Origin: Paenibacillus donghaensis | Lineage (GTDB): Bacteria > Bacillota > Bacilli > Paenibacillales > Paenibacillaceae | Length of the DNA stretch: 64,000 bases | Direction of reading: 5' to 3' | Assembly: GCF_002192415.1 (NCBI RefSeq) | Contig: NZ_CP021780.1 | Coordinates: 7,750,001-7,814,000, forward strand | Shown here: piece after piece, positions 1-64,000 of the stretch | How the letters are laid out: every line of letters begins with the position of its first letter | Position numbering within the stretch: position 1 is the stretch's first letter | The notes under the pieces: model-generated | What the model saw: the letters and a program-made list of their open reading frames with translations, nothing else | Database searches by the model: none | Told to the model about the DNA's origin: nothing | Translations under genes and position numbers: made by a program

Positions 1-2
1 TG

Positions 3-728
3 ACCGTACGCGCCGTGGAACGTGCGCTTGATATATTGCTTTGTTTTACGCAGGAGCGGGATTTGGGGCTTACGGAGATTGCTTCCAGAATTGATCTGCA
101 CAAAAGCACGGTACATCGGCTGCTGACAACACTGGAGGAGAGAGGGTTCTTGCTGCGTAATCCAGCTACCGAGAAATACCGGCTGGGCATCCGCATCTGG
201 GAGCTGTCGACTCATCTGCCGGCCTTCGACGAGCCGGCGGCACTGCTGCTGCCGGCGATGGAGCGGCTGCGCGACCGGCTGGGCGAGACGGTCAGCCTCT
301 ATCTGCGCGACGGCATAGAGCGCGTGCGCATCCAGGCGGTGCAGAGCCAGCAGGCGATCCGGCGGGTCGCCCAGATCGGTGCGCGGCTGCCGCTGTCCGT
401 AGGTGCGTCCAGCAAGGTGCTGGCGGCGTATGCGCCGCCGGAGGCGCTGAGCCAGCTGCTGGAGAGCCCGTCCTGGCCGGATGCAGTGGACCGCGGCCAA
501 TACCGCGAGCAGCTGCTGGAGATCATCCGCCAGGGCTATGCCACCAGCTTCGAGGAGCGTGAGCCGGGGGCGGCAGCGGTAGCTGTCCCGGTCACGGGCC
601 GCAGCGGCCATGTTGTAGCCGCGTTGTCGCTCTCTGGGCCAGTCAACCGGCTCTCCCGGGAGACGCTGGTTGACTACGCCGCTGTGCTGAGCGAGGCCGC
701 TGCCGAAATGGGTATGATGCTGCCCTGA
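3..728 (+). CDS. IclR family transcriptional regulator (5' end outside window)
   Basis: One-component DNA-binding repressor or activator of the IclR family; the ligand is not predictable. The N-terminal winged helix-turn-helix fills about the first 60 visible residues (LTEIASRIDLHKSTVHRLL is the recognition region), followed by an IclR effector-binding domain to the end (LPLSVGASSKVLAAYAP and the GPVNRL segment are family-like). The frame stays open to the first base and reads TVRAVERALDILLCF, a typical IclR start region, so the true start is probably a few codons before the window and the GTG at 15 is internal. A terminator hairpin follows at 777-809, where a group II intron has inserted. 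GC-rich codon use in the middle matches other genes here. Confident on family, not on target. Confidence 0.9.
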   Translation, partial: TVRAVERALDILLCFTQERDLGLTEIASRIDLHKSTVHRLLTTLEERGFLLRNPATEKYRLGIRIWELSTHLPAFDEPAALLLPAMERLRDRLGETVSLYLRDGIERVRIQAVQSQQAIRRVAQIGARLPLSVGASSKVLAAYAPPEALSQLLESPSWPDAVDRGQYREQLLEIIRQGYATSFEEREPGAAAVAVPVTGRSGHVVAALSLSGPVNRLSRETLVDYAAVLSEAAAEMGMMLP

Positions 729-776
729 TTGTCCGGGCAGACTGTGGCAAGTCTTCGGGCTATTAGTTGATTGAGA

Positions 777-811
777 AAGAGGCGGTCCTGCCCTGCGGGA
801 GCGCCTCTTAT
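777..811 (+). terminator. Terminator of the IclR gene, split from its downstream side by an intron
   Basis: Arms AAGAGGCG (777-784) and CGCCTCTT (802-809) form an 8-bp stem with partial further pairing inside. The T-rich side is cut at 811/812, where a class IIC group II intron starts. Insertion just 3' of terminator hairpins is the known preference of class IIC introns. Confidence 0.8.
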
Positions 812-1373
812 GTGCGCCCAGCATGGGCGCTATCTATAGGGTGAAAGTCCCGAATGGTGAAGGCAGTAGTAGCCATTAGCTTAAGACAAGGGTGTCCACC
901 GTGAGGTGGAATCTGAAGGAAGTCGGCGGCAAACCTCCGGTTCGAGGAACACGAATCTCATATCAGGCTAACGTTCATTGGATGAGACTGCATAACAAGT
1001 TAAAGTCCTTACTGCCGAAGATGAACGGAAGTAAATGAGGCGAATAGATGGAGGGAAAGATAGCGTTCTTACCTGGGGAGATCTGTGCGAAACACGAAGA
1101 CAACTTTGTAACCCTGTTCGTGAGGACAGGCTGAACGCACAGAAGTCAGCAGACGTCATAGTACGCAAGCTGTTGCAATAGCTGCGGAAGGACCGAACAT
1201 GAAATAGGTATTTGTACATCCAGGCGTTCAAGATGAGTAATGAAAGCAGAATATCCGAAAGGAACTGACTGAAGAAGGAAGCGGTGAATTCCGTGTGGGG
1301 CTTCGGCAGGGCAGAATTCATCTCTGGCACAAGAGGAAAGTACAAATCACGTAAAGAGAGGTATATAAAAAAA

Positions 1374-2635
1374 ATGTTGGAGCAGTTACTGTCACGGGAA
1401 AATCTTCTACAAGCGTTAAAGCGTGTGGAAGCCAATAAAGGAAGCCATGGCGTAGATGGGATGTCCGTAAAATCCTTACGAGAACACATCGTACACAACT
1501 GGCAATCCTTACGGCAAGCGATAGAAGAAGGAACCTACCAACCTAGTCCCGTGCGTCGGGTCGAAATCCCGAAACCGAATGGCGGAGGTGTCAGGAAGTT
1601 AGGAATCCCTACCGTGACCGACCGAATGCTACAGCAAGCCATCGCCCAGGTGTTAACCCCATTGTTCGATCCACAGTTTTCCGAGCACAGTTATGGATTT
1701 CGCCCCAAAAGGCGGGGACATGATGCCGTAAGGGAAGCAAGAGGATTCATGAAAGAAGGATACCGATTTGTAGTCGACCTGGACTTGGAGAAATTCTTTG
1801 ATCGCGTCAACCATGACCGTCTAATGCTGAAGATTTCGGAGAAAGTGAAGGACAAGAAAGTCCTTTTACTTATTCGTAAATACCTTCAATCGGGCGTGAT
1901 GGAGAACGGGTTAGTTCAACCGACACTAGAAGGAGCACCGCAAGGGGGTCCTTTGAGTCCGTTATTATCTAATATTGTACTGGACGAGTTGGACAAGGAA
2001 TTAGAGCAACGTGGACACCACTTCGTCCGCTATGCGGATGACTGTAATATCTACGTGAAAACGCCAAGAGCAGGCGAACGAGTCAAGGCATCCGTCACCC
2101 GATTCATCGAGACAAGGTTAAACTCAAGGTGAACCAAGGAAAGAGTGCAGTAGACCGACCCTGGAAACGGAAATTTCTTGGGTTTAGTTTTAGTGTGGAC
2201 AAAGAGCCGAAGGTGAGAATTGCGAAGCAGTCCTTACAGAAAGCGAAGGTCAGAATTCGAGAGATCACGTCTCGAAAGAAACCGATGAAGATGGAAGAGC
2301 GAATCAAGGAACTAAACCAATACCTAATGGGATGGTGCGGGTACTTCTCGCTAGCGGATACACCAAGTGTTCTTCAAGACATGGATAAATGGGTACGAAG
2401 AAGGCTACGAATGTGCCTTTGGAAGCAATGGAAGAACCCGAGAACCAAAGTCAAAAGGCTACTATCCTTAGGCATGCCTAAGAATAAAGCCTATGAATGG
2501 GGAAATACCCGAAAAGGGTATTGGCGAATAGCAGGAAGTCCAATTTTGTCACGAGCATTGAATAACCAATACTGGGAATCCAATGGACTCAAGAGCTTAT
2601 TGGACAGATACAACTCACTACGGAATATTTCATGA
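1374..2635 (+). pseudogene. ltrA: Frameshifted group IIC intron maturase/reverse transcriptase
   Basis: Encodes the reverse transcriptase/maturase of the outer intron, normally about 420 aa. Start chosen at ATG 1374 (MLEQLLSRENLLQALKRVEA is the class C N-terminus); the reading frame upstream is ribozyme sequence. Fingers/palm motifs are present, including QGGPLSPLLSN and the catalytic FVRYADD. At 2115-2120 one base is missing: the frame reads ETRLNSR then stops at 2130-2132, whereas the -1 frame continues KLKVNQGKSAVDRPWKRKF with the maturase X domain (WCGYFSLAD) to the stop at 2633-2635. No HNH endonuclease domain, as usual for class C. Restoring one base would give an intact protein, so this is a recent lesion or a sequencing error. 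Confidence 0.88.
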
Positions 2636-2668
2636 ACCGCCGTATACCGAACGGTACGTACGGTGGTG

Positions 2669-4506
2669 GTGTGCTGTGAAAGTTGCGTCAGAGATGAGGA
2701 AGGCCCCTCGACGGGGATCGAGTCAGGCGAACCCGTCAAACAACCCTAAGCTGCTGCAATTAAGAGTTGTGGTAGTGAGCGTCTAGGGAAAAGGTTGCCA
2801 CAAGCAATCATGTGGGATATGCAAAGATGAACGAAAGTGAACTGCCGATGAAGTATCGATAACGTAAAGCTTTGTCAAAACCTGTTGTTCACCACTAGAC
2901 AGGGATAAGAGCAGAAGTAGACCTGAAGGCTGACTGCTCGGCAAACGGTATTAAGGCAGCATGAGTGCATATCAGGCTCTGATGTGAAACACAGGAACCT
3001 GCATCACGATAGTAAGTGAAAAGACACAAGTCACAGAAAGACGAGGTCGAAATAGCAAAGCGTGATGCAGGGGCGGAGGTACCCGTAATAGTAATGAAGT
3101 TGCTGTAATGGCAATGGAGCGAAGGGGTACCATCATTCAGCTCGAAGCAGAGAACAACTGTTGTAACAGGAGGATTCGATGAAAGAGGGCAAGCCATTTG
3201 ACATTTCAAAGCAAGTTGTTATGACAGCATTTAAGAGAGTCAAAGCGAATAAGGGAAGCGCAGGGATTGACGGTCTGGACATAAAGGATTTTGAAAAAGA
3301 CCTCAAAGGAAACTTGTATAAGATCTGGAACAGAATGAGTTCCGGAAGTTATTTCCCTCCACCGGTTAAATTGGTCGAGATTCCAAAGAAATCAGGTGGA
3401 ACAAGAGGACTCGGCATTCCGACAGTCGGGGATAGAGTGGCCCAAATGGTAGTTAAAATGTATATAGAGCCGCGAGTAGAGGCTATATTCCATACAGACT
3501 CTTATGGATACCGTCCAAACAAGTCAGCTATCGATGCAATAGGTCAAGCGAGGAAAAGGTGCTGGAGAAATGATTATGTCTTAGAATTTGACATCAAAGG
3601 TCTATTTGACAATATCGATCATGAATTATTAATGCGTGCAGTGCGAAAGCACATAAGCGAATCATGGATACTGATGTATATCGAAAGATGGCTCAACGCA
3701 CCGTTCATAAATTCAGAAGGTCAATGGATTGAACGCAAAAGCGGAACCCCTCAGGGTGGTGTCATCAGTCCTGTACTTGCGAATCTGTTTATGCATTACG
3801 CTTTTGACTTGTGGATGAAACGAACAAATCCAAATGCACCGTTTGAAAGATATGCAGATGATGCCATTATCCACTGCAGAACGCAAGCAGAAGCAGAAGA
3901 GATTCTGGAAAAACTCAAGAAACGACTAGAGGAATGCAAGCTTGAATTGCATCCAACGAAAACCAAGATTGTATACTGCAAGGATAAGGACAGAGTGAAG
4001 GAGTTTCCAGTCACCGATTTTGAGTTTTTGGGATATACCTTTCGGAGGGTGTTCATAAAAGACAGACTAGGGAGGTTGCAGTTCAACTTCCTACCATCGG
4101 TGAGTGTGAAATCAGCCAAAGCATTCAGAGACAAGATAAAAGCGATGCGAATTCATAGCTATACCGGTAGTAAAATTGAAATGATCGCTGAAATGCTATC
4201 TCCGATGGTCAGAGGTTGGCTTAACTACTTCACGAAATTCAATCCATCAGCAGTAAAGTATACCATTGACTGTCTAAATCGCAGATTGGTCAAATGGGCA
4301 ATGTGTAAATACAAGAGGTTCAGGGGACATCGCAGTCGAGCGGAAAAATGGCTGAAAGAACTTGCAAAAAGAGAGCCCAATATGTTTCCACATTGGGCTC
4401 TCGGAATGAAACCATAACTGGCTGAATGATAAGAGCCGTATGAATCGAGAGGTTCACGTACGGTTCTGTGAGAGCCTGAAGGTGAAACTCCTTTGGGCTA
4501 CTCGAC
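2669..4506 (+). mobile_element. Inner group II intron (complete) inside the outer intron
   Basis: Starts with GTGTGCTGTGAAAG, fitting the GUGYG consensus, and ends with domain VI GAGAGCCTGAAGGTGAAACT followed by CTACTCGAC. Domain V is the 34-nt hairpin at 4433-4466 (GAGCCGTA...TACGGTTC). An intact 412-aa maturase lies in domain IV. The sequence and maturase differ clearly from the class IIC outer element; from memory the protein resembles the class D/E group, but I cannot settle the class. Its removal restores the outer intron exactly at the domain V-VI joint. Confidence 0.88.
3179..4417 (+). CDS. ltrA: Group II intron reverse transcriptase/maturase (inner intron)
   Basis: A 412-aa intron-encoded protein that should promote splicing and reverse-transcribe the intron during retrohoming. 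The RT domain spans about residues 10-280: SYGYRPNKSA, GTPQGGVISPVLANLF and the catalytic FERYADDAII. A maturase (X) domain follows (MLSPMVRGWLNYF). The protein ends in a basic tail (KWLKELAKREPNMFPHWALG) without an HNH endonuclease. ATG 3179 is preceded by a good AGGAGG at 3170-3175. The stop lies 15 nt before domain V, as expected for a domain IV ORF. Intact, unlike the outer maturase, so it may be the only active retroelement protein in the window. Confidence 0.92.
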   Translation: MKEGKPFDISKQVVMTAFKRVKANKGSAGIDGLDIKDFEKDLKGNLYKIWNRMSSGSYFPPPVKLVEIPKKSGGTRGLGIPTVGDRVAQMVVKMYIEPRVEAIFHTDSYGYRPNKSAIDAIGQARKRCWRNDYVLEFDIKGLFDNIDHELLMRAVRKHISESWILMYIERWLNAPFINSEGQWIERKSGTPQGGVISPVLANLFMHYAFDLWMKRTNPNAPFERYADDAIIHCRTQAEAEEILEKLKKRLEECKLELHPTKTKIVYCKDKDRVKEFPVTDFEFLGYTFRRVFIKDRLGRLQFNFLPSVSVKSAKAFRDKIKAMRIHSYTGSKIEMIAEMLSPMVRGWLNYFTKFNPSAVKYTIDCLNRRLVKWAMCKYKRFRGHRSRAEKWLKELAKREPNMFPHWALGMKP

Positions 4507-4544
4507 TGAGAGGTCGGGGGCTAGCCGCCCCCTCCTACTCGATT

Positions 4545-4861
4545 AGTTTAGGTGGGCTTAACCGTGGAGGAAAAGAGCGGCCTAGTAAGTCTCTGAACCA
4601 ACATTCAAACTAACTATGCTCCAACCTATGAATCAGCAACGAACGAACCAATCAGCGAAACACGGATGAATGAACAGATCAACGAACCAACGTACCTACA
4701 AGCTTAATAAACAAATTAATCACACTACACTGAATTAACCAACAAACGACGGACAACCCAAACCCAAACCCGATTATCGCCCATCCGCCTAACTCCCAAC
4801 CAACAAGTCTCAAGCACCTAAACACAGCATCCAATCACTGCAAAGCAACATCCCAAGCTCT
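4545..4861 (+). other. Non-coding, A/C-rich and G-poor tract after the intron
   Basis: No credible gene. The + strand is strikingly poor in G from about 4600 to 4860 and repeats words such as AACGAAC, AACCAA and CCAAC, as if built from a decayed short repeat. No promoter or start was recognised. Flanks: outer intron 3' end and a nested inverted repeat. Confidence 0.6.
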
Positions 4862-5042
4862 TACGGACCGTATAGCCTCTATTTCGTATTTTTGCCCGGT
4901 ATTGGAGGATTAGCGGACCGGAGAGCCCTTATTTACTGTTTCAGAGCGCGGAATGGCAGGGTTTGATGCATATAAGGGCTCCTGAGTCCGCTAGAGTGAG
5001 CAGAATACGAAAATATGCTAAATAGCGGCTGCTGGGTCCGTT
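4862..5042. repeat. Nested long imperfect inverted repeat
   Basis: Two sets of arms are nested. Outer arms: ACGGACC...ATTTCGTATT near 4863-4890 against AATACGAAAAT...GGGTCCGT near 5003-5041. Inner arms: GCGGACCGGAGAGCCCTTAT near 4913-4933 against ATAAGGGCTCCTGAGTCCGC near 4975-4994. The element lies in a non-coding stretch and looks like an intergenic repeat of the Paenibacillus kind. A further related end (CCCCAGAGTCCGCAGG) follows near 5090. Confidence 0.65.
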
Positions 5043-5204
5043 AGGAGTGTTGATGGTGCTGGTTTGGAGAAACGGCAAACGCTAGCAACCCCAGAGTCCG
5101 CAGGGTTGTTGGACTGGTATTCTATACTGGAGGGCAGGTTATAATCTAGCGTTAACAGAGGTGGGGGGAATGGTTGTGTTGTCAGAAAAACTATACTTTA
5201 GACC

Positions 5205-5250
5205 ACAAAAAACACCCCCTAGAGATCCTCAGGACTCTCTAGGGGGTGTT
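5205..5250 (-). terminator. Terminator of acnA
   Basis: Near-perfect hairpin with arms AACACCCCCTAGAGA and TCTCTAGGGGGTGTT around a short loop. On the minus strand it is followed by TTTTTT, placing it about 100 nt after the acnA stop. Confidence 0.9.
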
Positions 5251-5346
5251 CGAGGTAAAGCTGCAGTTATAACGGTTAGCAGTCAGTACGCACTTACTGG
5301 TGCCCGCATTTATTATTCACTAATTACTAAGTCTGCTCAGTGGCAG

Positions 5347-8091
5347 TTATTCTACTGGCAAGGCGTTCTCGGAAGTAGTGGCATCCGCCAGCATCTGGCG
5401 CAGCACGGTCTGCAGGATTCCGCCATTGCGGTAGTAATCAATATCCACGGTGCTGTCCAGGCGGGCAATCACCGGGAACTCGAACTGTGTGCCGTCTTCA
5501 CGGATAGCAGTAACAGTCAGCTCCTGGGAAGGTACCACGGAGTTGTCCAGACCCGTAATGCTGAAGGTCTCGCGTCCGGTCAGACCCATGCTGCTCCAGC
5601 TATAACCTTCCTGGAATTGCAGCGGCAGCACGCCCATGCCGACGAGATTGCTGCGGTGAATCCGCTCGAAGCTCTCGGCAATAACGGCTTTGACGCCGAG
5701 CAGCAGGGTGCCTTTGGCGGCCCAGTCACGGGAGCTGCCTGTGCCGTATTCCTTGCCTGAGATAACAATTAGATTCTGGCCGGCAGATTGGTAGAGCATC
5801 GAGGCGTCATAGATCGACATGACTTCCTCGCTTGGCAGGAAGGTGGTTACCCCGCCTTCGGTGCCAGGGGCTACCGCGTTGCGGATGCGGATGTTGGCGA
5901 AAGTACCACGCATCATCACTTCATGATTGCCGCGGCGTGAGCCATAGGAGTTGAAGTCCGCGCGCTCTACGCCATGTCCGCGCAGGTATTCTCCGGCAGG
6001 GCCGGCAGCGGTAATATTACCCGCAGGCGAGATATGGTCAGTGGTCACGGAATCGCCCAGCAGCGCCAGCACGCGGGCATTGGTAATATCCTTGATATCG
6101 CCAAGACCGTCCGCCAGATGCTCAAAGAACGGCGGGTTCTGAATGTAGGTAGAATTATCATCCCATTCATACAGCTCGCCTTCAGGGACAGGGATCGCAT
6201 TCCAGCGCTCATTGGCAGTGAAGACATTCTCGTATTTGCGGCGGAACATCTCCGGGCTAAGCGAGCGCTGAGTGGCTTCGCGGATCTCTGCCGTAGTCGG
6301 CCAGATGTCCTTCAGGTAGACTGGCTCCCCTTGCGGATCGTAGCCAAGCGGCTCCGTCTGCAGATCAATGTTGACGGTGCCGGCCAGCGCGTAAGCGACA
6401 ACAAGCGGAGGTGAAGCCAGGTAGTTGGCCTTGACCTGGGCATGCACACGTCCCTCGAAGTTGCGGTTCCCGGATATAACGGCGGCAACGGTCATATCAT
6501 TGTCTGTGATGGCTTCGCTGACTTCATCGGGCAGCGGGCCGGAGTTGCCGATACAGGTGGCGCAGCCATAGCCGGCCAAGTAGAAGCCCAATGCTTCCAG
6601 CGGCTTCAGAAGGTCTGCCTTCTCCAGATATTCGGTAACCACCAGCGAGCCGGGAGTCAGACTGGTTTTGACATAACCGGGTTTGGTCAGTCCACGTTCG
6701 ACCGCTTTCTTCGCGAGCAGGCCTGCCCCGAGCATAACGCTTGGGTTGGAGGTGTTCGTACAGCTGGTGATCGCTGCAATCACGACAGCACCTGTGCTGA
6801 GCTTGCTTGTGCTGCCGTTCTTGTGAGTGACCTCGACAACCTCGGCAATCTTCTCATCGCTGAGGCCGTACCCGCCCTTGTCGACAGGGGTGCGGATAAT
6901 GCCTTCGAAATTCTCTTTCATATGCGTAAGTTCGATCCGGTCCTGCGGACGTTTCGGTCCGGCCATGCTTGGCACAACAGAAGCCAGATCAAGCTCGATG
7001 GAATCGCTGAACTGCGGGTCCGGGGTATCAGCGGTGCGGAACATGCCCTGTGCCTTGTAATAAGTCTCTACCAACTCGACCAGATCGTCGGGACGACCGG
7101 TGCTGCGCAGATAAGCCAGCGTTTCGTCGTCTACCGGGAAGAAGCCGATGGTTGCGCCGTATTCCGGTGCCATATTGGCTACCGTTGCCCGGTCCGCCAG
7201 ACTGATGTTGGACAGTCCCGGTCCATAGAACTCAACGAACTTGCCGACAACGCCTTTCTTGCGCAGGATTTGGGTTACGGTCAGCGCCAGATCGGTTGCG
7301 GTAGCCCCTTCGATCAGACTGCCGGTCAGCTTGAAGCCTACTACGTCTGGTGTGACAAAATAAAGCGGCTGTCCCAGCATGCCTGCCTCGGCCTCAATTC
7401 CGCCCACGCCCCAGCCGACAACGCCAAGACCATTGATCATTGTGGTATGGGAATCGGTACCGACCAGGGAATCGGGATAAACGGTGGTTTCTCCGTCCGT
7501 AGTCTTGGTAGTGGCAACAGAAGCCAGATATTCAAGGTTAACCTGATGCACGATGCCTGTGGCGGGAGGAACGGCGCGGAAATTGTTGAAAGCCGTCTGA
7601 GCCCAGCGCAGGAAGCGGTAGCGCTCCTCATTGCGTTCAAACTCCACATTCATATTATATTCAAGCGCGTCGGCGGTTCCGAATGCGTCCACCATGACAG
7701 AGTGGTCAATGACAAGATCTACAGGGACCAGCGGGTTGATCTTCTTGGGATCGCCGCCGGCTTTTTTGACGGTATCACGCATGGCCGCCAGATCGACGAC
7801 CACTGGAACGCCGGTGAAATCCTGCAGCACGATCCGGGCAGGGATAAATGGAATCTCCTTGCTGCGGTCAATGTCGCCTGACCAATTGGCCAATTGCTTC
7901 ACATGTTCTTCGGTAATGGCTCTGCCGTCATATTGACGCACAGCAGCCTCTAATAATACTTTGATGGAAAAAGGCAGGGACTTGATATCGCCCGCTCCTT
8001 GCTCTTCCAGAGAGCCGAGATCGAAATAGCGGTAAGATTTGCCTCCGGATTGCAGGGTTCGGGCCAGCGAAAAATGATCCTTGCTTGGCAT
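5347..8091 (-). CDS. acnA: Aconitate hydratase AcnA
   Basis: TCA-cycle enzyme interconverting citrate and isocitrate through a [4Fe-4S] cluster; cytoplasmic. 914 aa, typical of bacterial AcnA/IRP1-like aconitases. Cluster cysteines are seen in [13 protein letters not shown] (about C443) and [15 protein letters not shown] (about C509 and C512). The C-terminal swivel domain carries [13 protein letters not shown]. The start is taken at 8091 ([13 protein letters not shown]), because AAGGAGG lies 7 nt upstream; a further in-frame ATG 21 nt upstream would contain that ribosome binding site. A promoter fits at 8148-8176 and a strong terminator at 5205-5250, so it is probably monocistronic. Related AcnA proteins can bind RNA when iron-starved; not shown here. 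Confidence 0.97.
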
Positions 8092-8147
8092 ATATGCGCC
8101 TCCTTGTTTCATCTATTGAAACGGTATTTCATATTGCGTGTAATTTT

Positions 8148-8176
8148 AGTATAACGGTTACATAGGGGGTAGTAAA
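8148..8176 (-). promoter_or_regulatory. Probable SigA promoter of acnA
   Basis: On the minus strand TTTACT (8171-8176) and TATACT (8148-8153) are separated by 17 nt, about 55 nt upstream of the acnA start. No operator was identified with confidence. Confidence 0.55.
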
Positions 8177-8310
8177 GTTTTTTTTGCTTCTTCTTAATGG
8201 AAAACAGCAACTGCAGCTTGTCCTAAATCGAAACCGTCTGTATAGCCGCCTACCTTGCTTCATATACATAGTGGCAGTAGACAAACACGAATGAAGGAGA
8301 GGTGGAAGGA

Positions 8311-9330
8311 ATGGAGCAGCAATGGAAAAAAAGTCTGTACAGCTACGTCGATCAAATCAACAAAGGGCGGGTCGAGCCAAAATCGGCACCGCAGCTGATC
8401 ACGATCAAAGACCCGCATTTCCATGCCCGCCAGCGGGAGATGTCCCGCCGCCTTAGCGGCTGGTATGCAGCGAGAGGCATTACTCCGCTGCGTGCGGAGA
8501 CCGGTGTGCGCACCGTGCGGACCATCCGTCAGAGTCTGGCCGAGGTGGTGGCTGAGGTGGTGTTGCACAGCGCATTGTATTATGAAAAAGGCGGAGTTAC
8601 GCATCGCGAGGATAAGGTGGAATCCGAGCGCCTGACCTTCGGGAAGGCGGGTACGGGCTGGGAGCTTGTTGCGGTAGAGCGGAGCGTCCCGGAGCGCAGC
8701 TCGATCAGGGTGACGGAGAACGAGCCTGAAGGAAGGCTGTCAAAATGGGGCGAGGTGCTGCCCGAACCGCAGCCGTCGCAGCCACTGCTCAGCCGCAAGA
8801 TTGCCCGCGGCGGCTCAGGCTCAAGAGAAGTGCGCTACAACCGCGAGGAGGCGGCAGCTTATGCCGACCTCTGGTGGAAGGACGGCAATCCCGAATATGA
8901 AATTTTTGCCGTGGACTGTACCAATTATGTCTCCCAATGCCTCTTTGCAGGGGGAGCGCCGATCAACTATACTGGTAAAAGAGAAACGGGCTGGTGGTAC
9001 AAAGGCTACAACGGCAAACAGGAATGGTGGAGCTTCAGCTGGGCGGTTTCGGACAGTCTGCAGCGCTATTTGAGCGCAAGCCGCAGCGACGGTTTGCAGG
9101 CTGAGGCCGTGGACCGGCCGGAGCAGCTAATGCTTGGCGATGTCATCCTGTATGACTGGGACGGCAATGGACTATTTCAGCACAGCACCGTAGTTACTGC
9201 CTTTGACGCGGGAGGACTGCCGCTGGTCAATGCCCATACGGTAAGCAGCCGTCACCGCTTCTGGGACTATAAGGACTCTTATGCATGGACGGATCGAACG
9301 GTTTACCGTTTTTTTCATATTACAGGATGA
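8311..9330 (+). CDS. Amidase_6 (putative amidase domain) protein
   Basis: A 339-aa protein of unknown substrate with an NlpC/P60-like putative amidase domain in the C-terminal half (about residues 170-339). Visible features: YNREEAAAYADLWW, the probable catalytic cysteine in VDCTNYVSQC (about C202) and a histidine in LFQHSTVV (about H290). The N-terminal half is not recognised. No signal peptide is visible, unlike many cell-wall amidases. ATG 8311 is preferred over GTG 8302, because GAAGGAGAGG lies only 2 nt before the GTG. It lies 40 nt upstream of ddl on the same strand, which is suggestive of, but does not prove, a wall-related role. Confidence 0.8.
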   Translation: MEQQWKKSLYSYVDQINKGRVEPKSAPQLITIKDPHFHARQREMSRRLSGWYAARGITPLRAETGVRTVRTIRQSLAEVVAEVVLHSALYYEKGGVTHREDKVESERLTFGKAGTGWELVAVERSVPERSSIRVTENEPEGRLSKWGEVLPEPQPSQPLLSRKIARGGSGSREVRYNREEAAAYADLWWKDGNPEYEIFAVDCTNYVSQCLFAGGAPINYTGKRETGWWYKGYNGKQEWWSFSWAVSDSLQRYLSASRSDGLQAEAVDRPEQLMLGDVILYDWDGNGLFQHSTVVTAFDAGGLPLVNAHTVSSRHRFWDYKDSYAWTDRTVYRFFHITG

Positions 9331-9371
9331 ACTTAATCATGACTATTTATAATAGAGAAAGAGGTTAGGGT

Positions 9372-10463
9372 ATGGAAGCAGCTAAATTAACCGTAGGATT
9401 GGTCTATGGAGGCAAATCCGGAGAACATGAGGTATCTCTGCAGACTGCGTTTGCGGTTATGAACGCTTTTGATTACAGCAAATATGAAATTGTGCCTTTC
9501 TATATTACCAAGCAGGGACTGTGGAAGATCGGTGAGACGCTGGGAGCGCCGTACAGCGGGATCGAGCAGCTTAAGCTGCCGGATGCCTCCGAGGATATGA
9601 ACGCAGCCCTTGGCGCGGTATTCAGCGGTTTGACCGGCGGAGAGAGTGCGATTGATGTCATGTTCCCTTTGCTGCACGGCACTTATGGGGAAGACGGAAC
9701 GATTCAAGGCCTGTTCGAGATGGCGAATATCCCTTATATCGGGGCAGGGGTACTGGCCTCCTCGGCGGGTATGGACAAGGTGGTTATGAAGAAGCTTTTT
9801 GCTGAAGCCGGACTGGACCAGTGTGAATATTATTATTTCAATCTCAGCAGCTGGAAGTACCGCAGCCATGAGCTGATTATCAGCATGGAGGATAAACTGG
9901 GCTACCCCGTATTCGTGAAGCCGGCCAATCTCGGCTCGAGTGTAGGCATTTCCAAAGCAGTAGACAAGGAGAGCCTGATCAAAGCGGTCGATTTCGCCTT
10001 CCGCTACGATACCAAGGTAATTGTTGAGGAGTTTATCGATGCGCGTGAGGTGGAGGTCAGCGTGCTCGGAAATGATGAGCCAGAGGCTTCTGTTCCGGGT
10101 GAAATCGTCTCTTCCGGTGAATATTATGACTACGCCGCCAAATACACCGACGGCAAATCACAGATGCTGATCCCGGCACCGGTGGACCCGGAGGTGGCAG
10201 ACCGTCTGCGGGAGTCCGCATTGTCCGCGTTCCGGGCGATTGAGGGCAGCGGGATAACGCGGGCGGATTTCTTCCTGCGCAGATCCGATGGCAAGATCCT
10301 GATCAATGAAGTGAATACGATGCCAGGCTTCACCCCCTTCAGCATGTACCCACTGCTCTGGCGTGAGACCGGTCTATCGTATGCAGCCTTGCTCGACCGG
10401 ATGATTGAGCTGGCGCTGGAGCGCTACCGGTTCAGACAATCGCTGAAATTCGATAACGAATAA
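9372..10463 (+). CDS. ddl: D-alanine--D-alanine ligase
   Basis: Cytoplasmic ATP-grasp enzyme joining two D-alanines for peptidoglycan precursors. 363 aa, usual length. N-terminal domain with VGLVYGGKSGEHEVSL; HGTYGEDGTIQGLFEM; ATP-grasp core with KPANLGSSVGISKA; metal-binding end FLLINEVN-like (KILINEVNTMPGFTPFSMYP). The omega-loop region EYYDYAAKYTD fits the D-Ala-D-Ala type rather than vancomycin-resistance D-Ala-D-Lac ligases. ATG 9372 follows GAAAGAGG. It follows the amidase gene closely and precedes the 105-aa gene/uvsE pair by about 55 nt. Confidence 0.96.
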   Translation: MEAAKLTVGLVYGGKSGEHEVSLQTAFAVMNAFDYSKYEIVPFYITKQGLWKIGETLGAPYSGIEQLKLPDASEDMNAALGAVFSGLTGGESAIDVMFPLLHGTYGEDGTIQGLFEMANIPYIGAGVLASSAGMDKVVMKKLFAEAGLDQCEYYYFNLSSWKYRSHELIISMEDKLGYPVFVKPANLGSSVGISKAVDKESLIKAVDFAFRYDTKVIVEEFIDAREVEVSVLGNDEPEASVPGEIVSSGEYYDYAAKYTDGKSQMLIPAPVDPEVADRLRESALSAFRAIEGSGITRADFFLRRSDGKILINEVNTMPGFTPFSMYPLLWRETGLSYAALLDRMIELALERYRFRQSLKFDNE

Positions 10464-10519
10464 GCTTCCATTCACAATGTGTTGGCTGGCAAGATCCCGG
10501 CCGGAGAGGAGTGTAAACT

Positions 10520-10837
10520 ATGGGTTTTCAAATGGAATTTAATTCAGTCTGCAAGTTCAAGAACGAACAGGAGCTGTATGAGCTGTTGGAATATGGCCGC
10601 ACCAAGATGGTCAAACAGGGTTTTCGCGTGTATCCGACCGGGGAGAAGGTTATTGCCTACACACCGGAGAATGTTGCCGTGGCCATCGTCAAGATTTCGG
10701 CTTCCATCGCCGAGATCAATTTTCAGGGGCATGAGGTTACCGCCGTTGAGATGGACCTGGTGCGCAAGCTGAATGAAGAAGAATCGCGGGTGCAGACGGC
10801 GCTTGCCTATGAGATGTTTTTTGGGGAGCAGGGATGA
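10520..10837 (+). CDS. Small protein of unknown function (105 aa)
   Basis: Unrecognised with certainty. A compact, probably cytoplasmic protein (MGFQMEFNSVCKFKNEQELY...) with predicted alternating helix and strand, no signal peptide and no membrane segment. The spacing of the N-terminal MGxxxEFN and GFRVYPTGEKV segments recalls DUF2584 of Bacillus, from memory only. The stop overlaps the uvsE start (ATGA at 10834), so the two are translationally coupled. ATG 10520 is preceded by GGAGAGGAG. Confidence 0.75.
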   Translation: MGFQMEFNSVCKFKNEQELYELLEYGRTKMVKQGFRVYPTGEKVIAYTPENVAVAIVKISASIAEINFQGHEVTAVEMDLVRKLNEEESRVQTALAYEMFFGEQG

Positions 10838-11841
10838 TTGTCCGTTTCGGATACGTAGCGATGTCTACTGTGATCAAGGACTGCTCCCCTTCCAAGACGA
10901 TGACGATGGCATCTTTCAACAAGCTGGGCGACCGCGATGCCGCACTGCGGCGCCTGGAGCTGATTGCCCGTGGCAATCTGCACAACACCCTACGGCTGCT
11001 GAAGCATAACACAGGTTCCGGCATCAAGGTCTACCGCCTTACCTCCAAGCTGGTTCCGCTGGCGACACATCCCGATCTGCAGGATTGGGACCCGTTCGCA
11101 GCGCTGGCTGAAGCTTTTCTGGAAGTAGGAGAGTATGTGAAGAAGCGGGAGATGCGGGTGTCGTTTCATCCGGATCATTTCACCGTGCTCAGCACGCACC
11201 GCCCGGAGGTACTGGCTAGCTCTGTCCGCGATCTGCAGCATCATCTGAACATGCTGCTGGCAATGGGACTGCCGGCAACCGCCAAGAACAACATCCATAT
11301 CGGCGGAGCCTATGGGGACAAGCCCGCCGCCGCAACCCGCTTCAAGCAGCATTTCCTGGAGCTGCCCGGTGCGCTGCAGGAGCGCATTACGCTGGAGAAC
11401 GACGACAAGACGTTTAATGCGGTGGAGACGCTGGCCGTCAGCCAGAGCCTTGGCCTGCCGATGGTGCTCGATATTCACCACCAGTGGGTGAATAATGAAG
11501 GCGAGCTGCCCTGGGAGCTATGGCCGGAGATTCAGCAGACGTGGAACAGCCCGCTGGCGCTGGCGGATGTACCTCCCGGCGGCTTGCTGCCGCCGAAGAT
11601 TCATGCCTCCAGCCCTCGCAGCCCCTCTGACCCGCGCAGCCATGCGGATGGTGTGGAGATCACACCGCTGCTTGCTTTTTTGAAGCGGATTGCTGCCGAT
11701 ACTCCCGCTGTGGATGTCATGCTGGAAGCGAAGTCGAAGGATGGCGCCTTATTCGGATTGATGGAGGCTTTCAAGGAGCTGGCTGTACCAGGTAGCGGAA
11801 TTACACTCTTAGACGGTGCCAGCGTTAATATTGAAGCGTAA
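10834..11841 (+). CDS. uvsE: UV DNA damage endonuclease UvsE/UvdE
   Basis: TIM-barrel metal-dependent endonuclease that nicks 5' of UV photoproducts in an alternative excision repair pathway. 335 aa, typical length. Family motifs: FGYVAMS at the start, SFHPDHFTVLSTHRPEVL, NNIHIGGAYGDK, ERITLENDDKTF and MVLDIHHQW, which supply the His/Glu/Asp metal ligands, and KIHASSPRS late. The ATG overlaps the preceding small gene by 4 nt. Orthologues are known in Bacillus and Deinococcus. Confidence 0.95.
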   Translation: MIVRFGYVAMSTVIKDCSPSKTMTMASFNKLGDRDAALRRLELIARGNLHNTLRLLKHNTGSGIKVYRLTSKLVPLATHPDLQDWDPFAALAEAFLEVGEYVKKREMRVSFHPDHFTVLSTHRPEVLASSVRDLQHHLNMLLAMGLPATAKNNIHIGGAYGDKPAAATRFKQHFLELPGALQERITLENDDKTFNAVETLAVSQSLGLPMVLDIHHQWVNNEGELPWELWPEIQQTWNSPLALADVPPGGLLPPKIHASSPRSPSDPRSHADGVEITPLLAFLKRIAADTPAVDVMLEAKSKDGALFGLMEAFKELAVPGSGITLLDGASVNIEA

Positions 11842-12030
11842 TCGGCAATAAACGGCAAGAGAAGAGCCACTGGCGGGCCCAGCCTACACTTGAATCTTGC
11901 AGTAACGGATACCGACTCTTACAGAGGGCGGAAATGCCGCTTCTACTTGATAAGTATTCTGAAATAGAGTACGGTGAATGAAACTTGAAGCTGTCGTCAG
12001 CTACTGGGCCTTGCCTCTACATATAAGAAT

Positions 12031-12128
12031 ACAAGTAGAAACGGCTACGCCGTCCTTTAAAGGACGGGGCGTTTCAGCGAGAAATAGAAGGATGATTTAT
12101 CGCGTGCAACCTATAAATTCTTATATTT
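12031..12128 (-). repeat. Dispersed intergenic repeat family A, copy 1
   Basis: About 98 nt, nearly identical on the opposite strand to 61368-61466 and more diverged at 45358-45454. Contains the palindrome CCGTCCTTTAAAGGACGG flanked by GAAACG and CGTTTC, so it can fold as a hairpin. It fills the 300-nt gap between uvsE and the inositol-phosphatase gene; the rest of the gap (11842-12030) shows no gene, only a partial echo of the motif near 11926-11945. Confidence 0.85.
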
Positions 12129-12149
12129 CAAGAAAGCGGAGTGAAAAAT

Positions 12150-13037
12150 ATGAGTCCTTTAACGCCTGATGGCCGGAATGAAAGGGAGCCTTACGTAGTA
12201 TCCAGCAAAGGACACACGGCAGTGGCAATCAATGCTGCCGCCAAGGCAGGAGAATGGATTAAGAGCAGACAGGGGCAGGTTAAGAGCCTCGGCACCAAGA
12301 CCTCGGCCCAGGATCTAGTCACGGAAGTGGACAAAGGCGTGGAGCAGATGATCCGCCGGCTGATTCAGACCCATTACCCGGATCATTGTATCCTCGGAGA
12401 AGAAGGCGTCCTTCCGGGTGCGGATGAAGCGACCGCCGCTTTGGAGGAAGTGCGGGAGAACGAATACCTGTGGATTGTTGATCCGGTAGACGGAACAACC
12501 AATTTCGTGCACGGCTTCCCGTTCTATTGTGTTTCCATTGCACTCGTCATCCGCGGGGAGCTGACCGTTGGCGTAATTTACGATCCGATCCGCGATGAGA
12601 TGTTTGTTGCCGAGAAGGGCAAGGGTGCTTACGTGCATGGCGTTCCTACCGCTGTGTCGGCCGAGACCGAGCTGGGCGGCAGCCTGGTGGCAATGGGCTT
12701 CCCGCCGGACCGGGTGTTCGCCCAGCCGGTCAATATGGCCGGACTGCAGAGTATTCTTCCGCAGGTGCGCGGCATTCGTGCCGGAGGCTCAGCTGCGCTG
12801 CATCTGGCCTATGTAGCCGCAGGCCGGGTAGACGGATACTGGGAGGTTGGGCTGAATCCTTGGGATTGCGCTGCCGGTGTGCTGCTGGTCCTGGAGTCAG
12901 GCGGCGCCGTTACGGATACACAGGGAGATCCATATGACATCAGCACCCGTCATGTGGTTGCAAGCAACGGACAGATTCATCAGGCGATGGTGGATTCGCT
13001 CAAGGCTGCCGATGCCACGGGGTTAACACGTTCATGA
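12150..13037 (+). CDS. suhB: Inositol monophosphatase family protein
   Basis: Mg-dependent phosphomonoesterase of the IMPase/FBPase superfamily; probable substrate inositol-1-phosphate or a related sugar phosphate. 295 aa. Metal-binding motifs: LGEEG, then IVDPVDGTTNFVHGFPF and the C-terminal GLNPWDCAAGVLLVLESGG. ATG 12150 (MSPLTPDGR) is preferred: the GTG 9 nt upstream lies 1-2 nt from the AGCGGAG ribosome binding site. The stop overlaps the next ORF's start by 4 nt (13034-13037). The symbol reflects the family; the E. coli SuhB antitermination role is not implied. Confidence 0.9.
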   Translation: MSPLTPDGRNEREPYVVSSKGHTAVAINAAAKAGEWIKSRQGQVKSLGTKTSAQDLVTEVDKGVEQMIRRLIQTHYPDHCILGEEGVLPGADEATAALEEVRENEYLWIVDPVDGTTNFVHGFPFYCVSIALVIRGELTVGVIYDPIRDEMFVAEKGKGAYVHGVPTAVSAETELGGSLVAMGFPPDRVFAQPVNMAGLQSILPQVRGIRAGGSAALHLAYVAAGRVDGYWEVGLNPWDCAAGVLLVLESGGAVTDTQGDPYDISTRHVVASNGQIHQAMVDSLKAADATGLTRS

Positions 13038-13306
13038 GCAGCCGCGATGATCTGGAACGCAAGCTGAGCGAGCTGCTGGAAGACGGCGAGATGGAGCAGG
13101 GAGACCGCACGGCCAAGGAAATCCGCCAAATCTCGCCCCGTTATGAGGTCCGTATTCAGACCACGTTTGATCCGATTGTCGAGGAGACACGGCGCTACCG
13201 CAAGCTGGGCCGTGAGCTGGATGACCGTTACGACAAATATATGGAGCGGGCAGGTGAGCCTTCAGGCAAGCCTTCACCGGATGGTCAAGGTACGGAGCGT
13301 GATTAA
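13034..13306 (+). CDS. Small charged hypothetical protein (90 aa)
   Basis: Not recognised. Strongly charged, largely helical (LERKLSELLEDGEMEQ; VEETRRYRKLGRELDDRYDK), with a possible coiled coil and a polar GEPSGKPSPDG tail; no membrane segment. Start overlaps the inositol-phosphatase stop (ATGA), so it is translationally coupled and probably functions in, or is carried with, the same operon. A terminator follows at 13333-13368. Confidence 0.75.
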   Translation: MSSRDDLERKLSELLEDGEMEQGDRTAKEIRQISPRYEVRIQTTFDPIVEETRRYRKLGRELDDRYDKYMERAGEPSGKPSPDGQGTERD

Positions 13307-13332
13307 GCCCTGCTCCAACAATAGAATCTCTT

Positions 13333-13368
13333 AAAGAGCGGCTTCTCCTCGGAGGAAGCCGCTCTTTT
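13333..13368 (+). terminator. Rho-independent terminator
   Basis: AAAGAGCGGCTTC pairs with GAAGCCGCTCTTT over a short loop, followed by TT. It ends the inositol-phosphatase/90-aa operon. Confidence 0.85.
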
Positions 13369-13420
13369 GCGCAGCCTCCACTGATGGTAGAATGGAATTA
13401 TACCAATTAAGGGGGGAACG

Positions 13421-14716
13421 GTGCTGAATATATCCAGAAAGATCAAGGCCATTGGAGCAAGCGGTCTGCTGCTGTTTGCTGTCCTTGCAGGAACGGCTGC
13501 GGAATCGGTTCAGGCAGCGCAGGCAGGTGTAGGAGCGCAGAGCTCACAGTCTGAAGTCTTCCGAATCATGGCACTGGGCGATTCCATTACGGCGGGATAT
13601 GAGCCAGGCATGACGGATGTGAACGTGAAGCCTTACGGCTATGCAGAAAGACTGCTGGAGCAGAGCTGGTATCATGGCAGAAGTGAGCTGATAAACTACG
13701 GAATATTGGGGCTTACCACAGCCGGCTTGCGCAATTATACAGAAGCTATTAAGCAGGGAACGCCTGCTACACCAGAAGGAATCCAGGCCGGACTTCGTGA
13801 TCCGCGAATCACCCAGTTTGCGGCATTGACGCCGCAGATCAAGGCCGAGCTTGCTGAAGCGGATCTGGTTACGGTTACGATCGGCGGCAATGATGTCAGC
13901 AGCCTGTTCCTGCAGGCCAAGGAGTTGGGAGAGGCTGAGTTCCAGTCACAGCTGGAACAGCGGCTGGCGGATTACAGCGCCAATCTCAGTGCTGTACTTA
14001 CCAATATTCACGCGATAAACCCGCAGGCTGATATTATCGTGGCCGATCAATACCAGCCGGCTCCGAAATTTGCGGTCAAGGAGAGCTACACCCAGCTGAT
14101 GGACGCGGCTGCCCGTCTGACCGAAGCTGCGGATAGTGTGGTTGCGGCCCTGAACGCAGCTGGAACACCGGTGAAGGTTGCACATGTGGCCAGCCGGTTC
14201 GCCGGAGTCGAAGTATCGCTGACCCATATTTTTGGCGAGGGCGCAGCTGACTTCCACCCCACCCAGCAGGGATATGAGACGATAGCCCGGGTGTTCTCCG
14301 AAGTGCAGTGGGGACAATACAGCGTGCCCGCTTCGGTTGCCGTGTTTCCCGCTCCGGCGTCCATGTCGATTGTGGTGAAAGGGGTGGAGCTGAATACACC
14401 GAACAAGCCTATTCTGAAGAACGGCCAGAACTTCCTGGCTCTTAAGGATGTGCTGAATGCTGTTGGCGCCACCGGCAAATGGGACAACAAAACCTCCAGC
14501 GCCACAATTACCTACGGTGGCCGGACAGTTGTAATTACCATCGGCTCCAAGCTTATGAAGGTCAATGGAGTGAATACCGCCATCGATACCCCCGCTTTTC
14601 TGCAGAAGGTAGGCAAAGAGGACAAAACCTATCTGCCGCTCGCCGCATTGGCAACGGGACTGGGCTTCGATGTGAATTACAGCAGCCATTTGCGGACGGC
14701 TTTCATTAATCCGTAA
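13421..14716 (+). CDS. Secreted SGNH/GDSL hydrolase with C-terminal copper-amine-oxidase-N-like domain
   Basis: Predicted secreted esterase or lipase, 431 aa. A signal peptide (basic KIKAIG, hydrophobic GLLLFAVLAGTAA, cleavage near VQA-AQA) occupies residues 1-33. The SGNH fold follows: block I ALGDSITAGYE, block III TIGGNDVSS and the catalytic DFHPTQQGYE near residue 284. The last 110 residues (KPILKNGQNFLALKDVLNAVG to LAALATGLGF) match the copper amine oxidase N-terminal-like domain that Paenibacillus attaches to many secreted enzymes. Start at GTG 13421 after GGGGGGAAC. Substrate unknown; probably a cell-surface or environmental ester. Confidence 0.9.
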   Translation: MLNISRKIKAIGASGLLLFAVLAGTAAESVQAAQAGVGAQSSQSEVFRIMALGDSITAGYEPGMTDVNVKPYGYAERLLEQSWYHGRSELINYGILGLTTAGLRNYTEAIKQGTPATPEGIQAGLRDPRITQFAALTPQIKAELAEADLVTVTIGGNDVSSLFLQAKELGEAEFQSQLEQRLADYSANLSAVLTNIHAINPQADIIVADQYQPAPKFAVKESYTQLMDAAARLTEAADSVVAALNAAGTPVKVAHVASRFAGVEVSLTHIFGEGAADFHPTQQGYETIARVFSEVQWGQYSVPASVAVFPAPASMSIVVKGVELNTPNKPILKNGQNFLALKDVLNAVGATGKWDNKTSSATITYGGRTVVITIGSKLMKVNGVNTAIDTPAFLQKVGKEDKTYLPLAALATGLGFDVNYSSHLRTAFINP

Positions 14717-14754
14717 TTATGCATATACTGCTATCAGAATGACTAAAGGCAAAG

Positions 14755-15375
14755 GTGGATGGGATATTGGCTAGCACAAAATTTAATGCCGAATACATCA
14801 TTACCATGGATGATATTATCCGTGAAGGCGAGCCGGTGCTGCGGACGGTGGCCGAGCCGGTTGCACTTCCGCTGCAGCAGGAGGACCGGGAGACACTGGA
14901 GTGCATGCTGCAGTTTCTCAAGAACAGCCAGGACCCGGAGATGTCGGCGGAATACAGGCTGCGTTCAGGAGTAGGCCTTTCGGCCAATCAGATCGGCGTA
15001 ACGAAACGGTTGTTTGTAATGTATTCGACCGATGAGAAAGACCGGATTATCGAGCATGCCTGGGCCAATCCCAAGATCATCAGCCACTCCGTGTCGATGG
15101 TGTATCTGCCGGAGAGCGAAGGCTGTCTGTCTGTAGACCGGCCTGTGCATGGGTTCGTGCCCCGTTATGAGTCGGTGAAGGTGAGGGGATATAATCTGGA
15201 CGGCAAGGAAGTTACCCTGAAGTTCAAGGGATACCAGGCGATTATTATTCAGCATGAAATCGACCATCTGGACGGAATCATGTTCTACGACCGCATCAAC
15301 AAGGAACATCCGTTCAAGCTTCCCCAAGGGGTGGAGATCCGCAGTCTGTACGACCAGGCGGATGGCTCTAAATAA
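14755..15375 (+). CDS. def: Peptide deformylase
   Basis: Fe/Zn metallohydrolase removing the N-formyl group from nascent proteins. 206 aa, resembling Bacillus type II deformylases. Motif II is ESEGCLSVDR (metal Cys) and motif III is IIQHEIDHLDG (two metal His and the catalytic Glu). Motif I reads GVGLSANQIG, whereas most family members have GLAAxQ. The start is uncertain: GTG 14755 has AAAGG 5 nt upstream, TTG 14767 is possible, and homology begins at YIITMDDIIREGEPVLR. A terminator follows at 15392-15428. Confidence 0.9.
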   Translation: MDGILASTKFNAEYIITMDDIIREGEPVLRTVAEPVALPLQQEDRETLECMLQFLKNSQDPEMSAEYRLRSGVGLSANQIGVTKRLFVMYSTDEKDRIIEHAWANPKIISHSVSMVYLPESEGCLSVDRPVHGFVPRYESVKVRGYNLDGKEVTLKFKGYQAIIIQHEIDHLDGIMFYDRINKEHPFKLPQGVEIRSLYDQADGSK

Positions 15376-15391
15376 TAATGATGCAGACATG

Positions 15392-15428
15392 CGGCTGTCT
15401 TTCCCAACGGGAGGATGGCCGTTTTGTT
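15392..15428 (+). terminator. Probable terminator after def
   Basis: CGGCTGTCTTTCC pairs with GGAGGATGGCCG with several G-U pairs, followed by TTTTGTT. Confidence 0.6.
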
Positions 15429-15516
15429 GTAGATGCAGATATATCGCTGCCCATGGTATAATGTGGAATAATATTAGAGCGTAACGTGAAGCCATTGGGC
15501 TATATAAGGGGGATTT

Positions 15517-15756
15517 ATGGATTTAAGTAATACTATGCTGCTGTTTATATATGCCGTGCTGGCACTTCTGACGACAGGCACTTTTATTTACCGGATTAGA
15601 AAGCGAATCTTCCGCAAATACATCTATGCCGAAGTGGCCATGGTCATTTGCCTGGTGCTGGTCTCTCTGGCGGCGAATGAAATTCATGTGTTGATCAGGC
15701 TTGCTGTACTGGGGATAGTCATTGCTGTATTTATGTATGGACGATCACAACAATAA
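15517..15756 (+). CDS. Small integral membrane protein (79 aa)
   Basis: Not recognised. Three hydrophobic stretches, MLLFIYAVLALLTTGTFIY, AEVAMVICLVLVSLAA and VLIRLAVLGIVIAVFMYG, separated by a basic loop (RIRKRIFRKYIY), predict a small membrane protein with two or three spans. ATG 15517 follows AAGGGGG. It lies 17 nt before the next unknown gene and is probably cotranscribed with it. Confidence 0.7.
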   Translation: MDLSNTMLLFIYAVLALLTTGTFIYRIRKRIFRKYIYAEVAMVICLVLVSLAANEIHVLIRLAVLGIVIAVFMYGRSQQ

Positions 15757-15773
15757 CCGAGGGGGAATGAAGC

Positions 15774-16394
15774 ATGGGTTGGAGCAGATCACAGCTGCGG
15801 GTGATTCCGAGCGATTATAATGCAGAGGCTGAGGCGATTGACAGGCAACTGCTGGAGCTGGTCAAGCAGCGCAAGGTGCTCGCCGCAGGGAAGCAGCTTG
15901 CTCCCGGCATGGAGATACTGGATCGGTGGGCGGCGGAGTTCGAAATGGAGCCTGTTGAAATATCCGTTCTGCTAAACAATTTTAATAAAAAAGCAATGCT
16001 AAGGCATTTCAATCCGGAGCCCAAGCTGCTGCAGGGGGTGCTGCCGATCATGAAACGAACCGTTGACGGTGAGTTCGAATACATGCTGTCCCATGCCATG
16101 CAATATGAAGAGAATAGTATAGTTACCCTGGAGATTCAATATTTGAAGTCATCCGATGAGCGTGTCCATATCCAGCCTGCGCTTGATCTGGTTGTGCTGG
16201 GCGCAGAGCCGTACGAGGTAAGTACCACCCGCAGTGGTGGTGGCGGCTCCGAAATCCAGATGCAGTTTATCGTATCCCCTCCCTTGCCGGAGGATCTAAG
16301 TGCCATAGAGTTCTCGCTTGTTCCTGGTGAAGAATCATTTATGGGACCGTCCTACAGAGAGATTAAGTTGGACAAGCAGGTGGATTTTTATTGA
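15774..16394 (+). CDS. Hypothetical protein (206 aa)
   Basis: Not recognised. No signal peptide or membrane span. The N-terminal 15-60 region (AEAIDRQLLELVKQRKVLAAG) has the look of a chorismate-mutase type II first helix, but the rest is not AroQ-like; the second half is beta-rich (NSIVTLEIQYL, EIQMQFIVSPPLP). ATG 15774 has GAGGGGGAATGAAGC upstream. It forms a likely two-gene unit with the 79-aa membrane protein. Confidence 0.7.
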   Translation: MGWSRSQLRVIPSDYNAEAEAIDRQLLELVKQRKVLAAGKQLAPGMEILDRWAAEFEMEPVEISVLLNNFNKKAMLRHFNPEPKLLQGVLPIMKRTVDGEFEYMLSHAMQYEENSIVTLEIQYLKSSDERVHIQPALDLVVLGAEPYEVSTTRSGGGGSEIQMQFIVSPPLPEDLSAIEFSLVPGEESFMGPSYREIKLDKQVDFY

Positions 16395-16570
16395 ATATTT
16401 TGACTTTCGATGATGCGCTTTCGGTTGCTATGGGGAAAGATTACCGTTAAATACCGTCTATTGTTCGGTTAACAATCGCATTTCGGCATGGGTAGGACGT
16501 AATTAGTGGTAGAAAATGTTACTTTTTAGGCTCAGTGAGTTTTTAGAATGTTACTTTGGAACGTTTAACA

Positions 16571-16760
16571 CAAATAGATGCAAATCTGCAACTAATTTCA
16601 GCTGAAACTCCTATCAGAAGGCGAATAAGTGCAAATCTGCAACTAATTTCGAGCAAATCGGGCCTGTAACGCTCAAACACCGGAATTAGATGCATTTTTG
16701 CACTTATATCCTCCAAAACGGTAAAAATTCGCTAATTAGATGTAGTTTTGCAACTAATTC
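16571..16760. repeat. Dispersed intergenic repeat family B, copy 1
   Basis: Four palindromic units of about 25 nt, such as TAGATGCAAATCTGCAACTA and the inverse ATTAGATGCATTTTTGCACT, are spaced over 190 nt. A second copy lies at 34270-34460 with the same order; the block ACTAATTTCGAGCAAATCGG is shared exactly. It occupies the gap 16395-16815 between convergent genes; the rest of that gap shows nothing recognised. Confidence 0.85.
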
Positions 16761-16815
16761 AATGGTTCTTCGGACTTAGGAAACTGATTACAGTTATTCT
16801 TGTTTTTTTACTCCC

Positions 16816-16858
16816 AAAAAGGCTGCTCCAGGTGGGAAACCACTTGGGAGCAGCCTTT
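16816..16858 (-). terminator. Terminator of the hemL gene
   Basis: AAAGGCTGCTCC and GGGAGCAGCCTTT arms plus inner AGGTGG/CCACTT pairing; on the minus strand it is followed by TTTTT. It lies about 40 nt after the stop. Confidence 0.85.
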
Positions 16859-16895
16859 GTAGATAACATCAATCATCCGATCCCGACGAGTATCC

Positions 16896-18209
16896 TTATT
16901 CCGCTGTCATCGCCCGGAAGGAGGCTTCCGCCGCTTCCAGCGTAGCATCAATATCGGCATCCGTATGCGCCGTAGTCAGGAACCAGGCTTCATATTTGGA
17001 AGGGGCCAGGTTGATGCCGCGGTTCAGCATATGCCGGAAGAAGCTGGCGAATTGCTCACCGTCGGTATCCTGGGCCTCATCATAATTCGTGATCTTATGG
17101 TTGCAGAAATGGGTGGAGAAGGCACCGCGGATGCGGTTGATGGTTAGTAGGATTCCATTGCGGTCAGCCGATTCCTGCAGGCCGTCCGCCAGCCGGATCG
17201 CCAGCCGCTCCATCTCATCGTATACGCCTTCGGCGCTGAGCACCTCCAGGCAGGCGATACCTGCGGAGATGGAGGCCGGGTTGCCAGCCATCGTGCCAGC
17301 CTGATAGGCCGGTCCGAGCGGAGCCACCTGCTCCATGACATGCTTGCGGCCACCGTAGGCACCGATCGGCAGACCGCCGCCAATGATTTTGCCAAGAGCG
17401 GTTAGATCGGGCATAATCGCTTCGTGGTTGCTGAGTCCCGCATAGGTCTGTGTGGAGCCGTAGTGGAACCGGAAAGCGGTAATGACCTCATCATAGATGA
17501 CGAGGGAGCCATTATCATGCGCCAGCTTGCACAGCCCCTCCAGGAAGCCAGGCTCCGGCATAACCATACCGAAGTTGCCGACAATCGGCTCGACCATCAC
17601 CGCGGCGACGTCCTCGCCGAAGGTTTCGAGCGCGATACGCAGGCTGTCCAAATCATTGAACGGCACGGTGATTACTTCCTGGGCGATGCTCTTCGGAACA
17701 CCCGCGCTGTCGGGAATGCCCAGCGTGGAAGGACCGGAGCCTGCGGCTACCAGCACCAGGTCGGAATGGCCGTGGTAGCAGCCGGCGAATTTGACGATTT
17801 TGCTGCGTTTGGTGTAAGCGCGGGCTACCCGGATTGTAGTCATTACTGCTTCTGTGCCGGAGTTGACGAAGCGGACCTTGTCCATGGAAGGAATGGCGTC
17901 CTTCAGCATTTTGGCCAGCTTGATTTCCAACTGTGTCGGCGTTCCGTAGAGAATGCCATTCTCTGCCGCCTTGGTAATGGCTGCTGTGATATGCGGATGG
18001 GCGTGGCCGGTGATGATCGGCCCATAGGCAGCAAGGTAGTCTATGTATTCATTGCCGTCTTCGTCCCAGAACTTGGAGCCGCTGGCACGATTCATGAATA
18101 CCGGTGCGCCGCCGCCGACGGCTTTGAAGGAACGGGAGGGGCTGTTAACGCCTCCAACGATGTGCTGAAGGGCTTCCTGATACAATTGCTCTGATGTGGA
18201 ACGGTTCAT
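16896..18209 (-). CDS. hemL: Glutamate-1-semialdehyde 2,1-aminomutase (GsaB type)
   Basis: PLP enzyme converting glutamate-1-semialdehyde to 5-aminolevulinate in heme biosynthesis. 437 aa. Motifs: [69 protein letters not shown] and the PLP lysine segment [34 protein letters not shown] and [15 protein letters not shown] fit, from memory, the Bacillus paralogue GsaB better than HemL of the hemAXCDBL operon, and it stands alone here without other hem genes. A second hemL is expected elsewhere. ATG preceded by GAAAGGATG. Confidence 0.93.
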
Positions 18210-18328
18210 TAATAATCATCCTTTCGTTTAGGGCCGTGCGCATGGGAAAGGGCGAACCGCGTGTATTCCCGCTGTCCGCCCGCCCTTGTGAGTACGGTTA
18301 TGGCTAATTGCTGAATGGGAGCGCTGCT

Positions 18329-19353
18329 CTATGGCGTGGCTTCCGGGGTGGCCTCTGGTGAAGGACTTGGCTCAGGACCGGCAAGTGTCTTCTGAACGAA
18401 TTCATGCAGCTTGTCGGTACTGCTGTATCCAATCACCTGTGAGCCGTCATCAAGTGTCTTCTCACGCAACAGATTCATTGGCGGAATCTGCACGCTGCCG
18501 CTCATGGTGCTCTTATAGCCGACGGTGCCCAGCTTCCACATGTCATCTACCAGCATGTTGGTGTCCACGAAGGGGGTAACCTCGGACAGGATGGTCGGCA
18601 GCTTGATAATGGAGGTGGTGCTGATCAGCTTGTCCGCCACAGCCTTCAGGAAGCCGCGCTGGCGTTCGGTCCGGGTGAAGTCGGAGGTGGCATCATGGCG
18701 GAAGCGGACATACTGCAGCGCCATATTGCCGTCAAGATGCTGGAAGCCTTTTTTGAGATCGATATCGTATAACGGGCCGTCAGCCTTGGTCTTATAGACC
18801 ATGTCCTTCTCAACCTCGTAATCGACGCCGCCCACTGCATCCACCAGCTTAATGAAGCCCTGGAAATCGGTGTAGACATAATATTGAATCGGGATGCCCA
18901 GCAGGTCGCTTGCTGTCTGCATCGCCGTATTGGGACCATAGATAATTGCGGAATTAATCCGCTGTTCCCCGTGTTTCGGAATCGGTACATAGGTATCTCT
19001 CAGGATGGAGAATACACTGATCTTCTTGCTTACCGGATCGATAGAAGCTACAAGCATGGTATCCGAGCGCGGGATTTCCCCTTTCTTCACGCCGCGTGCA
19101 TCGACGCCCATCAGCAGAATATTAACAGGCTCGGTGCCCTCCCACTTGGGAGGCTCCGGGGTATCGACATCGACAGTTTTCGCATCCTCAAAAGGAGTAT
19201 TGTTCTGGTTCGACATGCTGTCCAGCTGGTTGTAAATTGAGGTGAAGAAAATAACTGCCCCCCAATAATCAGGACGAGGATAATGGCGAGAGTCCACAGT
19301 AGCGGTTTCTTGGATTTGCCGGCCTTTGCGTGCCGTTTCTTTCTTGGTGGCAT
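18329..19353 (-). pseudogene. LytR-CpsA-Psr (LCP) family protein with a poly-G frameshift
   Basis: LCP proteins transfer anionic glycopolymers from lipid carrier to peptidoglycan at the outer membrane face. The N-terminus starts at 19353 (MPPRKKRHAKAGKSKKPLLW, membrane anchor LAIILVLIIGG) after AAAGGAAG. At the run of six G (C on the + strand, 19256-19261) the frame changes and continues as AVIFFTSIYNQLDSMS, then the LCP domain: VNILLMGVDARG, PRSDTML, ILRDTYVPIP, INSAIIYG, YVRFRHDATSDFTRTERQR. Seven G would restore one frame of about 340 aa. The tail is a low-complexity PSPSPEATPEATP. The lesion separates the anchor from the catalytic domain; it could be real, phase-variable or a base-calling error in a homopolymer. 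Confidence 0.88.
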
Positions 19354-19445
19354 TTCTCGTTCTTCCTTTCGCATTTACATTCTCTACATTATAATTTCTT
19401 TTAGGGCAACACGCAATTTTGGAATTTGAAGCCATAAACGTAAGC

Positions 19446-19704
19446 CTTACGAAGCGAGATTTGTACGAAGTGATTTCAGAGAAGCTTAAACTATACAAAA
19501 CTAAGCCTATGCTTACGAAGAGAGTTTTGTACGAAGTGATTTCAGAGAAGCCTAAACTATACAAAACTAAGCCTATGCTTACGAAGAGAGTTTTGTACGA
19601 AGTGATTTCAGAGAAGCTTATAAACTATACAAAACTAAGCCTATGCTTACGAAGAGAGTTTTGTACGAAGTGATTTCAGAGAAGCTTAAGCTATACAAAA
19701 CTTT
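19446..19704. repeat. Four tandem 66-bp units, each with a 9-bp hairpin
   Basis: Units begin with CTTACGAAG at 19446, 19512, 19578 and 19646 (third unit 68 bp by an extra TA; last unit truncated). Each has inverted arms AGTTTTGTA and TACAAAACT separated by about 25 nt that include GAAGTGATTTCAGAGAAG. The first unit differs slightly (GCGAGATTTG). The array fills the gap between the divergent LCP gene and bcp, ending 15 nt before the bcp ATG. Confidence 0.95.
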
Positions 19705-19719
19705 AGGAGTGGATAATAC

Positions 19720-20184
19720 ATGAACCAGATATCTATAGGACAAGAGGTTCCCGATTTCACCTTGCCGTCATCCGGCGGGGGAGCAGTCAGCTTAAGCCAA
19801 TACCGGGGCCGCAAGGTCCTGCTCTATTTCTATCCCAAGGATATGACGCCCGCCTGCACTCAGCAGGCCTGCGAGTTCCGTGATGCCCATGACCGGATAA
19901 CGGCCAGCGGTGCAGTGGTGCTGGGGATCAGCGCCGACCCTCCGGCTAAGCACGATAAGTTCATCCTGAAGAATAGCCTGCCTTTTCCGCTGTTGTCGGA
20001 TGAGTCGCATGAGGTCAGTGAGAGCTTTGGCGTATGGCAGCTGAAGAAGCTCTATGGCAAAGAATTTATGGGCATTGTACGCTCCACTTTCCTGATTGAT
20101 GAGCATGGAATATTGGTGGAGGAATGGAGGAAGGTCCGGGTCAAAGGCCATGTCGAGGATGCAGTGAAGAAATTGGAAAAATAA
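19720..20184 (+). CDS. bcp: Thioredoxin-dependent thiol peroxidase (BCP/PrxQ peroxiredoxin)
   Basis: Cytoplasmic peroxiredoxin reducing hydrogen peroxide and organic peroxides with thioredoxin. 154 aa, full length. Motifs: PDFTLPSSGG, KVLLYFYPKDMTPACTQQAC with peroxidatic C46 and probable resolving C51 (CxxxxC as in PrxQ), VLGISADPPAKHDKF, VRSTFLIDEHG. ATG 19720 follows TAGGAG. Its upstream region is almost wholly the 66-bp repeat array, so transcription probably starts within or at the edge of it. Confidence 0.95.
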   Translation: MNQISIGQEVPDFTLPSSGGGAVSLSQYRGRKVLLYFYPKDMTPACTQQACEFRDAHDRITASGAVVLGISADPPAKHDKFILKNSLPFPLLSDESHEVSESFGVWQLKKLYGKEFMGIVRSTFLIDEHGILVEEWRKVRVKGHVEDAVKKLEK

Positions 20185-20225
20185 TCAATCCGACACATTA
20201 GTGTGCAGTAAGGAATTGTAAAAGT

Positions 20226-20243
20226 CTGTTACATTTCTAACAG
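20226..20243. promoter_or_regulatory. Possible operator upstream of the activase gene
   Basis: Perfect CTGTTA-N6-TAACAG dyad about 70 nt before the GTG start of the 1430-aa gene. No known factor assigned; spacing recalls dimeric repressors or Crp/Fnr-type sites but does not match their consensus. Confidence 0.35.
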
Positions 20244-20314
20244 CAAACCTATGGCTGAATCATGATATAGTTGCCTCATAATACTTCAAATTTGGAGCAA
20301 GGCAAGGTGATAAC

Positions 20315-23300
20315 GTGATTCAGCTGCATATCGGACTGGATATAGGATCAACTACGGCCAAATTGGTTGTCATGGAACAGAAGACGATAGTCTATCAGGA
20401 TTATATAAGACATTACAGCGATATTAAGCGAGCCGCCCTGTCTCTGCTGTCAGATGTGCAGGAGCGCTTCCCCGATCGGGGAGCCACGCTTACTGTAAGC
20501 GGTTCCTCCGGGTTGTCCCTGTCGAAGCTGGGCGGTGTGCCTTTTGTGCAGGAGGTGATTGCCTGCACCAAGGCGATCAGCGAGCTGATTCCGGGCTGTG
20601 ACACCGCCATTGAGCTTGGCGGAGAGGACGCCAAGATCATCTATCTCAGCGGCGGCGTCGAGCAGCGCATGAATACCGCCTGTGCCGGTGGTACGGGCGC
20701 TTTCATCGACCAGATGGCTTCGCTGCTGCAGACCGATCCCGCCGGTCTGGATGCACTGGCCGCGAAGCATGAGCGGATCTATCCGATCGCCTCGCGCTGC
20801 GGCGTGTTCGCGAAGAGCGACGTGCAGCCGCTCCTGAACGAAGGCGCGCGCCGGGAAGATGTGGCCGCCTCCATTCTGCAGAGCATCGTCAACCAGACGA
20901 TCAGCGGGCTGGCCTGCGGCCGCCCGATTCGCGGCCGGGTCGCGTTCCTGGGCGGTCCGCTGACCTTCCTGCCCAGCCTGCGCCAGCGCTTCGCCCTGAC
21001 GCTAGGCCTTGCAGAGCACGAAATCCTGTTCCCTGAGCGGTCACAGTATTTCGTCGCCATCGGCTCGGCGCTCGCCGCGGCCGACCAGCCCGCCCTGCCG
21101 CTCTCCGGCTGGCTTGCGCGTGTGGAAGCGGTCGACTTCACCGCCGACCGCGCCGAGGATGCCGAGCTGCCGCCGCTGTTCGCTGCGGCAGGCGACCTGG
21201 CCGAATTTCGCGCCCGCCACGCTCGGGCAGCGGTAACCCGTTCAGATCTCGCGGCCTACCGGGGGCCTTGTTATCTGGGGATTGATGCAGGCTCCACCAC
21301 CACCAAGCTGGTGCTTACCGGCGCTGAGGATGAGCTGCTGCATACCTTCTATGGAAGCAATCAAGGCAATCCGCTGCAATCGGTCAGCGATGCGCTGAAG
21401 CAGATGTATACGCTGCTGCCGGAAGGCTGCTATATCGCAGGCGCTTATGCCACCGGCTACGGTGAAGGCCTGGTGAAGGCGGCACTGCGTACGGACGGCG
21501 GGGAAGTGGAGACGGTCGCCCATTACAAGGCGGCCGCCAAATTTATGCCTGAGGTTGATTTCATTCTCGATATCGGCGGACAGGATATGAAATGCATCAA
21601 GATCCGCGGCGGGGCCATCGACAGCCTGCTGCTGAATGAAGCCTGCTCGGCAGGCTGCGGTTCTTTTCTGGAGAGCTTTGCCTCTGCGCTGGAATTGGGG
21701 ATTGAGGAATTCGCCAAGTCTGCGCTGGAGGCAGAGCGACCAGTGAACCTAGGTTCGCGCTGTACTGTATTTATGAATTCCAAGGTGAAGCAGGTGCAGA
21801 AGGAAGGGGCATCGCTGGCCGATCTGTCGGCAGGTCTGGCCTATTCCGTAGTGAAGAACGCCCTGCAGAAAGTAATCAAGATTCGCAACCCCGAAGAGCT
21901 GGGCCGCAACATTATCGTCCAGGGTGGAACCTTCTATAATGAAGCGGTGCTGCGGGCGTTCGAGAGCCTGACCGGCAGAACGGTGGTCAGACCCGATATC
22001 GCCGGTGTGATGGGCGCCTATGGCTGTGCGCTGATTGCCCGGGAGAACACAGTTCCCGGCGTCTCCAGCAGCATTCTCGGCCCGCAGGAGCTGGAGTCTT
22101 TTCAATATGAGGTATCCCCGGGCCGCTGCGGACGCTGTGGCAATAACTGCGCCCTGACGATCAGTCGTTTTCCGGACCGCAGCTTCTATGTTACCGGCAA
22201 CCGCTGTGAGCGGGGGGCTGGCGGCAAGAAGGAGCGAAACACCTTGCCCAACCTGATGCAATATAAATATGAACGGTTTTTTGATTATGAGAGTCTGCCT
22301 CAGCCGCAGACGGCGCGTGGGACAGTCGGTATCCCGCGAACCATGAATATGTTCGAGAACTATCCGTTTTGGGTTACTTTTTTTAGCTCCCTGCGTTATC
22401 GGACTGTGCTGTCACCCAAATCAAGCAAAAAGCTGTATGAAAGCGGAATGGACACCATCCCTTCGGAATCGATTTGTTATCCGGCCAAGATGGCTCATGG
22501 GCATGTGCAGAGTCTGATCGGCAAGGGTGTCGATTTTATCTTTTATCCGGCTGTGGTTTATGAGAAAAAGGAAGACGGTGCTGCGCAGAACCACTTTAAC
22601 TGTCCTGTGGTTGCTTCCTATCCCGAAGTGATCCGCAACAATATGGACGGCCTGAAGGAAAGCGGGATTCCGCTCGTCAGTCCGTTTCTGACCTTTGACG
22701 ATATCTCCGCCTTGACACGTGTGCTGGTGAAGACCTTCCCGGATATTCCACGCGAGGAAGTGGCAGCTGCCGTGCAGGCCGGATTGGCTGAAGCGGACCG
22801 CGCTAAGCTTGACCTGCGCACCAAGGGCGAAGAGACGCTGGACTTCCTGGCCAGAACGGGAACCAAAGGCATCCTGCTCTGCGGCCATCCCTACCATGCC
22901 GACCCGGAGATTAACCACGGCTTGGCCGATATGATCACAGGCATGGGACTTGCGGTGCTGACTGAGGATTCGGTCTGCCATCTGGACCTCAGCGAAGGAG
23001 AGGTGGCGGTAGTCAACCAGTGGACCTATCATGCCCGCATGTACCGGGCGGCAAGGCTGGTCGCCTCGCGGAATGATCTGGAGCTGGTGCAGCTGACCTC
23101 CTTCGGCTGCGGGATTGACGCCATTACCTGTGATGCGGTGCAGGAGATCATGGAGCGGCACAACAAGGTCTATACCCTGATCAAGATCGATGAGATCAGC
23201 AATCTTGGCGCCGCCCGCATCCGGCTGCGTTCGCTGCTTGCGGCGATGCGCGAGCGTGAGAAAGGCAATGTGCTGCCTCAAGCAGCCCGCAAGACAGAAG

Positions 23301-24607
23301 CAAACGTGCCGTTCACCAAAGAGATGAAGGAGACCTATACCATTCTGGCGCCGCAGATGTCTCCGGTTCATTTCGAGTTGTTCGAGCGGGTCTTTCAGGA
23401 CGCCGGATATCGGCTGAAGATTCTGCAAACTACAGGACCGGAGGAGACGGAGGAAGGGCTGCGGTTCGTCAACAATGATGCCTGTTATCCGGCGATTGTC
23501 ACCATCGGGCAGATTCTGTCCGCGCTGAAGAGCGGAGAATATGATCCGGACCGCACCGCGGTGATCATGTCGCAGACGGGCGGCGGCTGCCGGGCGACCA
23601 ACTATATCTCCCTGCTGCGCAAGGCGCTGAAGGATTCCAATCTGGAGCAGATTCCGGTGATTTCGCTGAATGCCTCCGGCATGGAGAACCAGCCCGGCTT
23701 CAAGATCAGCCTTAAGCTGGCGAACCGGCTGATTGCCGCCGCCTGCTACGGTGATCTGCTGATGAAGCTGCTGTACCGCTTCCGGCCGTATGAAGTGATT
23801 CCGGGCAGCGCTCAGAACTTGTACCGCAGAGGGATGGAGCGCTGCAAGTACAGTCTCTCGAACTTCTCCTTCCGCGAATACAAACGCCTGATCCGTGAGA
23901 TTGTGGCCGAATTCAGCCGCCTGCAGGTCACTGGCGCGCTCAAACCGAAGGTGGGTATCGTCGGCGAGATCCTGATCAAATTCCATCCGGATGCCAACAA
24001 TCGCATTATCGAGATGATTGAAGCGGAGGGCGGGGAGGCTGTGATGCCTGATTTTCTCGACTTCATCTTCTATTGCGTATACAATCCAATCTACAAGGCA
24101 GAGCAGTTTGGCAAAAGCAAAAGACTCGGTTATATCAACCCCATGCTGATCTCCTATCTGGAAATTTACCGCAAGCCGGTCAAGCAGGCGCTTGAAGCGG
24201 CAGGACTATCCAAAAGTCGGGAGAATATCTACGGTTTGGCCGAGAAGGCCGGACGTTTGGTGTCCGTAGGCAACCAGATGGGTGAAGGGTGGTTCCTGAC
24301 CGCCGAGATGATGGAGCTGCTTGACCACGGAGTCAACAATATCGTCTGTATCCAGCCGTTTGCCTGTCTGCCGAATCATATTACCGGACGCGGTATGATC
24401 AAAGGACTGAAGGAGCTGTATCCTGGAGCCAACATCGTGGCGATTGATTATGATGCCGGGGTGAGTGTAATTAACCAGAACAATCGGATCAAGCTGATGA
24501 TGTCGATTGCCAGCGGCTTGGACAGCAGTGCCTCACTGCCTGCACCCGATGCCGAGCTGCCTGCAGGGCTGCGGAGGCCAATAGTGATGGAGAATGCCGG
24601 CAGCTGA
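20315..24607 (+). CDS. Giant acyl-CoA dehydratase activase-like protein (two ATPase domains plus HgdB/DUF2229-like part)
   Basis: 1430 aa. Two BadF/BadG/BcrA-type ASKHA ATPase domains in series: GLDIGSTTAKLVV (residue 5) with NTACAGGTGAFIDQM, then GIDAGSTTTKLVL (about 322) with LNEACSAGCGSFLES; these are the [4Fe-4S]-bridging cysteine regions of 2-hydroxyglutaryl-CoA dehydratase activators. A CxxCxxNCA cluster (GRCGRCGNNCALTISRF) follows near 604, then DUF2229-like and HgdB-like segments (PSESICYPAKMAHGH; GEILIKFHPDANN). The family joins ATP hydrolysis to low-potential electron transfer to dehydratases; the partner of this fused, stand-alone form is unknown. GTG start after GGCAAGGTG. Monocistronic, ending in a bidirectional terminator. 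Confidence 0.85.
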   Translation: MIQLHIGLDIGSTTAKLVVMEQKTIVYQDYIRHYSDIKRAALSLLSDVQERFPDRGATLTVSGSSGLSLSKLGGVPFVQEVIACTKAISELIPGCDTAIELGGEDAKIIYLSGGVEQRMNTACAGGTGAFIDQMASLLQTDPAGLDALAAKHERIYPIASRCGVFAKSDVQPLLNEGARREDVAASILQSIVNQTISGLACGRPIRGRVAFLGGPLTFLPSLRQRFALTLGLAEHEILFPERSQYFVAIGSALAAADQPALPLSGWLARVEAVDFTADRAEDAELPPLFAAAGDLAEFRARHARAAVTRSDLAAYRGPCYLGIDAGSTTTKLVLTGAEDELLHTFYGSNQGNPLQSVSDALKQMYTLLPEGCYIAGAYATGYGEGLVKAALRTDGGEVETVAHYKAAAKFMPEVDFILDIGGQDMKCIKIRGGAIDSLLLNEACSAGCGSFLESFASALELGIEEFAKSALEAERPVNLGSRCTVFMNSKVKQVQKEGASLADLSAGLAYSVVKNALQKVIKIRNPEELGRNIIVQGGTFYNEAVLRAFESLTGRTVVRPDIAGVMGAYGCALIARENTVPGVSSSILGPQELESFQYEVSPGRCGRCGNNCALTISRFPDRSFYVTGNRCERGAGGKKERNTLPNLMQYKYERFFDYESLPQPQTARGTVGIPRTMNMFENYPFWVTFFSSLRYRTVLSPKSSKKLYESGMDTIPSESICYPAKMAHGHVQSLIGKGVDFIFYPAVVYEKKEDGAAQNHFNCPVVASYPEVIRNNMDGLKESGIPLVSPFLTFDDISALTRVLVKTFPDIPREEVAAAVQAGLAEADRAKLDLRTKGEETLDFLARTGTKGILLCGHPYHADPEINHGLADMITGMGLAVLTEDSVCHLDLSEGEVAVVNQWTYHARMYRAARLVASRNDLELVQLTSFGCGIDAITCDAVQEIMERHNKVYTLIKIDEISNLGAARIRLRSLLAAMREREKGNVLPQAARKTEANVPFTKEMKETYTILAPQMSPVHFELFERVFQDAGYRLKILQTTGPEETEEGLRFVNNDACYPAIVTIGQILSALKSGEYDPDRTAVIMSQTGGGCRATNYISLLRKALKDSNLEQIPVISLNASGMENQPGFKISLKLANRLIAAACYGDLLMKLLYRFRPYEVIPGSAQNLYRRGMERCKYSLSNFSFREYKRLIREIVAEFSRLQVTGALKPKVGIVGEILIKFHPDANNRIIEMIEAEGGEAVMPDFLDFIFYCVYNPIYKAEQFGKSKRLGYINPMLISYLEIYRKPVKQALEAAGLSKSRENIYGLAEKAGRLVSVGNQMGEGWFLTAEMMELLDHGVNNIVCIQPFACLPNHITGRGMIKGLKELYPGANIVAIDYDAGVSVINQNNRIKLMMSIASGLDSSASLPAPDAELPAGLRRPIVMENAGS

Positions 24608-24656
24608 GCCGGTAGCTGAAGCTGGAAGTAAACGGCAAGTGATTAACCGGCAATTT

Positions 24657-24696
24657 AAAAAACCAGGAACCCCATACTCGGGGCTCCTGGTTTTTT
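24657..24696. terminator. Bidirectional terminator
   Basis: AAAAAACCAGGAACCCC and GGGGCTCCTGGTTTTTT form a long hairpin with A- and T-runs on both sides, serving the activase (+) and the DinB-like gene (-), which converge. Confidence 0.92.
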
Positions 24697-24698
24697 CG

Positions 24699-25421
24699 CT
24701 ACTCTGAGCTTGAAGAAACAGCACTCAGCCGTTTCCCCTGAAGCTTCTGCTTGATCCGTATTGATTTGTTAAGATGCACGAAATTATGCCTTGTGGCCGG
24801 CATTAGAATCAGCCCGGCAATGGTTTTACGGCCCCAGTAGTCGATCAGCCACTGTTCTGTCTCTTTCACGGCTTCTTCCTCTCGTAAGCGCCCGATCCGC
24901 ACAGGACTGACCTTTGCTGCAAACTGCTCCGGCTCCAGCGATTGGATAATATCACGCGTTCTGCGGCCCACCGCCTGGCGGTACTCCCGCAATCCCTCTA
25001 TGTTCGCAGACAAGCTTAATCCGGTTATTTCTTCTTCTGTCATCCCATTCCCTGAATGCAGGTAGGAGGACGTTCCCATCCTCTGCGCATAATCTTCCGT
25101 ATGTAACACCTGAACATTGTCCGAGGCGAGCAGGTTCATCGTGATGTCTTCAATCCGGGCGCAATGCCATAGATGCCAGGCGATGGAATTACGCGTACCC
25201 GGTGTGTAGACGGGATAGCTGCGAAAACTTTCTTCACTCAGGTCTGCCATAAGCTCATCTTCAAAAGTCAGCGCTTCGCATTCCGACATCCGGTGGTCGT
25301 ACAGCTGTGCATGCTGCTCCAGAAATAAGGCTACAGCTCGCGAGTGCTCGTTGGGTTTGCTTAGAATACCTGTAAGCAGCTTGTGATTGCTACTCCAGTG
25401 TTTACGGTCCGGCAAATTCAT
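24699..25421 (-). CDS. DinB-like (DUF664/DinB_2) protein
   Basis: 240-aa four-helix-bundle protein of the DinB/YfiT superfamily, putative metal-dependent hydrolase or thiol-dependent transferase of unknown substrate. Likely metal histidines lie in NSIAWHLWHCARIEDI and ATRHNFVHLN. No signal peptide. The ribosome binding site is weak, so the start (MNLPDRKHWSS) is uncertain; an internal Met (MSECEALTFED) is an alternative. It diverges from the MarR/MFS operon with a shared upstream region containing the operator at 25489-25510. Confidence 0.8.
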   Translation of the reverse strand: MNLPDRKHWSSNHKLLTGILSKPNEHSRAVALFLEQHAQLYDHRMSECEALTFEDELMADLSEESFRSYPVYTPGTRNSIAWHLWHCARIEDITMNLLASDNVQVLHTEDYAQRMGTSSYLHSGNGMTEEEITGLSLSANIEGLREYRQAVGRRTRDIIQSLEPEQFAAKVSPVRIGRLREEEAVKETEQWLIDYWGRKTIAGLILMPATRHNFVHLNKSIRIKQKLQGKRLSAVSSSSE

Positions 25422-25462
25422 ATTATTGGTAATTTGAATTTTCAGAAATTTTCAGCAAACTC

Positions 25463-25491
25463 TTGACGCGTAAATAGGTAAATAGTAAAAT
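25463..25491 (+). promoter_or_regulatory. Promoter of the marR-MFS operon
   Basis: TTGACG (25463-25468), 17-nt spacer, TAAAAT (25486-25491). The -10 overlaps the dyad at 25489. Confidence 0.8.
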
Positions 25492-25510
25492 AGTTCGCAT
25501 ACGAACTATT
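25489..25510. promoter_or_regulatory. Operator, probable MarR autorepression site
   Basis: Dyad AATAGTTCG-CATA-CGAACTATT, nine-base arms, covering the end of the -10 and the start-site region of the operon it precedes. This is the usual position for MarR-family autoregulation of a linked efflux gene. Confidence 0.8.
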
Positions 25511-25546
25511 ATTCTGTATACACAAAATCCAGGAGGTGAACAGAAC

Positions 25547-26002
25547 ATGATGAAGGGGAAGGAGCAGCAGCTGGATGAGATCGTATCGTCATTTCGCCGG
25601 ATCAGCCATGCCTTTCAGCAGCTGCTGTGGAAGGAAGCCGAGGAATTAAACATTACCCCCACCCAACTGATAGTTCTGCGCAAGCTTTCTGTGCATCCTG
25701 ATATTGGCATTACCGGGCTTGCAGAGCTGCTGCATCTGGGAAACAGTGCGGCCAGCGGGGTGGTTGACCGGATGGTGAAGGCGGGCCTGATTACCCGGCA
25801 GCGTTCGGAGACCGACAAGCGGATCTACCATCTGGCAATGACTGAGAAGGGCAGGGAGATCCGAGAGAAGAGCAAACAATCCCTGCGCACCCATCTGCTG
25901 CCGCTCTCCAATATTCCAATTGAGGATGCGGAGGAGCTGCTGAGAATTCATGGGGAGATTGTAAATATATTAGAGCAAGGGAGAGAGAAGAAGAAATTAT
26001 GA
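25547..26002 (+). CDS. MarR family transcriptional regulator
   Basis: 151-aa dimeric winged-helix repressor. The wHTH is seen in residues 38-105: ELNITPTQLIVLRKL, GITGLAELLHLGNSAASGVVDRM and the wing LITRQRSETDKRIYHLAMTE. ATG 25547 (or 25550) follows AGGAGGTGA. The stop overlaps the MFS start by 4 nt, so it is coupled with the efflux pump it probably represses from the dyad at 25489-25510. Ligand unknown, presumably a pump substrate. Confidence 0.93.
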   Translation: MMKGKEQQLDEIVSSFRRISHAFQQLLWKEAEELNITPTQLIVLRKLSVHPDIGITGLAELLHLGNSAASGVVDRMVKAGLITRQRSETDKRIYHLAMTEKGREIREKSKQSLRTHLLPLSNIPIEDAEELLRIHGEIVNILEQGREKKKL

Positions 26003-27516
26003 GCACTATAACTGCCAACGCTGCTACCGCAACAAAAGCTATACGCAAAGGTCCAATCATCGCGGCGCTCTTGATCGGTGCCTTTGTGGCCCTGCTGAAT
26101 CAGACACTGATGAATGTGGCGCTGCCGAAGATGATGGAAGACCTCAATATTCTGGCCAATACGGCGCAATGGCTGACAACCGGCTTTATGCTGGTCAACG
26201 GGGTGCTGGTGCCGATCAGTGCCTATCTGGTGGAGAAATTCACGACCCGCCAGCTGTTTATTACAGCCATGGTACTGTTCTCTATAGGTACGCTGGTGTG
26301 CGGTGTCGGCACCGGGTTCGAAATGATTATGGTCGGCAGAGTAATTCAGGCCGTTGGTGCCGGAATTCTGATGCCGCTGATGAACATTGTATTCCTGCAG
26401 ATTTTCCCGATTGAAGAACGTGGCAAGGCGATGGGGCTTATGGCAGTAGCGATGATTTTTGCCCCGGCTGTCGGCCCTACCTTGTCCGGCTGGGTCGTGC
26501 AGAATTACTCCTGGCGCGTGTTGTTCTTTATCGTATTGCCGCTGGCTATTCTGTCCACCCTGCTGGGTATTAAGACCATGAAAAATGTTGGGAAGTTAAC
26601 TTCTCCCAAGCTGGATAAGCTGGGTGTTGTGCTGTCGACGCTCGGGTTCGGCGGATTGCTCTATGGCTTCAGTGATGCCGGAACCGACGGCTGGGGAAGC
26701 AGCACGGTAATTGGATGTTTGATTATCGGAGTGGTTTCCCTGGCTCTGTTTGTATGGAGACAGCTGACTACGGATAAACCGCTGCTGGAATTCCGTATTT
26801 TCCGTTACAACATGTATACCTTGACCACAATCATTAATATTATCGTGACGATGGCTATGTATTCAGGCATGATTCTGCTGCCGATTTATCTGCAGACGAT
26901 TCGCGGCTTTACACCGATGGAATCCGGACTGATGCTGCTGCCCGGCGCGATCCTGATGGGGATTATGTCTCCGGTGACCGGTATTATTTTTGATAAAATC
27001 GGTGCGAGATGGCTGGCGGTCATTGGGCTGCTGATCACTACCGTCACTACCTGGGAATTCAGTCAGCTGACTGACTCCACCACATACATGCATCTCATAT
27101 TGACCTATACTGCGCGGATGTTCGGGATGTCCATGCTGATGATGCCTATTGTGACGGCTGGTCTCAACCAGTTGCCGCAGCGGCTTGCCTCGCATGGTAC
27201 GGCGATGTCCAATACGCTCCGTACCGTAGGCGGCGCACTGGGGATGGCAATGTTCGTCAGCCTGTTCACCAACCGTACCACCAGCAGAATTACAGAGGCG
27301 ATAACGAGTGGAGCTGTCTCACAGACGGATAAGGCGGCTATGGGAGCGCTGAAGCAGCAGGCTACGATTAACGGGATTAATTTCGCTTTTGCGGTAGCGA
27401 CATGGGTAACTGTGGCTGCTCTGGTCTTATCCTTCTTTATCCGCAAAACCTCGCCGCAGCTTGACTTCCTTAAGGAGGAAGCAGTGCAGCCGCAACAGAC
27501 AACGGTTAACGGTTAA
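25999..27516 (+). CDS. DHA2 family multidrug MFS transporter (EmrB/QacA type)
   Basis: 505 aa, predicted 14 membrane spans, proton-driven drug efflux. Family marks: LLNQTLMNVALPKMMEDL in span 1, WLTTGFMLVNGVLVP, GRVIQAVGAGILMPLMNIV (motif B/C region) and FAPAVGPTLSGWVVQNYSWR. The C-terminal half carries GMSMLMMPIVTAGLNQLP. ATGA overlap with the marR stop. A terminator at 27545-27592 ends the operon. Confidence 0.94.
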   Translation: MSTITANAATATKAIRKGPIIAALLIGAFVALLNQTLMNVALPKMMEDLNILANTAQWLTTGFMLVNGVLVPISAYLVEKFTTRQLFITAMVLFSIGTLVCGVGTGFEMIMVGRVIQAVGAGILMPLMNIVFLQIFPIEERGKAMGLMAVAMIFAPAVGPTLSGWVVQNYSWRVLFFIVLPLAILSTLLGIKTMKNVGKLTSPKLDKLGVVLSTLGFGGLLYGFSDAGTDGWGSSTVIGCLIIGVVSLALFVWRQLTTDKPLLEFRIFRYNMYTLTTIINIIVTMAMYSGMILLPIYLQTIRGFTPMESGLMLLPGAILMGIMSPVTGIIFDKIGARWLAVIGLLITTVTTWEFSQLTDSTTYMHLILTYTARMFGMSMLMMPIVTAGLNQLPQRLASHGTAMSNTLRTVGGALGMAMFVSLFTNRTTSRITEAITSGAVSQTDKAAMGALKQQATINGINFAFAVATWVTVAALVLSFFIRKTSPQLDFLKEEAVQPQQTTVNG

Positions 27517-27544
27517 CTGTCAAACTAAAATTAGAAAGAACAAC

Positions 27545-27592
27545 AAAGCCTCTCCGGCCATCCCTATGGATGAATCAGGAGGGGCTTTTTTT
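27545..27592 (+). terminator. Terminator of the marR-MFS operon
   Basis: AAAGCCTCTCC pairs with GGAGGGGCTTTTTTT over a 20-nt loop. Confidence 0.8.
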
Positions 27593-27596
27593 GTTG

Positions 27597-28088
27597 GAAT
27601 CCTGAAGAAAAATAACAGACTGCCGCGCAAGACGATCCTGATCACGGCCGATCTGCTGCGGGTACCGGTGGCGCTGGCTTATTTATGGGTAGACGGCGCT
27701 GACAAGCTATGGCTGCTATATACTGCCGGATTCCTCCTGGCAGCAGGGGAAGCGATCTACAGTCCAGTCCGCAAATCCTCGATCCCGCTGCTGGCCAGAG
27801 GTGAATTTCTGCTGAGAATCAATGGAATGGAGCAGTTGCTTACGGGTTGTGTGCTGATTTTGGGTGCTTTTGCCGGAGGCGTTGTGTCCATGTGGTTGGG
27901 TCCCGATACGGCTTTTATTGTGAATGCTCTGTCCTTTGTGGCGGGTGCTTGTCTGCTGCAAGGGATCACTTTCCCTGGGGCTGGCGGGAGGTGCGGGATT
28001 CGTGGTGATTGCTCTCTTGCTCTCAGGTTATGCAGTATTACGGAGCCGAAAGGCCGGTGCGGTCACCGGTCCTTCGAAGTTTCTTTAA
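27597..28088 (+). pseudogene. Remnant of an MFS permease, both ends and middle lost
   Basis: Starts abruptly at NRLPRKTILITADLLRVPVA, the inter-span motif A of an MFS permease, with no start codon or ribosome binding site. It runs through LLYTAGFLLAAGEAIYSPVR and VSMWLGPDTAFIVNALSFVAG (spans 3-6). Near 27978 the frame changes and a C-terminal last span LAGGAGFVVIALLLSGYAVL...SRK ends at TAA 28088. So the N-terminal quarter and most of the second half are deleted. The last 26 nt overlap the 3' end of the DedA gene on the other strand. Confidence 0.75.
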
Positions 28089-28731
28089 CCTTAGTTTCGA
28101 GCTTAGTTCCTGCCTTATTCCGTTTCAGGCGGGCGCTGATCGCCAGGCGGTAACGGTAGAGGAAGAACAGAACGATCAGGGCTGCACCGCCGGAGATAAT
28201 CCACAAGGCATACAGCTCAAACAGATGGAAGATGCCCATCCATTGCGGACCGAAGATCCGCCCGATGCCAAGAAAGAGCAGTACCCAGAAGATGGCTCCG
28301 CTGTAGGCATACCAGGCAAACTTACGGAAAGGCAGGGCAATAATGCCGGCGAAGTAGCCGGTGAAATGACGGACTCCCGGAATGAAATAGCCGATAAAAA
28401 TCAAAATGCTGCCGTATTTCTCGAACCAGCGTTGGGTTTTCGTAAGCTTGGCCGGAGAGAACAGGAACCATTTGCCATAACGCTGGATGAACGGCATTCC
28501 GGCCTTCAGTCCAACGAAATAGGTAATAGTCATTCCGGCGGTAGTGCCTACAAAGGCAACCGCCACCAGCGTAACAAAGTCCAGTCTGCCGGCAAAGGAC
28601 AAGAAGCCCGCATAGGCCATCGTAGTTTCGCCCGGAAAAGGCAAAGCAACGAATTCTAGCAATAATCCGAAAAATAACACGCTATATCCATAGTTTGCGA
28701 ATAGTTCCTGTATCCATTTAAGCATCTCCAT
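28063..28731 (-). CDS. DedA family membrane protein (VTT domain)
   Basis: 222 aa, polytopic, probable undecaprenyl- or phospholipid-transport related protein. Motifs: EFVALPFPGETTMAYAGF, the glycine-rich FVGTTAGMTITYFVG and the arginine motif FIPGVRHFTGYFAG. Ends in a basic tail (LKRNKAGTKLETKVKETSKDR at the very end). Start ATG 28731 (MEMLKW) with GGAGAG upstream at wide spacing; the Met two codons later is an alternative. Divergent from the polysaccharide deacetylase gene. Confidence 0.92.
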   Translation of the reverse strand: MEMLKWIQELFANYGYSVLFFGLLLEFVALPFPGETTMAYAGFLSFAGRLDFVTLVAVAFVGTTAGMTITYFVGLKAGMPFIQRYGKWFLFSPAKLTKTQRWFEKYGSILIFIGYFIPGVRHFTGYFAGIIALPFRKFAWYAYSGAIFWVLLFLGIGRIFGPQWMGIFHLFELYALWIISGGAALIVLFFLYRYRLAISARLKRNKAGTKLETKVKETSKDR

Positions 28732-28839
28732 TAAGCTTGTTCACTCTCCAAAGGGCAGTTTCCTGATTCTATTTCAGAGCTTGTCTTCATACAATCTACC
28801 AACAGGCTGTGAGGCCGAATAATGCTGGAGGTAGAGAAG

Positions 28840-30183
28840 ATGAAAGATAATAAAAGCATTCACACCCGCAAGCTGCTAAGTCGCCGCGGATTGCTGGTTA
28901 TGACCGTATTTATGCTCATGCTTGCAGCCTGGGGGCTGGGACAATGGTCAGGCGCTCCGTCAGCCTGTCCACAGCAGGCTGAAGCTGCAGGTAATGTATC
29001 TTTTAAGAATAAGCTTCCTGCTGCTGTGATGCAAGAATTGCCGCCACAGCCAGTGACGGAGTCTGTATATAAGGTTTCAACAGCTGCCGTTTCCGCTCCC
29101 GCCCAGCTTGCAGTGAAGAAACAGCAGGGCAAGACAGTCTACCTTACCTTTGACGACGGGCCTAGCCGGGTGACGCCCGGGGTGCTGAAAACTTTACGCC
29201 AGGAGGGAGTCAAGGCAACCTTTTTCGTGCTTGGCAGTGCTGCAAGCAGCCGCCCCGAGCTGATCAATGCGATCTGGGAGCAGGGACATGCCATCGGCAA
29301 TCATTCCTACAACCATGAATATAAAGAATTATACAGCGGGTTTACCGCTTTTTGGAGCCAGATTAAACAGACTGAGGAGGTCATCCGCAATATTACGGGA
29401 ACACGTCCTTCGCTGGTGCGGGCACCTGGCGGAACGTTTGGGCATTTTGATCATACCTATTTCCGATTGCTGGAGCAAGCAGGCTACACGGTTACAGATT
29501 GGACGGTGGACAGCGGAGATTCACTGCATAAGGGGGTACCGGCAGCAGATATTGTCAGAAACTCTACAGCCGATATGAAATCTGACAAGGTAGTGCTGCT
29601 GCTGCATGACGGTGGAGGCCATGAGGAGAGTGCCAAGGGGTTGCCGGAAATTATTGCCCGTTACAAGGAGGCTGGATATGCCTTCGGAGTGCTGGATGAG
29701 AGTGTAGAGCCTGTACAGTTCAGAGTTTCTGCCAAAGCGGAAGCACAGGGCAGGCCTGCCCCATCAACGGTATGGGTGGCCTCCAACATTATGCCGAATG
29801 CGGAGCTGTTTGCGGCAGGCAAGCCGCTGGTGCTGGAGGTGGGCAAGCTTGAAACAAAGCTGGACCCGGGCGAATACCGAATTATTGACGGACACTATAT
29901 CGTGCCGCTGCGGGCAGTTGTTGAACGGCTGGGCGGTGCGGTGGGCTGGAACGCTGCCAGCCATACAGGCCTGGTCCGCTGGAATGGCAGGTCAGTAACT
30001 GCCGATGTGAGGAACGGGGAACTGTTGTTAAGCGGACCGGACGGCATGCATAGCACCAGTGCAAGCATGGAGATGATTAGCGGGTCGATCTGGGTACCGC
30101 TGCGCAGTCTTCTGGGAGCTACCGGACATCCTCCGCTGAAGCTTAGCACCTCGGCAGCAGAACGCAGAGTAACAGCGTTATAG
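28840..30183 (+). CDS. Polysaccharide deacetylase (NodB domain) with copper-amine-oxidase-N-like domain
   Basis: 447-aa exported protein: basic N-terminus, membrane anchor or signal LLVMTVFMLMLAAWGLG. NodB homology domain about residues 100-280: KTVYLTFDDGPSRV (metal Asp), IGNHSYNHEYKELY (HSxxxH metal site), RAPGGTFGHFD, DWTVDSGDS and KVVLLLHDGGGHE. Predicted to deacetylate peptidoglycan or another wall GlcNAc polymer. The last 110 residues (HYIVPLRAVVERLGGAVGW; SIWVPLRSLLGATG) form the copper-amine-oxidase-N-like module. ATG 28840 is chosen because TGGAGGTAG sits 7 nt upstream; ATG 28822 lies before it. Confidence 0.92.
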   Translation: MKDNKSIHTRKLLSRRGLLVMTVFMLMLAAWGLGQWSGAPSACPQQAEAAGNVSFKNKLPAAVMQELPPQPVTESVYKVSTAAVSAPAQLAVKKQQGKTVYLTFDDGPSRVTPGVLKTLRQEGVKATFFVLGSAASSRPELINAIWEQGHAIGNHSYNHEYKELYSGFTAFWSQIKQTEEVIRNITGTRPSLVRAPGGTFGHFDHTYFRLLEQAGYTVTDWTVDSGDSLHKGVPAADIVRNSTADMKSDKVVLLLHDGGGHEESAKGLPEIIARYKEAGYAFGVLDESVEPVQFRVSAKAEAQGRPAPSTVWVASNIMPNAELFAAGKPLVLEVGKLETKLDPGEYRIIDGHYIVPLRAVVERLGGAVGWNAASHTGLVRWNGRSVTADVRNGELLLSGPDGMHSTSASMEMISGSIWVPLRSLLGATGHPPLKLSTSAAERRVTAL

Positions 30184-30315
30184 AAGTGACCTGTGGCAGG
30201 TCTGTACACCCCTGTTCATGGCAAGAATAGATAAGAATCAGTTCTCCCGCTGCACCCGTTTGCGCATCCACCAAGAGCAGGAGGGCAAGTCTATTGCCGA
30301 AGGAAGGGTGTCCCA

Positions 30316-31677
30316 TTGTCCTCATCACCATTATTTAAAGAACGCGGCAGCCGTAAACCTGTGTCGTCCGTCAAAAATCTGCCGCTGCCTTTGGCCCGCA
30401 GCTCGGCGGCCGAATGGCTGCGGATGCTCTCGCTGACAGGCGTTGTGGGCGGCTTGTATAGTTGGCATGGGGGACCGTCGCTGCTGTTTCTGTTGATTGC
30501 CCTGGGTCTTGTGCTGCTTGGCGGCTTGCTGCTGCAACTGCTCGGCCCGCGCAGCATCCGGCTGGAGCGGACGCTGACACCGCCACGCGCGGCGGCGGGC
30601 GACACTATTCAGGTGGAAGTCAAGGTAAGCTTCACTGCCGGACTGCCGCTGCCATGGATGACCATCACCGATTATTGGGGAGAGCGCAGTCATCGCCAGC
30701 TGCTGTTCCCCGGTCTGCGGCGCTCCTTCTCTTATGTCTATCAGCTGGAGGAGATGCCCCGGGGTTTCCACCGCCTGCAGGGCTGCCGGGTTGTCTGGGG
30801 GGATCTGCCCTGCTGGTTTACGGGCCGAAATGAGCCGCAGGGTGGACAGATCTTCAGGGTGCTGCCTGCTCCGCTGTATTGTGGCAACACGCAGCAAGGG
30901 GGAACTGATCTTCCCGCTGCGATGATGATATCGAGAAGAGGCGGCCAAGGCAGCGGACCGCTGCAGGAATCCCGCCATTACCTGCCTGGCGACCCGCTGA
31001 GCCGAATTCATTGGAAGAACAGCGCCCGCACCGGCATGCTGCAGAGCAAAATGCCGGTGCGTGAAAAAGCACCGATGACCTGTGTTGTACTCTCGAACCA
31101 CCCGGAGAGCTACGAGCTTCCGGCTGGTGCTCTGGTGCCACGTGCGCGCAGGGGCTTCAGCATCCCGGCATTTGAGAAGGCGGTGTCGGCAGCAGCGGGC
31201 TTGCTGCTAAGGGCCGAAGCCTGCGGTGCGTATATCCAGTTGTTCAGCGGCGGCTGGCCGGAGGGACTGGCCAGACACGAAGGAATGGGCCAAATCCCCG
31301 GCCGGGTGCTGGATACCCTTACCGGTCTGGCACCCGACGGCGCTACACCCCTGGCACGGCTGCTGGAAGAGGCTTCAGCCAGCTGGATTCCGGGCATGAC
31401 GGTTACGGTGATTACAGGCCGGATTGATCAGGCTGCGGCCAAGGTGCTGGCCAGATTTCTGGTCCAGGGAGTTAAGGTGGAGCTGTATTTCGCCTGGGAC
31501 CCACCTGCTCCGATGCCAGGCGGCAGCGCTGAACCGCCAGATCTTGTGGCCCGAACTGTCGGTGACAGTCTGGCACGTCTTGGCGCAATTCTGTACAGCC
31601 TGGATGCTGCGGTGCCTGCTTATCGGTACAAGGAGGTGGATCGCCATGAAGCTTCCGGCAGACCCTCTTTTCAGTAA
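30316..31677 (+). CDS. DUF58 domain membrane protein (YeaD-like)
   Basis: 453 aa. Two N-terminal membrane spans (about residues 35-80: TGVVGGLYSW and LFLLIALGLVLLGGLLLQLL), then a VWA-like DUF58 domain with YLPGDPLSRIHWKNSARTG. In B. subtilis the order is yeaC (MoxR ATPase)-yeaD-yebA-guaA; here DUF58, transglutaminase and guaA are kept but no MoxR ATPase precedes. TTG start 30316 after AAGGAAGGG. The stop overlaps the transglutaminase gene by 32 nt, so translation is probably coupled. Function unknown; MoxR/DUF58/TgpA sets are linked to envelope protein assembly. Confidence 0.88.
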   Translation: MSSSPLFKERGSRKPVSSVKNLPLPLARSSAAEWLRMLSLTGVVGGLYSWHGGPSLLFLLIALGLVLLGGLLLQLLGPRSIRLERTLTPPRAAAGDTIQVEVKVSFTAGLPLPWMTITDYWGERSHRQLLFPGLRRSFSYVYQLEEMPRGFHRLQGCRVVWGDLPCWFTGRNEPQGGQIFRVLPAPLYCGNTQQGGTDLPAAMMISRRGGQGSGPLQESRHYLPGDPLSRIHWKNSARTGMLQSKMPVREKAPMTCVVLSNHPESYELPAGALVPRARRGFSIPAFEKAVSAAAGLLLRAEACGAYIQLFSGGWPEGLARHEGMGQIPGRVLDTLTGLAPDGATPLARLLEEASASWIPGMTVTVITGRIDQAAAKVLARFLVQGVKVELYFAWDPPAPMPGGSAEPPDLVARTVGDSLARLGAILYSLDAAVPAYRYKEVDRHEASGRPSFQ

Positions 31678-34189
31678 CGGTAATCGGGCGGGATTAACGG
31701 CGGCGGACGGAGGAGCATCAGCCGCTTCAGTTAAGTCGCTCGAGGCACAGTCTGCAGAGAACAGTTCGGCTGGGAAGGCGGGGGAAGCCCCGCTGTATTA
31801 CCGCCTGCTGTTCTCTTTGGCTATTCTGGGGTTGTTCCTGGAATGGCTGCTGCCGCTGTACAGATCAGGTCCGGCGGCAGATACGGCCAGCCTGCTTGCG
31901 GCGCTGATGGTATTGGCGGCAGCACTGCTGTTATGGGGCCTGCTGCGGCTTCCGGTCTATCTTCAGGTTGGTGTGCAGGTCTTGCTTATATTAAGTGCCT
32001 GGCTGTATGTGTGTATTCCCGATGGAGAATTGCTGTGGAGCTGGGCCGGCGGTTATGTGTCAGAGCTTCCGCAGGATGCCGGCCTGCTGGTGACGGGAAA
32101 GATCTCGCAGCTGAGTGAGGACAGCAGATTGGCCATTCTGACCACCGGCTGGGGACTATTGGTAGCTTCTGTCCAGCAGCTGGTATTGTTCCGGGGCAGC
32201 CTGCTGCTGTTCTCGGCCGCGACTGTGGTTTATTTGTTGTGCCTTGATATCGGTTTTGGCCTGAATACGGCGGCAGATGTGGTGCTGGCGGCAGGGCTGA
32301 TCTTCTGGATGCATGCCATGAGCGGGTTAATGCATCTGCGCCTGGAGGAGTCCGCAGGACGTTCAGGGAGGAGCAGAATCCCGTATGCCCGCTGGGGGGT
32401 TATGGCGTTGGCCGCCGCCTTGTCGCTGACTGCCGCCGCCTGGATCGGAGGGCAGCTCTATGGCTCGAAGGAGGAGGCTCCGTTTACGCTGCAGCCGGTG
32501 ATTTCCAGGCTGCAGGCATGGTCGTCGGACCAGAGGGAAGAAGCGGAGCTGCTGCAAGGTGCATCCGCAGGCTATGGCACAGGGGATGGGGAGCTCGGGG
32601 CGCCGCTGTTGCCCAGCCATGCTGCGGTCTTCACCGCTGAGTCCAGTCAGCGGAGCTACTGGCGGGGCGAGAGCCGGGCTTATTATGACGGACGCCGCTG
32701 GATCAGGAGCGGTGAAGCCTATCTGCCGCTTAGTCTTGCCGCCTTTCCGGTGTCTGCCGACCCCGATTCTGGCCGATCAGCCCGTACCCTGACCCAGCGG
32801 GTTACGTTCGCAACCCCCTCTGCCGGGGGGCTGCCAATCTTCAGCGCCGGAACGTTGCTCGACGTGGAGTCTATCGAGCTTACGGACGGCAGCAGGCTGG
32901 GATATGTGCTGTCCAGCCCCGGCAAGCAGAGCTTCCGGCTCCCGGAGATATCGGGTTCCGTGCGGATTACGGGCTACACCGTGCAGGCACAGCTTCCGGT
33001 CAGCAATCCTGCCCTGCTTCGCGGGCTGGATGCTGCCGATTCTCCGGAGATCCGCAGCCAATATTTGCAGCTGCCGCCCAAGCTGCCCGGCAGGGTTGCC
33101 GCACTGGCCATGGAGCTGACGGATAGCGCAGCCAGCCGTTATGATGCGGCCGCGGCGGTGCGGGAATATTTGCAGAGTGGCTACGCCTATACGCTGAATA
33201 CGGCGGTGCCTGCGCCATCGGCTGATTTCGCCGATGATTTTCTGTTCGGGACGCGGCAGGGCTACTGCGTCCATTTCGCTACGGCGATGACCGTGCTGCT
33301 GCGCAGCGCGGGCATTCCGGCCCGTTACGTGCAGGGCTACGGGCCAGGGACCCTTGCGGCGGACACGCAGCCGCCGCAATATGCCGTCACCCAGGGCGAT
33401 GCCCATGCCTGGGTGGAGGTCTATTTCGCCGGGGCGGGCTGGGTGCCCTTCGACCCGACACCCGGCTCCGCCGCCGGCCTTGCGGCGGCTGCGGATTCGG
33501 CGGCGCCTGCGGACGCGCCGCTGCAAGCCGTCCCGCCCGCTGCGCGCCGCGCGGGCGGAATGCCCGCCCTGCCGCAGGCGGGCGGGGGCACTGCGCCGCC
33601 CGCGGCTGCGGCGGCGCTGCTGTTGACCGCCGCCGCCTGGCGCTGGCGGCGGTGCCTGGCATTGCTGCCGGCCGCGCGCAGCGGCGGCAGCTTGGGCCGG
33701 GAGCGGCAGCTGCGCGCAGCCGCTCTGGCCTGGCGCGGGCTGGCGGCGCGGTATGGGGCGCCGCCGCCCGGGTTGACAGGCAGGGAGTACGCAGACTCCC
33801 TGCATATCGACGATGCCGGACTGCGCGCAGCGCTCCGGCAGTTCGTACGCCAGTGGGAGACCCTGGCGTATAGCGACTGCGGGGCGGCAGGGCTCCGCTC
33901 GCCGTCCCGTCCCGACTCTGCCGCGCCCGGCCGCCCGGCCCCCGGCTCCGATCCCGTCGCTGTCCCGCGCCGTCCGCGAGCCGAGTCCGATCCCGTCTCA
34001 TCCGCCTGGCCTGCCCGAGTCCGCCCGGCCCCCGGCTCTGATCCCGCCGCTGTCTCACGCCGTTCGCGAGCCGAGTCCGATCCCGGCTCATCCGCCGCGC
34101 CTGCCCGAGTCCGCCCGGCCCCCGGCTCCGCTAACGACGAGACAGACTTTATCCACAACTGTCTGACGATTATGATCCGATTGAGGTAA
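31646..34189 (+). CDS. TgpA-like membrane transglutaminase (YebA type)
   Basis: 847 aa. A hydrophobic N-terminal half of six to seven spans (AILGLFLEWLLPLY, LLAALMVLAAALLLWGLL, GVMALAAALSLTAAAW), then an extracytoplasmic transglutaminase-core domain with the Cys-His-Asp triad in RQGYCVHFATAMTVLLRSAG (about C540), DAHAWVEVYF (about H585) and WVPFDPTPG (about D602). A DUF4129-like end follows (GREYADSLHIDD). ATG 31646 follows AAGGAGGTGG, so the longer upstream frame is not used. Residues from about 750 are an unusual Pro/Arg/Ala/Ser-rich tail with two and a half 30-residue repeats (RPAPGSDP...PRAESDP). Substrate unknown. Confidence 0.9.
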   Translation: MKLPADPLFSNGNRAGLTAADGGASAASVKSLEAQSAENSSAGKAGEAPLYYRLLFSLAILGLFLEWLLPLYRSGPAADTASLLAALMVLAAALLLWGLLRLPVYLQVGVQVLLILSAWLYVCIPDGELLWSWAGGYVSELPQDAGLLVTGKISQLSEDSRLAILTTGWGLLVASVQQLVLFRGSLLLFSAATVVYLLCLDIGFGLNTAADVVLAAGLIFWMHAMSGLMHLRLEESAGRSGRSRIPYARWGVMALAAALSLTAAAWIGGQLYGSKEEAPFTLQPVISRLQAWSSDQREEAELLQGASAGYGTGDGELGAPLLPSHAAVFTAESSQRSYWRGESRAYYDGRRWIRSGEAYLPLSLAAFPVSADPDSGRSARTLTQRVTFATPSAGGLPIFSAGTLLDVESIELTDGSRLGYVLSSPGKQSFRLPEISGSVRITGYTVQAQLPVSNPALLRGLDAADSPEIRSQYLQLPPKLPGRVAALAMELTDSAASRYDAAAAVREYLQSGYAYTLNTAVPAPSADFADDFLFGTRQGYCVHFATAMTVLLRSAGIPARYVQGYGPGTLAADTQPPQYAVTQGDAHAWVEVYFAGAGWVPFDPTPGSAAGLAAAADSAAPADAPLQAVPPAARRAGGMPALPQAGGGTAPPAAAAALLLTAAAWRWRRCLALLPAARSGGSLGRERQLRAAALAWRGLAARYGAPPPGLTGREYADSLHIDDAGLRAALRQFVRQWETLAYSDCGAAGLRSPSRPDSAAPGRPAPGSDPVAVPRRPRAESDPVSSAWPARVRPAPGSDPAAVSRRSRAESDPGSSAAPARVRPAPGSANDETDFIHNCLTIMIRLR
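33935..34130 (+). repeat. 90-bp tandem coding repeat in the transglutaminase C-terminus
   Basis: Units coding RPAPGSDP[VA]AV[PS]RR[PS]RAESDP and ending in S[SA]xPARV occur twice plus a partial third (RPAPGSAND). Very GC-rich. Absent, to my knowledge, from YebA of Bacillus. Confidence 0.85.
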
Positions 34190-34269
34190 TCGGCTGCAGC
34201 CTAAGGAAGCTAGTTTTATGCTTTTCACTATACAATTGCGACACCCAAACCCGTGGCCAACTATTCAGC

Positions 34270-34460
34270 GCATTTAAGTGTGAAAACGCAACTAAATGTA
34301 GCAGGAACGCTAACTGGGGAGCAAATAAGTGCGAATGTGCAACTAATTTCGAGCAAATCGGACCAAATCTGCTTCTACGACGAAATTAGATGCCTTTTCG
34401 CACTTATTTGTTTCAAAACGCCAAAAATCGGCTATTTAGATGCGTTTTCGCAACTAATTT
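34270..34460. repeat. Dispersed intergenic repeat family B, copy 2
   Basis: Same four palindromic units as 16571-16760 in the same order, for example AATAAGTGCGAATGTGCAAC and ATTAGATGCCTTTTCGCACT. It lies between the transglutaminase gene and guaA. Confidence 0.85.
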
Positions 34461-34595
34461 ATTTAGTCCGACTTTTAAAAGCGCCTCTGAACAGCGTCAC
34501 TCACTGATTTGCCACCATGTTTAGCCAGTAACCAAAAGTTTAACTAAATGCAGCCAAATGGCCCATTCATAGGCAGATAACTGTGTTTCTGGTTG

Positions 34596-34644
34596 CTACT
34601 TAGGGGCCTTACCTTCCCCATGTGTATAAGAGGGTCCTAAGTAG
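34596..34644. other. Inverted repeat in the guaA upstream gap
   Basis: CTACTTAGG (34596-34604) and CCTAAGTAG (34636-34644) with a 31-nt loop. No T-run follows on either strand, so it is not a standard terminator. The remainder of 34461-34955 shows no gene I can support; a 100-codon minus-strand frame at 34691-34993 has no ribosome binding site or known motif. Confidence 0.5.
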
Positions 34645-34955
34645 TTATACGAATCGGGGAGAGAGGGAAATACTACCGTTAGATTCTGGCCTATGCTCTT
34701 TGTTGCCAACTCTTTGTCCTTATTAGCATCCTCGAAACCCGTTCTGGGCCATTAGTGTTTAACATTACTCTTGGGCAGACCTGTGCACCGGCAATTATCG
34801 TTAGCAGATGCGCGGTATTCTCATCAATAGGCTTCTTTACACCTTCAGCGCTGCATAGCGGACCAGTCGTACAGCCCCTCAATCCTTGATGCGGTACGGG
34901 TCTGTAATGTTCCGTGATCCCTTGTAGCGACTTGGCTATAAGGTTTTCCCTTTCC

Positions 34956-34985
34956 TTGACGGTGTGAATTAACCATGAGTATAAT
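34956..34985 (+). promoter_or_regulatory. guaA promoter
   Basis: TTGACG (34956-34961), 18-nt spacer, TATAAT (34980-34985), 27 nt before the ATG. The leader would be only about 20 nt, leaving no room for a riboswitch. Confidence 0.85.
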
Positions 34986-35012
34986 GAATCCAATAATCAA
35001 GGGAGGCACGTA

Positions 35013-36554
35013 ATGAACAAGCCAAATGAAATTATCGTCGTTCTCGATTTCGGAGGACAATACAATCAGCTTATCGCGCGCAGAATTCGGGATCTGGGGG
35101 TATACAGCGAGCTTCTGCCTTACAATACACCGATCGAGAAGGTTAAGGCGCTGTCGCCAAAAGGGATTATTTTCTCGGGTGGCCCAAGCAGTGTATATGC
35201 CGAGAATGCGCCACATGTAGATCCGGCTATTTATGACCTGGGATTGCCGATCTTCGGGATCTGCTACGGCATGCAGCTGATGGCGCAGCAACTTGACGGA
35301 GGCAAGGTGGAACGCTCCGCGAAACGTGAATACGGCAAAGCCGATGTTGATTTCGAGCAGGACTTCCCGCTGACTGCCGGACTGGACTCTCGTCAGACGG
35401 TGTGGATGAGCCATGGTGACCATGTAGTGGAGCTGCCGACCGGCTTTAAACTGGCTGCGGGCACCGAAAGCGCCCCGATTGCAGCAATGAGCAATGCTGA
35501 GCGTAAATTTTATGCGGTGCAGTTCCATCCCGAAGTCCAGCATTCTGTGCACGGCAATGAGATGATCTCCAACTTCCTGTATGAGGTCTGCGGTTGTGCG
35601 GGCAAATGGACGATGGAATCCTTTATTGATGAAGCGATCAGCGATATCCGCGCCAAAGTAGGGGACAAGCAGGTACTGTGCGCGCTGAGCGGCGGCGTAG
35701 ATTCCTCTGTTGTGGCGATGCTGATTCACCGGGCAATCGGTGACCAGCTGACTTGTATGTTTATCGACCACGGCCTCCTGCGCAAAGGCGAAGCAGAGAG
35801 TGTTATGGAGACTTTTGTCGGCAAATTTGATATTCATGTCGTGAAGGTTGATGCGCGTGAACGCTTTATGAGCAAGCTGGCCGGAGTGGATGACCCGGAA
35901 CAGAAACGCAAAATCATCGGCAATGAATTTATTTACTGCTTTGATGAAGAATCCGCCAAGCTTGGCGATTTCGCCTTCCTGGCTCAAGGCACCTTGTATA
36001 CGGATATCGTAGAGAGCGGCACTGCTACCGCCCAGACGATCAAATCCCACCACAATGTAGGCGGCCTGCCAGAGGATATGAAATTCAGCCTGATCGAACC
36101 GCTGAACACGCTGTTCAAGGATGAAGTGCGCAAGCTGGGCGAAGAATTGGGTATGCCGCATGCCATCGTCTGGCGCCAGCCTTTCCCGGGTCCGGGTCTT
36201 GCCATCCGTGTATTGGGTGAAGTGACCGAGGAGAAGCTGACGATTGTACGTGATTCAGACTTTATCCTGCGCGAGGAAATTGCCAAGGCGGGTCTTGATC
36301 GTGAGATCTGGCAGTATTTCACCGCTTTGCCTAACATGAAGAGTGTCGGAGTTATGGGTGACGAACGCACCTATTCCTATACCGTAGGCATTCGTGCCGT
36401 GACCTCAATCGATGGCATGACCGCTGACTGGGCGCGTATTCCTTGGGATGTGCTGGAGAAGATCTCCGTCCGTATCGTCAACGAAGTGGACAACGTCAAC
36501 CGCATCGTCTACGACATCACCTCGAAACCACCTGCAACGATCGAGTGGGAATAG
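35013..36554 (+). CDS. guaA: GMP synthase (glutamine-hydrolysing)
   Basis: Converts XMP to GMP with glutamine as nitrogen donor. 513 aa, standard. Class I amidotransferase domain: [11 protein letters not shown], nucleophile in [27 protein letters not shown]-pyrophosphatase domain with the PP-loop [14 protein letters not shown], then the dimerisation domain ending [14 protein letters not shown] 35013 follows AAGGGAGG. Strong own promoter, and a terminator at 36568-36594. As in Bacillus it follows the DUF58/transglutaminase genes, but about 820 nt of repeat-bearing DNA separate them here. Confidence 0.98.
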
Positions 36555-36567
36555 GCGAATATAAGCT

Positions 36568-36594
36568 AAAAGCATCCTGCGGGATGCTTTTTTT
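36568..36594 (+). terminator. guaA terminator
   Basis: AAAGCATCC-TGC-GGGATGCTTTTTTT hairpin and T-run, followed after about 10 nt by a group II intron. Confidence 0.92.
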
Positions 36595-36604
36595 GAAATA
36601 TAGC

Positions 36605-37315
36605 GTGCCCAGAGGCACGCGTTATCTAGTTGGTGAAAGTCCAACCCAAGGAGGGGCCAAGCCACCTTTGTAGCTAGGATGCTTGCGCATGGCGAAATCT
36701 GTGTGTAAAAGCGCATCGACAAAAGTACCTGTCAGAGATAGGGCGAGCAACGACCCAGGCCGCAACACCAAGTGAATCCTGCCGCGTCGTCAAAAAGGCC
36801 CTGCAAAGGGGAAAAGAAGGAGCCGAGTCTCGTGTATTTAGACGAAGGCCAAGGAAACTGTATAGAACTTGGAACCACAGTGAAGAACCTTCCGGCGTAT
36901 AGGGAACGGCATGGGTTGAAAGATAGCGCAGTGAACTGGGGAGACCCTCCCCTGCACGGGATTATTTTTTTTAGAAACCGTAAATAGACGCTCTATAAGC
37001 CCAAAAGGCGAAGTGAACCGTCTGCAGGAAGGGAGTCCGAGGGGCTCATAGTACCGAAGAACCTAAGGACAACATAACCTTAGGGAGGGAAGGGGCCCTG
37101 CTTTGTTCATGTTTGACCAAGAGGTACGAGTTCGTGAATGCCAAAAGGCTAACGACACGCAAGAAAATGCTCAATAACTCTAAGGGGAAACTAGGTCATG
37201 AGGCCAAAGTCAATAGGCTGCATGCCCATGAATGACGAACATCGGAAAGCCGTATGAGGGAAAACCTCACGTACGGTTTGATGAGGAGGGGCTGGTCAGG
37301 CCAGTCCTTTACTCT
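36605..37315 (+). mobile_element. ORF-less group II intron downstream of guaA
   Basis: About 710 nt. Domain V is the 34-nt hairpin 37246-37279 (AAAGCCGTATGAGG...CCTCACGTACGGTTT, catalytic AGC present), followed by a domain VI hairpin GGGGCTGGTCAGGCCAGTCC. The 5' end is placed at GTGCCCAGAGGCAC (36605); domain I-like sequence follows. Between about 36980 and 37240, where a maturase would be, there is only a short frame without RT motifs. The ends are uncertain by a few bases. It differs from both introns at 812-4544. It may be moved and spliced in trans by a maturase made elsewhere, or be dead. Confidence 0.8.
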
Positions 37316-37371
37316 AGAAAATTTAAATGTTTCACGCTATCAATTATCCTTCTACTTGTATGCTTCAGGCC
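37316..37371 (+). repeat. Partial copy of repeat family A
   Basis: ATGTTTCACGCTATCAATTA and CCTTCTACTTG match the first half of family A (compare 61383-61413). The hairpin half is missing. It abuts the 3' end of the ORF-less intron. Confidence 0.55.
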
Positions 37372-37490
37372 ACAAATGATCATCCTACTTCTAGTGGAAA
37401 GGGCAACCGTCACTAATTTTGGACAGCGAAACCCGCTTCTTTTAGTGGAGATATCACCTCAACCACCGAATTTCGGCGTGAAATTGTCCA

Positions 37491-37534
37491 ATTTACGAAC
37501 AATAAATGAATCCTTACGTGTAATGTTCGCATTT
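37491..37534. promoter_or_regulatory. Two inverted PurR boxes before the purine permease
   Basis: ATTTACGAACAAT (37491-37503) and AATGTTCGCATTT (37522-37534, inverse AAATGCGAACATT) match the Bacillus PurBox AWWWCCGAACWWT closely; spacer 18 nt. They lie just upstream of the -35, as in PurR-repressed genes. Confidence 0.85.
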
Positions 37535-37538
37535 GCCA

Positions 37539-37568
37539 TTGACAAGCGATGTCATGTCCACCTAAAAT
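37539..37568 (+). promoter_or_regulatory. Promoter of the purine permease leader
   Basis: TTGACA (37539-37544), 18-nt spacer, TAAAAT (37563-37568), directly after the PurR boxes and about 25 nt before the aptamer. Confidence 0.8.
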
Positions 37569-37591
37569 GATAAAGCACAACAACAACATTA

Positions 37592-37663
37592 AATATTCGT
37601 ATAATTCCGGGGATTGGCCTGGAAGTCTCTACGAGGTCACCGGAATGACCTGGCTACGATGAA
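37592..37663 (+). ncRNA. Purine (guanine-type) riboswitch
   Basis: P1 arms TTCGTA/TACGAT, then J1/2 TATAAT, conserved CTGGAAGTCTCTAC and the 3' core GGCTACGA. The nucleotide at the position equal to xpt C74 is C (GGC-TACG), indicating guanine/hypoxanthine rather than adenine. A terminator hairpin follows at 37728-37759. Expected to switch off the permease when guanine is abundant. Confidence 0.93.
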
Positions 37664-37727
37664 GAAGAGCTTTCTGCTTTGCCTCTCAGCTTTCTGCTGG
37701 CGGCTGTGCGGAACCCGCTTTTTTGTT

Positions 37728-37759
37728 AAAGCCGCAGTCAACCGATAACGGCTTTTTTT
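37728..37759 (+). terminator. Terminator in the permease leader
   Basis: AAAGCCG and CGGCTTT arms, then TTTT. A weaker GCGG...CCCGC-TTTTTT element precedes it at about 37709-37724. Either could be the riboswitch expression platform. Confidence 0.7.
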
Positions 37760-37775
37760 GTTGTTTCCTAAGAGC

Positions 37776-37896
37776 GTGTCTTCAAACCCAAGTCTTAGGA
37801 GGACAATCACAGACTGAGCGGCATTTGATCGAGAGTTTCTCTCTACCATCGCCGCTTCAGTAGCCCTGTCCTTCCGCATATCGGGTTTGAAGACAC
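37776..37896. repeat. 121-nt element with 14-bp perfect terminal inverted repeats
   Basis: Ends GTGTCTTCAAACCC (37776-37789) and GGGTTTGAAGACAC (37883-37896). Inside, AGGACA/TGTCCT and ACTGAGCGGC/GCCGCTTCAGT also pair, so the whole unit folds into one long hairpin. The GAGCGTGTC left end recalls IS5-type termini, and CTAA/CTAG flanks could be a degenerate 4-bp target duplication. MITE-like; alternatively a leader RNA structure, since it lies 40 nt upstream of the permease start. Confidence 0.75.
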
Positions 37897-37937
37897 CTCC
37901 TAGTGTCAGAAATAACATACCTTAGGGGGAGAACAAT

Positions 37938-39338
37938 TTGGATCGCTTTTTCAAGTTGAAAGAGAAAGGCACTACAGTCCGCACAGAGATTATGGCCGGC
38001 TTGACTACATTTATGGCCATGGCTTATATCCTGTCGGTTAATCCCAACACCTTGACGGCTTTTGGCCGCATCGATATGGGCTGGTATTCCGTATTTCTGG
38101 CCACAGCGTTGGCAGCGGGTATCTTCACGATTGCGATGGGGTTGTTCATTAACTTTCCGGTAGCGCTGGCGCCTGGTATGGGCCTTAATGCATATTTTGC
38201 TTCCGTGGTGCTGTCTTCGGCAACAACGGATCATGCCTTCACTTGGCAGATGGGTTTGACTGCCGTCTTTATTTCCGGTTTGATCTTTATTCTGTTAACT
38301 GTCACAAGGGTGCGGCAGATTCTGCTGACCGCCATTCCTGACAGTCTGAAGCATGCCATTACCGTCGGGATCGGGATGTTTATCACGATTATCGGCTTGA
38401 AGAACAGCGGTATTATGACTATTGGTGTCGAAGCCGGCAGTGACATCGCCGCTGGCAAGTTCACCGATGTATTATCCTTTGAAACAGTAATCCATATGGG
38501 CAGTCTGGAGAACAGCAATGTACAGCTGGGTATTATCGGCCTGCTGCTGATCTCGATCCTGATGGTGCTGAATGTGCGGGGAGCGATCCTGTTCGGTATT
38601 CTGGGCACAACAGTAGCCGGAATCCTGATGGGCGTAGTGGATTTCAGCAGCTTGTCCAATCCGCAATCGCCTTGGGTGCCTGACCTTACTCAGCTGAACT
38701 TCATGGAATTTGACTGGGACGGTATTATGCACACCGGGATTATCTCGGCGATTGCCACCTTTACCTTCGTAGAACTGTTTGATACCTTCGGTACCCTGGT
38801 GGGCACAGCTCAACGTGCAGGTATTATGGACGATCCGGAAGAAGGCAAGAAACGTGTCGGAAACGCAATGTTTGTCGATGCGGTTGCCGTAGCCGGCGGC
38901 GCAATGCTCGGTACTTCGACAACCACAGCCTATGTGGAGAGTGCAGCGGGCGTAGCTGAAGGCGGACGTACAGGTCTGACTGCAGTAACTACCGGGGTAT
39001 GCTTCCTGCTGGCCTTGTTCCTGGCTCCGGTTGTGGCGCTGATTCCCGGCTCTGCCACAGCGGCAGCGCTGATTGTCGTGGGTGTGCTGATGGCACAGTC
39101 GATCCGCCAGATTGATTTTCAGGATATGGTCGTGGCGATTCCGGCCTTCCTGACCTTCGTTATTATGCCGTTTACCTACAACATTGCCAACGGTATTTCC
39201 TTCGGTATCGTTACTTACGTGATTCTGGCTTGTGTAGCCAACCTGGCCGGCAAAAAGAAATATGATATCCACTGGATGATGTGGCTGCTGGCCGTACTGA
39301 TTATTCTCCGGTACGCACTGCTTGGCAGCCAAGGCTAA
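37938..39338 (+). CDS. pbuG: NCS2 family guanine/hypoxanthine permease
   Basis: 466-aa proton symporter for purine bases, AzgA-like NCS2 family with 12-14 spans. Motifs: TEIMAGLTTFMAMAYILSVN at the start, NFPVALAPGMGLNAYFA, ELFDTFGTLVGTAQRAG and GTSTTTAYVESAAGVAEGGR. TTG start 37938 after TAGGGGGA. The leader carries PurR boxes and a C74-type purine riboswitch, which supports guanine/hypoxanthine uptake. Terminator at 39363-39395. Confidence 0.94.
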   Translation: MDRFFKLKEKGTTVRTEIMAGLTTFMAMAYILSVNPNTLTAFGRIDMGWYSVFLATALAAGIFTIAMGLFINFPVALAPGMGLNAYFASVVLSSATTDHAFTWQMGLTAVFISGLIFILLTVTRVRQILLTAIPDSLKHAITVGIGMFITIIGLKNSGIMTIGVEAGSDIAAGKFTDVLSFETVIHMGSLENSNVQLGIIGLLLISILMVLNVRGAILFGILGTTVAGILMGVVDFSSLSNPQSPWVPDLTQLNFMEFDWDGIMHTGIISAIATFTFVELFDTFGTLVGTAQRAGIMDDPEEGKKRVGNAMFVDAVAVAGGAMLGTSTTTAYVESAAGVAEGGRTGLTAVTTGVCFLLALFLAPVVALIPGSATAAALIVVGVLMAQSIRQIDFQDMVVAIPAFLTFVIMPFTYNIANGISFGIVTYVILACVANLAGKKKYDIHWMMWLLAVLIILRYALLGSQG

Positions 39339-39362
39339 TCTATTATCCAAGCTGTGAGACTT

Positions 39363-39395
39363 AAGAGGCTCCTTCTTAACCGAAGGGGCCTTTTC
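39363..39395 (+). terminator. pbuG terminator
   Basis: GAGGCTCCTTC pairs with GAAGGGGCC, followed by TTTT. Confidence 0.8.
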
Positions 39396-39474
39396 TGTAT
39401 CTGTATAGGCATCTGCACAACCCGGACTTTTCATATACCAATATTTAGATTATATTGTTGAAGAGGTGATAAAG

Positions 39475-41487
39475 TTGTCCACTTGGCTCGGCAGAGCGTA
39501 TGAGCGCCTGCGAAGCAATCCCTGGCCTGTCCTGCTGTTCCTGCTGGGAGCGGTGATCCGGATGATCTATACAGGTGCAGTTCCGGCGGGGCTTAATCAG
39601 GATGAGGCGTCGATTGGTTATGACGCTTATGCCATTCTTCATTACGGAATAGACCGCAACGGAATTCATCTTCCCATCCACCTTATAGCCTGGGGAAGCG
39701 GACAAAATGCACTGTACGCTTATTTATCCATGCCTTTTATTTGGCTGTTTGGCCTGAACCCCGGCTCTGTACGGGCAATCAGCCTGATTATGGGTCTGAT
39801 AGGCATGGCTGTGTTCTACCTGCTGGCCAAGCGAATCTTCACCACCCGGTCAGCCTCCATTGCTGCGATGTTTCTGATTGCCATTAATCCCTGGCATATC
39901 ATGATGTCCAGATGGGCCCTGGAATCCAATCTGCTGCCAACCCTGATCCTGCTGGCCGTCTATTTTCTAATTCGATCCTTTGAATCTCCCCGCTGGACTT
40001 ATGGCTTTACCATCATGCTGGGTCTATCGCTTTATGCCTATGGAACAGCGTACTTTTTCGTGCCGGTATTTGCGTTATGCAGCGTCTTTCTTCTATTGTA
40101 TAAGAGAGCAGTTCCCCTGAAGGCAATCATCTGGAACGTGTTGCTGTTTGTGCTGCTGGCGATCCCGATTCTATTATTTATTGTAATTAACCGTATGCAG
40201 CAGTTGGATAGTGTGGTTACTCCGCTGTTCTCCATTCCTAAATTAACAATGCCGCGTGTGGAAGAGGTCTCTTCCGTGTTCAGCGGGCAACTGCTGCAGA
40301 CAGCCTTTGGCAACCTCCGGGCGTTGATCAAGCTGCTGGTGAGCGGAAGCGACGGGTTGCCCTGGAACTCGATTTCACCTTATGGATATGCTTATCCGCT
40401 AGGGCTGCCTTTGGCGATAATCGGCCTCACTGCGCTGCTGCCTTCCTTCCAGAAACGCGACCCGAAGGGGCTGGGCCAGTCAGTGGTTCTGCTCTGGCTG
40501 CTAGCTTCTGTACTGATGGCCTGTATAACCAGTGTCAATATTAACCGGATTAATGTGATATTCTTCCCGCTTATGCTGCTGATGACATCGGGCCTCATGT
40601 GGCTGGGCAAGAAATGGAAGCCTTCAGTACCCCTGTCAGCGGCAGTGATGGCTGTGTTCGGCCTTCTGTTCGTTACCGTTTATTTCCGCGATTTCCCTAA
40701 TGAGATTGGACCAGCGTTTCATGAATCGATCGGTGAAGCGGTGCAGTATGCCTCGCAGGAGAGCGACGGGAAGATCTACATTACAGACAGAGTGAATATG
40801 CCTTATATCTATGTGCTGTTCTATCAAAAAATCAACCCGCACACCTTCCTGGACACGGTTCAATATGCAAATCCCGGCGCTGCTTTCCAGCAGGTGACCT
40901 CGTTTGACCGCTATGTTTTTGGTCAGCCGGTTCCCTCTGGCGAAGAAGCTGCTTCATATATTATCTGGAACGGTGATCCGCTGCCTGCGGATATCGATGG
41001 CTATAAGCTGAAGCGGTTCGCCAATTATACCGTGTTGATTGCAGCTTCGGGTACGGAATCGTCTGCCGCAATTCCCGCTGCAGGGGAGGCTCCGCTGCTG
41101 GAGGGGATAAGCAATGGCGGCTTTGAAGAAGGGGCAGCCGGCTGGAGCTTCACTCCGGGTACGGGGATCGGCAACAACAAGCCTTACCAGGGTGGATCTC
41201 TGGCATACCTTGATCCCGGCAGCGATCGAAGCATTACCCAGACCTTCAGCGTCCCTGTCACCGCAGAGTACACTTTATCTGCATGGATTAGCAGCGGAGG
41301 GGAAGGGGGCAAGCTGGGTATCCGTGTCAACGGGGCCGTAATTGCCGAGCAGGAATTGCCCCGAAATGAGGAATATCAAGAGGTGACCTTACATATGCTT
41401 GCTCTGCAGCAGAATCAGGCAACGGAGATTTATATAACCGGCGGCAACGGCTGGATTAACTTGGACGAGGTGAGGTTGGAACGATGA
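39475..41487 (+). CDS. GT-C (GT39/ArnT-like) glycosyltransferase with C-terminal carbohydrate-binding-like domain
   Basis: About 670 aa. The N-terminal two-thirds are polytopic with the GT-C acidic motif in AGLNQDEASIGYDAYAI on the first extracytoplasmic loop, several spans to about residue 430, then a soluble domain. The last 140 residues (NGGFEEGAAGWSFTPGTG to WINLDEVRLER) form a CBM-like beta-sandwich. Expected to transfer a sugar from a polyprenyl-phosphate donor to an envelope acceptor. TTG 39475 is preferred because AGAGGTGA sits 5 nt upstream; GTG 39466 lies inside that site. Overlaps the next gene by 4 nt (ATGA). Confidence 0.85.
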   Translation: MSTWLGRAYERLRSNPWPVLLFLLGAVIRMIYTGAVPAGLNQDEASIGYDAYAILHYGIDRNGIHLPIHLIAWGSGQNALYAYLSMPFIWLFGLNPGSVRAISLIMGLIGMAVFYLLAKRIFTTRSASIAAMFLIAINPWHIMMSRWALESNLLPTLILLAVYFLIRSFESPRWTYGFTIMLGLSLYAYGTAYFFVPVFALCSVFLLLYKRAVPLKAIIWNVLLFVLLAIPILLFIVINRMQQLDSVVTPLFSIPKLTMPRVEEVSSVFSGQLLQTAFGNLRALIKLLVSGSDGLPWNSISPYGYAYPLGLPLAIIGLTALLPSFQKRDPKGLGQSVVLLWLLASVLMACITSVNINRINVIFFPLMLLMTSGLMWLGKKWKPSVPLSAAVMAVFGLLFVTVYFRDFPNEIGPAFHESIGEAVQYASQESDGKIYITDRVNMPYIYVLFYQKINPHTFLDTVQYANPGAAFQQVTSFDRYVFGQPVPSGEEAASYIIWNGDPLPADIDGYKLKRFANYTVLIAASGTESSAAIPAAGEAPLLEGISNGGFEEGAAGWSFTPGTGIGNNKPYQGGSLAYLDPGSDRSITQTFSVPVTAEYTLSAWISSGGEGGKLGIRVNGAVIAEQELPRNEEYQEVTLHMLALQQNQATEIYITGGNGWINLDEVRLER

Positions 41488-44400
41488 TCAAGAAGATGCG
41501 CGCGGCCGCAATAATCATTATGCTACTGTTGATATTCATGCTTCCCGTGACAAGCATTCATGCGGAAGACAATTTGCTGCAGAATCCCGGCTTCGAGAAT
41601 GAAGAGAACGGGGTTCCTTCCGGCTGGATTGAGGACCGCTGGGTTGCCGGAGACGGCTCCGGGCTGATATCGCTGCAGGGAGACGATGTCCGCTCCGGCG
41701 GCAAGGCGGCTGTGATTGAGAATATTGAACCCAACCATCTCAAATGGGTGCAGAATCTTACAGTATCCCCTGACAGCTACTACAAAATCTCCGGCTGGAC
41801 CAAAGTCATAAGCATAACGGGCGAAGGGATGGGCGCCAATCTGTTTGTGGTGGGTGTAGGCGGCGGATATCCGAGCACCAAGGATACGGCAGGCGATTGG
41901 CAGTATCTTGAATTTATCGGCCAGACTGGCCCGGAACAGACCGAGATTGGCGTCGGTGCCGCGTTGGGCGGCTATGCCAGTCTGATTCAAGGCAAGGCTT
42001 ATTTCGATGACTTGTCTGTAGAGAAGCTTGAAGCAGCTCCTGAAGGAGCGGCGGTAGTTTCACTGGTCAGCGGAACTACCGTACAGGAGGGCGCGGCGGA
42101 GACTCCGCACAAGGTGTCGCCTACGCGCTTGCTGCTGATTTCAGCGCTGTTCAGCATCTTTTTCGCGATCCTCTACCATAAGGCTTTCCGCAGCGACAGA
42201 CTGCTGAAGCAGCCGGAGATGATTTATACCCGCTGGATGGTTGTGGTCTTCGGTGCTGCCCTGATCCTGCGGGTCTGGATTGGCTTGACTGCACAGGGGT
42301 ATCAGAATGATATGAACACCTTTATAGCCTGGGGCCAGAGACTTGTTGATCTGGGTCCGGGGAAATTTTATGAAGAAGGTTATTTCGCCGATTACCCGCC
42401 AGGATATCTGTACATTTTGTATATGCTCGGTCTGGTGCGCGGCGTGTTCGGTTTTGCACAAGGCTCGGGCGGCGAGTCGCTGCTGTTCAAGCTGCCCGCG
42501 ATCCTCTCCGACCTTGTGCTGGGTTATCTGATCTACCAGTTTGGCCGCAAAAAGCTGGGACAGGGCATCGCTTTTGGCCTCATGCTGCTGTTCCTGTTTA
42601 ATCCGGCAGTGCTGATCAACTCCTCAGCCTGGGGCCAGGCAGATTCATTTTTCCTGATCTTCCTGCTGCTCGCCATCAAGGGGGCCGCAGACAAAACCCT
42701 GGTGCGTGCCGCCATCTTTTTTGCCCTGGCCACCCTGATCAAACCGCAGGCGCTGATCTTTACGCCGGTGCTGCTGTTTGCCTTCTATCACCAGCGGGCC
42801 TGGAAGCAGCTTGCTGTCGGGGCCCTTTATGGTCTGGGTATTTTCGGCGTGCTGGCAGCCCCTTTCTTCTGGAATAACGGAGGTTTTGCCGGAGTAATCA
42901 ATCTGTACAAGGCGACTTTGTCTTCTTATCCGTATTCTACGGTTAATGCCTTTAATCTATATGCGCTGACAGACCCGATGTGGGCAGCGCTCGACAATAC
43001 GTGGCTGGGGATTACCTACCGGGTATGGGGCTTCGTGTTTATTCTCGTGGCCGTGGCAACGTCAGTCTTCTATTCCTTCAAGCGGGACCGCCAGAATCTC
43101 GCGAAATCCTATTTCATTGGTATGGTGCTGATTGTGATTGTCTTTGTCCTTGGCACCAAAATGCATGAGCGATATATGTACCCGGCATTGCTGCTGGCTC
43201 TGTTCGCCTATATTGAAAGCCGGGACCGCAGGTTCCTGACATTGTTTCTCGGATTCAGCCTTACGCAGTTTATCAATGTCGGCTATACGCTGGCTTTTCT
43301 GAACATCCAGAGCAATCCGCCGAATGACGGTATTGTGCTGCTGACGGCCATTACGAATCTTCTGCTGCTCTGCTATATGCTGTATATTGGATACGACTTG
43401 TATATCCGTGGCCGCCATAAGCTTCTGCCCCAGCCGCTTACAGGCCAGGAGAAGTACAGCCGCGATCTGCAGACGGCAGAGGAATTGCGGCCGCTGGCCG
43501 AGGAGACCAAGCTGAAGCTGCAGCGCAAGGATTGGATAGCGATGCTGGCGATTACTGCGGTTTATGCCGCCATTGCCTTGTTTAACCTGGGCTCTGACAA
43601 AGCACCGGAGACGCTGTGGGAACCTGCTGCCGGCGGAGAGAGCTTCTATGTTGACCTCGGCCAGAGCCGTCAGCTGGAGCGGGTAAATGTATTCGGAGGT
43701 ACGGGGACGGGCAAGTTCAAGCTGGAATTCAGCCAGTCTCCCGATGCCTGGAGCAGCCCGCTTACAGTAAACGAAGAGGTAGGCAATGTGTTTGTCTGGA
43801 AAAGCCAGCCGCTGAACGTTGCCGCAAGGTATGTCAAGCTGACCGTAGACTCACCGGGCTTCACCCTGAATGAAATGGCCTTCTATGAGCAGGGTGGCGG
43901 CAGAACGCCGCTGCCGGTTGCCGCAGTTACCCCGGATGCGGCAGCTGCCCCCAAAAGAGGCGAGCCGGCGAACCTCTTTGATGAGCAGACGCTGATTCCG
44001 GAATATTCCGGCTTTACGAACGGCACTTATTTCGATGAAATCTATCATGCCCGCACGGCCTATGAATATACCCATGGCATTGTGCCTTACGAGAATACAC
44101 ACCCACCGCTTGGCAAGCTGCTGATTGCGGTCGGGATGGAGCTGTTTGGCGTGAATCCGTTTGGCTGGCGGATCATCGGCACGCTGTTCGGGATTGCCAT
44201 GCTGCCACTGATCTATCTCATGGCGCAGCGTTTGTTCCGCTCAACCACCTATGCGGCCTTGGCCACAGGATTGTTCGCCCTTGATTTCATGCATTTCACC
44301 CAGACCCGAATCTCGACGATAGACGTTTACGGGGTATTTTTCATCATGCTGATGTTCTACTTCATGCAGCGTTACACCACCCGAAGCTTCTACCGGCAGC

Positions 44401-45290
44401 CGCTGGCCAAGACCTTGCTGCCGTTATTTCTTTCCGGTCTTTTCTTCGGGATTGGGGTGGCCTCCAAGTGGATTGTTGCTTATGGCGGTGTAGGGCTGGC
44501 TATTATGCTGGCACTCTCGCTGTTCCAGCGGTATAAAGAATCACAGGCGGCGGGACGGGTGCTGGCCGAAGGCAAGCTTAAGGACGGGGAGCTGACGGCA
44601 GCTTGCCGCGTAGCAGCACGCTCCTTCTGGAAGAATACGATCATTACGCTGGCAAGCTGTGTGGTGTTCTTCGTAATCATTCCGGCCTTGATCTACAGCC
44701 TGTCCTTCTGGCCGGCGTTGTCGGCTTCAAGCGAAGGCTTCACCTTCAAAGGGCTGATCGATGCCCAGAAGAATATGTACAACTATCACAGTCAGCTGGT
44801 AGCCACGCATCCGTTTGCTTCCTCATGGTGGGAATGGCCGTTTATGAAACGGCCGGTCTGGTTCTACAGCGGTGGTGAAGGCCTGCCTGCAGGAAAGGTC
44901 AGCAGTATTGTGACGATGGGCAATCCGTTGATCTGGTGGACCGGGATTTTCGCTATGCTGGGTACACTATGGCTGACCCTGAAGCGCAAGGACAAGAACC
45001 TGTACATGATCTGGATTGCGTTTTTCTCGCAATATGTTCCCTGGATGCTTGTGCCGCGCGAGACCTTCCTATACCATTACTTTGCAATGGTTCCGTTTAT
45101 GATTCTTGGCATTGTTTATGTCATGCAGCTGCTTGAGGGCAAATATGCCAAGGCGAAGACCCTGCGTTATGTTTATGTGGCAGTGGCCGCTCTGTTGTTT
45201 GTGGCGTTTTATCCGGTACTATCGGGTATGGTGGTCAGCGGAAGTTATGTCACAACCCTGCTGCGCTGGTTCCCGTCCTGGGTATTTTAG
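41484..45290 (+). CDS. Double GT-C glycosyltransferase fusion (1268 aa)
   Basis: Signal sequence (AAAIIIMLLLIFMLPVTSIHA), then a CBM-like domain (LLQNPGFENEENGVPSGW, about 30-180), a first GT-C polytopic unit (about 210-650, with FADYPPGYLYILYMLG), a discoidin-like beta domain (about 710-810: ESFYVDLGQSRQLERVNVFG), and a second, PMT-type GT39 unit (about 850-1268: TYFDEIYHARTAYEYTHG, YENTHPPLGKLLIAVG, ASKWIVAYGGVG). PMT enzymes mannosylate proteins from polyprenyl-phosphate-mannose; the GT2 gene downstream could make that donor. Two catalytic membrane units in one chain suggest sequential sugar transfer. ATG overlaps the preceding stop. Confidence 0.85.
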   Translation: MIKKMRAAAIIIMLLLIFMLPVTSIHAEDNLLQNPGFENEENGVPSGWIEDRWVAGDGSGLISLQGDDVRSGGKAAVIENIEPNHLKWVQNLTVSPDSYYKISGWTKVISITGEGMGANLFVVGVGGGYPSTKDTAGDWQYLEFIGQTGPEQTEIGVGAALGGYASLIQGKAYFDDLSVEKLEAAPEGAAVVSLVSGTTVQEGAAETPHKVSPTRLLLISALFSIFFAILYHKAFRSDRLLKQPEMIYTRWMVVVFGAALILRVWIGLTAQGYQNDMNTFIAWGQRLVDLGPGKFYEEGYFADYPPGYLYILYMLGLVRGVFGFAQGSGGESLLFKLPAILSDLVLGYLIYQFGRKKLGQGIAFGLMLLFLFNPAVLINSSAWGQADSFFLIFLLLAIKGAADKTLVRAAIFFALATLIKPQALIFTPVLLFAFYHQRAWKQLAVGALYGLGIFGVLAAPFFWNNGGFAGVINLYKATLSSYPYSTVNAFNLYALTDPMWAALDNTWLGITYRVWGFVFILVAVATSVFYSFKRDRQNLAKSYFIGMVLIVIVFVLGTKMHERYMYPALLLALFAYIESRDRRFLTLFLGFSLTQFINVGYTLAFLNIQSNPPNDGIVLLTAITNLLLLCYMLYIGYDLYIRGRHKLLPQPLTGQEKYSRDLQTAEELRPLAEETKLKLQRKDWIAMLAITAVYAAIALFNLGSDKAPETLWEPAAGGESFYVDLGQSRQLERVNVFGGTGTGKFKLEFSQSPDAWSSPLTVNEEVGNVFVWKSQPLNVAARYVKLTVDSPGFTLNEMAFYEQGGGRTPLPVAAVTPDAAAAPKRGEPANLFDEQTLIPEYSGFTNGTYFDEIYHARTAYEYTHGIVPYENTHPPLGKLLIAVGMELFGVNPFGWRIIGTLFGIAMLPLIYLMAQRLFRSTTYAALATGLFALDFMHFTQTRISTIDVYGVFFIMLMFYFMQRYTTRSFYRQPLAKTLLPLFLSGLFFGIGVASKWIVAYGGVGLAIMLALSLFQRYKESQAAGRVLAEGKLKDGELTAACRVAARSFWKNTIITLASCVVFFVIIPALIYSLSFWPALSASSEGFTFKGLIDAQKNMYNYHSQLVATHPFASSWWEWPFMKRPVWFYSGGEGLPAGKVSSIVTMGNPLIWWTGIFAMLGTLWLTLKRKDKNLYMIWIAFFSQYVPWMLVPRETFLYHYFAMVPFMILGIVYVMQLLEGKYAKAKTLRYVYVAVAALLFVAFYPVLSGMVVSGSYVTTLLRWFPSWVF

Positions 45291-45357
45291 AGTACAAGAT
45301 CGATGGATAGAAACTCGCCAAGCGCATTCCTTTTTGCAGAGCGGGTTTCTATTCAAA

Positions 45358-45454
45358 AGATAAGTATTTATATGTTCACGCTATAAATGCTCCTTCTCTT
45401 TCTCGCTGAAACGGATACCGTCCTTTGAAGGACGGTGAAGCCGTTTCTACTTGT
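45358..45454 (+). repeat. Dispersed intergenic repeat family A, copy 2
   Basis: TTTATATGTTCACGCTATAA, CCTTCTCTTTCTCGCTGAAA, then CCGTCCTTTGAAGGACGG and GCCGTTTCTACTTG. It is the most diverged full copy and lies between the double GT-C gene and the GT2 gene. Confidence 0.85.
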
Positions 45455-45504
45455 TAGTACAGCTTACGCGGCGTTAGGCCGAACAATCGTTAGGAGGAAC
45501 CAAG

Positions 45505-46482
45505 GTGAAAGCCAGATACAGTGTAATTGTACCGATGTTCAATGAGGAGGAAGTGATCACTCATACCTATGAGCGTCTGAAGCAGGTGATGGATGGCAGC
45601 GGCGATACCTATGAGCTGGTGTTCGTCAATGATGGAAGCCGCGACCGTACCGCAGCGCTGATGCGCAAGATCAGCAGCCGGGATGAGAACGTCAAGCTGA
45701 TTGATTTCTCCAGAAATTTCGGGCACCAGGTGGCGATCACAGCCGGAATGGATTATGCCGAAGGGCAGGCCGTGGTGGTCATCGATGCCGACCTGCAGGA
45801 CCCGCCGGAGGTTATTCTGCAGATGATCGCCAAATGGAAGGAAGGGTATGATGTTGTTTATGCGAAACGTCTGAAACGTCATGGCGAGACGATATTCAAA
45901 AAAGTGACAGCCAAGCTGTTCTACAGACTGCTCAGCAGCATGACCAGTGTGGAGATTCCCACCGATACCGGCGACTTCCGTCTGATCGACCGCAAGGTGT
46001 GCGACGTGCTGCGCGGACTGAAGGAGAAGAATCGCTACGTCAGAGGTCTGGTCAGCTGGGTGGGCTTCCGTCAGACGATGGTCGAATATGTCCGTGAGGA
46101 GCGTTTTGCCGGGGAGACCAAATATCCGCTCAAAAAAATGATCCGCTTCGCCCTGGACGGCATCACCTCCTTCTCCCATAAGCCGCTCAAAATCGCTTCC
46201 TATATCGGATTCTTCCTATCCTTCTCCAGCTTCATCTATCTGTTCTTTGTGCTCTTTCAGAAGATGTTCACCTCCTGGACGATTCCGGGCTGGGCCTCCA
46301 TTGTCGGCGTCAACCTGCTCTTTAATGGAATTGTGCTGATGCTGCTGGGCGTGATCGGTGAATATATCGGACGAATCTATGATGAATCCAAGGACAGACC
46401 CTTGTATATTGTACGTGAGACCCAAGGGTATGCAGAGAATGAGTCCATGGACAACCGGAAGGAAGAGGAGCATGTCAGATAA
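45505..46482 (+). CDS. GT2 glycosyltransferase (polyprenyl-phosphate sugar synthase, GtrB/DPM1-like)
   Basis: 325 aa. Cytoplasmic GT-A domain (YSVIVPMFNEEEVI, LVFVNDGSRDRT, DxD in VVVIDADLQDPPE, DTGDFRLIDRKV) followed by two C-terminal spans (YIGFFLSFSSFIYLFFVLF and NLLFNGIVLMLLGVIGEYIG). Such enzymes load a sugar onto polyprenyl phosphate. GTG start after TAGGAGG. Overlaps gtrA by 11 nt. With the upstream GT-C proteins and GtrA it forms a donor-flip-transfer set. Confidence 0.93.
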   Translation: MKARYSVIVPMFNEEEVITHTYERLKQVMDGSGDTYELVFVNDGSRDRTAALMRKISSRDENVKLIDFSRNFGHQVAITAGMDYAEGQAVVVIDADLQDPPEVILQMIAKWKEGYDVVYAKRLKRHGETIFKKVTAKLFYRLLSSMTSVEIPTDTGDFRLIDRKVCDVLRGLKEKNRYVRGLVSWVGFRQTMVEYVREERFAGETKYPLKKMIRFALDGITSFSHKPLKIASYIGFFLSFSSFIYLFFVLFQKMFTSWTIPGWASIVGVNLLFNGIVLMLLGVIGEYIGRIYDESKDRPLYIVRETQGYAENESMDNRKEEEHVR

Positions 46483-46876
46483 GAATCTCCGCGCCGGAGT
46501 GATCCAGTTTCTGAAGTTCAATGCTGTAGGCCTGGTGAACACGCTGATTGATTTCGTGATTTTCACCTTGCTGCATTCTTTGGGGATGGCCTATTCATTG
46601 GCCCAGGTTATCTCCTATAGTGCGGGTACGGCAAACAGCTTCATACTGAACAAAAAAGTCACCTTCAAGGACCGCAGCCGCGTAGCCGGCGAAGGGTTTG
46701 ACCGGATGCAGCTGGTGAGGTTTATCATGCTGAATCTGGTTGTGCTCGGGATTTCACTGCTGCTGATGCATCTGCTGACAGACAAGCTTCAGATTCAGGT
46801 ACTGCTGGCCAAGGTGCTGGTTACGTTTGTTACTGTTATTATTAATTTTGTGGGAAGCCGCAAATGGGTCTTCTAA
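46472..46876 (+). CDS. GtrA family membrane protein (putative lipid-linked sugar flippase)
   Basis: 134 aa, four spans: FLKFNAVGLVNTLIDFVIFT, SLAQVISYSAGTANSFILNK, FIMLNLVVLGISLLL and VLVTFVTVIINFVGSRKW. GtrA proteins are thought to move polyprenyl-phosphate-linked sugars across the membrane. ATG 46472 follows GGAAGAGGAG and overlaps the GT2 stop, so the start is not the longer upstream frame. Sortase follows 15 nt later. Confidence 0.93.
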   Translation: MSDKNLRAGVIQFLKFNAVGLVNTLIDFVIFTLLHSLGMAYSLAQVISYSAGTANSFILNKKVTFKDRSRVAGEGFDRMQLVRFIMLNLVVLGISLLLMHLLTDKLQIQVLLAKVLVTFVTVIINFVGSRKWVF

Positions 46877-46891
46877 GGAGGTGGGAGAAGA

Positions 46892-47560
46892 ATGCGCAAA
46901 CTATCGTATTTTCTTATTTTGGCCGGGATTCTTGTGATTTTATTTCCCAAGGCCAATGAATGGTATAACGACAGGCAGCAGGATAAGCTGCTCGAGGACG
47001 CTCTGCAGAGCTACAGTGACAATAGTGACAGTGAGCCGCAGGCACAGTCGGGCTTAACCAGCAGTTACGCTGAAGTGACCAGGGTGCTGGCGGATGAGTC
47101 CGCTCTCAATGAGGCAGACCAGGCTCAGAAGGAGACCAAGCAGGAAACGATGGAGCCGGGCGGACAAGTGATGGCTATTATAGAAATTGACAAGATTGAT
47201 CTGAAGCTTCCCGTTCTGGAGGGTGCGACTCAAGCAAATATGAAGCATGCAGCGGCTCACATGAAGGAGACGGCTTCATTGGGGGAGAAGGGCAATGCAG
47301 CGATAGCTGCGCATAGGGCCAGAACTACAGGTCGGCTGTTTAACAGGCTAAATGAGGTGGAGATGGGTGATACCATCACCGTGAGGACGAAGGATAAGAC
47401 CTATAATTACGAGGTGTACAATATTTCCGTCGTAGAACCCACGGATGTATCCGTGCTTAACGGCAATGATAAGGACTCTATTCTTACGTTGATTACATGT
47501 GATCCACTTGTAAATCCTACCCACCGGTTGATTGTACATGCCAAATTACCCAATCCATAG
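46892..47560 (+). CDS. Class D sortase
   Basis: 222 aa. N-terminal membrane anchor (YFLILAGILVILFPKA), acidic linker, then the sortase barrel: MAIIEIDKIDLKLPVLEG, catalytic His in IAAHRARTTGRLFNRL (about H139), Cys and Arg in LTLITCDPLVNPTHR (about C203). Sortases cleave an LPxTG-like signal and attach the protein to peptidoglycan or to another protein. No LPxTG substrate is visible in the window. AAGGAGGTGGGAG precedes ATG. Last gene of the glycosyltransferase operon. Confidence 0.93.
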   Translation: MRKLSYFLILAGILVILFPKANEWYNDRQQDKLLEDALQSYSDNSDSEPQAQSGLTSSYAEVTRVLADESALNEADQAQKETKQETMEPGGQVMAIIEIDKIDLKLPVLEGATQANMKHAAAHMKETASLGEKGNAAIAAHRARTTGRLFNRLNEVEMGDTITVRTKDKTYNYEVYNISVVEPTDVSVLNGNDKDSILTLITCDPLVNPTHRLIVHAKLPNP

Positions 47561-47632
47561 ATCCAAGGTCCCGTTGAAACAGATCAAACGGCAAATTTTA
47601 AATATAATGCTAGGAAACTAGTGCTTGGACTC

Positions 47633-47660
47633 TTGTATATAAACAAAAATATGATAGAAT
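47633..47660 (+). promoter_or_regulatory. Promoter of the riboswitch-controlled gene
   Basis: TTGTAT (47633-47638), 16-nt spacer, TAGAAT (47655-47660), ending about 20 nt before the first aptamer. Confidence 0.6.
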
Positions 47661-47677
47661 TAGACTATAAAAGCTAA

Positions 47678-47760
47678 ACACGATAACGGCAAACCTGTCG
47701 AAAGGCAGGGACGCAAAGCTAAAGGGCCTTTTCCACAAGGATGGCAGCCAGCTACCGAAA
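47678..47760 (+). ncRNA. c-di-GMP-I (GEMM) riboswitch, first of tandem pair
   Basis: ACGGCAAACC, then GTCGAAAGGC tetraloop stem, GGGACGCAAAGC and a 3' GGATGGCAGCCAGCTACCG half are the GEMM-I core. It is followed by GATGAGGCTTTTTTT; AGCC in the aptamer 3' half can pair with GGCT before the T-run, giving a plausible terminator to about 47776. Confidence 0.92.
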
Positions 47761-47842
47761 GATGAGGCTTTTTTTGTTTGCTCAATAGGAAATCTATCCT
47801 ATTAATTTAATCCATAGTGTACAAGCTGTAGTAGATAAAGCT

Positions 47843-47930
47843 TATACGATAACGGCAAACCTGTCGAAAGGCAGGGACGCAAAGCTAAAGGGCCTTCCCG
47901 TAAGGATGGCAGCCAGCTACCGAAAGGAGT
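47843..47930 (+). ncRNA. c-di-GMP-I (GEMM) riboswitch, second of tandem pair
   Basis: The same core as the first copy; about 50 nt from CGATAACGGC to GGGCCTT are identical. The 3' end GCTACCGAAAGGAG contains the ribosome binding site of the next gene, 8 nt before its ATG, so this copy probably acts on translation. Confidence 0.92.
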
Positions 47931-47937
47931 TTTATCC

Positions 47938-48747
47938 ATGAAGAAATTTTATGCTGTGTTAATATCATTGTTTGTAGTAACAGCGTCCTTTCATAGCACT
48001 ACGGTTGAAGCCGCTAGTGTAGATTCCAACTGGCTGAACACATCCAACCTGAACCAAGGGGTAATCGGAATTAACTATGACGTTCCTAAGGACAAGCGTA
48101 TCAAGGTCATGATAACCAAGGACAACAGTAGTTATACTTACAATCTCTACAGCTCCAACAAGGCAGAATCTTTTCCGCTGCAGCAGGGAGATGGCTCTTA
48201 CAAGGTATCTGTCCTAGAGAACACCACTGGTAACAAATACAAAGCAGTCCACAGCGAAGTAGTGGATGTATCAACCAATAACAAGAACTCCGTATATTTG
48301 AGCTCCGTTCAGAATGTGAAATGGAACTCCTCAGATAAAGCTATCCTCAAAGCCAAACAGCTTACCCAAGGCAAGACGACTGATCAAGAGAAAGTCAAGG
48401 CTATCTATAACTACGTTGTGGAGAATGTGAAATATGATTATTCACTCGCAAACAGTGTAACAACAGATTACATTCCCAATATCGACAACACCCTTACCAG
48501 CAAGAAAGGCATTTGCTATGATTATTCTTCCCTGTTTGCAGCTATGCTGCGCAGTGTGGACATCCCTGCCAAGCTGGTTATGGGGAATACTAGTTATGTA
48601 GCTCAATATCACGCTTGGAATGAAGTATTCCTTGATGGCAAATGGGTTATTATTGATACAACTGTTGATGCAGGTCTGGGCAAGAACGGCAAATCAAACG
48701 AATTGACCAAGGTTGCCAGTAAATATAGCGCAGTGAAGTTCTACTAA
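47938..48747 (+). CDS. Secreted transglutaminase-like protein under tandem c-di-GMP riboswitches
   Basis: 269 aa. Signal peptide KKFYAVLISLFVVTASFHST with cleavage near VEA-ASV. Residues 35-120 form a beta-rich domain. The transglutaminase/protease-like core has C192 (KKGICYDYSSLFAAMLR), H224 (YHAWNEVFLDG) and D239 (WVIIDTTVD). The family includes cysteine proteases, isopeptide-forming enzymes and inactive scaffolds; this one's substrate is unknown. More A/T-rich than neighbours. Its leader carries two GEMM-I aptamers, so expression follows c-di-GMP, the signal for motility-to-surface transition. It follows a sortase gene. Confidence 0.9.
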   Translation: MKKFYAVLISLFVVTASFHSTTVEAASVDSNWLNTSNLNQGVIGINYDVPKDKRIKVMITKDNSSYTYNLYSSNKAESFPLQQGDGSYKVSVLENTTGNKYKAVHSEVVDVSTNNKNSVYLSSVQNVKWNSSDKAILKAKQLTQGKTTDQEKVKAIYNYVVENVKYDYSLANSVTTDYIPNIDNTLTSKKGICYDYSSLFAAMLRSVDIPAKLVMGNTSYVAQYHAWNEVFLDGKWVIIDTTVDAGLGKNGKSNELTKVASKYSAVKFY

Positions 48748-48771
48748 ACGGATACAACATTAGTTTATAAT

Positions 48772-48806
48772 AAACAACCTGCTGAATTTTAAGCGGGTTG
48801 TTTTTC
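48772..48806 (+). terminator. Terminator of the transglutaminase-like gene
   Basis: AACAACCTGCT and AGCGGGTTGTTTTT arms with T-run. Confidence 0.88.
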
Positions 48807-48924
48807 TTTTGAATTAGGGGTTGCTTTTTACTAGGGGGATGGGGTATTATAGGTAAGCGTTGTTAGAGCGTGTCAGGAAATTTAGAGAATGATTAACTTG
48901 ATAAATTGTTCTCAAAAATAAAGC

Positions 48925-48953
48925 TTGCATCGCCCGAAACAATATGATATATT
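48925..48953 (+). promoter_or_regulatory. rRNA operon promoter
   Basis: TTGCAT (48925-48930), 17-nt spacer, TATATT (48948-48953), about 220 nt before the 16S gene. Weakly consensus compared with usual rrn P1/P2, so a second promoter in 48810-48920 is possible but not seen clearly. Confidence 0.6.
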
Positions 48954-48995
48954 ATAAGAGTTGCTGGTGACGCAAACATCACTGACAACGAGAAC

Positions 48996-49011
48996 TTGAT
49001 CTTTGAAAACT
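48996..49011 (+). promoter_or_regulatory. boxA-like antitermination site in the rRNA leader
   Basis: TTGATCTTTGAAAACT resembles bacterial rrn boxA (TGNTCTTTNAAAA). A related sequence, TGATCCTTGAAAACTGG, recurs in the 16S-23S spacer at about 50937-50953. Confidence 0.6.
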
Positions 49012-49014
49012 GAA

Positions 49015-49027
49015 CAACGAGTGAGTG
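49015..49027 (+). other. 16S processing stalk, 5' strand
   Basis: CAACGAGTGAGTG is the exact reverse complement of CACTCACTCGTTG at 50804-50816 in the spacer. The pair would close the 16S precursor stalk cut by RNase III. Confidence 0.75.
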
Positions 49028-49172
49028 GGATTTTACGAAAGTAAAATCCAAAAGAAGATGAGTTTCACGCAAGTGAAGCTTGTCGGTAGAGAATGCAAAT
49101 TCTCGTCAGATGTTTCAAATTGAGCATATCGCTCTTTTCAATACTTTATCGGATTTATCCGATAAAACCAAT

Positions 49173-54069
<4,897 letters not shown>

Positions 54070-54217
54070 ACATCTTAAAACGCAGATTTGTTTCGGATTC
54101 AGTTTTCAGGCATCAAGTTCTGCATCATATAGTCCGAGTGGCTGTATGAGAAAGAAATTGTGTTCAGCATTTGGCGATGCTGAGACCTGAATGATGCATT
54201 TGCATGGCAAATGCCCG

Positions 54218-54334
54218 TTTGGTGGCGATAGCGGAGGGGTTCCACGCGTACCCATCCCGAACACGACCGTTAAGCCCTCCAGCGCCGATGGTACTTGGAC
54301 CGAAGGGTCCTGGGAGAGTAGGACGCCGCCAAGC
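54218..54334 (+). rRNA. rrf: 5S ribosomal RNA
   Basis: TTTGGTGGCGATAGCGGAGG to GAGTAGGACGCCGCCAAGC, 117 nt; the terminal stem TTGGTGGCG/CGCCGCCAAG pairs. Confidence 0.96.
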
Positions 54335-54339
54335 ACATG

Positions 54340-54380
54340 AAGACCACTGTTGATTACTCAACGGTGGTCTTTTTGTTTTT
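54340..54380 (+). terminator. rRNA operon terminator
   Basis: AAGACCACTGTTGA pairs with TCAACGGTGGTCTT, then TTTGTTTTTT. No tRNA genes follow 5S. Confidence 0.93.
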
Positions 54381-54432
54381 TAATAGAATAAAGTATGATA
54401 GAATTCTGCGGGAACCTAAACAGTAATCAGAC

Positions 54433-54549
54433 TGTGGACAACCTTTAACTGCTTAGAATCAAAGGAATCTTATGCACATGTGGATGAAATTTATATAATT
54501 TTAAGTAATCCCCAAAAACTGTGGATAGGAACGGTTTAAATGTGGATAG
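54433..54549 (+). promoter_or_regulatory. Cluster of four DnaA-box-like nonamers
   Basis: TGTGGACAA (54433), TGTGGATGA (54479), TGTGGATAG (54520) and TGTGGATAG (54541), all in one orientation, differ from the consensus TGTGGATAA by one base each. A perfect TTATCCACA also occurs at 54064-54072 at the 23S end. They lie upstream of the thioesterase gene. Confidence 0.5.
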
Positions 54550-54594
54550 TTTAGGGGATAAGATACTTTTTGTAGAGCTTAGGAGGACAATGCG

Positions 54595-55332
54595 ATGAAT
54601 AAACAAAATCTTCTGTGGATAGAGCAGCATACGGTGCAAGCCAGTGATACTGATTTCCTGGGCAGGGCCAAGTTATCCTATGTTCTGGACGTAATGCAAC
54701 GGGCGGCAGATGCGGCTGTAAATGGGCAGGGTCTAAGTCTGGAGAAGATGCTGGAAGCAGGAATGGGCTGGATGCTAATTACGCTGGACCTTGAGTTCAG
54801 ACGGGTTCCCCGGCCTAACGAGCAGCTTGCCGTACATACCTGGAGCAAAGGTACGAAAGGGGCGGTGTGGCAGCGGGATTACCGGATATTCACGGCAGAA
54901 GCAGCCGAGGTAGCCGTAGCACGATCGATATGGGCCTTGGTGGATATCCACAAACGCAAAATGCTGCGTCCTTCTGCACTTCCTGAGAGCGTCGAGCATT
55001 ATACCGCTGATTCGGTAGGAGCTTCGCCGGATAAAGTGCAAATACCCCCAGATCTGGTGCTGGAGGAAGTCTACCGGTATGAGGTCAAATACAGCGGATT
55101 GGATAATAATGGTCACCTTAATAATGCCCGGTATGGGGATTTATGCTGTGATGTATTTTCGTTGCAGGAATGGGGCGAAGCAGAGCTGAAGCAGTTCCGG
55201 ATTACCTATCTTCATGAAGCGAAGTTTGGGGATGAACTTGTCATACTGCGTTCAGGGCTTACCGATGAGGGAGTTTATGTGCGGGGGCAGGGCAGGGATT
55301 TTATTGCTTTTGAAGCCTGCTTGAGACTGTAA
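54595..55332 (+). CDS. Acyl-ACP thioesterase
   Basis: 245 aa, double hot-dog fold of the FatA/FatB-like bacterial acyl-ACP thioesterases, releasing fatty acids from acyl carrier protein. Features: VQASDTDFLGRAKLSYVLDV, the first hot-dog helix region QRAADAAVNGQGLSLEKM, WSKGTKGAVWQRDYRIF, and catalytic Asp/Asn/His in GLDNNGHLNNARYGD of the second repeat. ATG 54595 follows AGGAGG. Single gene. Physiological role in Firmicutes is unclear (membrane fatty acid turnover). Confidence 0.9.
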   Translation: MNKQNLLWIEQHTVQASDTDFLGRAKLSYVLDVMQRAADAAVNGQGLSLEKMLEAGMGWMLITLDLEFRRVPRPNEQLAVHTWSKGTKGAVWQRDYRIFTAEAAEVAVARSIWALVDIHKRKMLRPSALPESVEHYTADSVGASPDKVQIPPDLVLEEVYRYEVKYSGLDNNGHLNNARYGDLCCDVFSLQEWGEAELKQFRITYLHEAKFGDELVILRSGLTDEGVYVRGQGRDFIAFEACLRL

Positions 55333-55386
55333 CAGAGCCTTGGGAAATAAGCTGATCCATTCTAGTTGTCGATTACATAATAACGT

Positions 55387-56310
55387 TCATAGCAGCTCCA
55401 GCGGAATATAGATCTCACTTACCGAACGTTCATTATCAGGTCCAAGATACTGCTCGCCGTAGTATTCGAACTCAAAAGGCAGCGATAATCTAAATTCACT
55501 TTTGGGCAGCCAGATTTCGTAGAAGTATTTATAGGTGTGAGAAATATCCTTCGAAAGGCCGCGATGGTAGAATTTCAGATAACGTGCTGGTGGAATAACC
55601 TGTAACGGAAAAATGCCGTTGTGGGATTGGGGCTGAAAAAAGGACTCCATTCCAGCACGAACATTAGGATCATGTGGAGCAGACAGGGGCTGGACAAGCT
55701 CACAGCCGCACATAAATTTGGCTCCGCTAAGCTCATAATCATCAGGCCAATAGCCGACCTGATAATACCGTTCAGGCTGCATGCGGCCAGATATCGAGGA
55801 GACTTGGTTGAACAGCTGATGCCAGGCCTGTGAGAATATGCTGGAATTCCTGAGTATAGTGACAATAGGTCCTTGAATAACGACTTCTCCGAGCTCTGCG
55901 AGCTGCGGGGAAATTTCTTTGGTTACAGCGAAATAGTGCAGATCCTGTTCATGCAAAGGGTGCAGCAACGGTAGCAGACCCTCCATACGGTTACGGCGGA
56001 CCTGTGTAGGGGTAGTATGCAATATTCTGCGGAAGGCACGGGAAAAAGTCTCATAATTATTGAAATCATAATCCAGTGAAATATCCTGAAGAGAGCGCTG
56101 TTTCTGCCGCATGATATCATGGGCGGCTTCAGTAATTCTGCGCCGGGCGATATATTCGCCGGGACTCATTCCCGTCACCGCCTGAAACAGACGGATAAAA
56201 TGGTATAAGGAATATCCTGTAGTCTCAGCAAGCGCCTGGACAGGAAGTGTGGACCGTAGCTGGTCTTCAATATGGTCGAGTGCTTGGCAGATCAGCTGGC
56301 GATTGTTCAC
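55387..56310 (-). CDS. AraC family regulator with GyrI-like effector domain
   Basis: 307 aa. Two HTHs in residues 1-105 (LPVQALAETTGYSLYHFIRL and RSLQDISLDYDFNNYETFSRAF), then a GyrI/Rob-like effector-binding domain to the end (WPDDYELSGAKFMCGCEL; PARYLKFYHRG). GTG start at 56310 is chosen because GGGAGG lies 8 nt upstream; the longer frame would run into trmO. It is 32 nt downstream of trmO on the same strand and probably cotranscribed. Confidence 0.88.
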   Translation of the reverse strand: MNNRQLICQALDHIEDQLRSTLPVQALAETTGYSLYHFIRLFQAVTGMSPGEYIARRRITEAAHDIMRQKQRSLQDISLDYDFNNYETFSRAFRRILHTTPTQVRRNRMEGLLPLLHPLHEQDLHYFAVTKEISPQLAELGEVVIQGPIVTILRNSSIFSQAWHQLFNQVSSISGRMQPERYYQVGYWPDDYELSGAKFMCGCELVQPLSAPHDPNVRAGMESFFQPQSHNGIFPLQVIPPARYLKFYHRGLSKDISHTYKYFYEIWLPKSEFRLSLPFEFEYYGEQYLGPDNERSVSEIYIPLELL

Positions 56311-56342
56311 ATCCTGTCCCTCCCGCAATGAGTATTTCCAGT

Positions 56343-56786
56343 CTATTGTGCTACCCAATCTCCCCAAGATGCCGCCCAGACCGGAACCGTTACATCCTTC
56401 ACGCGGTCGGTACTGGGGAAATAGGCTTTGATATCCAGCACCGGTGTACCTGGATAGGCGTCCAGACCGGATAATTCAATAACTCCCGCTTGTTCATCCA
56501 TAGAAAGAATGGTGGCTACGCTCAGCCCCAGCGGATTAGGTCTTACCGGAGAGCGGGTGGAGAATACACCTGAGAGGGGTGCATCGTAGGGAGGCTGAAT
56601 CTGCGTAGTCTGGCGGAAATGATCCTCAGCAAATTCGGAGAGCCACCAGATAACCTGGCAATGGCTGAATTCCGAGAGACCTTTCAGTGCAGGGCCGAAT
56701 TCAGGCTGAAGCTGGATCAACTGATGATCTCCCTCAGCTTGGACAACTCCTATTTGTACTATAGTATAACTTCCTTGTTTGGACAT
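56343..56786 (-). CDS. trmO: tRNA m6t6A37 methyltransferase TrmO (TsaA domain)
   Basis: 147 aa. SAM-dependent N6-methylation of threonylcarbamoyl-A37 in tRNA-Thr; TsaA/YaeB family beta-barrel. Signature FSTRSPVRPNPLGLSVATIL and the C-terminal GTPVLDIKAYFPSTD. Shorter than the E. coli enzyme (about 235 aa), as in many Firmicutes and archaea that lack the C-terminal extension. ATG follows AGAGGAG. Divergent from topB. Confidence 0.88.
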   Translation of the reverse strand: MSKQGSYTIVQIGVVQAEGDHQLIQLQPEFGPALKGLSEFSHCQVIWWLSEFAEDHFRQTTQIQPPYDAPLSGVFSTRSPVRPNPLGLSVATILSMDEQAGVIELSGLDAYPGTPVLDIKAYFPSTDRVKDVTVPVWAASWGDWVAQ

Positions 56787-56941
56787 GGGTACAGCTCCTC
56801 TTGGTTAATGATTACAATTTATTGTACAATGCGCCTGAAGGGGGGAGCCTGACGATATTTGCGGACTTTCATTTGTATAACATTCTTAAGTTCACTTTCT
56901 ATAATGCTATAATAGATGCGAAAGCTGTAAGGAGGATAATG

Positions 56942-59080
56942 ATGAAGACATTGGTATTGGCGGAGAAACCGTCCGTTGCACGCGAAATCGCCCGCGTGAT
57001 GGGCTGCAGCGATAAACAGAAAAGTTATATTGAAGGACCGAAATATGTAGTTACCTGGGCGCTTGGGCATTTGGTTGGTCTGGCAGAGCCTGAAGAATAT
57101 AATCCTAAATTTGCTTCCTGGGCCATGGAGGATCTGCCGATCCTTCCAGACAGGATGAAGCTGAAGGTGCTGCGTGAAACGAATCAGCAATATAAAGCCG
57201 TGCAGCATCTGATGAAGCGCCAGGATATAGGGGAGCTGATCGTCGCCACCGACGCTGCCCGCGAAGGTGAACTGCTGGCGCGCTGGATTCTGCAGATGGC
57301 CGGCTGGAAGAAACCGTTCCAGCGGCTCTGGATCTCTTCGCAGACAGACAAGGCGATTGAAGCAGGATTCGCAGCGCTGAAGCCGGGCAAGAACTACGAC
57401 CGTCTGTATGAATCGGCGCGCTGCCGTGCGGAAGCCGATTGGATGATCGGGCTGAACATTACCCGGGCATTGACCTGCAAGTTCGGCACGCCGCTGGCGG
57501 CGGGCCGCGTGCAGACGCCTACCCTGGGAATGATTATGGACCGGGAGCGCGAGATCACCAGCTTCTTATCAGAGGATTATGAGACGCTGCAGGCTGATCT
57601 GGGCAGCTTCCAGGCTGCCTGGCGTTCGGCGAGCGGGGATGCCCGTATTTGGGATAAGGCGAAGGCTGCCAGCCTGAAGGATAAGCTTACCGGGCAGAGC
57701 GGAACGATTACGAAGGTGCAGAAGAGCGAGAGAAGTGAAGCCCACCAGCTGGCTTACGATCTGACAGAGCTGCAGCGCGATGCGAACCGCAAGTTTGGCT
57801 TCTCTGCCAAACAGACCTCAGGTCTGCTGCAGCGGCTGTATGAGCAGCATAAGCTGGTGACGTATCCCCGCACAGACAGCAGATACCTGACTGCCGATAT
57901 GACCGACACTTTGAAGGAACGGCTGGAAAGTGTGGCGGTCGGCCCTTATGCTGCGCTTGCCCGACCGCTGCTGCGCAAGCAGCTGCCGATCACCAACCGG
58001 ATTGTCGATGACAGTAAGGTAAGTGATCACCATGCGATTATTCCAACAGAGCAGACGTTGCTGCTGAACACGCTCAGCACAGAAGAACGCAAGCTGTATG
58101 ACTTGATCGCAAGGCGGTTCATCAGCCTGTTCTATCCTCCGGCGCGTTATGATGCTGTAGCGGTAACTGTCACCGTACAGGGAGAAAGCTTCCATGTGAA
58201 GGGAACTACCGTCAAGGATACCGGCTGGAGAGAAGTCTACGGCGGGGATCTTAGCAGCGATGAAGAGGAAGAGAACACGGGAGATCAGCCTGCGGCCAGC
58301 AGTGTGAAGCTGCCGGAGCTGCGTGAAGGCGAGCAGGTGACCATTACCCGCTGCAGATTACAAGCCGGGCGGACACAGCCGCCGAAGCGCCATAATGAAG
58401 CTTCGCTGCTGACCTTAATGGAGAAGCACGGGCTTGGAACCCCGGCTACCCGCGCCGATGTGATTGAGAAGCTGGTTAGCTCGGATACGATAGAGCGCCA
58501 GGGCAACCTGCTGCATCCGACAGGCAAAGGCAAGCAACTGATCAACCTGGTGGCCTCCCAGCTGCGTACGCCGGAGTTGACGGCACGCTGGGAAAGCGAG
58601 CTGGAGAAGATCGCCCGCGGACAAGGGCAGCCCGGCCCGTTCCTGCAAGGCATCCGCAGCATGGCTGAGGAACTGGTGGGCGGGGTGAAAGCCAGTACGG
58701 CGGAATACAAGCCGCACAATGTATCCAGCAGCCACTGCCCGGAATGCGGAACCCGGCTGCTGGAGAAGAAAAGCAAACGCGGCAAGCTGCTGGTATGCCC
58801 CGCAGATAACTGCGGCTATACCGGCGCCGGAGAGAAGCGGTTGTCCAACCGGCGCTGCCCGCAGTGCCATAAGAAGATGGAGCTCAAAGAGGGCAAAGCC
58901 GGCTTGTTCGTGCAGTGCCTCGGCTGCGGAATTACAGAAACCATGAATAAGGACCATAAACCTGTCAACAAACGGGAGCAGCAGAAGCTGGTTCAGCAGT
59001 ACAGCAAGCAGGAAAGTCTCGGTTCCAGCTTGGGTGATCTGCTGAAGGCGGCGCTTGAAGGGCAGAATAAGGATAAATAA
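56942..59080 (+). CDS. topB: DNA topoisomerase III
   Basis: 712 aa. Type IA topoisomerase for decatenation and relaxation. Toprim domain KTLVLAEKPSVAREIARVM and VATDAAREGELLARWI; active-site tyrosine in KLVTYPRTDSRYL; ETPATRAD-like TPATRADVIEKL. C-terminal zinc ribbons HCPECGTRLLEKK with CPADNCGY and RCPQCHKKMELKEG with CLGCGI. ATG 56942 is preferred over the adjacent ATG 56939 for spacing from AAGGAGG (6 against 3 nt). Confidence 0.96.
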   Translation: MKTLVLAEKPSVAREIARVMGCSDKQKSYIEGPKYVVTWALGHLVGLAEPEEYNPKFASWAMEDLPILPDRMKLKVLRETNQQYKAVQHLMKRQDIGELIVATDAAREGELLARWILQMAGWKKPFQRLWISSQTDKAIEAGFAALKPGKNYDRLYESARCRAEADWMIGLNITRALTCKFGTPLAAGRVQTPTLGMIMDREREITSFLSEDYETLQADLGSFQAAWRSASGDARIWDKAKAASLKDKLTGQSGTITKVQKSERSEAHQLAYDLTELQRDANRKFGFSAKQTSGLLQRLYEQHKLVTYPRTDSRYLTADMTDTLKERLESVAVGPYAALARPLLRKQLPITNRIVDDSKVSDHHAIIPTEQTLLLNTLSTEERKLYDLIARRFISLFYPPARYDAVAVTVTVQGESFHVKGTTVKDTGWREVYGGDLSSDEEEENTGDQPAASSVKLPELREGEQVTITRCRLQAGRTQPPKRHNEASLLTLMEKHGLGTPATRADVIEKLVSSDTIERQGNLLHPTGKGKQLINLVASQLRTPELTARWESELEKIARGQGQPGPFLQGIRSMAEELVGGVKASTAEYKPHNVSSSHCPECGTRLLEKKSKRGKLLVCPADNCGYTGAGEKRLSNRRCPQCHKKMELKEGKAGLFVQCLGCGITETMNKDHKPVNKREQQKLVQQYSKQESLGSSLGDLLKAALEGQNKDK

Positions 59081-59232
59081 GGCATGTCCATATAAGATGG
59101 ACTTGAGAATGGAGTAATGGAGTAATATTGCGCTTGATAAGCGCAGCAAAGCTGTCGGTAGATGGCAGCAATCAGTACAGCCTGACCTAAAGTGTCAGGC
59201 CGCAGGCATATGGGGATGGAGCGGATGACGGT

Positions 59233-60471
59233 ATGGAAGCCAAGCAGCACAACAATTTATCGGTAACTGGAACTGCGGACCAGCGCAGGGGCGGGAGCCG
59301 GATGTTTTTTCTGGTCATCGTATTTCTGTTCTGGTTCTCTTCTTAATATATATGTCCCCGTGCTCTCGCCGTATGTAGAGCATCTGGGAGCTTCCTATCT
59401 AATGGTGGGCATGGTGCTTGGCGTGTATGGCCTGATGCAGATTCTGTTCCGTCTGCCCCTGGGCATCGGCTCGGACTATTTGAAGCGGAGGAGACCGTTT
59501 ATTTATCTCGGCCTGATTGCAAGCGGAGCCAGCTGCTTCCTATTCATGTGGGGCCAGCAGCCGGGCTGGGCGCTTGCGGCGCGTGCGGTGTCGGGCATTG
59601 CAGCCTCCGCGTGGGTGGTGTACACTGTCATGTTCGCCGGATACTTCCCCAAGGAGGAAGCCGGACGGGCCATGGGCATGCTGCAGTTCACTACGGTTCT
59701 TGCCCAGATGACTAGCATGATGATCAGCGGTTATATCGTGGAGCATTGGGGCTGGCAGGCGTCGTTTCTGATTGGCGGTATTGTAGCGATTGGAGCGCTG
59801 CTGCTGGTGCTGCGCCTGCCGGAGCAGAAGCCGCAGGCTGCACAGAATAAAGTCCAATTAAGCGATCTGGCGCTTGTAATCAAGGAGCCGCTGCTAGTTA
59901 AGGTATCGCTTTTGTCCGTGCTGGCCCATTGCGTCCTGTTCATTACGATGTTTGGCTATACGCCGAATCAGGCGCTGAGCATCGGGGCAAGCAAGGAAAG
60001 CCTTGGCTGGCTGACGCTGGCCTTCATGGTGCCTCATGCGGCGGCTACTCTCTATGGCTCGCGGCTGTTCGGCAGGCTGCTGGGAGACCGGGGGACGCTG
60101 TTGCTGGGTTTTGCCGGTAGTGCGTTATTTACACTGCTTATTCCCACGATGCCGAATCTGGCCGCTCTATGTATTACACAGCTGGGGAACGGTTTTATGC
60201 AGGGCTTGATTTTTCCACTGCTGCTGGGGAAATCGGGGCTGGAATCGATCCTTATAAAAGAGCTACCGCGATGGGATTCTATCAGGCAGTGTATGCGATC
60301 GGGATGGCAGCCGGACCGTTTGCGGCAGGATGGATGAGCTCGCTGTACGGTCTTAGCGGAGGCTTCTGGCTGGGCGGGCTGGCCGCGCTGCTGGCGGCAG
60401 GCTTATCGTGGATATGGATGGCGGAAACGGTGACAAGCAGGGCGGGAAACGGGAATAAACTGAACCTGTGA
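59233..60471 (+). pseudogene. MFS transporter with two frameshifts
   Basis: Three consecutive frames together give one 12-span MFS permease of about 410 aa. Frame 1 from ATG 59233 codes MEAKQHNNLSVTG to FFLVIVFLFWFSS and hits TAA at 59344; dropping one A near 59345 continues YIYVPVLSPYVEHLGASYLM. The long middle (59360-60230) carries RLPLGIGSDYLKRRRPF (motif A). Near 60235 a base is missing; the frame changes from FPLLLGKS to IDPYKRATAMGFYQAVYAIG and ends at 60471. The two shifts (+1, -1) cancel. Substrate unknown. Either a recent pseudogene or base errors. Confidence 0.82.
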
Positions 60472-60551
60472 TGAGAGACTTATTGGTTTTTTGGCAAGAA
60501 GGGTAATATAATATATAGAGTAGACAGGTCGTTAAGGAGGAGCCGCCGGGG

Positions 60552-60815
60552 ATGGAACGAATTGTGATGGTATGGTTTGTGGTTATCAATATAATCGGCT
60601 ATGTAGTAATGTCCGAGGACAAGAACAAAGCCCGCAAGCGGCGGGACCGTGTGCCGGAGAAAACCCTGTTTCTGCTGGCCGCAATGGGCGGGTCGCTCGG
60701 TGTACTGACAGCCATGTACCGCAAGCGCCACAAGACAAGGCATGCTTCCTTCCGAATCGGAATTCCGCTGCTGCTGCTGCTTAATTTGCTGCTCTATGGT
60801 TATTTTTTAACGTAA
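60552..60815 (+). CDS. DUF1294 membrane protein (87 aa)
   Basis: Small membrane protein of unknown function. First span MVWFVVINIIGYVVM, then the DUF1294 signature DKNKARKRRDRVPEKTLFLLAAMGGSLG, and a C-terminal span IGIPLLLLLNLLLYGYF. Start ATG 60552 follows AAGGAGGAG. Confidence 0.88.
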   Translation: MERIVMVWFVVINIIGYVVMSEDKNKARKRRDRVPEKTLFLLAAMGGSLGVLTAMYRKRHKTRHASFRIGIPLLLLLNLLLYGYFLT

Positions 60816-60881
60816 TGTTTAATGTAACGGTCTTATTATTCCTAATTATCGCTAAACCAAACAGAAGAAGAGGTGGCGTAC

Positions 60882-61316
60882 ATGTTATTTTCCAAAATTC
60901 TACTCGCCTATGACGGTTCCAAAGCTTCCAACCAGGCATTGGAGCGTGCCATTGAACTGGCGAAGGTTACTCCCGGATCTGCACTGCATGTCGTTCACGC
61001 TTTTGAATTCCCGCGGTTCTTCATTGGTGAAGCCCTGGCGCCTCTGCCGGCTTCGGTAAACAAGGATTATTACGATCTGGCTGTCCAAACGACTGAAGAG
61101 GTCAAAGGACGTCTGGAAGCGGAGGGGCTTAATCCTGTAGTAGAGCTGCTGCAGGGTTCACCTGCCGAGGTCATTCTGAGATATGCCAAGGAGCAGGCAG
61201 TGGACCTGATTATTATCGGCAGCCGCGGGCTTGGTGGCATTCGTGAGTTCGTGCTGGGGAGCGTAAGCCATAATGTGGTACAGAGCGCGCGTATTCCTGT
61301 GCTGGTAGTGAAATAA
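60882..61316 (+). CDS. Universal stress protein (UspA family)
   Basis: 144 aa, single Usp domain of the ATP-binding class. Motifs: FSKILLAYDGSKASNQALE at the start and the nucleotide loop LIIIGSRGLGGIREFVLGSVSHNVV (G-2x-G-9x-G-S). ATG 60882 is preferred to GTG 60873 because AGAGGTGG overlaps that GTG. Terminator at 61332-61365. Role: stress or energy sensing, client unknown. Confidence 0.93.
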   Translation: MLFSKILLAYDGSKASNQALERAIELAKVTPGSALHVVHAFEFPRFFIGEALAPLPASVNKDYYDLAVQTTEEVKGRLEAEGLNPVVELLQGSPAEVILRYAKEQAVDLIIIGSRGLGGIREFVLGSVSHNVVQSARIPVLVVK

Positions 61317-61331
61317 TAGACGGATAGAAGA

Positions 61332-61365
61332 GGAGCGCCGACGCTTGACGGCGTTCCCTTTTTTT
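61332..61365 (+). terminator. Terminator after the usp gene
   Basis: GGAGCGCCG and CGGCGTTCC arms followed by CTTTTTTT. Confidence 0.9.
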
Positions 61366-61367
61366 AA

Positions 61368-61466
61368 AAATATAAGAATTTATATGTTTCACGCTATAAA
61401 TTATCCTTCTATTTCTCGCTGAAACGCCCCGTCCTTTAAAAGGATGGCGTAGCCGTTTCCACTTGG
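61368..61466 (+). repeat. Dispersed intergenic repeat family A, copy 3
   Basis: Nearly identical to 12031-12128 on the other strand (AAATATAAGAATTTATA, CCTTCTATTTCTCGCTGAAA, CGCCCCGTCCTTTAAA). The palindrome has one extra A and one T for C. It directly follows the usp terminator. Confidence 0.88.
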
Positions 61467-61532
61467 CGGCAACTAAGGCGGACAAGGCTTTTTTGAAGAA
61501 AATAAACCAGAATTATGGATTCAATCCGTGCT

Positions 61533-61576
61533 AAACGCGAACAATCGTTAGGTGTAATTTGACAATGTTCGTGTTT
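61533..61576. promoter_or_regulatory. Two inverted PurR boxes before purE
   Basis: AAACGCGAACAAT (61533-61545) and AATGTTCGTGTTT (61564-61576, inverse AAACACGAACATT), spacer 18 nt, the same geometry as at 37491-37534. TTGACA at 61580-61585 with a weak -10 (TTAAAC, 17-nt spacing) follows. Confidence 0.85.
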
Positions 61577-61617
61577 AAGTTGACATCCTATGTAGGCCAT
61601 TGTTAAACTGAAGTCAT

Positions 61618-61692
61618 AAGCAGCTCGTATAAAACCGGGGATAAGGCCCGGAAGTTTCTACCCGGGAACCGTAAATTACCGGACTACGAGGA
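61618..61692 (+). ncRNA. Purine (guanine-type) riboswitch before purE
   Basis: P1 arms CTCGTA/TACGAG, J1/2 TATAAAACCGGGGATAAGG, CCCGGAAGTTTCTACC and the 3' core CCGGACTACGAGG. C at the xpt C74 position indicates guanine/hypoxanthine. The leader then runs about 260 nt to purE with terminator-like hairpins. Confidence 0.95.
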
Positions 61693-61722
61693 AATAGGCT
61701 GACAGGAATCAAGCGGATGCTT

Positions 61723-61745
61723 GCCCGGATAACGGGCTTTGCTGT
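61723..61745 (+). terminator. Probable riboswitch-controlled terminator in the purE leader
   Basis: GCCCG-GATAA-CGGGC followed by TTTGCTGTT. A second candidate ending GTCGGGCTTTTTTT lies at about 61830-61871 with weaker pairing; one of the two is the expression platform. The region 61746-61956 has no gene. Confidence 0.55.
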
Positions 61746-61956
61746 TGTGCGCGTGGTTACATTTGGTTGTGATATGCGCCGGTGAGCGGCATACGGGACT
61801 CCTGTCTTCTGATTCCTTGATGGTCCGATCCTCCCGCAGTGCTATGCGTCTGGAAGTCGGGCTTTTTTTGTCGGATTCTGAGCGGATGCATGAGCCGGGA
61901 CAACCATACACAAGCTGTAGATATCCCCTTTGAGGAAATGGAAGGTAGGTCGGATC

Positions 61957-62442
61957 ATGTCTGTGCAGGTGGCTGTCATTATGGGCAGTAAATCAGATTG
62001 GGAAACTATGGAGCATGCATGCAGCGTGCTGGATGAGCTTGAAATCGCCTATGAGAAAAAAGTCATCTCGGCGCACCGGACGCCGGATCTGATGTTCCGT
62101 TATGCGGAGGAGGCGGCGGGCCGCGGCATCGTCGTCATTATTGCAGGCGCAGGCGGCGCTGCGCATCTGCCGGGGATGGTTGCAGCGAAGACGCTGCTGC
62201 CGGTGATTGGCGTGCCGGTGCAGTCCAAAGCGCTGAATGGCCTGGATTCACTGCTCTCGATCGTGCAGATGCCGGGCGGCATCCCGGTAGCGACCGTTGC
62301 CATTGGCCGCGCCGGGGCCGTGAACGCAGGCCTGCTGGCTGCGCAGATTATCGGCGCGTTCGATCCGGCCGTGAGCAGCCGCGTACAGCGGCGGCGTGAG
62401 GCGATCCAGGCTGAAGTGCTGGAAAGCAGCGACAGCCTATGA
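61957..62442 (+). CDS. purE: N5-carboxyaminoimidazole ribonucleotide mutase PurE
   Basis: Converts N5-CAIR to CAIR in purine synthesis, class I PurE, 161 aa. Motifs: [43 protein letters not shown] and [16 protein letters not shown] 61957 ([11 protein letters not shown]) follows GGAAGGTAGG; the upstream frame is leader. First gene of the purine operon under PurR boxes and a riboswitch; stop overlaps purK (ATGA at 62439). Confidence 0.97.
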
Positions 62443-63674
62443 GGCCCGGGGAGCTGAACGGGGCCGCTCCGGCAGCGCCCCGGACCGTGCTGCCCGGCGC
62501 GACGATCGGCGTGCTCGGCGGCGGCCAGCTCGGGCGCATGATGGCGCTCGCGGGCAGCGCCATGGGCTACCGCTTCGTGGCGCTGGACCCCGCGCCGGAT
62601 GCGCCCTGCGGGCAGGTGACGCCGCAGATTCAGGCGGCGTACAATGACCGTGACGCGGCGAGGGAGCTGGCGCGCCGCGCGGACGTCATCACGTACGAGT
62701 TCGAGAACGTGGACGCGGGTGTAGCCGCGCTGCTGACGGAGGAGTCGTACGTGCCGCAGGGCAGCGAACTGCTGTATACGACGCAGCACCGGCTGCGCGA
62801 GAAAGCAGCCATCGAGGCGGCGGGCGTGCCCGTTGCCCCGTACCGCAAGATCGGCAGCTTGGCGGAGCTGAAGCAGGCGGCTGCCGAGCTGGGCCTGCCC
62901 TGTGTGCTGAAGACAGCCACAGGGGGCTATGACGGCAAGGGACAAGCCGTCATCCGCAGCGTGAGCCAGCTGGAGGAGGTTTACGCCCAGCTGGTGCCGC
63001 AAGCACCGGCACAGCAGACCGGCGGCAGCGAAGCAGCCGCTGCCGGAAGCATCCCCGAGCTGGTGCTGGAGAAGTTCATCGCGTTCCAGTGCGAGATCTC
63101 GGTCATTGCAGCCCGCAGTGCGTCCGGCGAGGTGAAGAGCTTCCCTCCAGCCGAGAACATCCACGTGAACAATATCCTGCATCTGTCGATTGTGCCCGCA
63201 AGGGTGCAAGAAGACATCCAGCGCCGAGCCTGTGAGCTGGCGGAGCAACTGGTCACGCAGATGAACGCGGTGGGCCTCTTGGCGGTTGAGATGTTCGTTA
63301 CAGCGGAGGGGGAGCTGTTCGTCAACGAGCTGGCGCCCCGGCCGCATAATTCCGGACATTATACGATGGATGCCTGCGCGACCTCACAGTTCGAGCAGCA
63401 GGTGCGGGCGATCTGCAACCTGCCGCTCGGGGATACCACGCTGCTGACCCCGGCAGTGATGGTGAATGTGCTGGGCCAGCACCTGGAGGCTGCGGTGCAG
63501 CTGCTCAGTACAAATCAAGCCGACAGCCGGCTGGGGGTAATCCCCAAGCTTCATATATATGGTAAGACCGAGAGTACAACCGGCCGCAAAATGGGCCATA
63601 TCAACCTGCTCTGCAAGGACACCGGAGACGCTCTGTCCTGGGTGGAGGAGCAAACTAACCTTTGGAGGAACTGA
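62439..63674 (+). CDS. purK: N5-carboxyaminoimidazole ribonucleotide synthase PurK
   Basis: ATP-grasp enzyme making N5-CAIR from AIR and bicarbonate. 411 aa. Motifs: [46 protein letters not shown] (ATP loop), [16 protein letters not shown] and [20 protein letters not shown] 5-10 residue longer N-terminus than usual ([16 protein letters not shown]) before the conserved start. Very GC-rich first half. Coupled to purE by a 4-nt overlap and 6 nt from purB. Confidence 0.97.
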
Positions 63675-63680
63675 ACCGAT

Positions 63681-64000
63681 ATGATCGAACGTTACAGCAG
63701 ACCTGAGATGCGGGCCATTTGGACCGAAGACAATAAATTCAACGCCTGGTTGGAAGTAGAGCTGTGCGCCTGTGAAGCCTGGGCAGAGCTGGGAGTCATC
63801 CCCCATGAGGATGCGGCGAAGCTGCGCAAGGATGCGAAATATGATATTGCGCGGATCGACGAGATTGAGCTGGAGACCCGCCATGATGTGATCGCTTTTA
63901 CCCGTGCGGTATCGGAGAGCCTGGGCGCGGAACGCAAATGGGTGCATTACGGCCTGACCTCCACCGATGTTGTGGATACAGCGCTCGGTTACCTGCTGCG
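63681..64000 (+). CDS. purB: Adenylosuccinate lyase PurB (3' end outside window)
   Basis: First 106 residues of the fumarase/aspartase-superfamily lyase used twice in purine synthesis. [20 protein letters not shown] is the family start, and [20 protein letters not shown] holds the first conserved signature. GGAGG lies 11 nt upstream of ATG 63681. The gene runs off the window; purC and the rest of the operon are expected beyond it. Confidence 0.97.

Follow-up and report, generated by a model that had tools for sequence, protein, structure and literature searches.

An intact group II intron lies between domains V and VI of a group IIC intron

Within the window, by which we mean the whole 64,000-nucleotide stretch of Paenibacillus donghaensis DNA analysed here, a group IIC intron carries a second group II intron exactly between its domains V and VI (Table 1). 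The insertion leaves the outer domain V whole and pushes domain VI 1.8 kb downstream. Rfam matches run in the order RF02001 and RF01998 for the outer intron, then RF01999 (2696-2812) and RF00029 (4431-4506) for the inner one, all with E-values of 1.2e-9 or better, and when position 2668 is joined to 4507 the flanks fold (-39.0 kcal/mol) into a regular domain V followed by a domain VI whose bulged A lies at 4537. Together with the ordered matches of a covariance model of our own (R1, below), this bears out the original prediction that one group II intron lies complete within another and that the joining restores the outer V-VI joint. Likewise, Rfam, the open reading frame, R1 and folding all agree with the earlier claim that the inner unit has its own 5' end, maturase, domain V and domain VI. 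The outer 3' end, previously placed at 4544, is most likely at 4543 instead, because the base following ...CTCGAT varies among empty copies. The nested group II twintron is genuine, with borders that are good to within one base.

Table 1 Features of the twintron locus (positions within the window)
Feature	Position	Strand	Evidence
Terminator-like hairpin directly 5' of the outer intron (the typical target of IIC introns)	778-811	+	By eye
Outer group IIC intron, containing the inner intron	812-4543	+	Rfam, copies, empty homologues, maturase class
Outer ribozyme D1-D4	895-1193	+	Rfam: RF02001 (895-1067), RF01998 (1109-1193)
Outer IIC maturase gene, frameshifted here	1374-2635	+	Open pieces 1374-2132 and 2129-2635
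Outer domain V, complete	2635-2668	+	Model R1 (62.8 bits); fold
Candidate IBS2, complementary to 2862-2866	2655-2659	+	By eye on alignment; weaker than IBS1
IBS1 of inner intron (final 7 bases of outer domain V)	2662-2668	+	All 7 bases pair with EBS1 (6 Watson-Crick)
Inner group II intron, class D-like, 1838 nt	2669-4506	+	Rfam, copies, maturase tree
Candidate EBS2 of inner intron	2862-2866	+	By eye on alignment
EBS1 of inner intron (CACCACT, hairpin loop)	2890-2896	+	Alignment, pairing scores
Inner maturase/reverse transcriptase, intact, 412 aa	3179-4417	+	ORF; no endonuclease domain found
Inner domain V (4431-4468) and domain VI (bulged A 4500)	4431-4506	+	RF00029 (61.4 bits); R1 (19.8 bits); fold
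Outer V-VI linker and domain VI (bulged A 4537)	4507-4543	+	Fold of joined flanks; like 17 empty homologues

It had also been predicted that a covariance search would hit domain V twice, in the order expected, and this held for R1, whereas Rfam found the inner one alone and did not report the outer domain V in the window even at E<=1. R1, whose training set was 14 domain V sequences from IIC introns without an interruption, matches both the outer domain V (62.8 bits, E 7e-12), a score that is high partly by construction because the training row L114 is identical to it, and the inner one (19.8 bits, E 0.021). Since the rows were chosen by identity over 15 bases at the joint, together with a loose 5'-end motif, the last 8 columns of the model are invariant by construction. 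Among eight empty homologues RF00029 passes its cutoff in just three, so that its failure at the outer domain V reflects a shortcoming of the Rfam family model.

The two introns belong to different classes

The assignment of the outer intron to class IIC is upheld by its maturase and by its setting. The closest match of the maturase is the GsI-IIC RT (6e-172); next come the 7uim maturase (1.6e-120) and, at about 1e-93, two 'retron-type' RT fragments, all three taken as group IIC proteins; the match to LtrA stands at 4.5e-42 and the remaining ones are weaker. Judged by eye, a terminator-like hairpin precedes all four copies of the outer intron in this genome, with long T runs in L011 and L012 only. 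Uninterrupted relatives exist, as anticipated: other genomes of the window's family yielded 29 loci related to the outer intron (L113-L141), in 17 of which the V/VI joint is readable and, in every case, empty.

The inner intron is of another class, as had been proposed, since both maturase comparison and the tree identify it as RmInt1/class D-like. Its maturase is 55.8% identical to that of a Sinorhizobium meliloti GR4 element (L166, RmInt1 or RmInt2), which falls in a neighbouring clade of the tree and on which, together with PMC5894124, the class D label rests. Pfam identifies RVT_1, GIIM and a marginal RdRP_1 (24.4 bits, cutoff 23.9) in this protein, and finds no endonuclease domain. Of the RNA structure of the inner intron, the analysis covered EBS1, domain V and domain VI.

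Four copies share one inner intron

The genome harbours four copies of the twintron, in which the inner intron is identical and sits at the identical base while the outer introns differ. L011 and L012 are the same over the entire twintron yet lie behind different hairpins, which implies recent movement. Compared with L011, the copy L013 has 148 differences in 812-2078 and none in 2079-4506, and all 10 differences of the window copy fall upstream of 2222 (a chance of about 6e-5 if they were evenly spread). Both patterns look like gene conversion, which would have carried the inner intron and several hundred upstream bases into resident outer introns; plain recombination between copies would give the same picture. 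Given this clustering, independent retrohoming is unsupported as the sole route of spread within this genome. Five IIC-type domain V sequences were recognised here (150 scored of 3399 first-look candidates), four of them occupied.

We consider it unlikely that the locus is a dead relic, in which neither intron splices and the inner one merely resides in a decayed host. Decay would fit the outer maturase gene of the window copy, which is frameshifted near 2104-2132, and L013, whose outer ORF is open from an internal start only (391 aa) and whose outer domain VI is cut; however, the inner intron is intact and identical in all four copies, and L011 and L012 retain an intact outer ORF of 420 aa.

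The V/VI joint is the shared site of an intron lineage

From the best 80 of 102 relatives of the inner intron we drew 79 loci, leaving L079 out of the examination; 30 of these, together with L161, were placed in its lineage, giving 31 loci. The inner 5' end is readable in 20 of them (the other 11 lack a readable end), and in all 20 the insertion is at the same V/VI joint, directly preceded by GGTGGTG or GGTGCTG of an IIC-type domain V. An IIC-type domain VI adjoins the inner 3' end in 29 of the 31; L073 has a lineage-type 3' end with no such domain next to it, and L061 is ambiguous. Upstream, 17 of the 20 readable loci show a match to the IIC maturase (36-68% identity), and none was found in L029, L031 and L032; in the last of these, the closest relative, the inner intron sits in a domain V-VI relic. 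In a 49-row maturase tree the lineage forms a clade of 21 rows, including the window, with support of 100/100; both junctions are at V/VI in 18 rows and the 3' side only in three. The tree includes 17 of the 20 readable loci (L034, L041 and L082 lie outside it), and eleven of the 31 loci, likewise outside it, were placed by identity and 3' end alone. As far as comparison of sequences can tell, then, the nesting is not a one-off, and the V/VI joint is a recurrent target of a whole intron lineage.

The shared site might also be explained by a twintron that formed once and then travelled as a unit, vertically or horizontally, so that one ancestral insertion, with no targeting preference, underlies every case. 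L021 and L035, which are identical in both proteins and in inner DNA, agree with such travel, and the identity of L011 and L012 behind different hairpins fits either a recent move of the composite or a move of the outer intron followed by the inner. We regard this account as very unlikely, because in L018, L020 and L021 inner introns that are 97.5-97.9% identical in DNA occupy hosts whose maturases are only 50-57% identical, which argues for independent insertions and contradicts movement as one unit. The outer intron of L013, clearly diverged in its 5' part around an identical inner intron, and the fit of the EBS1 guide to the site, described below, speak against it as well.

The V/VI lineage is rare in the genomes surveyed. 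A strong match to the inner protein occurs in 13 of 398 genomes of the window's phylum, of which the 12 besides its own all fall outside the V/VI clade, and the occupied-joint pattern is present in one of 398 genomes of the class, the window's own; the 16-base target is found in 65 of 398. In viral contigs five stretches fit a pattern and none was a relative, and the best phage match reached 51%. The plasmid search covered the first 5000 records, and 7 of the 30 matches listed were fetched.

The guide loop of the inner intron is complementary to its insertion site

The EBS1 loop of the inner intron is complementary to the conserved 3' strand of the IIC domain V. It reads CACCACT in 19 of 21 V/VI-site introns, with CACCACC in L082 and CAGCACT in L026, and pairs with its own target at 6-7 of 7 bases (there is one mismatch each in L026 and L028), as against a mean of 2.8-2.85 of 7 with targets of the other classes, L029 apart. 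In the sister lineages, too, the EBS1 loop fits each lineage's own target; for the YxDD and IS630/IS66 types, which score 5.4-6.5 of 7 against targets of other classes, the contrast is weak because their targets resemble one another. Pairing of the candidate EBS2 with its IBS2 is weakly supported.

These results bear on the view that class D-like introns simply enter any abundant mobile DNA, IIC introns being abundant. Outer-like DNA does match 114 of 197 genomes of the window's family (E<=0.001, many in part only), and transposase-like and RT genes harbour members of the sister lineages. Against such general opportunism, which we judge highly improbable, stand insertion at one and the same base in all 20 readable cases, with no scatter across a 1.8-kb host, and a guide loop complementary to the very site of insertion.

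A lineage that may be specialised for retrohoming into domain V

The boundaries, the host class, the constant site, the single clade, the independent insertions, the EBS1-IBS1 pairing and the empty sites make it very probable, in our judgement, that the inner intron represents an En-minus, class D-like lineage specialised for retrohoming into domain V of group IIC introns. In this model the 3' strand of domain V, which is under strong constraint in the host ribozyme, would be recognised by pairing with EBS1, and perhaps EBS2, and reverse splicing into DNA would place the intron precisely at the V/VI joint. Once transcribed, the inner intron would have to leave first, because its presence keeps the outer domain VI, and with it the branch point, at a distance of 1.8 kb; the outer intron would then be free to splice and to move. 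Each new copy of the outer intron would start out empty, and might then be entered by the inner intron through retrohoming or through gene conversion from an occupied copy. In the outer domain V, one strand of the hairpin consists of IBS1 and IBS2, so folding of that domain and recognition of the inner 5' splice site are predicted to be mutually exclusive.

We lean, with moderate confidence, towards a broader reading in which three ideas hold jointly. The inner intron would belong to a widespread Bacillota class D-like group of specialist parasites of IIC introns, whose target, the catalytic helix, the host could hardly mutate without loss of catalysis. Competition between guide pairing and domain V folding would act as an RNA switch that forces the inner intron to exit first. 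The lineage would also form part of a wider group aimed at sequences encoding or forming catalytic sites of other mobile elements, its repeated targets being RT YxDD codons, codons of IS630- and IS66-like transposase motifs and ribozyme domain V, with the YxDD-type EBS1 tolerating synonymous codons through G-U pairs. A seemingly accidental nested intron would thereby become a host-parasite system of two ribozymes, in which a highly conserved part of one serves as the address of the other. Such a system offers a natural way to test what keeps domain V so strongly conserved, how a single transcript accommodates two introns, and whether evolution steers guide loops to targets that are unable to escape.

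Comparison with known nested introns

Introns within introns have been described before; what may, on weak evidence, be new is a lineage whose target is the ribozyme core of a different intron class. A full-text search of CC-licensed PMC literature, which did not take in Dai and Zimmerly (2003) or Simon et al. (2008), found no intron lineage that homes to domain V. In Methanosarcina acetivorans the homing targets are reportedly intron ORFs, as Dai and Zimmerly are said to have described in 2003. A review of these introns describes how they home, time and again, to specific sites in other group II introns, as seen here, in a system that differs in being archaeal and in having up to five introns nested (PMC4424553).

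In Thermosynechococcus elongatus, the TeI3/TeI4 twintrons likewise consist of bacterial group II introns within group II introns, with identical inner introns in diverged outer ones at one site, which Mohr et al. 2010 take as recent independent insertions into dispersed outer introns (PMC2882425). According to the same text, their inner intron is ORF-less, is served by the outer intron's protein and lies in domain IV between the first two ORF start codons; in contrast, the inner intron described here encodes a maturase of its own, differs in class from its host, occupies the V/VI joint and belongs to a lineage found there in many genera. The Porphyridium plastid twintrons resemble ours in that one inner intron is nested in two different outer introns at the same position, and differ in being plastid-borne, in their domain IV target and in their restriction to one species (PMC4476101). 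The Trichodesmium Tr.e.I7/I8 twintron, for which sequential splicing was demonstrated in vivo, also joins two distantly related introns with an IEP apiece, although its inner intron, according to Pfreundt and Hess 2015, lies in domain I of a IIB host within a protein gene and is reported from one genus, unlike the V/VI site found here (PMC4649490). Finally, RmInt1 and RmInt2 of S. meliloti, which are class D (IIB3) introns, resemble the present class D-like lineage in being En-minus and in relying on EBS/IBS pairing, and RmInt1 homes into an IS630-family element; the targets named for them are insertion sequences, whereas the targets of the present lineage are introns (PMC5894124).

Anatomy of the nested introns

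Sequence comparison places a complete group II intron inside a class IIC group II intron, at the border between domains V and VI of the host (the V/VI joint). Rfam families follow one another as expected for such nesting, with RF02001 and RF01998 in the outer intron followed by RF01999 and RF00029 in the inner. The expectation of two domain V hits in order held with one type of model and not with the other: of the two, the inner domain V alone was recovered with Rfam, no family of which reported the outer one even at E<=1, whereas a custom covariance model, built from 14 uninterrupted outer relatives and including one training sequence identical to the outer domain V, placed the outer domain V at 2635-2668 (62.8 bits) and the inner at 4431-4468 (19.8 bits). 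A third, weak match to this model (37247-37280) lies in another intron of the window. As the original prediction stated, joining 2668 to 4507 restores the outer intron across its V/VI joint. Domain V of the joined sequence is normal, and its domain VI has a bulged A at 4537. The outer core does lack domain VI until the inner intron leaves, but its domain V is whole before the insertion point; since the displaced part is domain VI, the outer intron could in principle fold domains I-V, with no branching until the inner intron is gone.

Coordinates of the nested introns, the guide loop and a diverged copy
Feature	Position	Remarks
Outer group II intron, class IIC	812-4543	Interrupted at a single place by the inner intron
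Inner group II intron, complete	2669-4506	Nested in the outer intron
EBS1 of inner intron, CACCACT in hairpin loop	2890-2896	Pairs with GGTGGTG at 2662-2668
L013, outer copy	Own genome, about 104890-108600	5' part diverged; from position 2079 of the window on, no difference from copies L011 and L012

The window also holds a further group II intron at 36600-37317 (RF02003 at 36627-36770, RF00029 at 37245-37317). It seems to have no complete ORF and sits behind a terminator-like hairpin, after a gene that on our reading resembles GMP synthase. Two tandem c-di-GMP-I-GGC riboswitch aptamers were found at 47679-47760 and 47845-47925.

The two introns differ in class

That the two introns are of different classes was borne out by their maturases. 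In a sister copy the outer maturase is intact, and it matches the GsI-IIC RT at 6e-172. A hairpin precedes all four outer copies in the genome, with long T runs in two; insertion behind such hairpins is known for IIC introns (PMC4424553). The inner maturase (412 aa) has RVT_1, GIIM and marginal RdRP_1 matches, and no endonuclease domain was found in it. None of the solved maturases is strongly akin to it (best match 1.1e-47), and it lies near rhizobial elements, including a Sinorhizobium meliloti GR4 element at 55.8% identity; RmInt1 and RmInt2 of this strain are class D (PMC5894124). We describe the inner intron as class D-like, on the kinship of its maturase to rhizobial elements.

Empty joints in relatives and occupied copies in the genome

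The outer DNA matched in 114 of 197 family genomes at E<=0.001, many in part only. Among 29 loci taken from this search, the joint was readable in 17 and uninterrupted in every one, reading CGGTGGTG before and TGAGAG after the joint, so that the empty outer intron sought in related strains does exist. Of 398 genomes of the phylum, 65 hold the 16-base target ACGGTGGTGTGAGAGG, against a single occurrence of the reversed pattern used as a control; at 30 target places inspected, a domain VI-like hairpin came next in 29 by eye (L195 being unclear), and the tested end motif in 27.

In its own genome, the outer 5' part was matched four times together with the inner intron, which is identical at all four places. 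A fifth outer match is a fragment (query 1-1137) cut by an element that reads as IS110-like, and a sixth spans 98 bases. Copies L011 and L012, at different genome places, are identical across the entire twintron; between them and the window copy there are 10 differences, every one of which lies upstream of 2222. L013, in which domain VI is cut beyond 4528, shows 148 differences from L011 across 812-2078 and then matches it without exception over 2079-4506. The pattern around the inner intron resembles a conversion tract, as if gene conversion, or another recombination between copies, had put the inner intron and several hundred upstream bases into already resident outer introns. Five IIC-type domain V sequences were recognised in the genome by the custom model (150 of 3,399 first-look candidates scored); the best four are all occupied, and the remaining one, a weaker match at 5047004, has no inner intron. 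The sole exact 17-base target without an inner intron is a 3' fragment without the 5' strand of domain V.

The V/VI joint is the site of a whole intron lineage

When the inner maturase was used to scan 84,980 species genomes, 102 relatives came up; the best 80 of them, representing 79 loci, were kept, and seven rows from a plasmid search were added to the locus set. We place 31 loci in the inner lineage (L017-L035, L041, L061, L068, L073, L078, L080, L082, L087, L088, L093, L094 and L161), 20 of them included in a 49-row maturase tree and 11 assigned by identity and 3' end only. In the tree, the lineage forms a single clade of 21 rows including the window, with support of 100/100. The inner 5' end was readable in 20 of the 31 loci (17 of these being tree rows), and always falls at the same base after the 3' strand of an IIC-type domain V. 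Upstream DNA carries an IIC maturase match in 17 of these 20, the match being absent in L029, L031 (116 bases available only) and L032; on the 3' side, an IIC-type domain VI is present in 29 of 31 loci (L061 unclear, L073 without). Judged from these sequences, the V/VI site is a trait of the inner lineage.

By record titles, the lineage occurs in Aquibacillus, Bacillus, Neobacillus, Metabacillus, Schinkia, Paenibacillus, Cohnella, Clostridium, Peptoclostridium, Lutispora, Butyrivibrio, Lachnobacterium, other Lachnospiraceae and one MAG labelled Kiritimatiellae. Among the best 80 of 102 relatives, the closest named inner intron is that of Paenibacillus sp. DMB20 (94%), on which basis we treat the genome studied (8.54 Mb in one contig) as Paenibacillus-like, within Bacillota. 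Among loci whose host maturases allowed comparison, L018, L020 and L021 have inner DNA that is 97.5-97.9% identical whereas the host maturases are only 50-57% identical in protein, showing that these insertions are independent.

Several loci have unusual structures. The closest inner relative (94%; L032, 3450-5372) sits in a domain V-VI relic, and neither IIC domains I-IV nor a IIC maturase was found in the DNA before it. Chimeras resembling collapsed twintrons (L027, 3426-5344; L068, about 3390-5315; L061, about 3690-5340) combine an IIC 5' ribozyme part, an RT with an IIC-like beginning and an inner-type rest, and inner-type domains V-VI; the RT is one intact 457-aa frame in L027 and several frames in L061 and L068. 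At L073 (824-930), an inner-type 3' end is followed by two repeats, near-identical by eye, and no IIC domain VI; one is a CRISPR repeat according to Rfam (RF01315 at 828-857).

The guide loop matches domain V

The inner guide loop (EBS1) pairs with the last seven bases of the outer domain V through six Watson-Crick pairs and one wobble. Of 21 V/VI-site introns, 19 share this loop sequence, as read by script in 17 and by eye in L030 and L041; the other two carry CACCACC (L082) and CAGCACT (L026). At the same loop position, sister-lineage loops TCTCGTC and TGTCGTC match their own targets, GACGAGA in IS630-like and GACGACA in IS66-like genes (names from reading translated flanks, not from database search), and TATGGAT of the S. 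meliloti element matches ATCCATA. Across 38 introns anchored out of 41 (L030, L041 and L144 were unanchored), mean pairing was 6.84/7 with the own target versus 4.30/7 with other classes' targets, at a loop position picked for best own score (offset 14 in 34 of 38; L029 mis-anchored). For the V/VI type this difference is strong, with 2.8-2.85 of 7 pairs to targets of other classes when L029 is set aside. It is weak (5.4-6.5 of 7) for introns of the YxDD and IS630/IS66 types, whose targets are similar to one another. In L026, EBS1 reads CAGCAC and the host GTGGTG; in L028, CACCAC and GTGCTG. Either guide would fit the host of the other intron, a pattern that may point to a recent change of host.

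A probable second type of nested intron is seen among relatives of the inner intron. Thirteen loci (L036, L143, L144, L146, L147, L149, L150, L151, L154, L162, L163, L165 and L167) insert directly behind Y/F-x-D-D codons, as do four more, all from Singulisphaera (L037-L039 and L074). The L144 target reads YADA, and the L149 and L165 proteins are identical. The motif resembles the active site of reverse transcriptases and the host genes are RT-like; in three plasmid records, the host is annotated as two RT or maturase fragments flanking the intron. Most of these hosts are likely group II maturases. Of the 11 YxDD introns whose loop could be anchored, 7 have the EBS1 AGTCGTT; its G residues lie opposite third codon positions, so that GAY GAY T pairs with either synonym through G-U pairs. 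In the 49-row tree, YxDD introns do not group as a single clade.

Rarity, proposed mechanism and known nested introns

Proteins of the inner type (E<=1e-120) occur in 13 of 398 genomes of the phylum. None of the proteins from the 12 other genomes, which have one locus each, lies inside the V/VI clade, and their 5' sites, where found, are not V/VI (the L145 site was not found). The occupied-joint pattern was seen in one of 398 genomes of the class, namely the genome studied here, with its four copies. By these counts the lineage, though widespread, is rare.

The anatomy, the site, the clade, the independent insertions and the complementarity of guide and target are shown by sequence. Beyond these, we infer that the inner intron would splice out first, outer branching occurring only afterwards, and that it may spread by retrohoming into domain V of IIC hosts; folding of the outer domain V and pairing with the inner guide would compete. 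Searches of openly licensed full-text literature brought up no intron lineage that targets domain V. Group II introns nested in one another are already known in bacteria, archaea and plastids, and identical inner introns in diverged outer introns have been described in T. elongatus, where the inner intron lies in domain IV.
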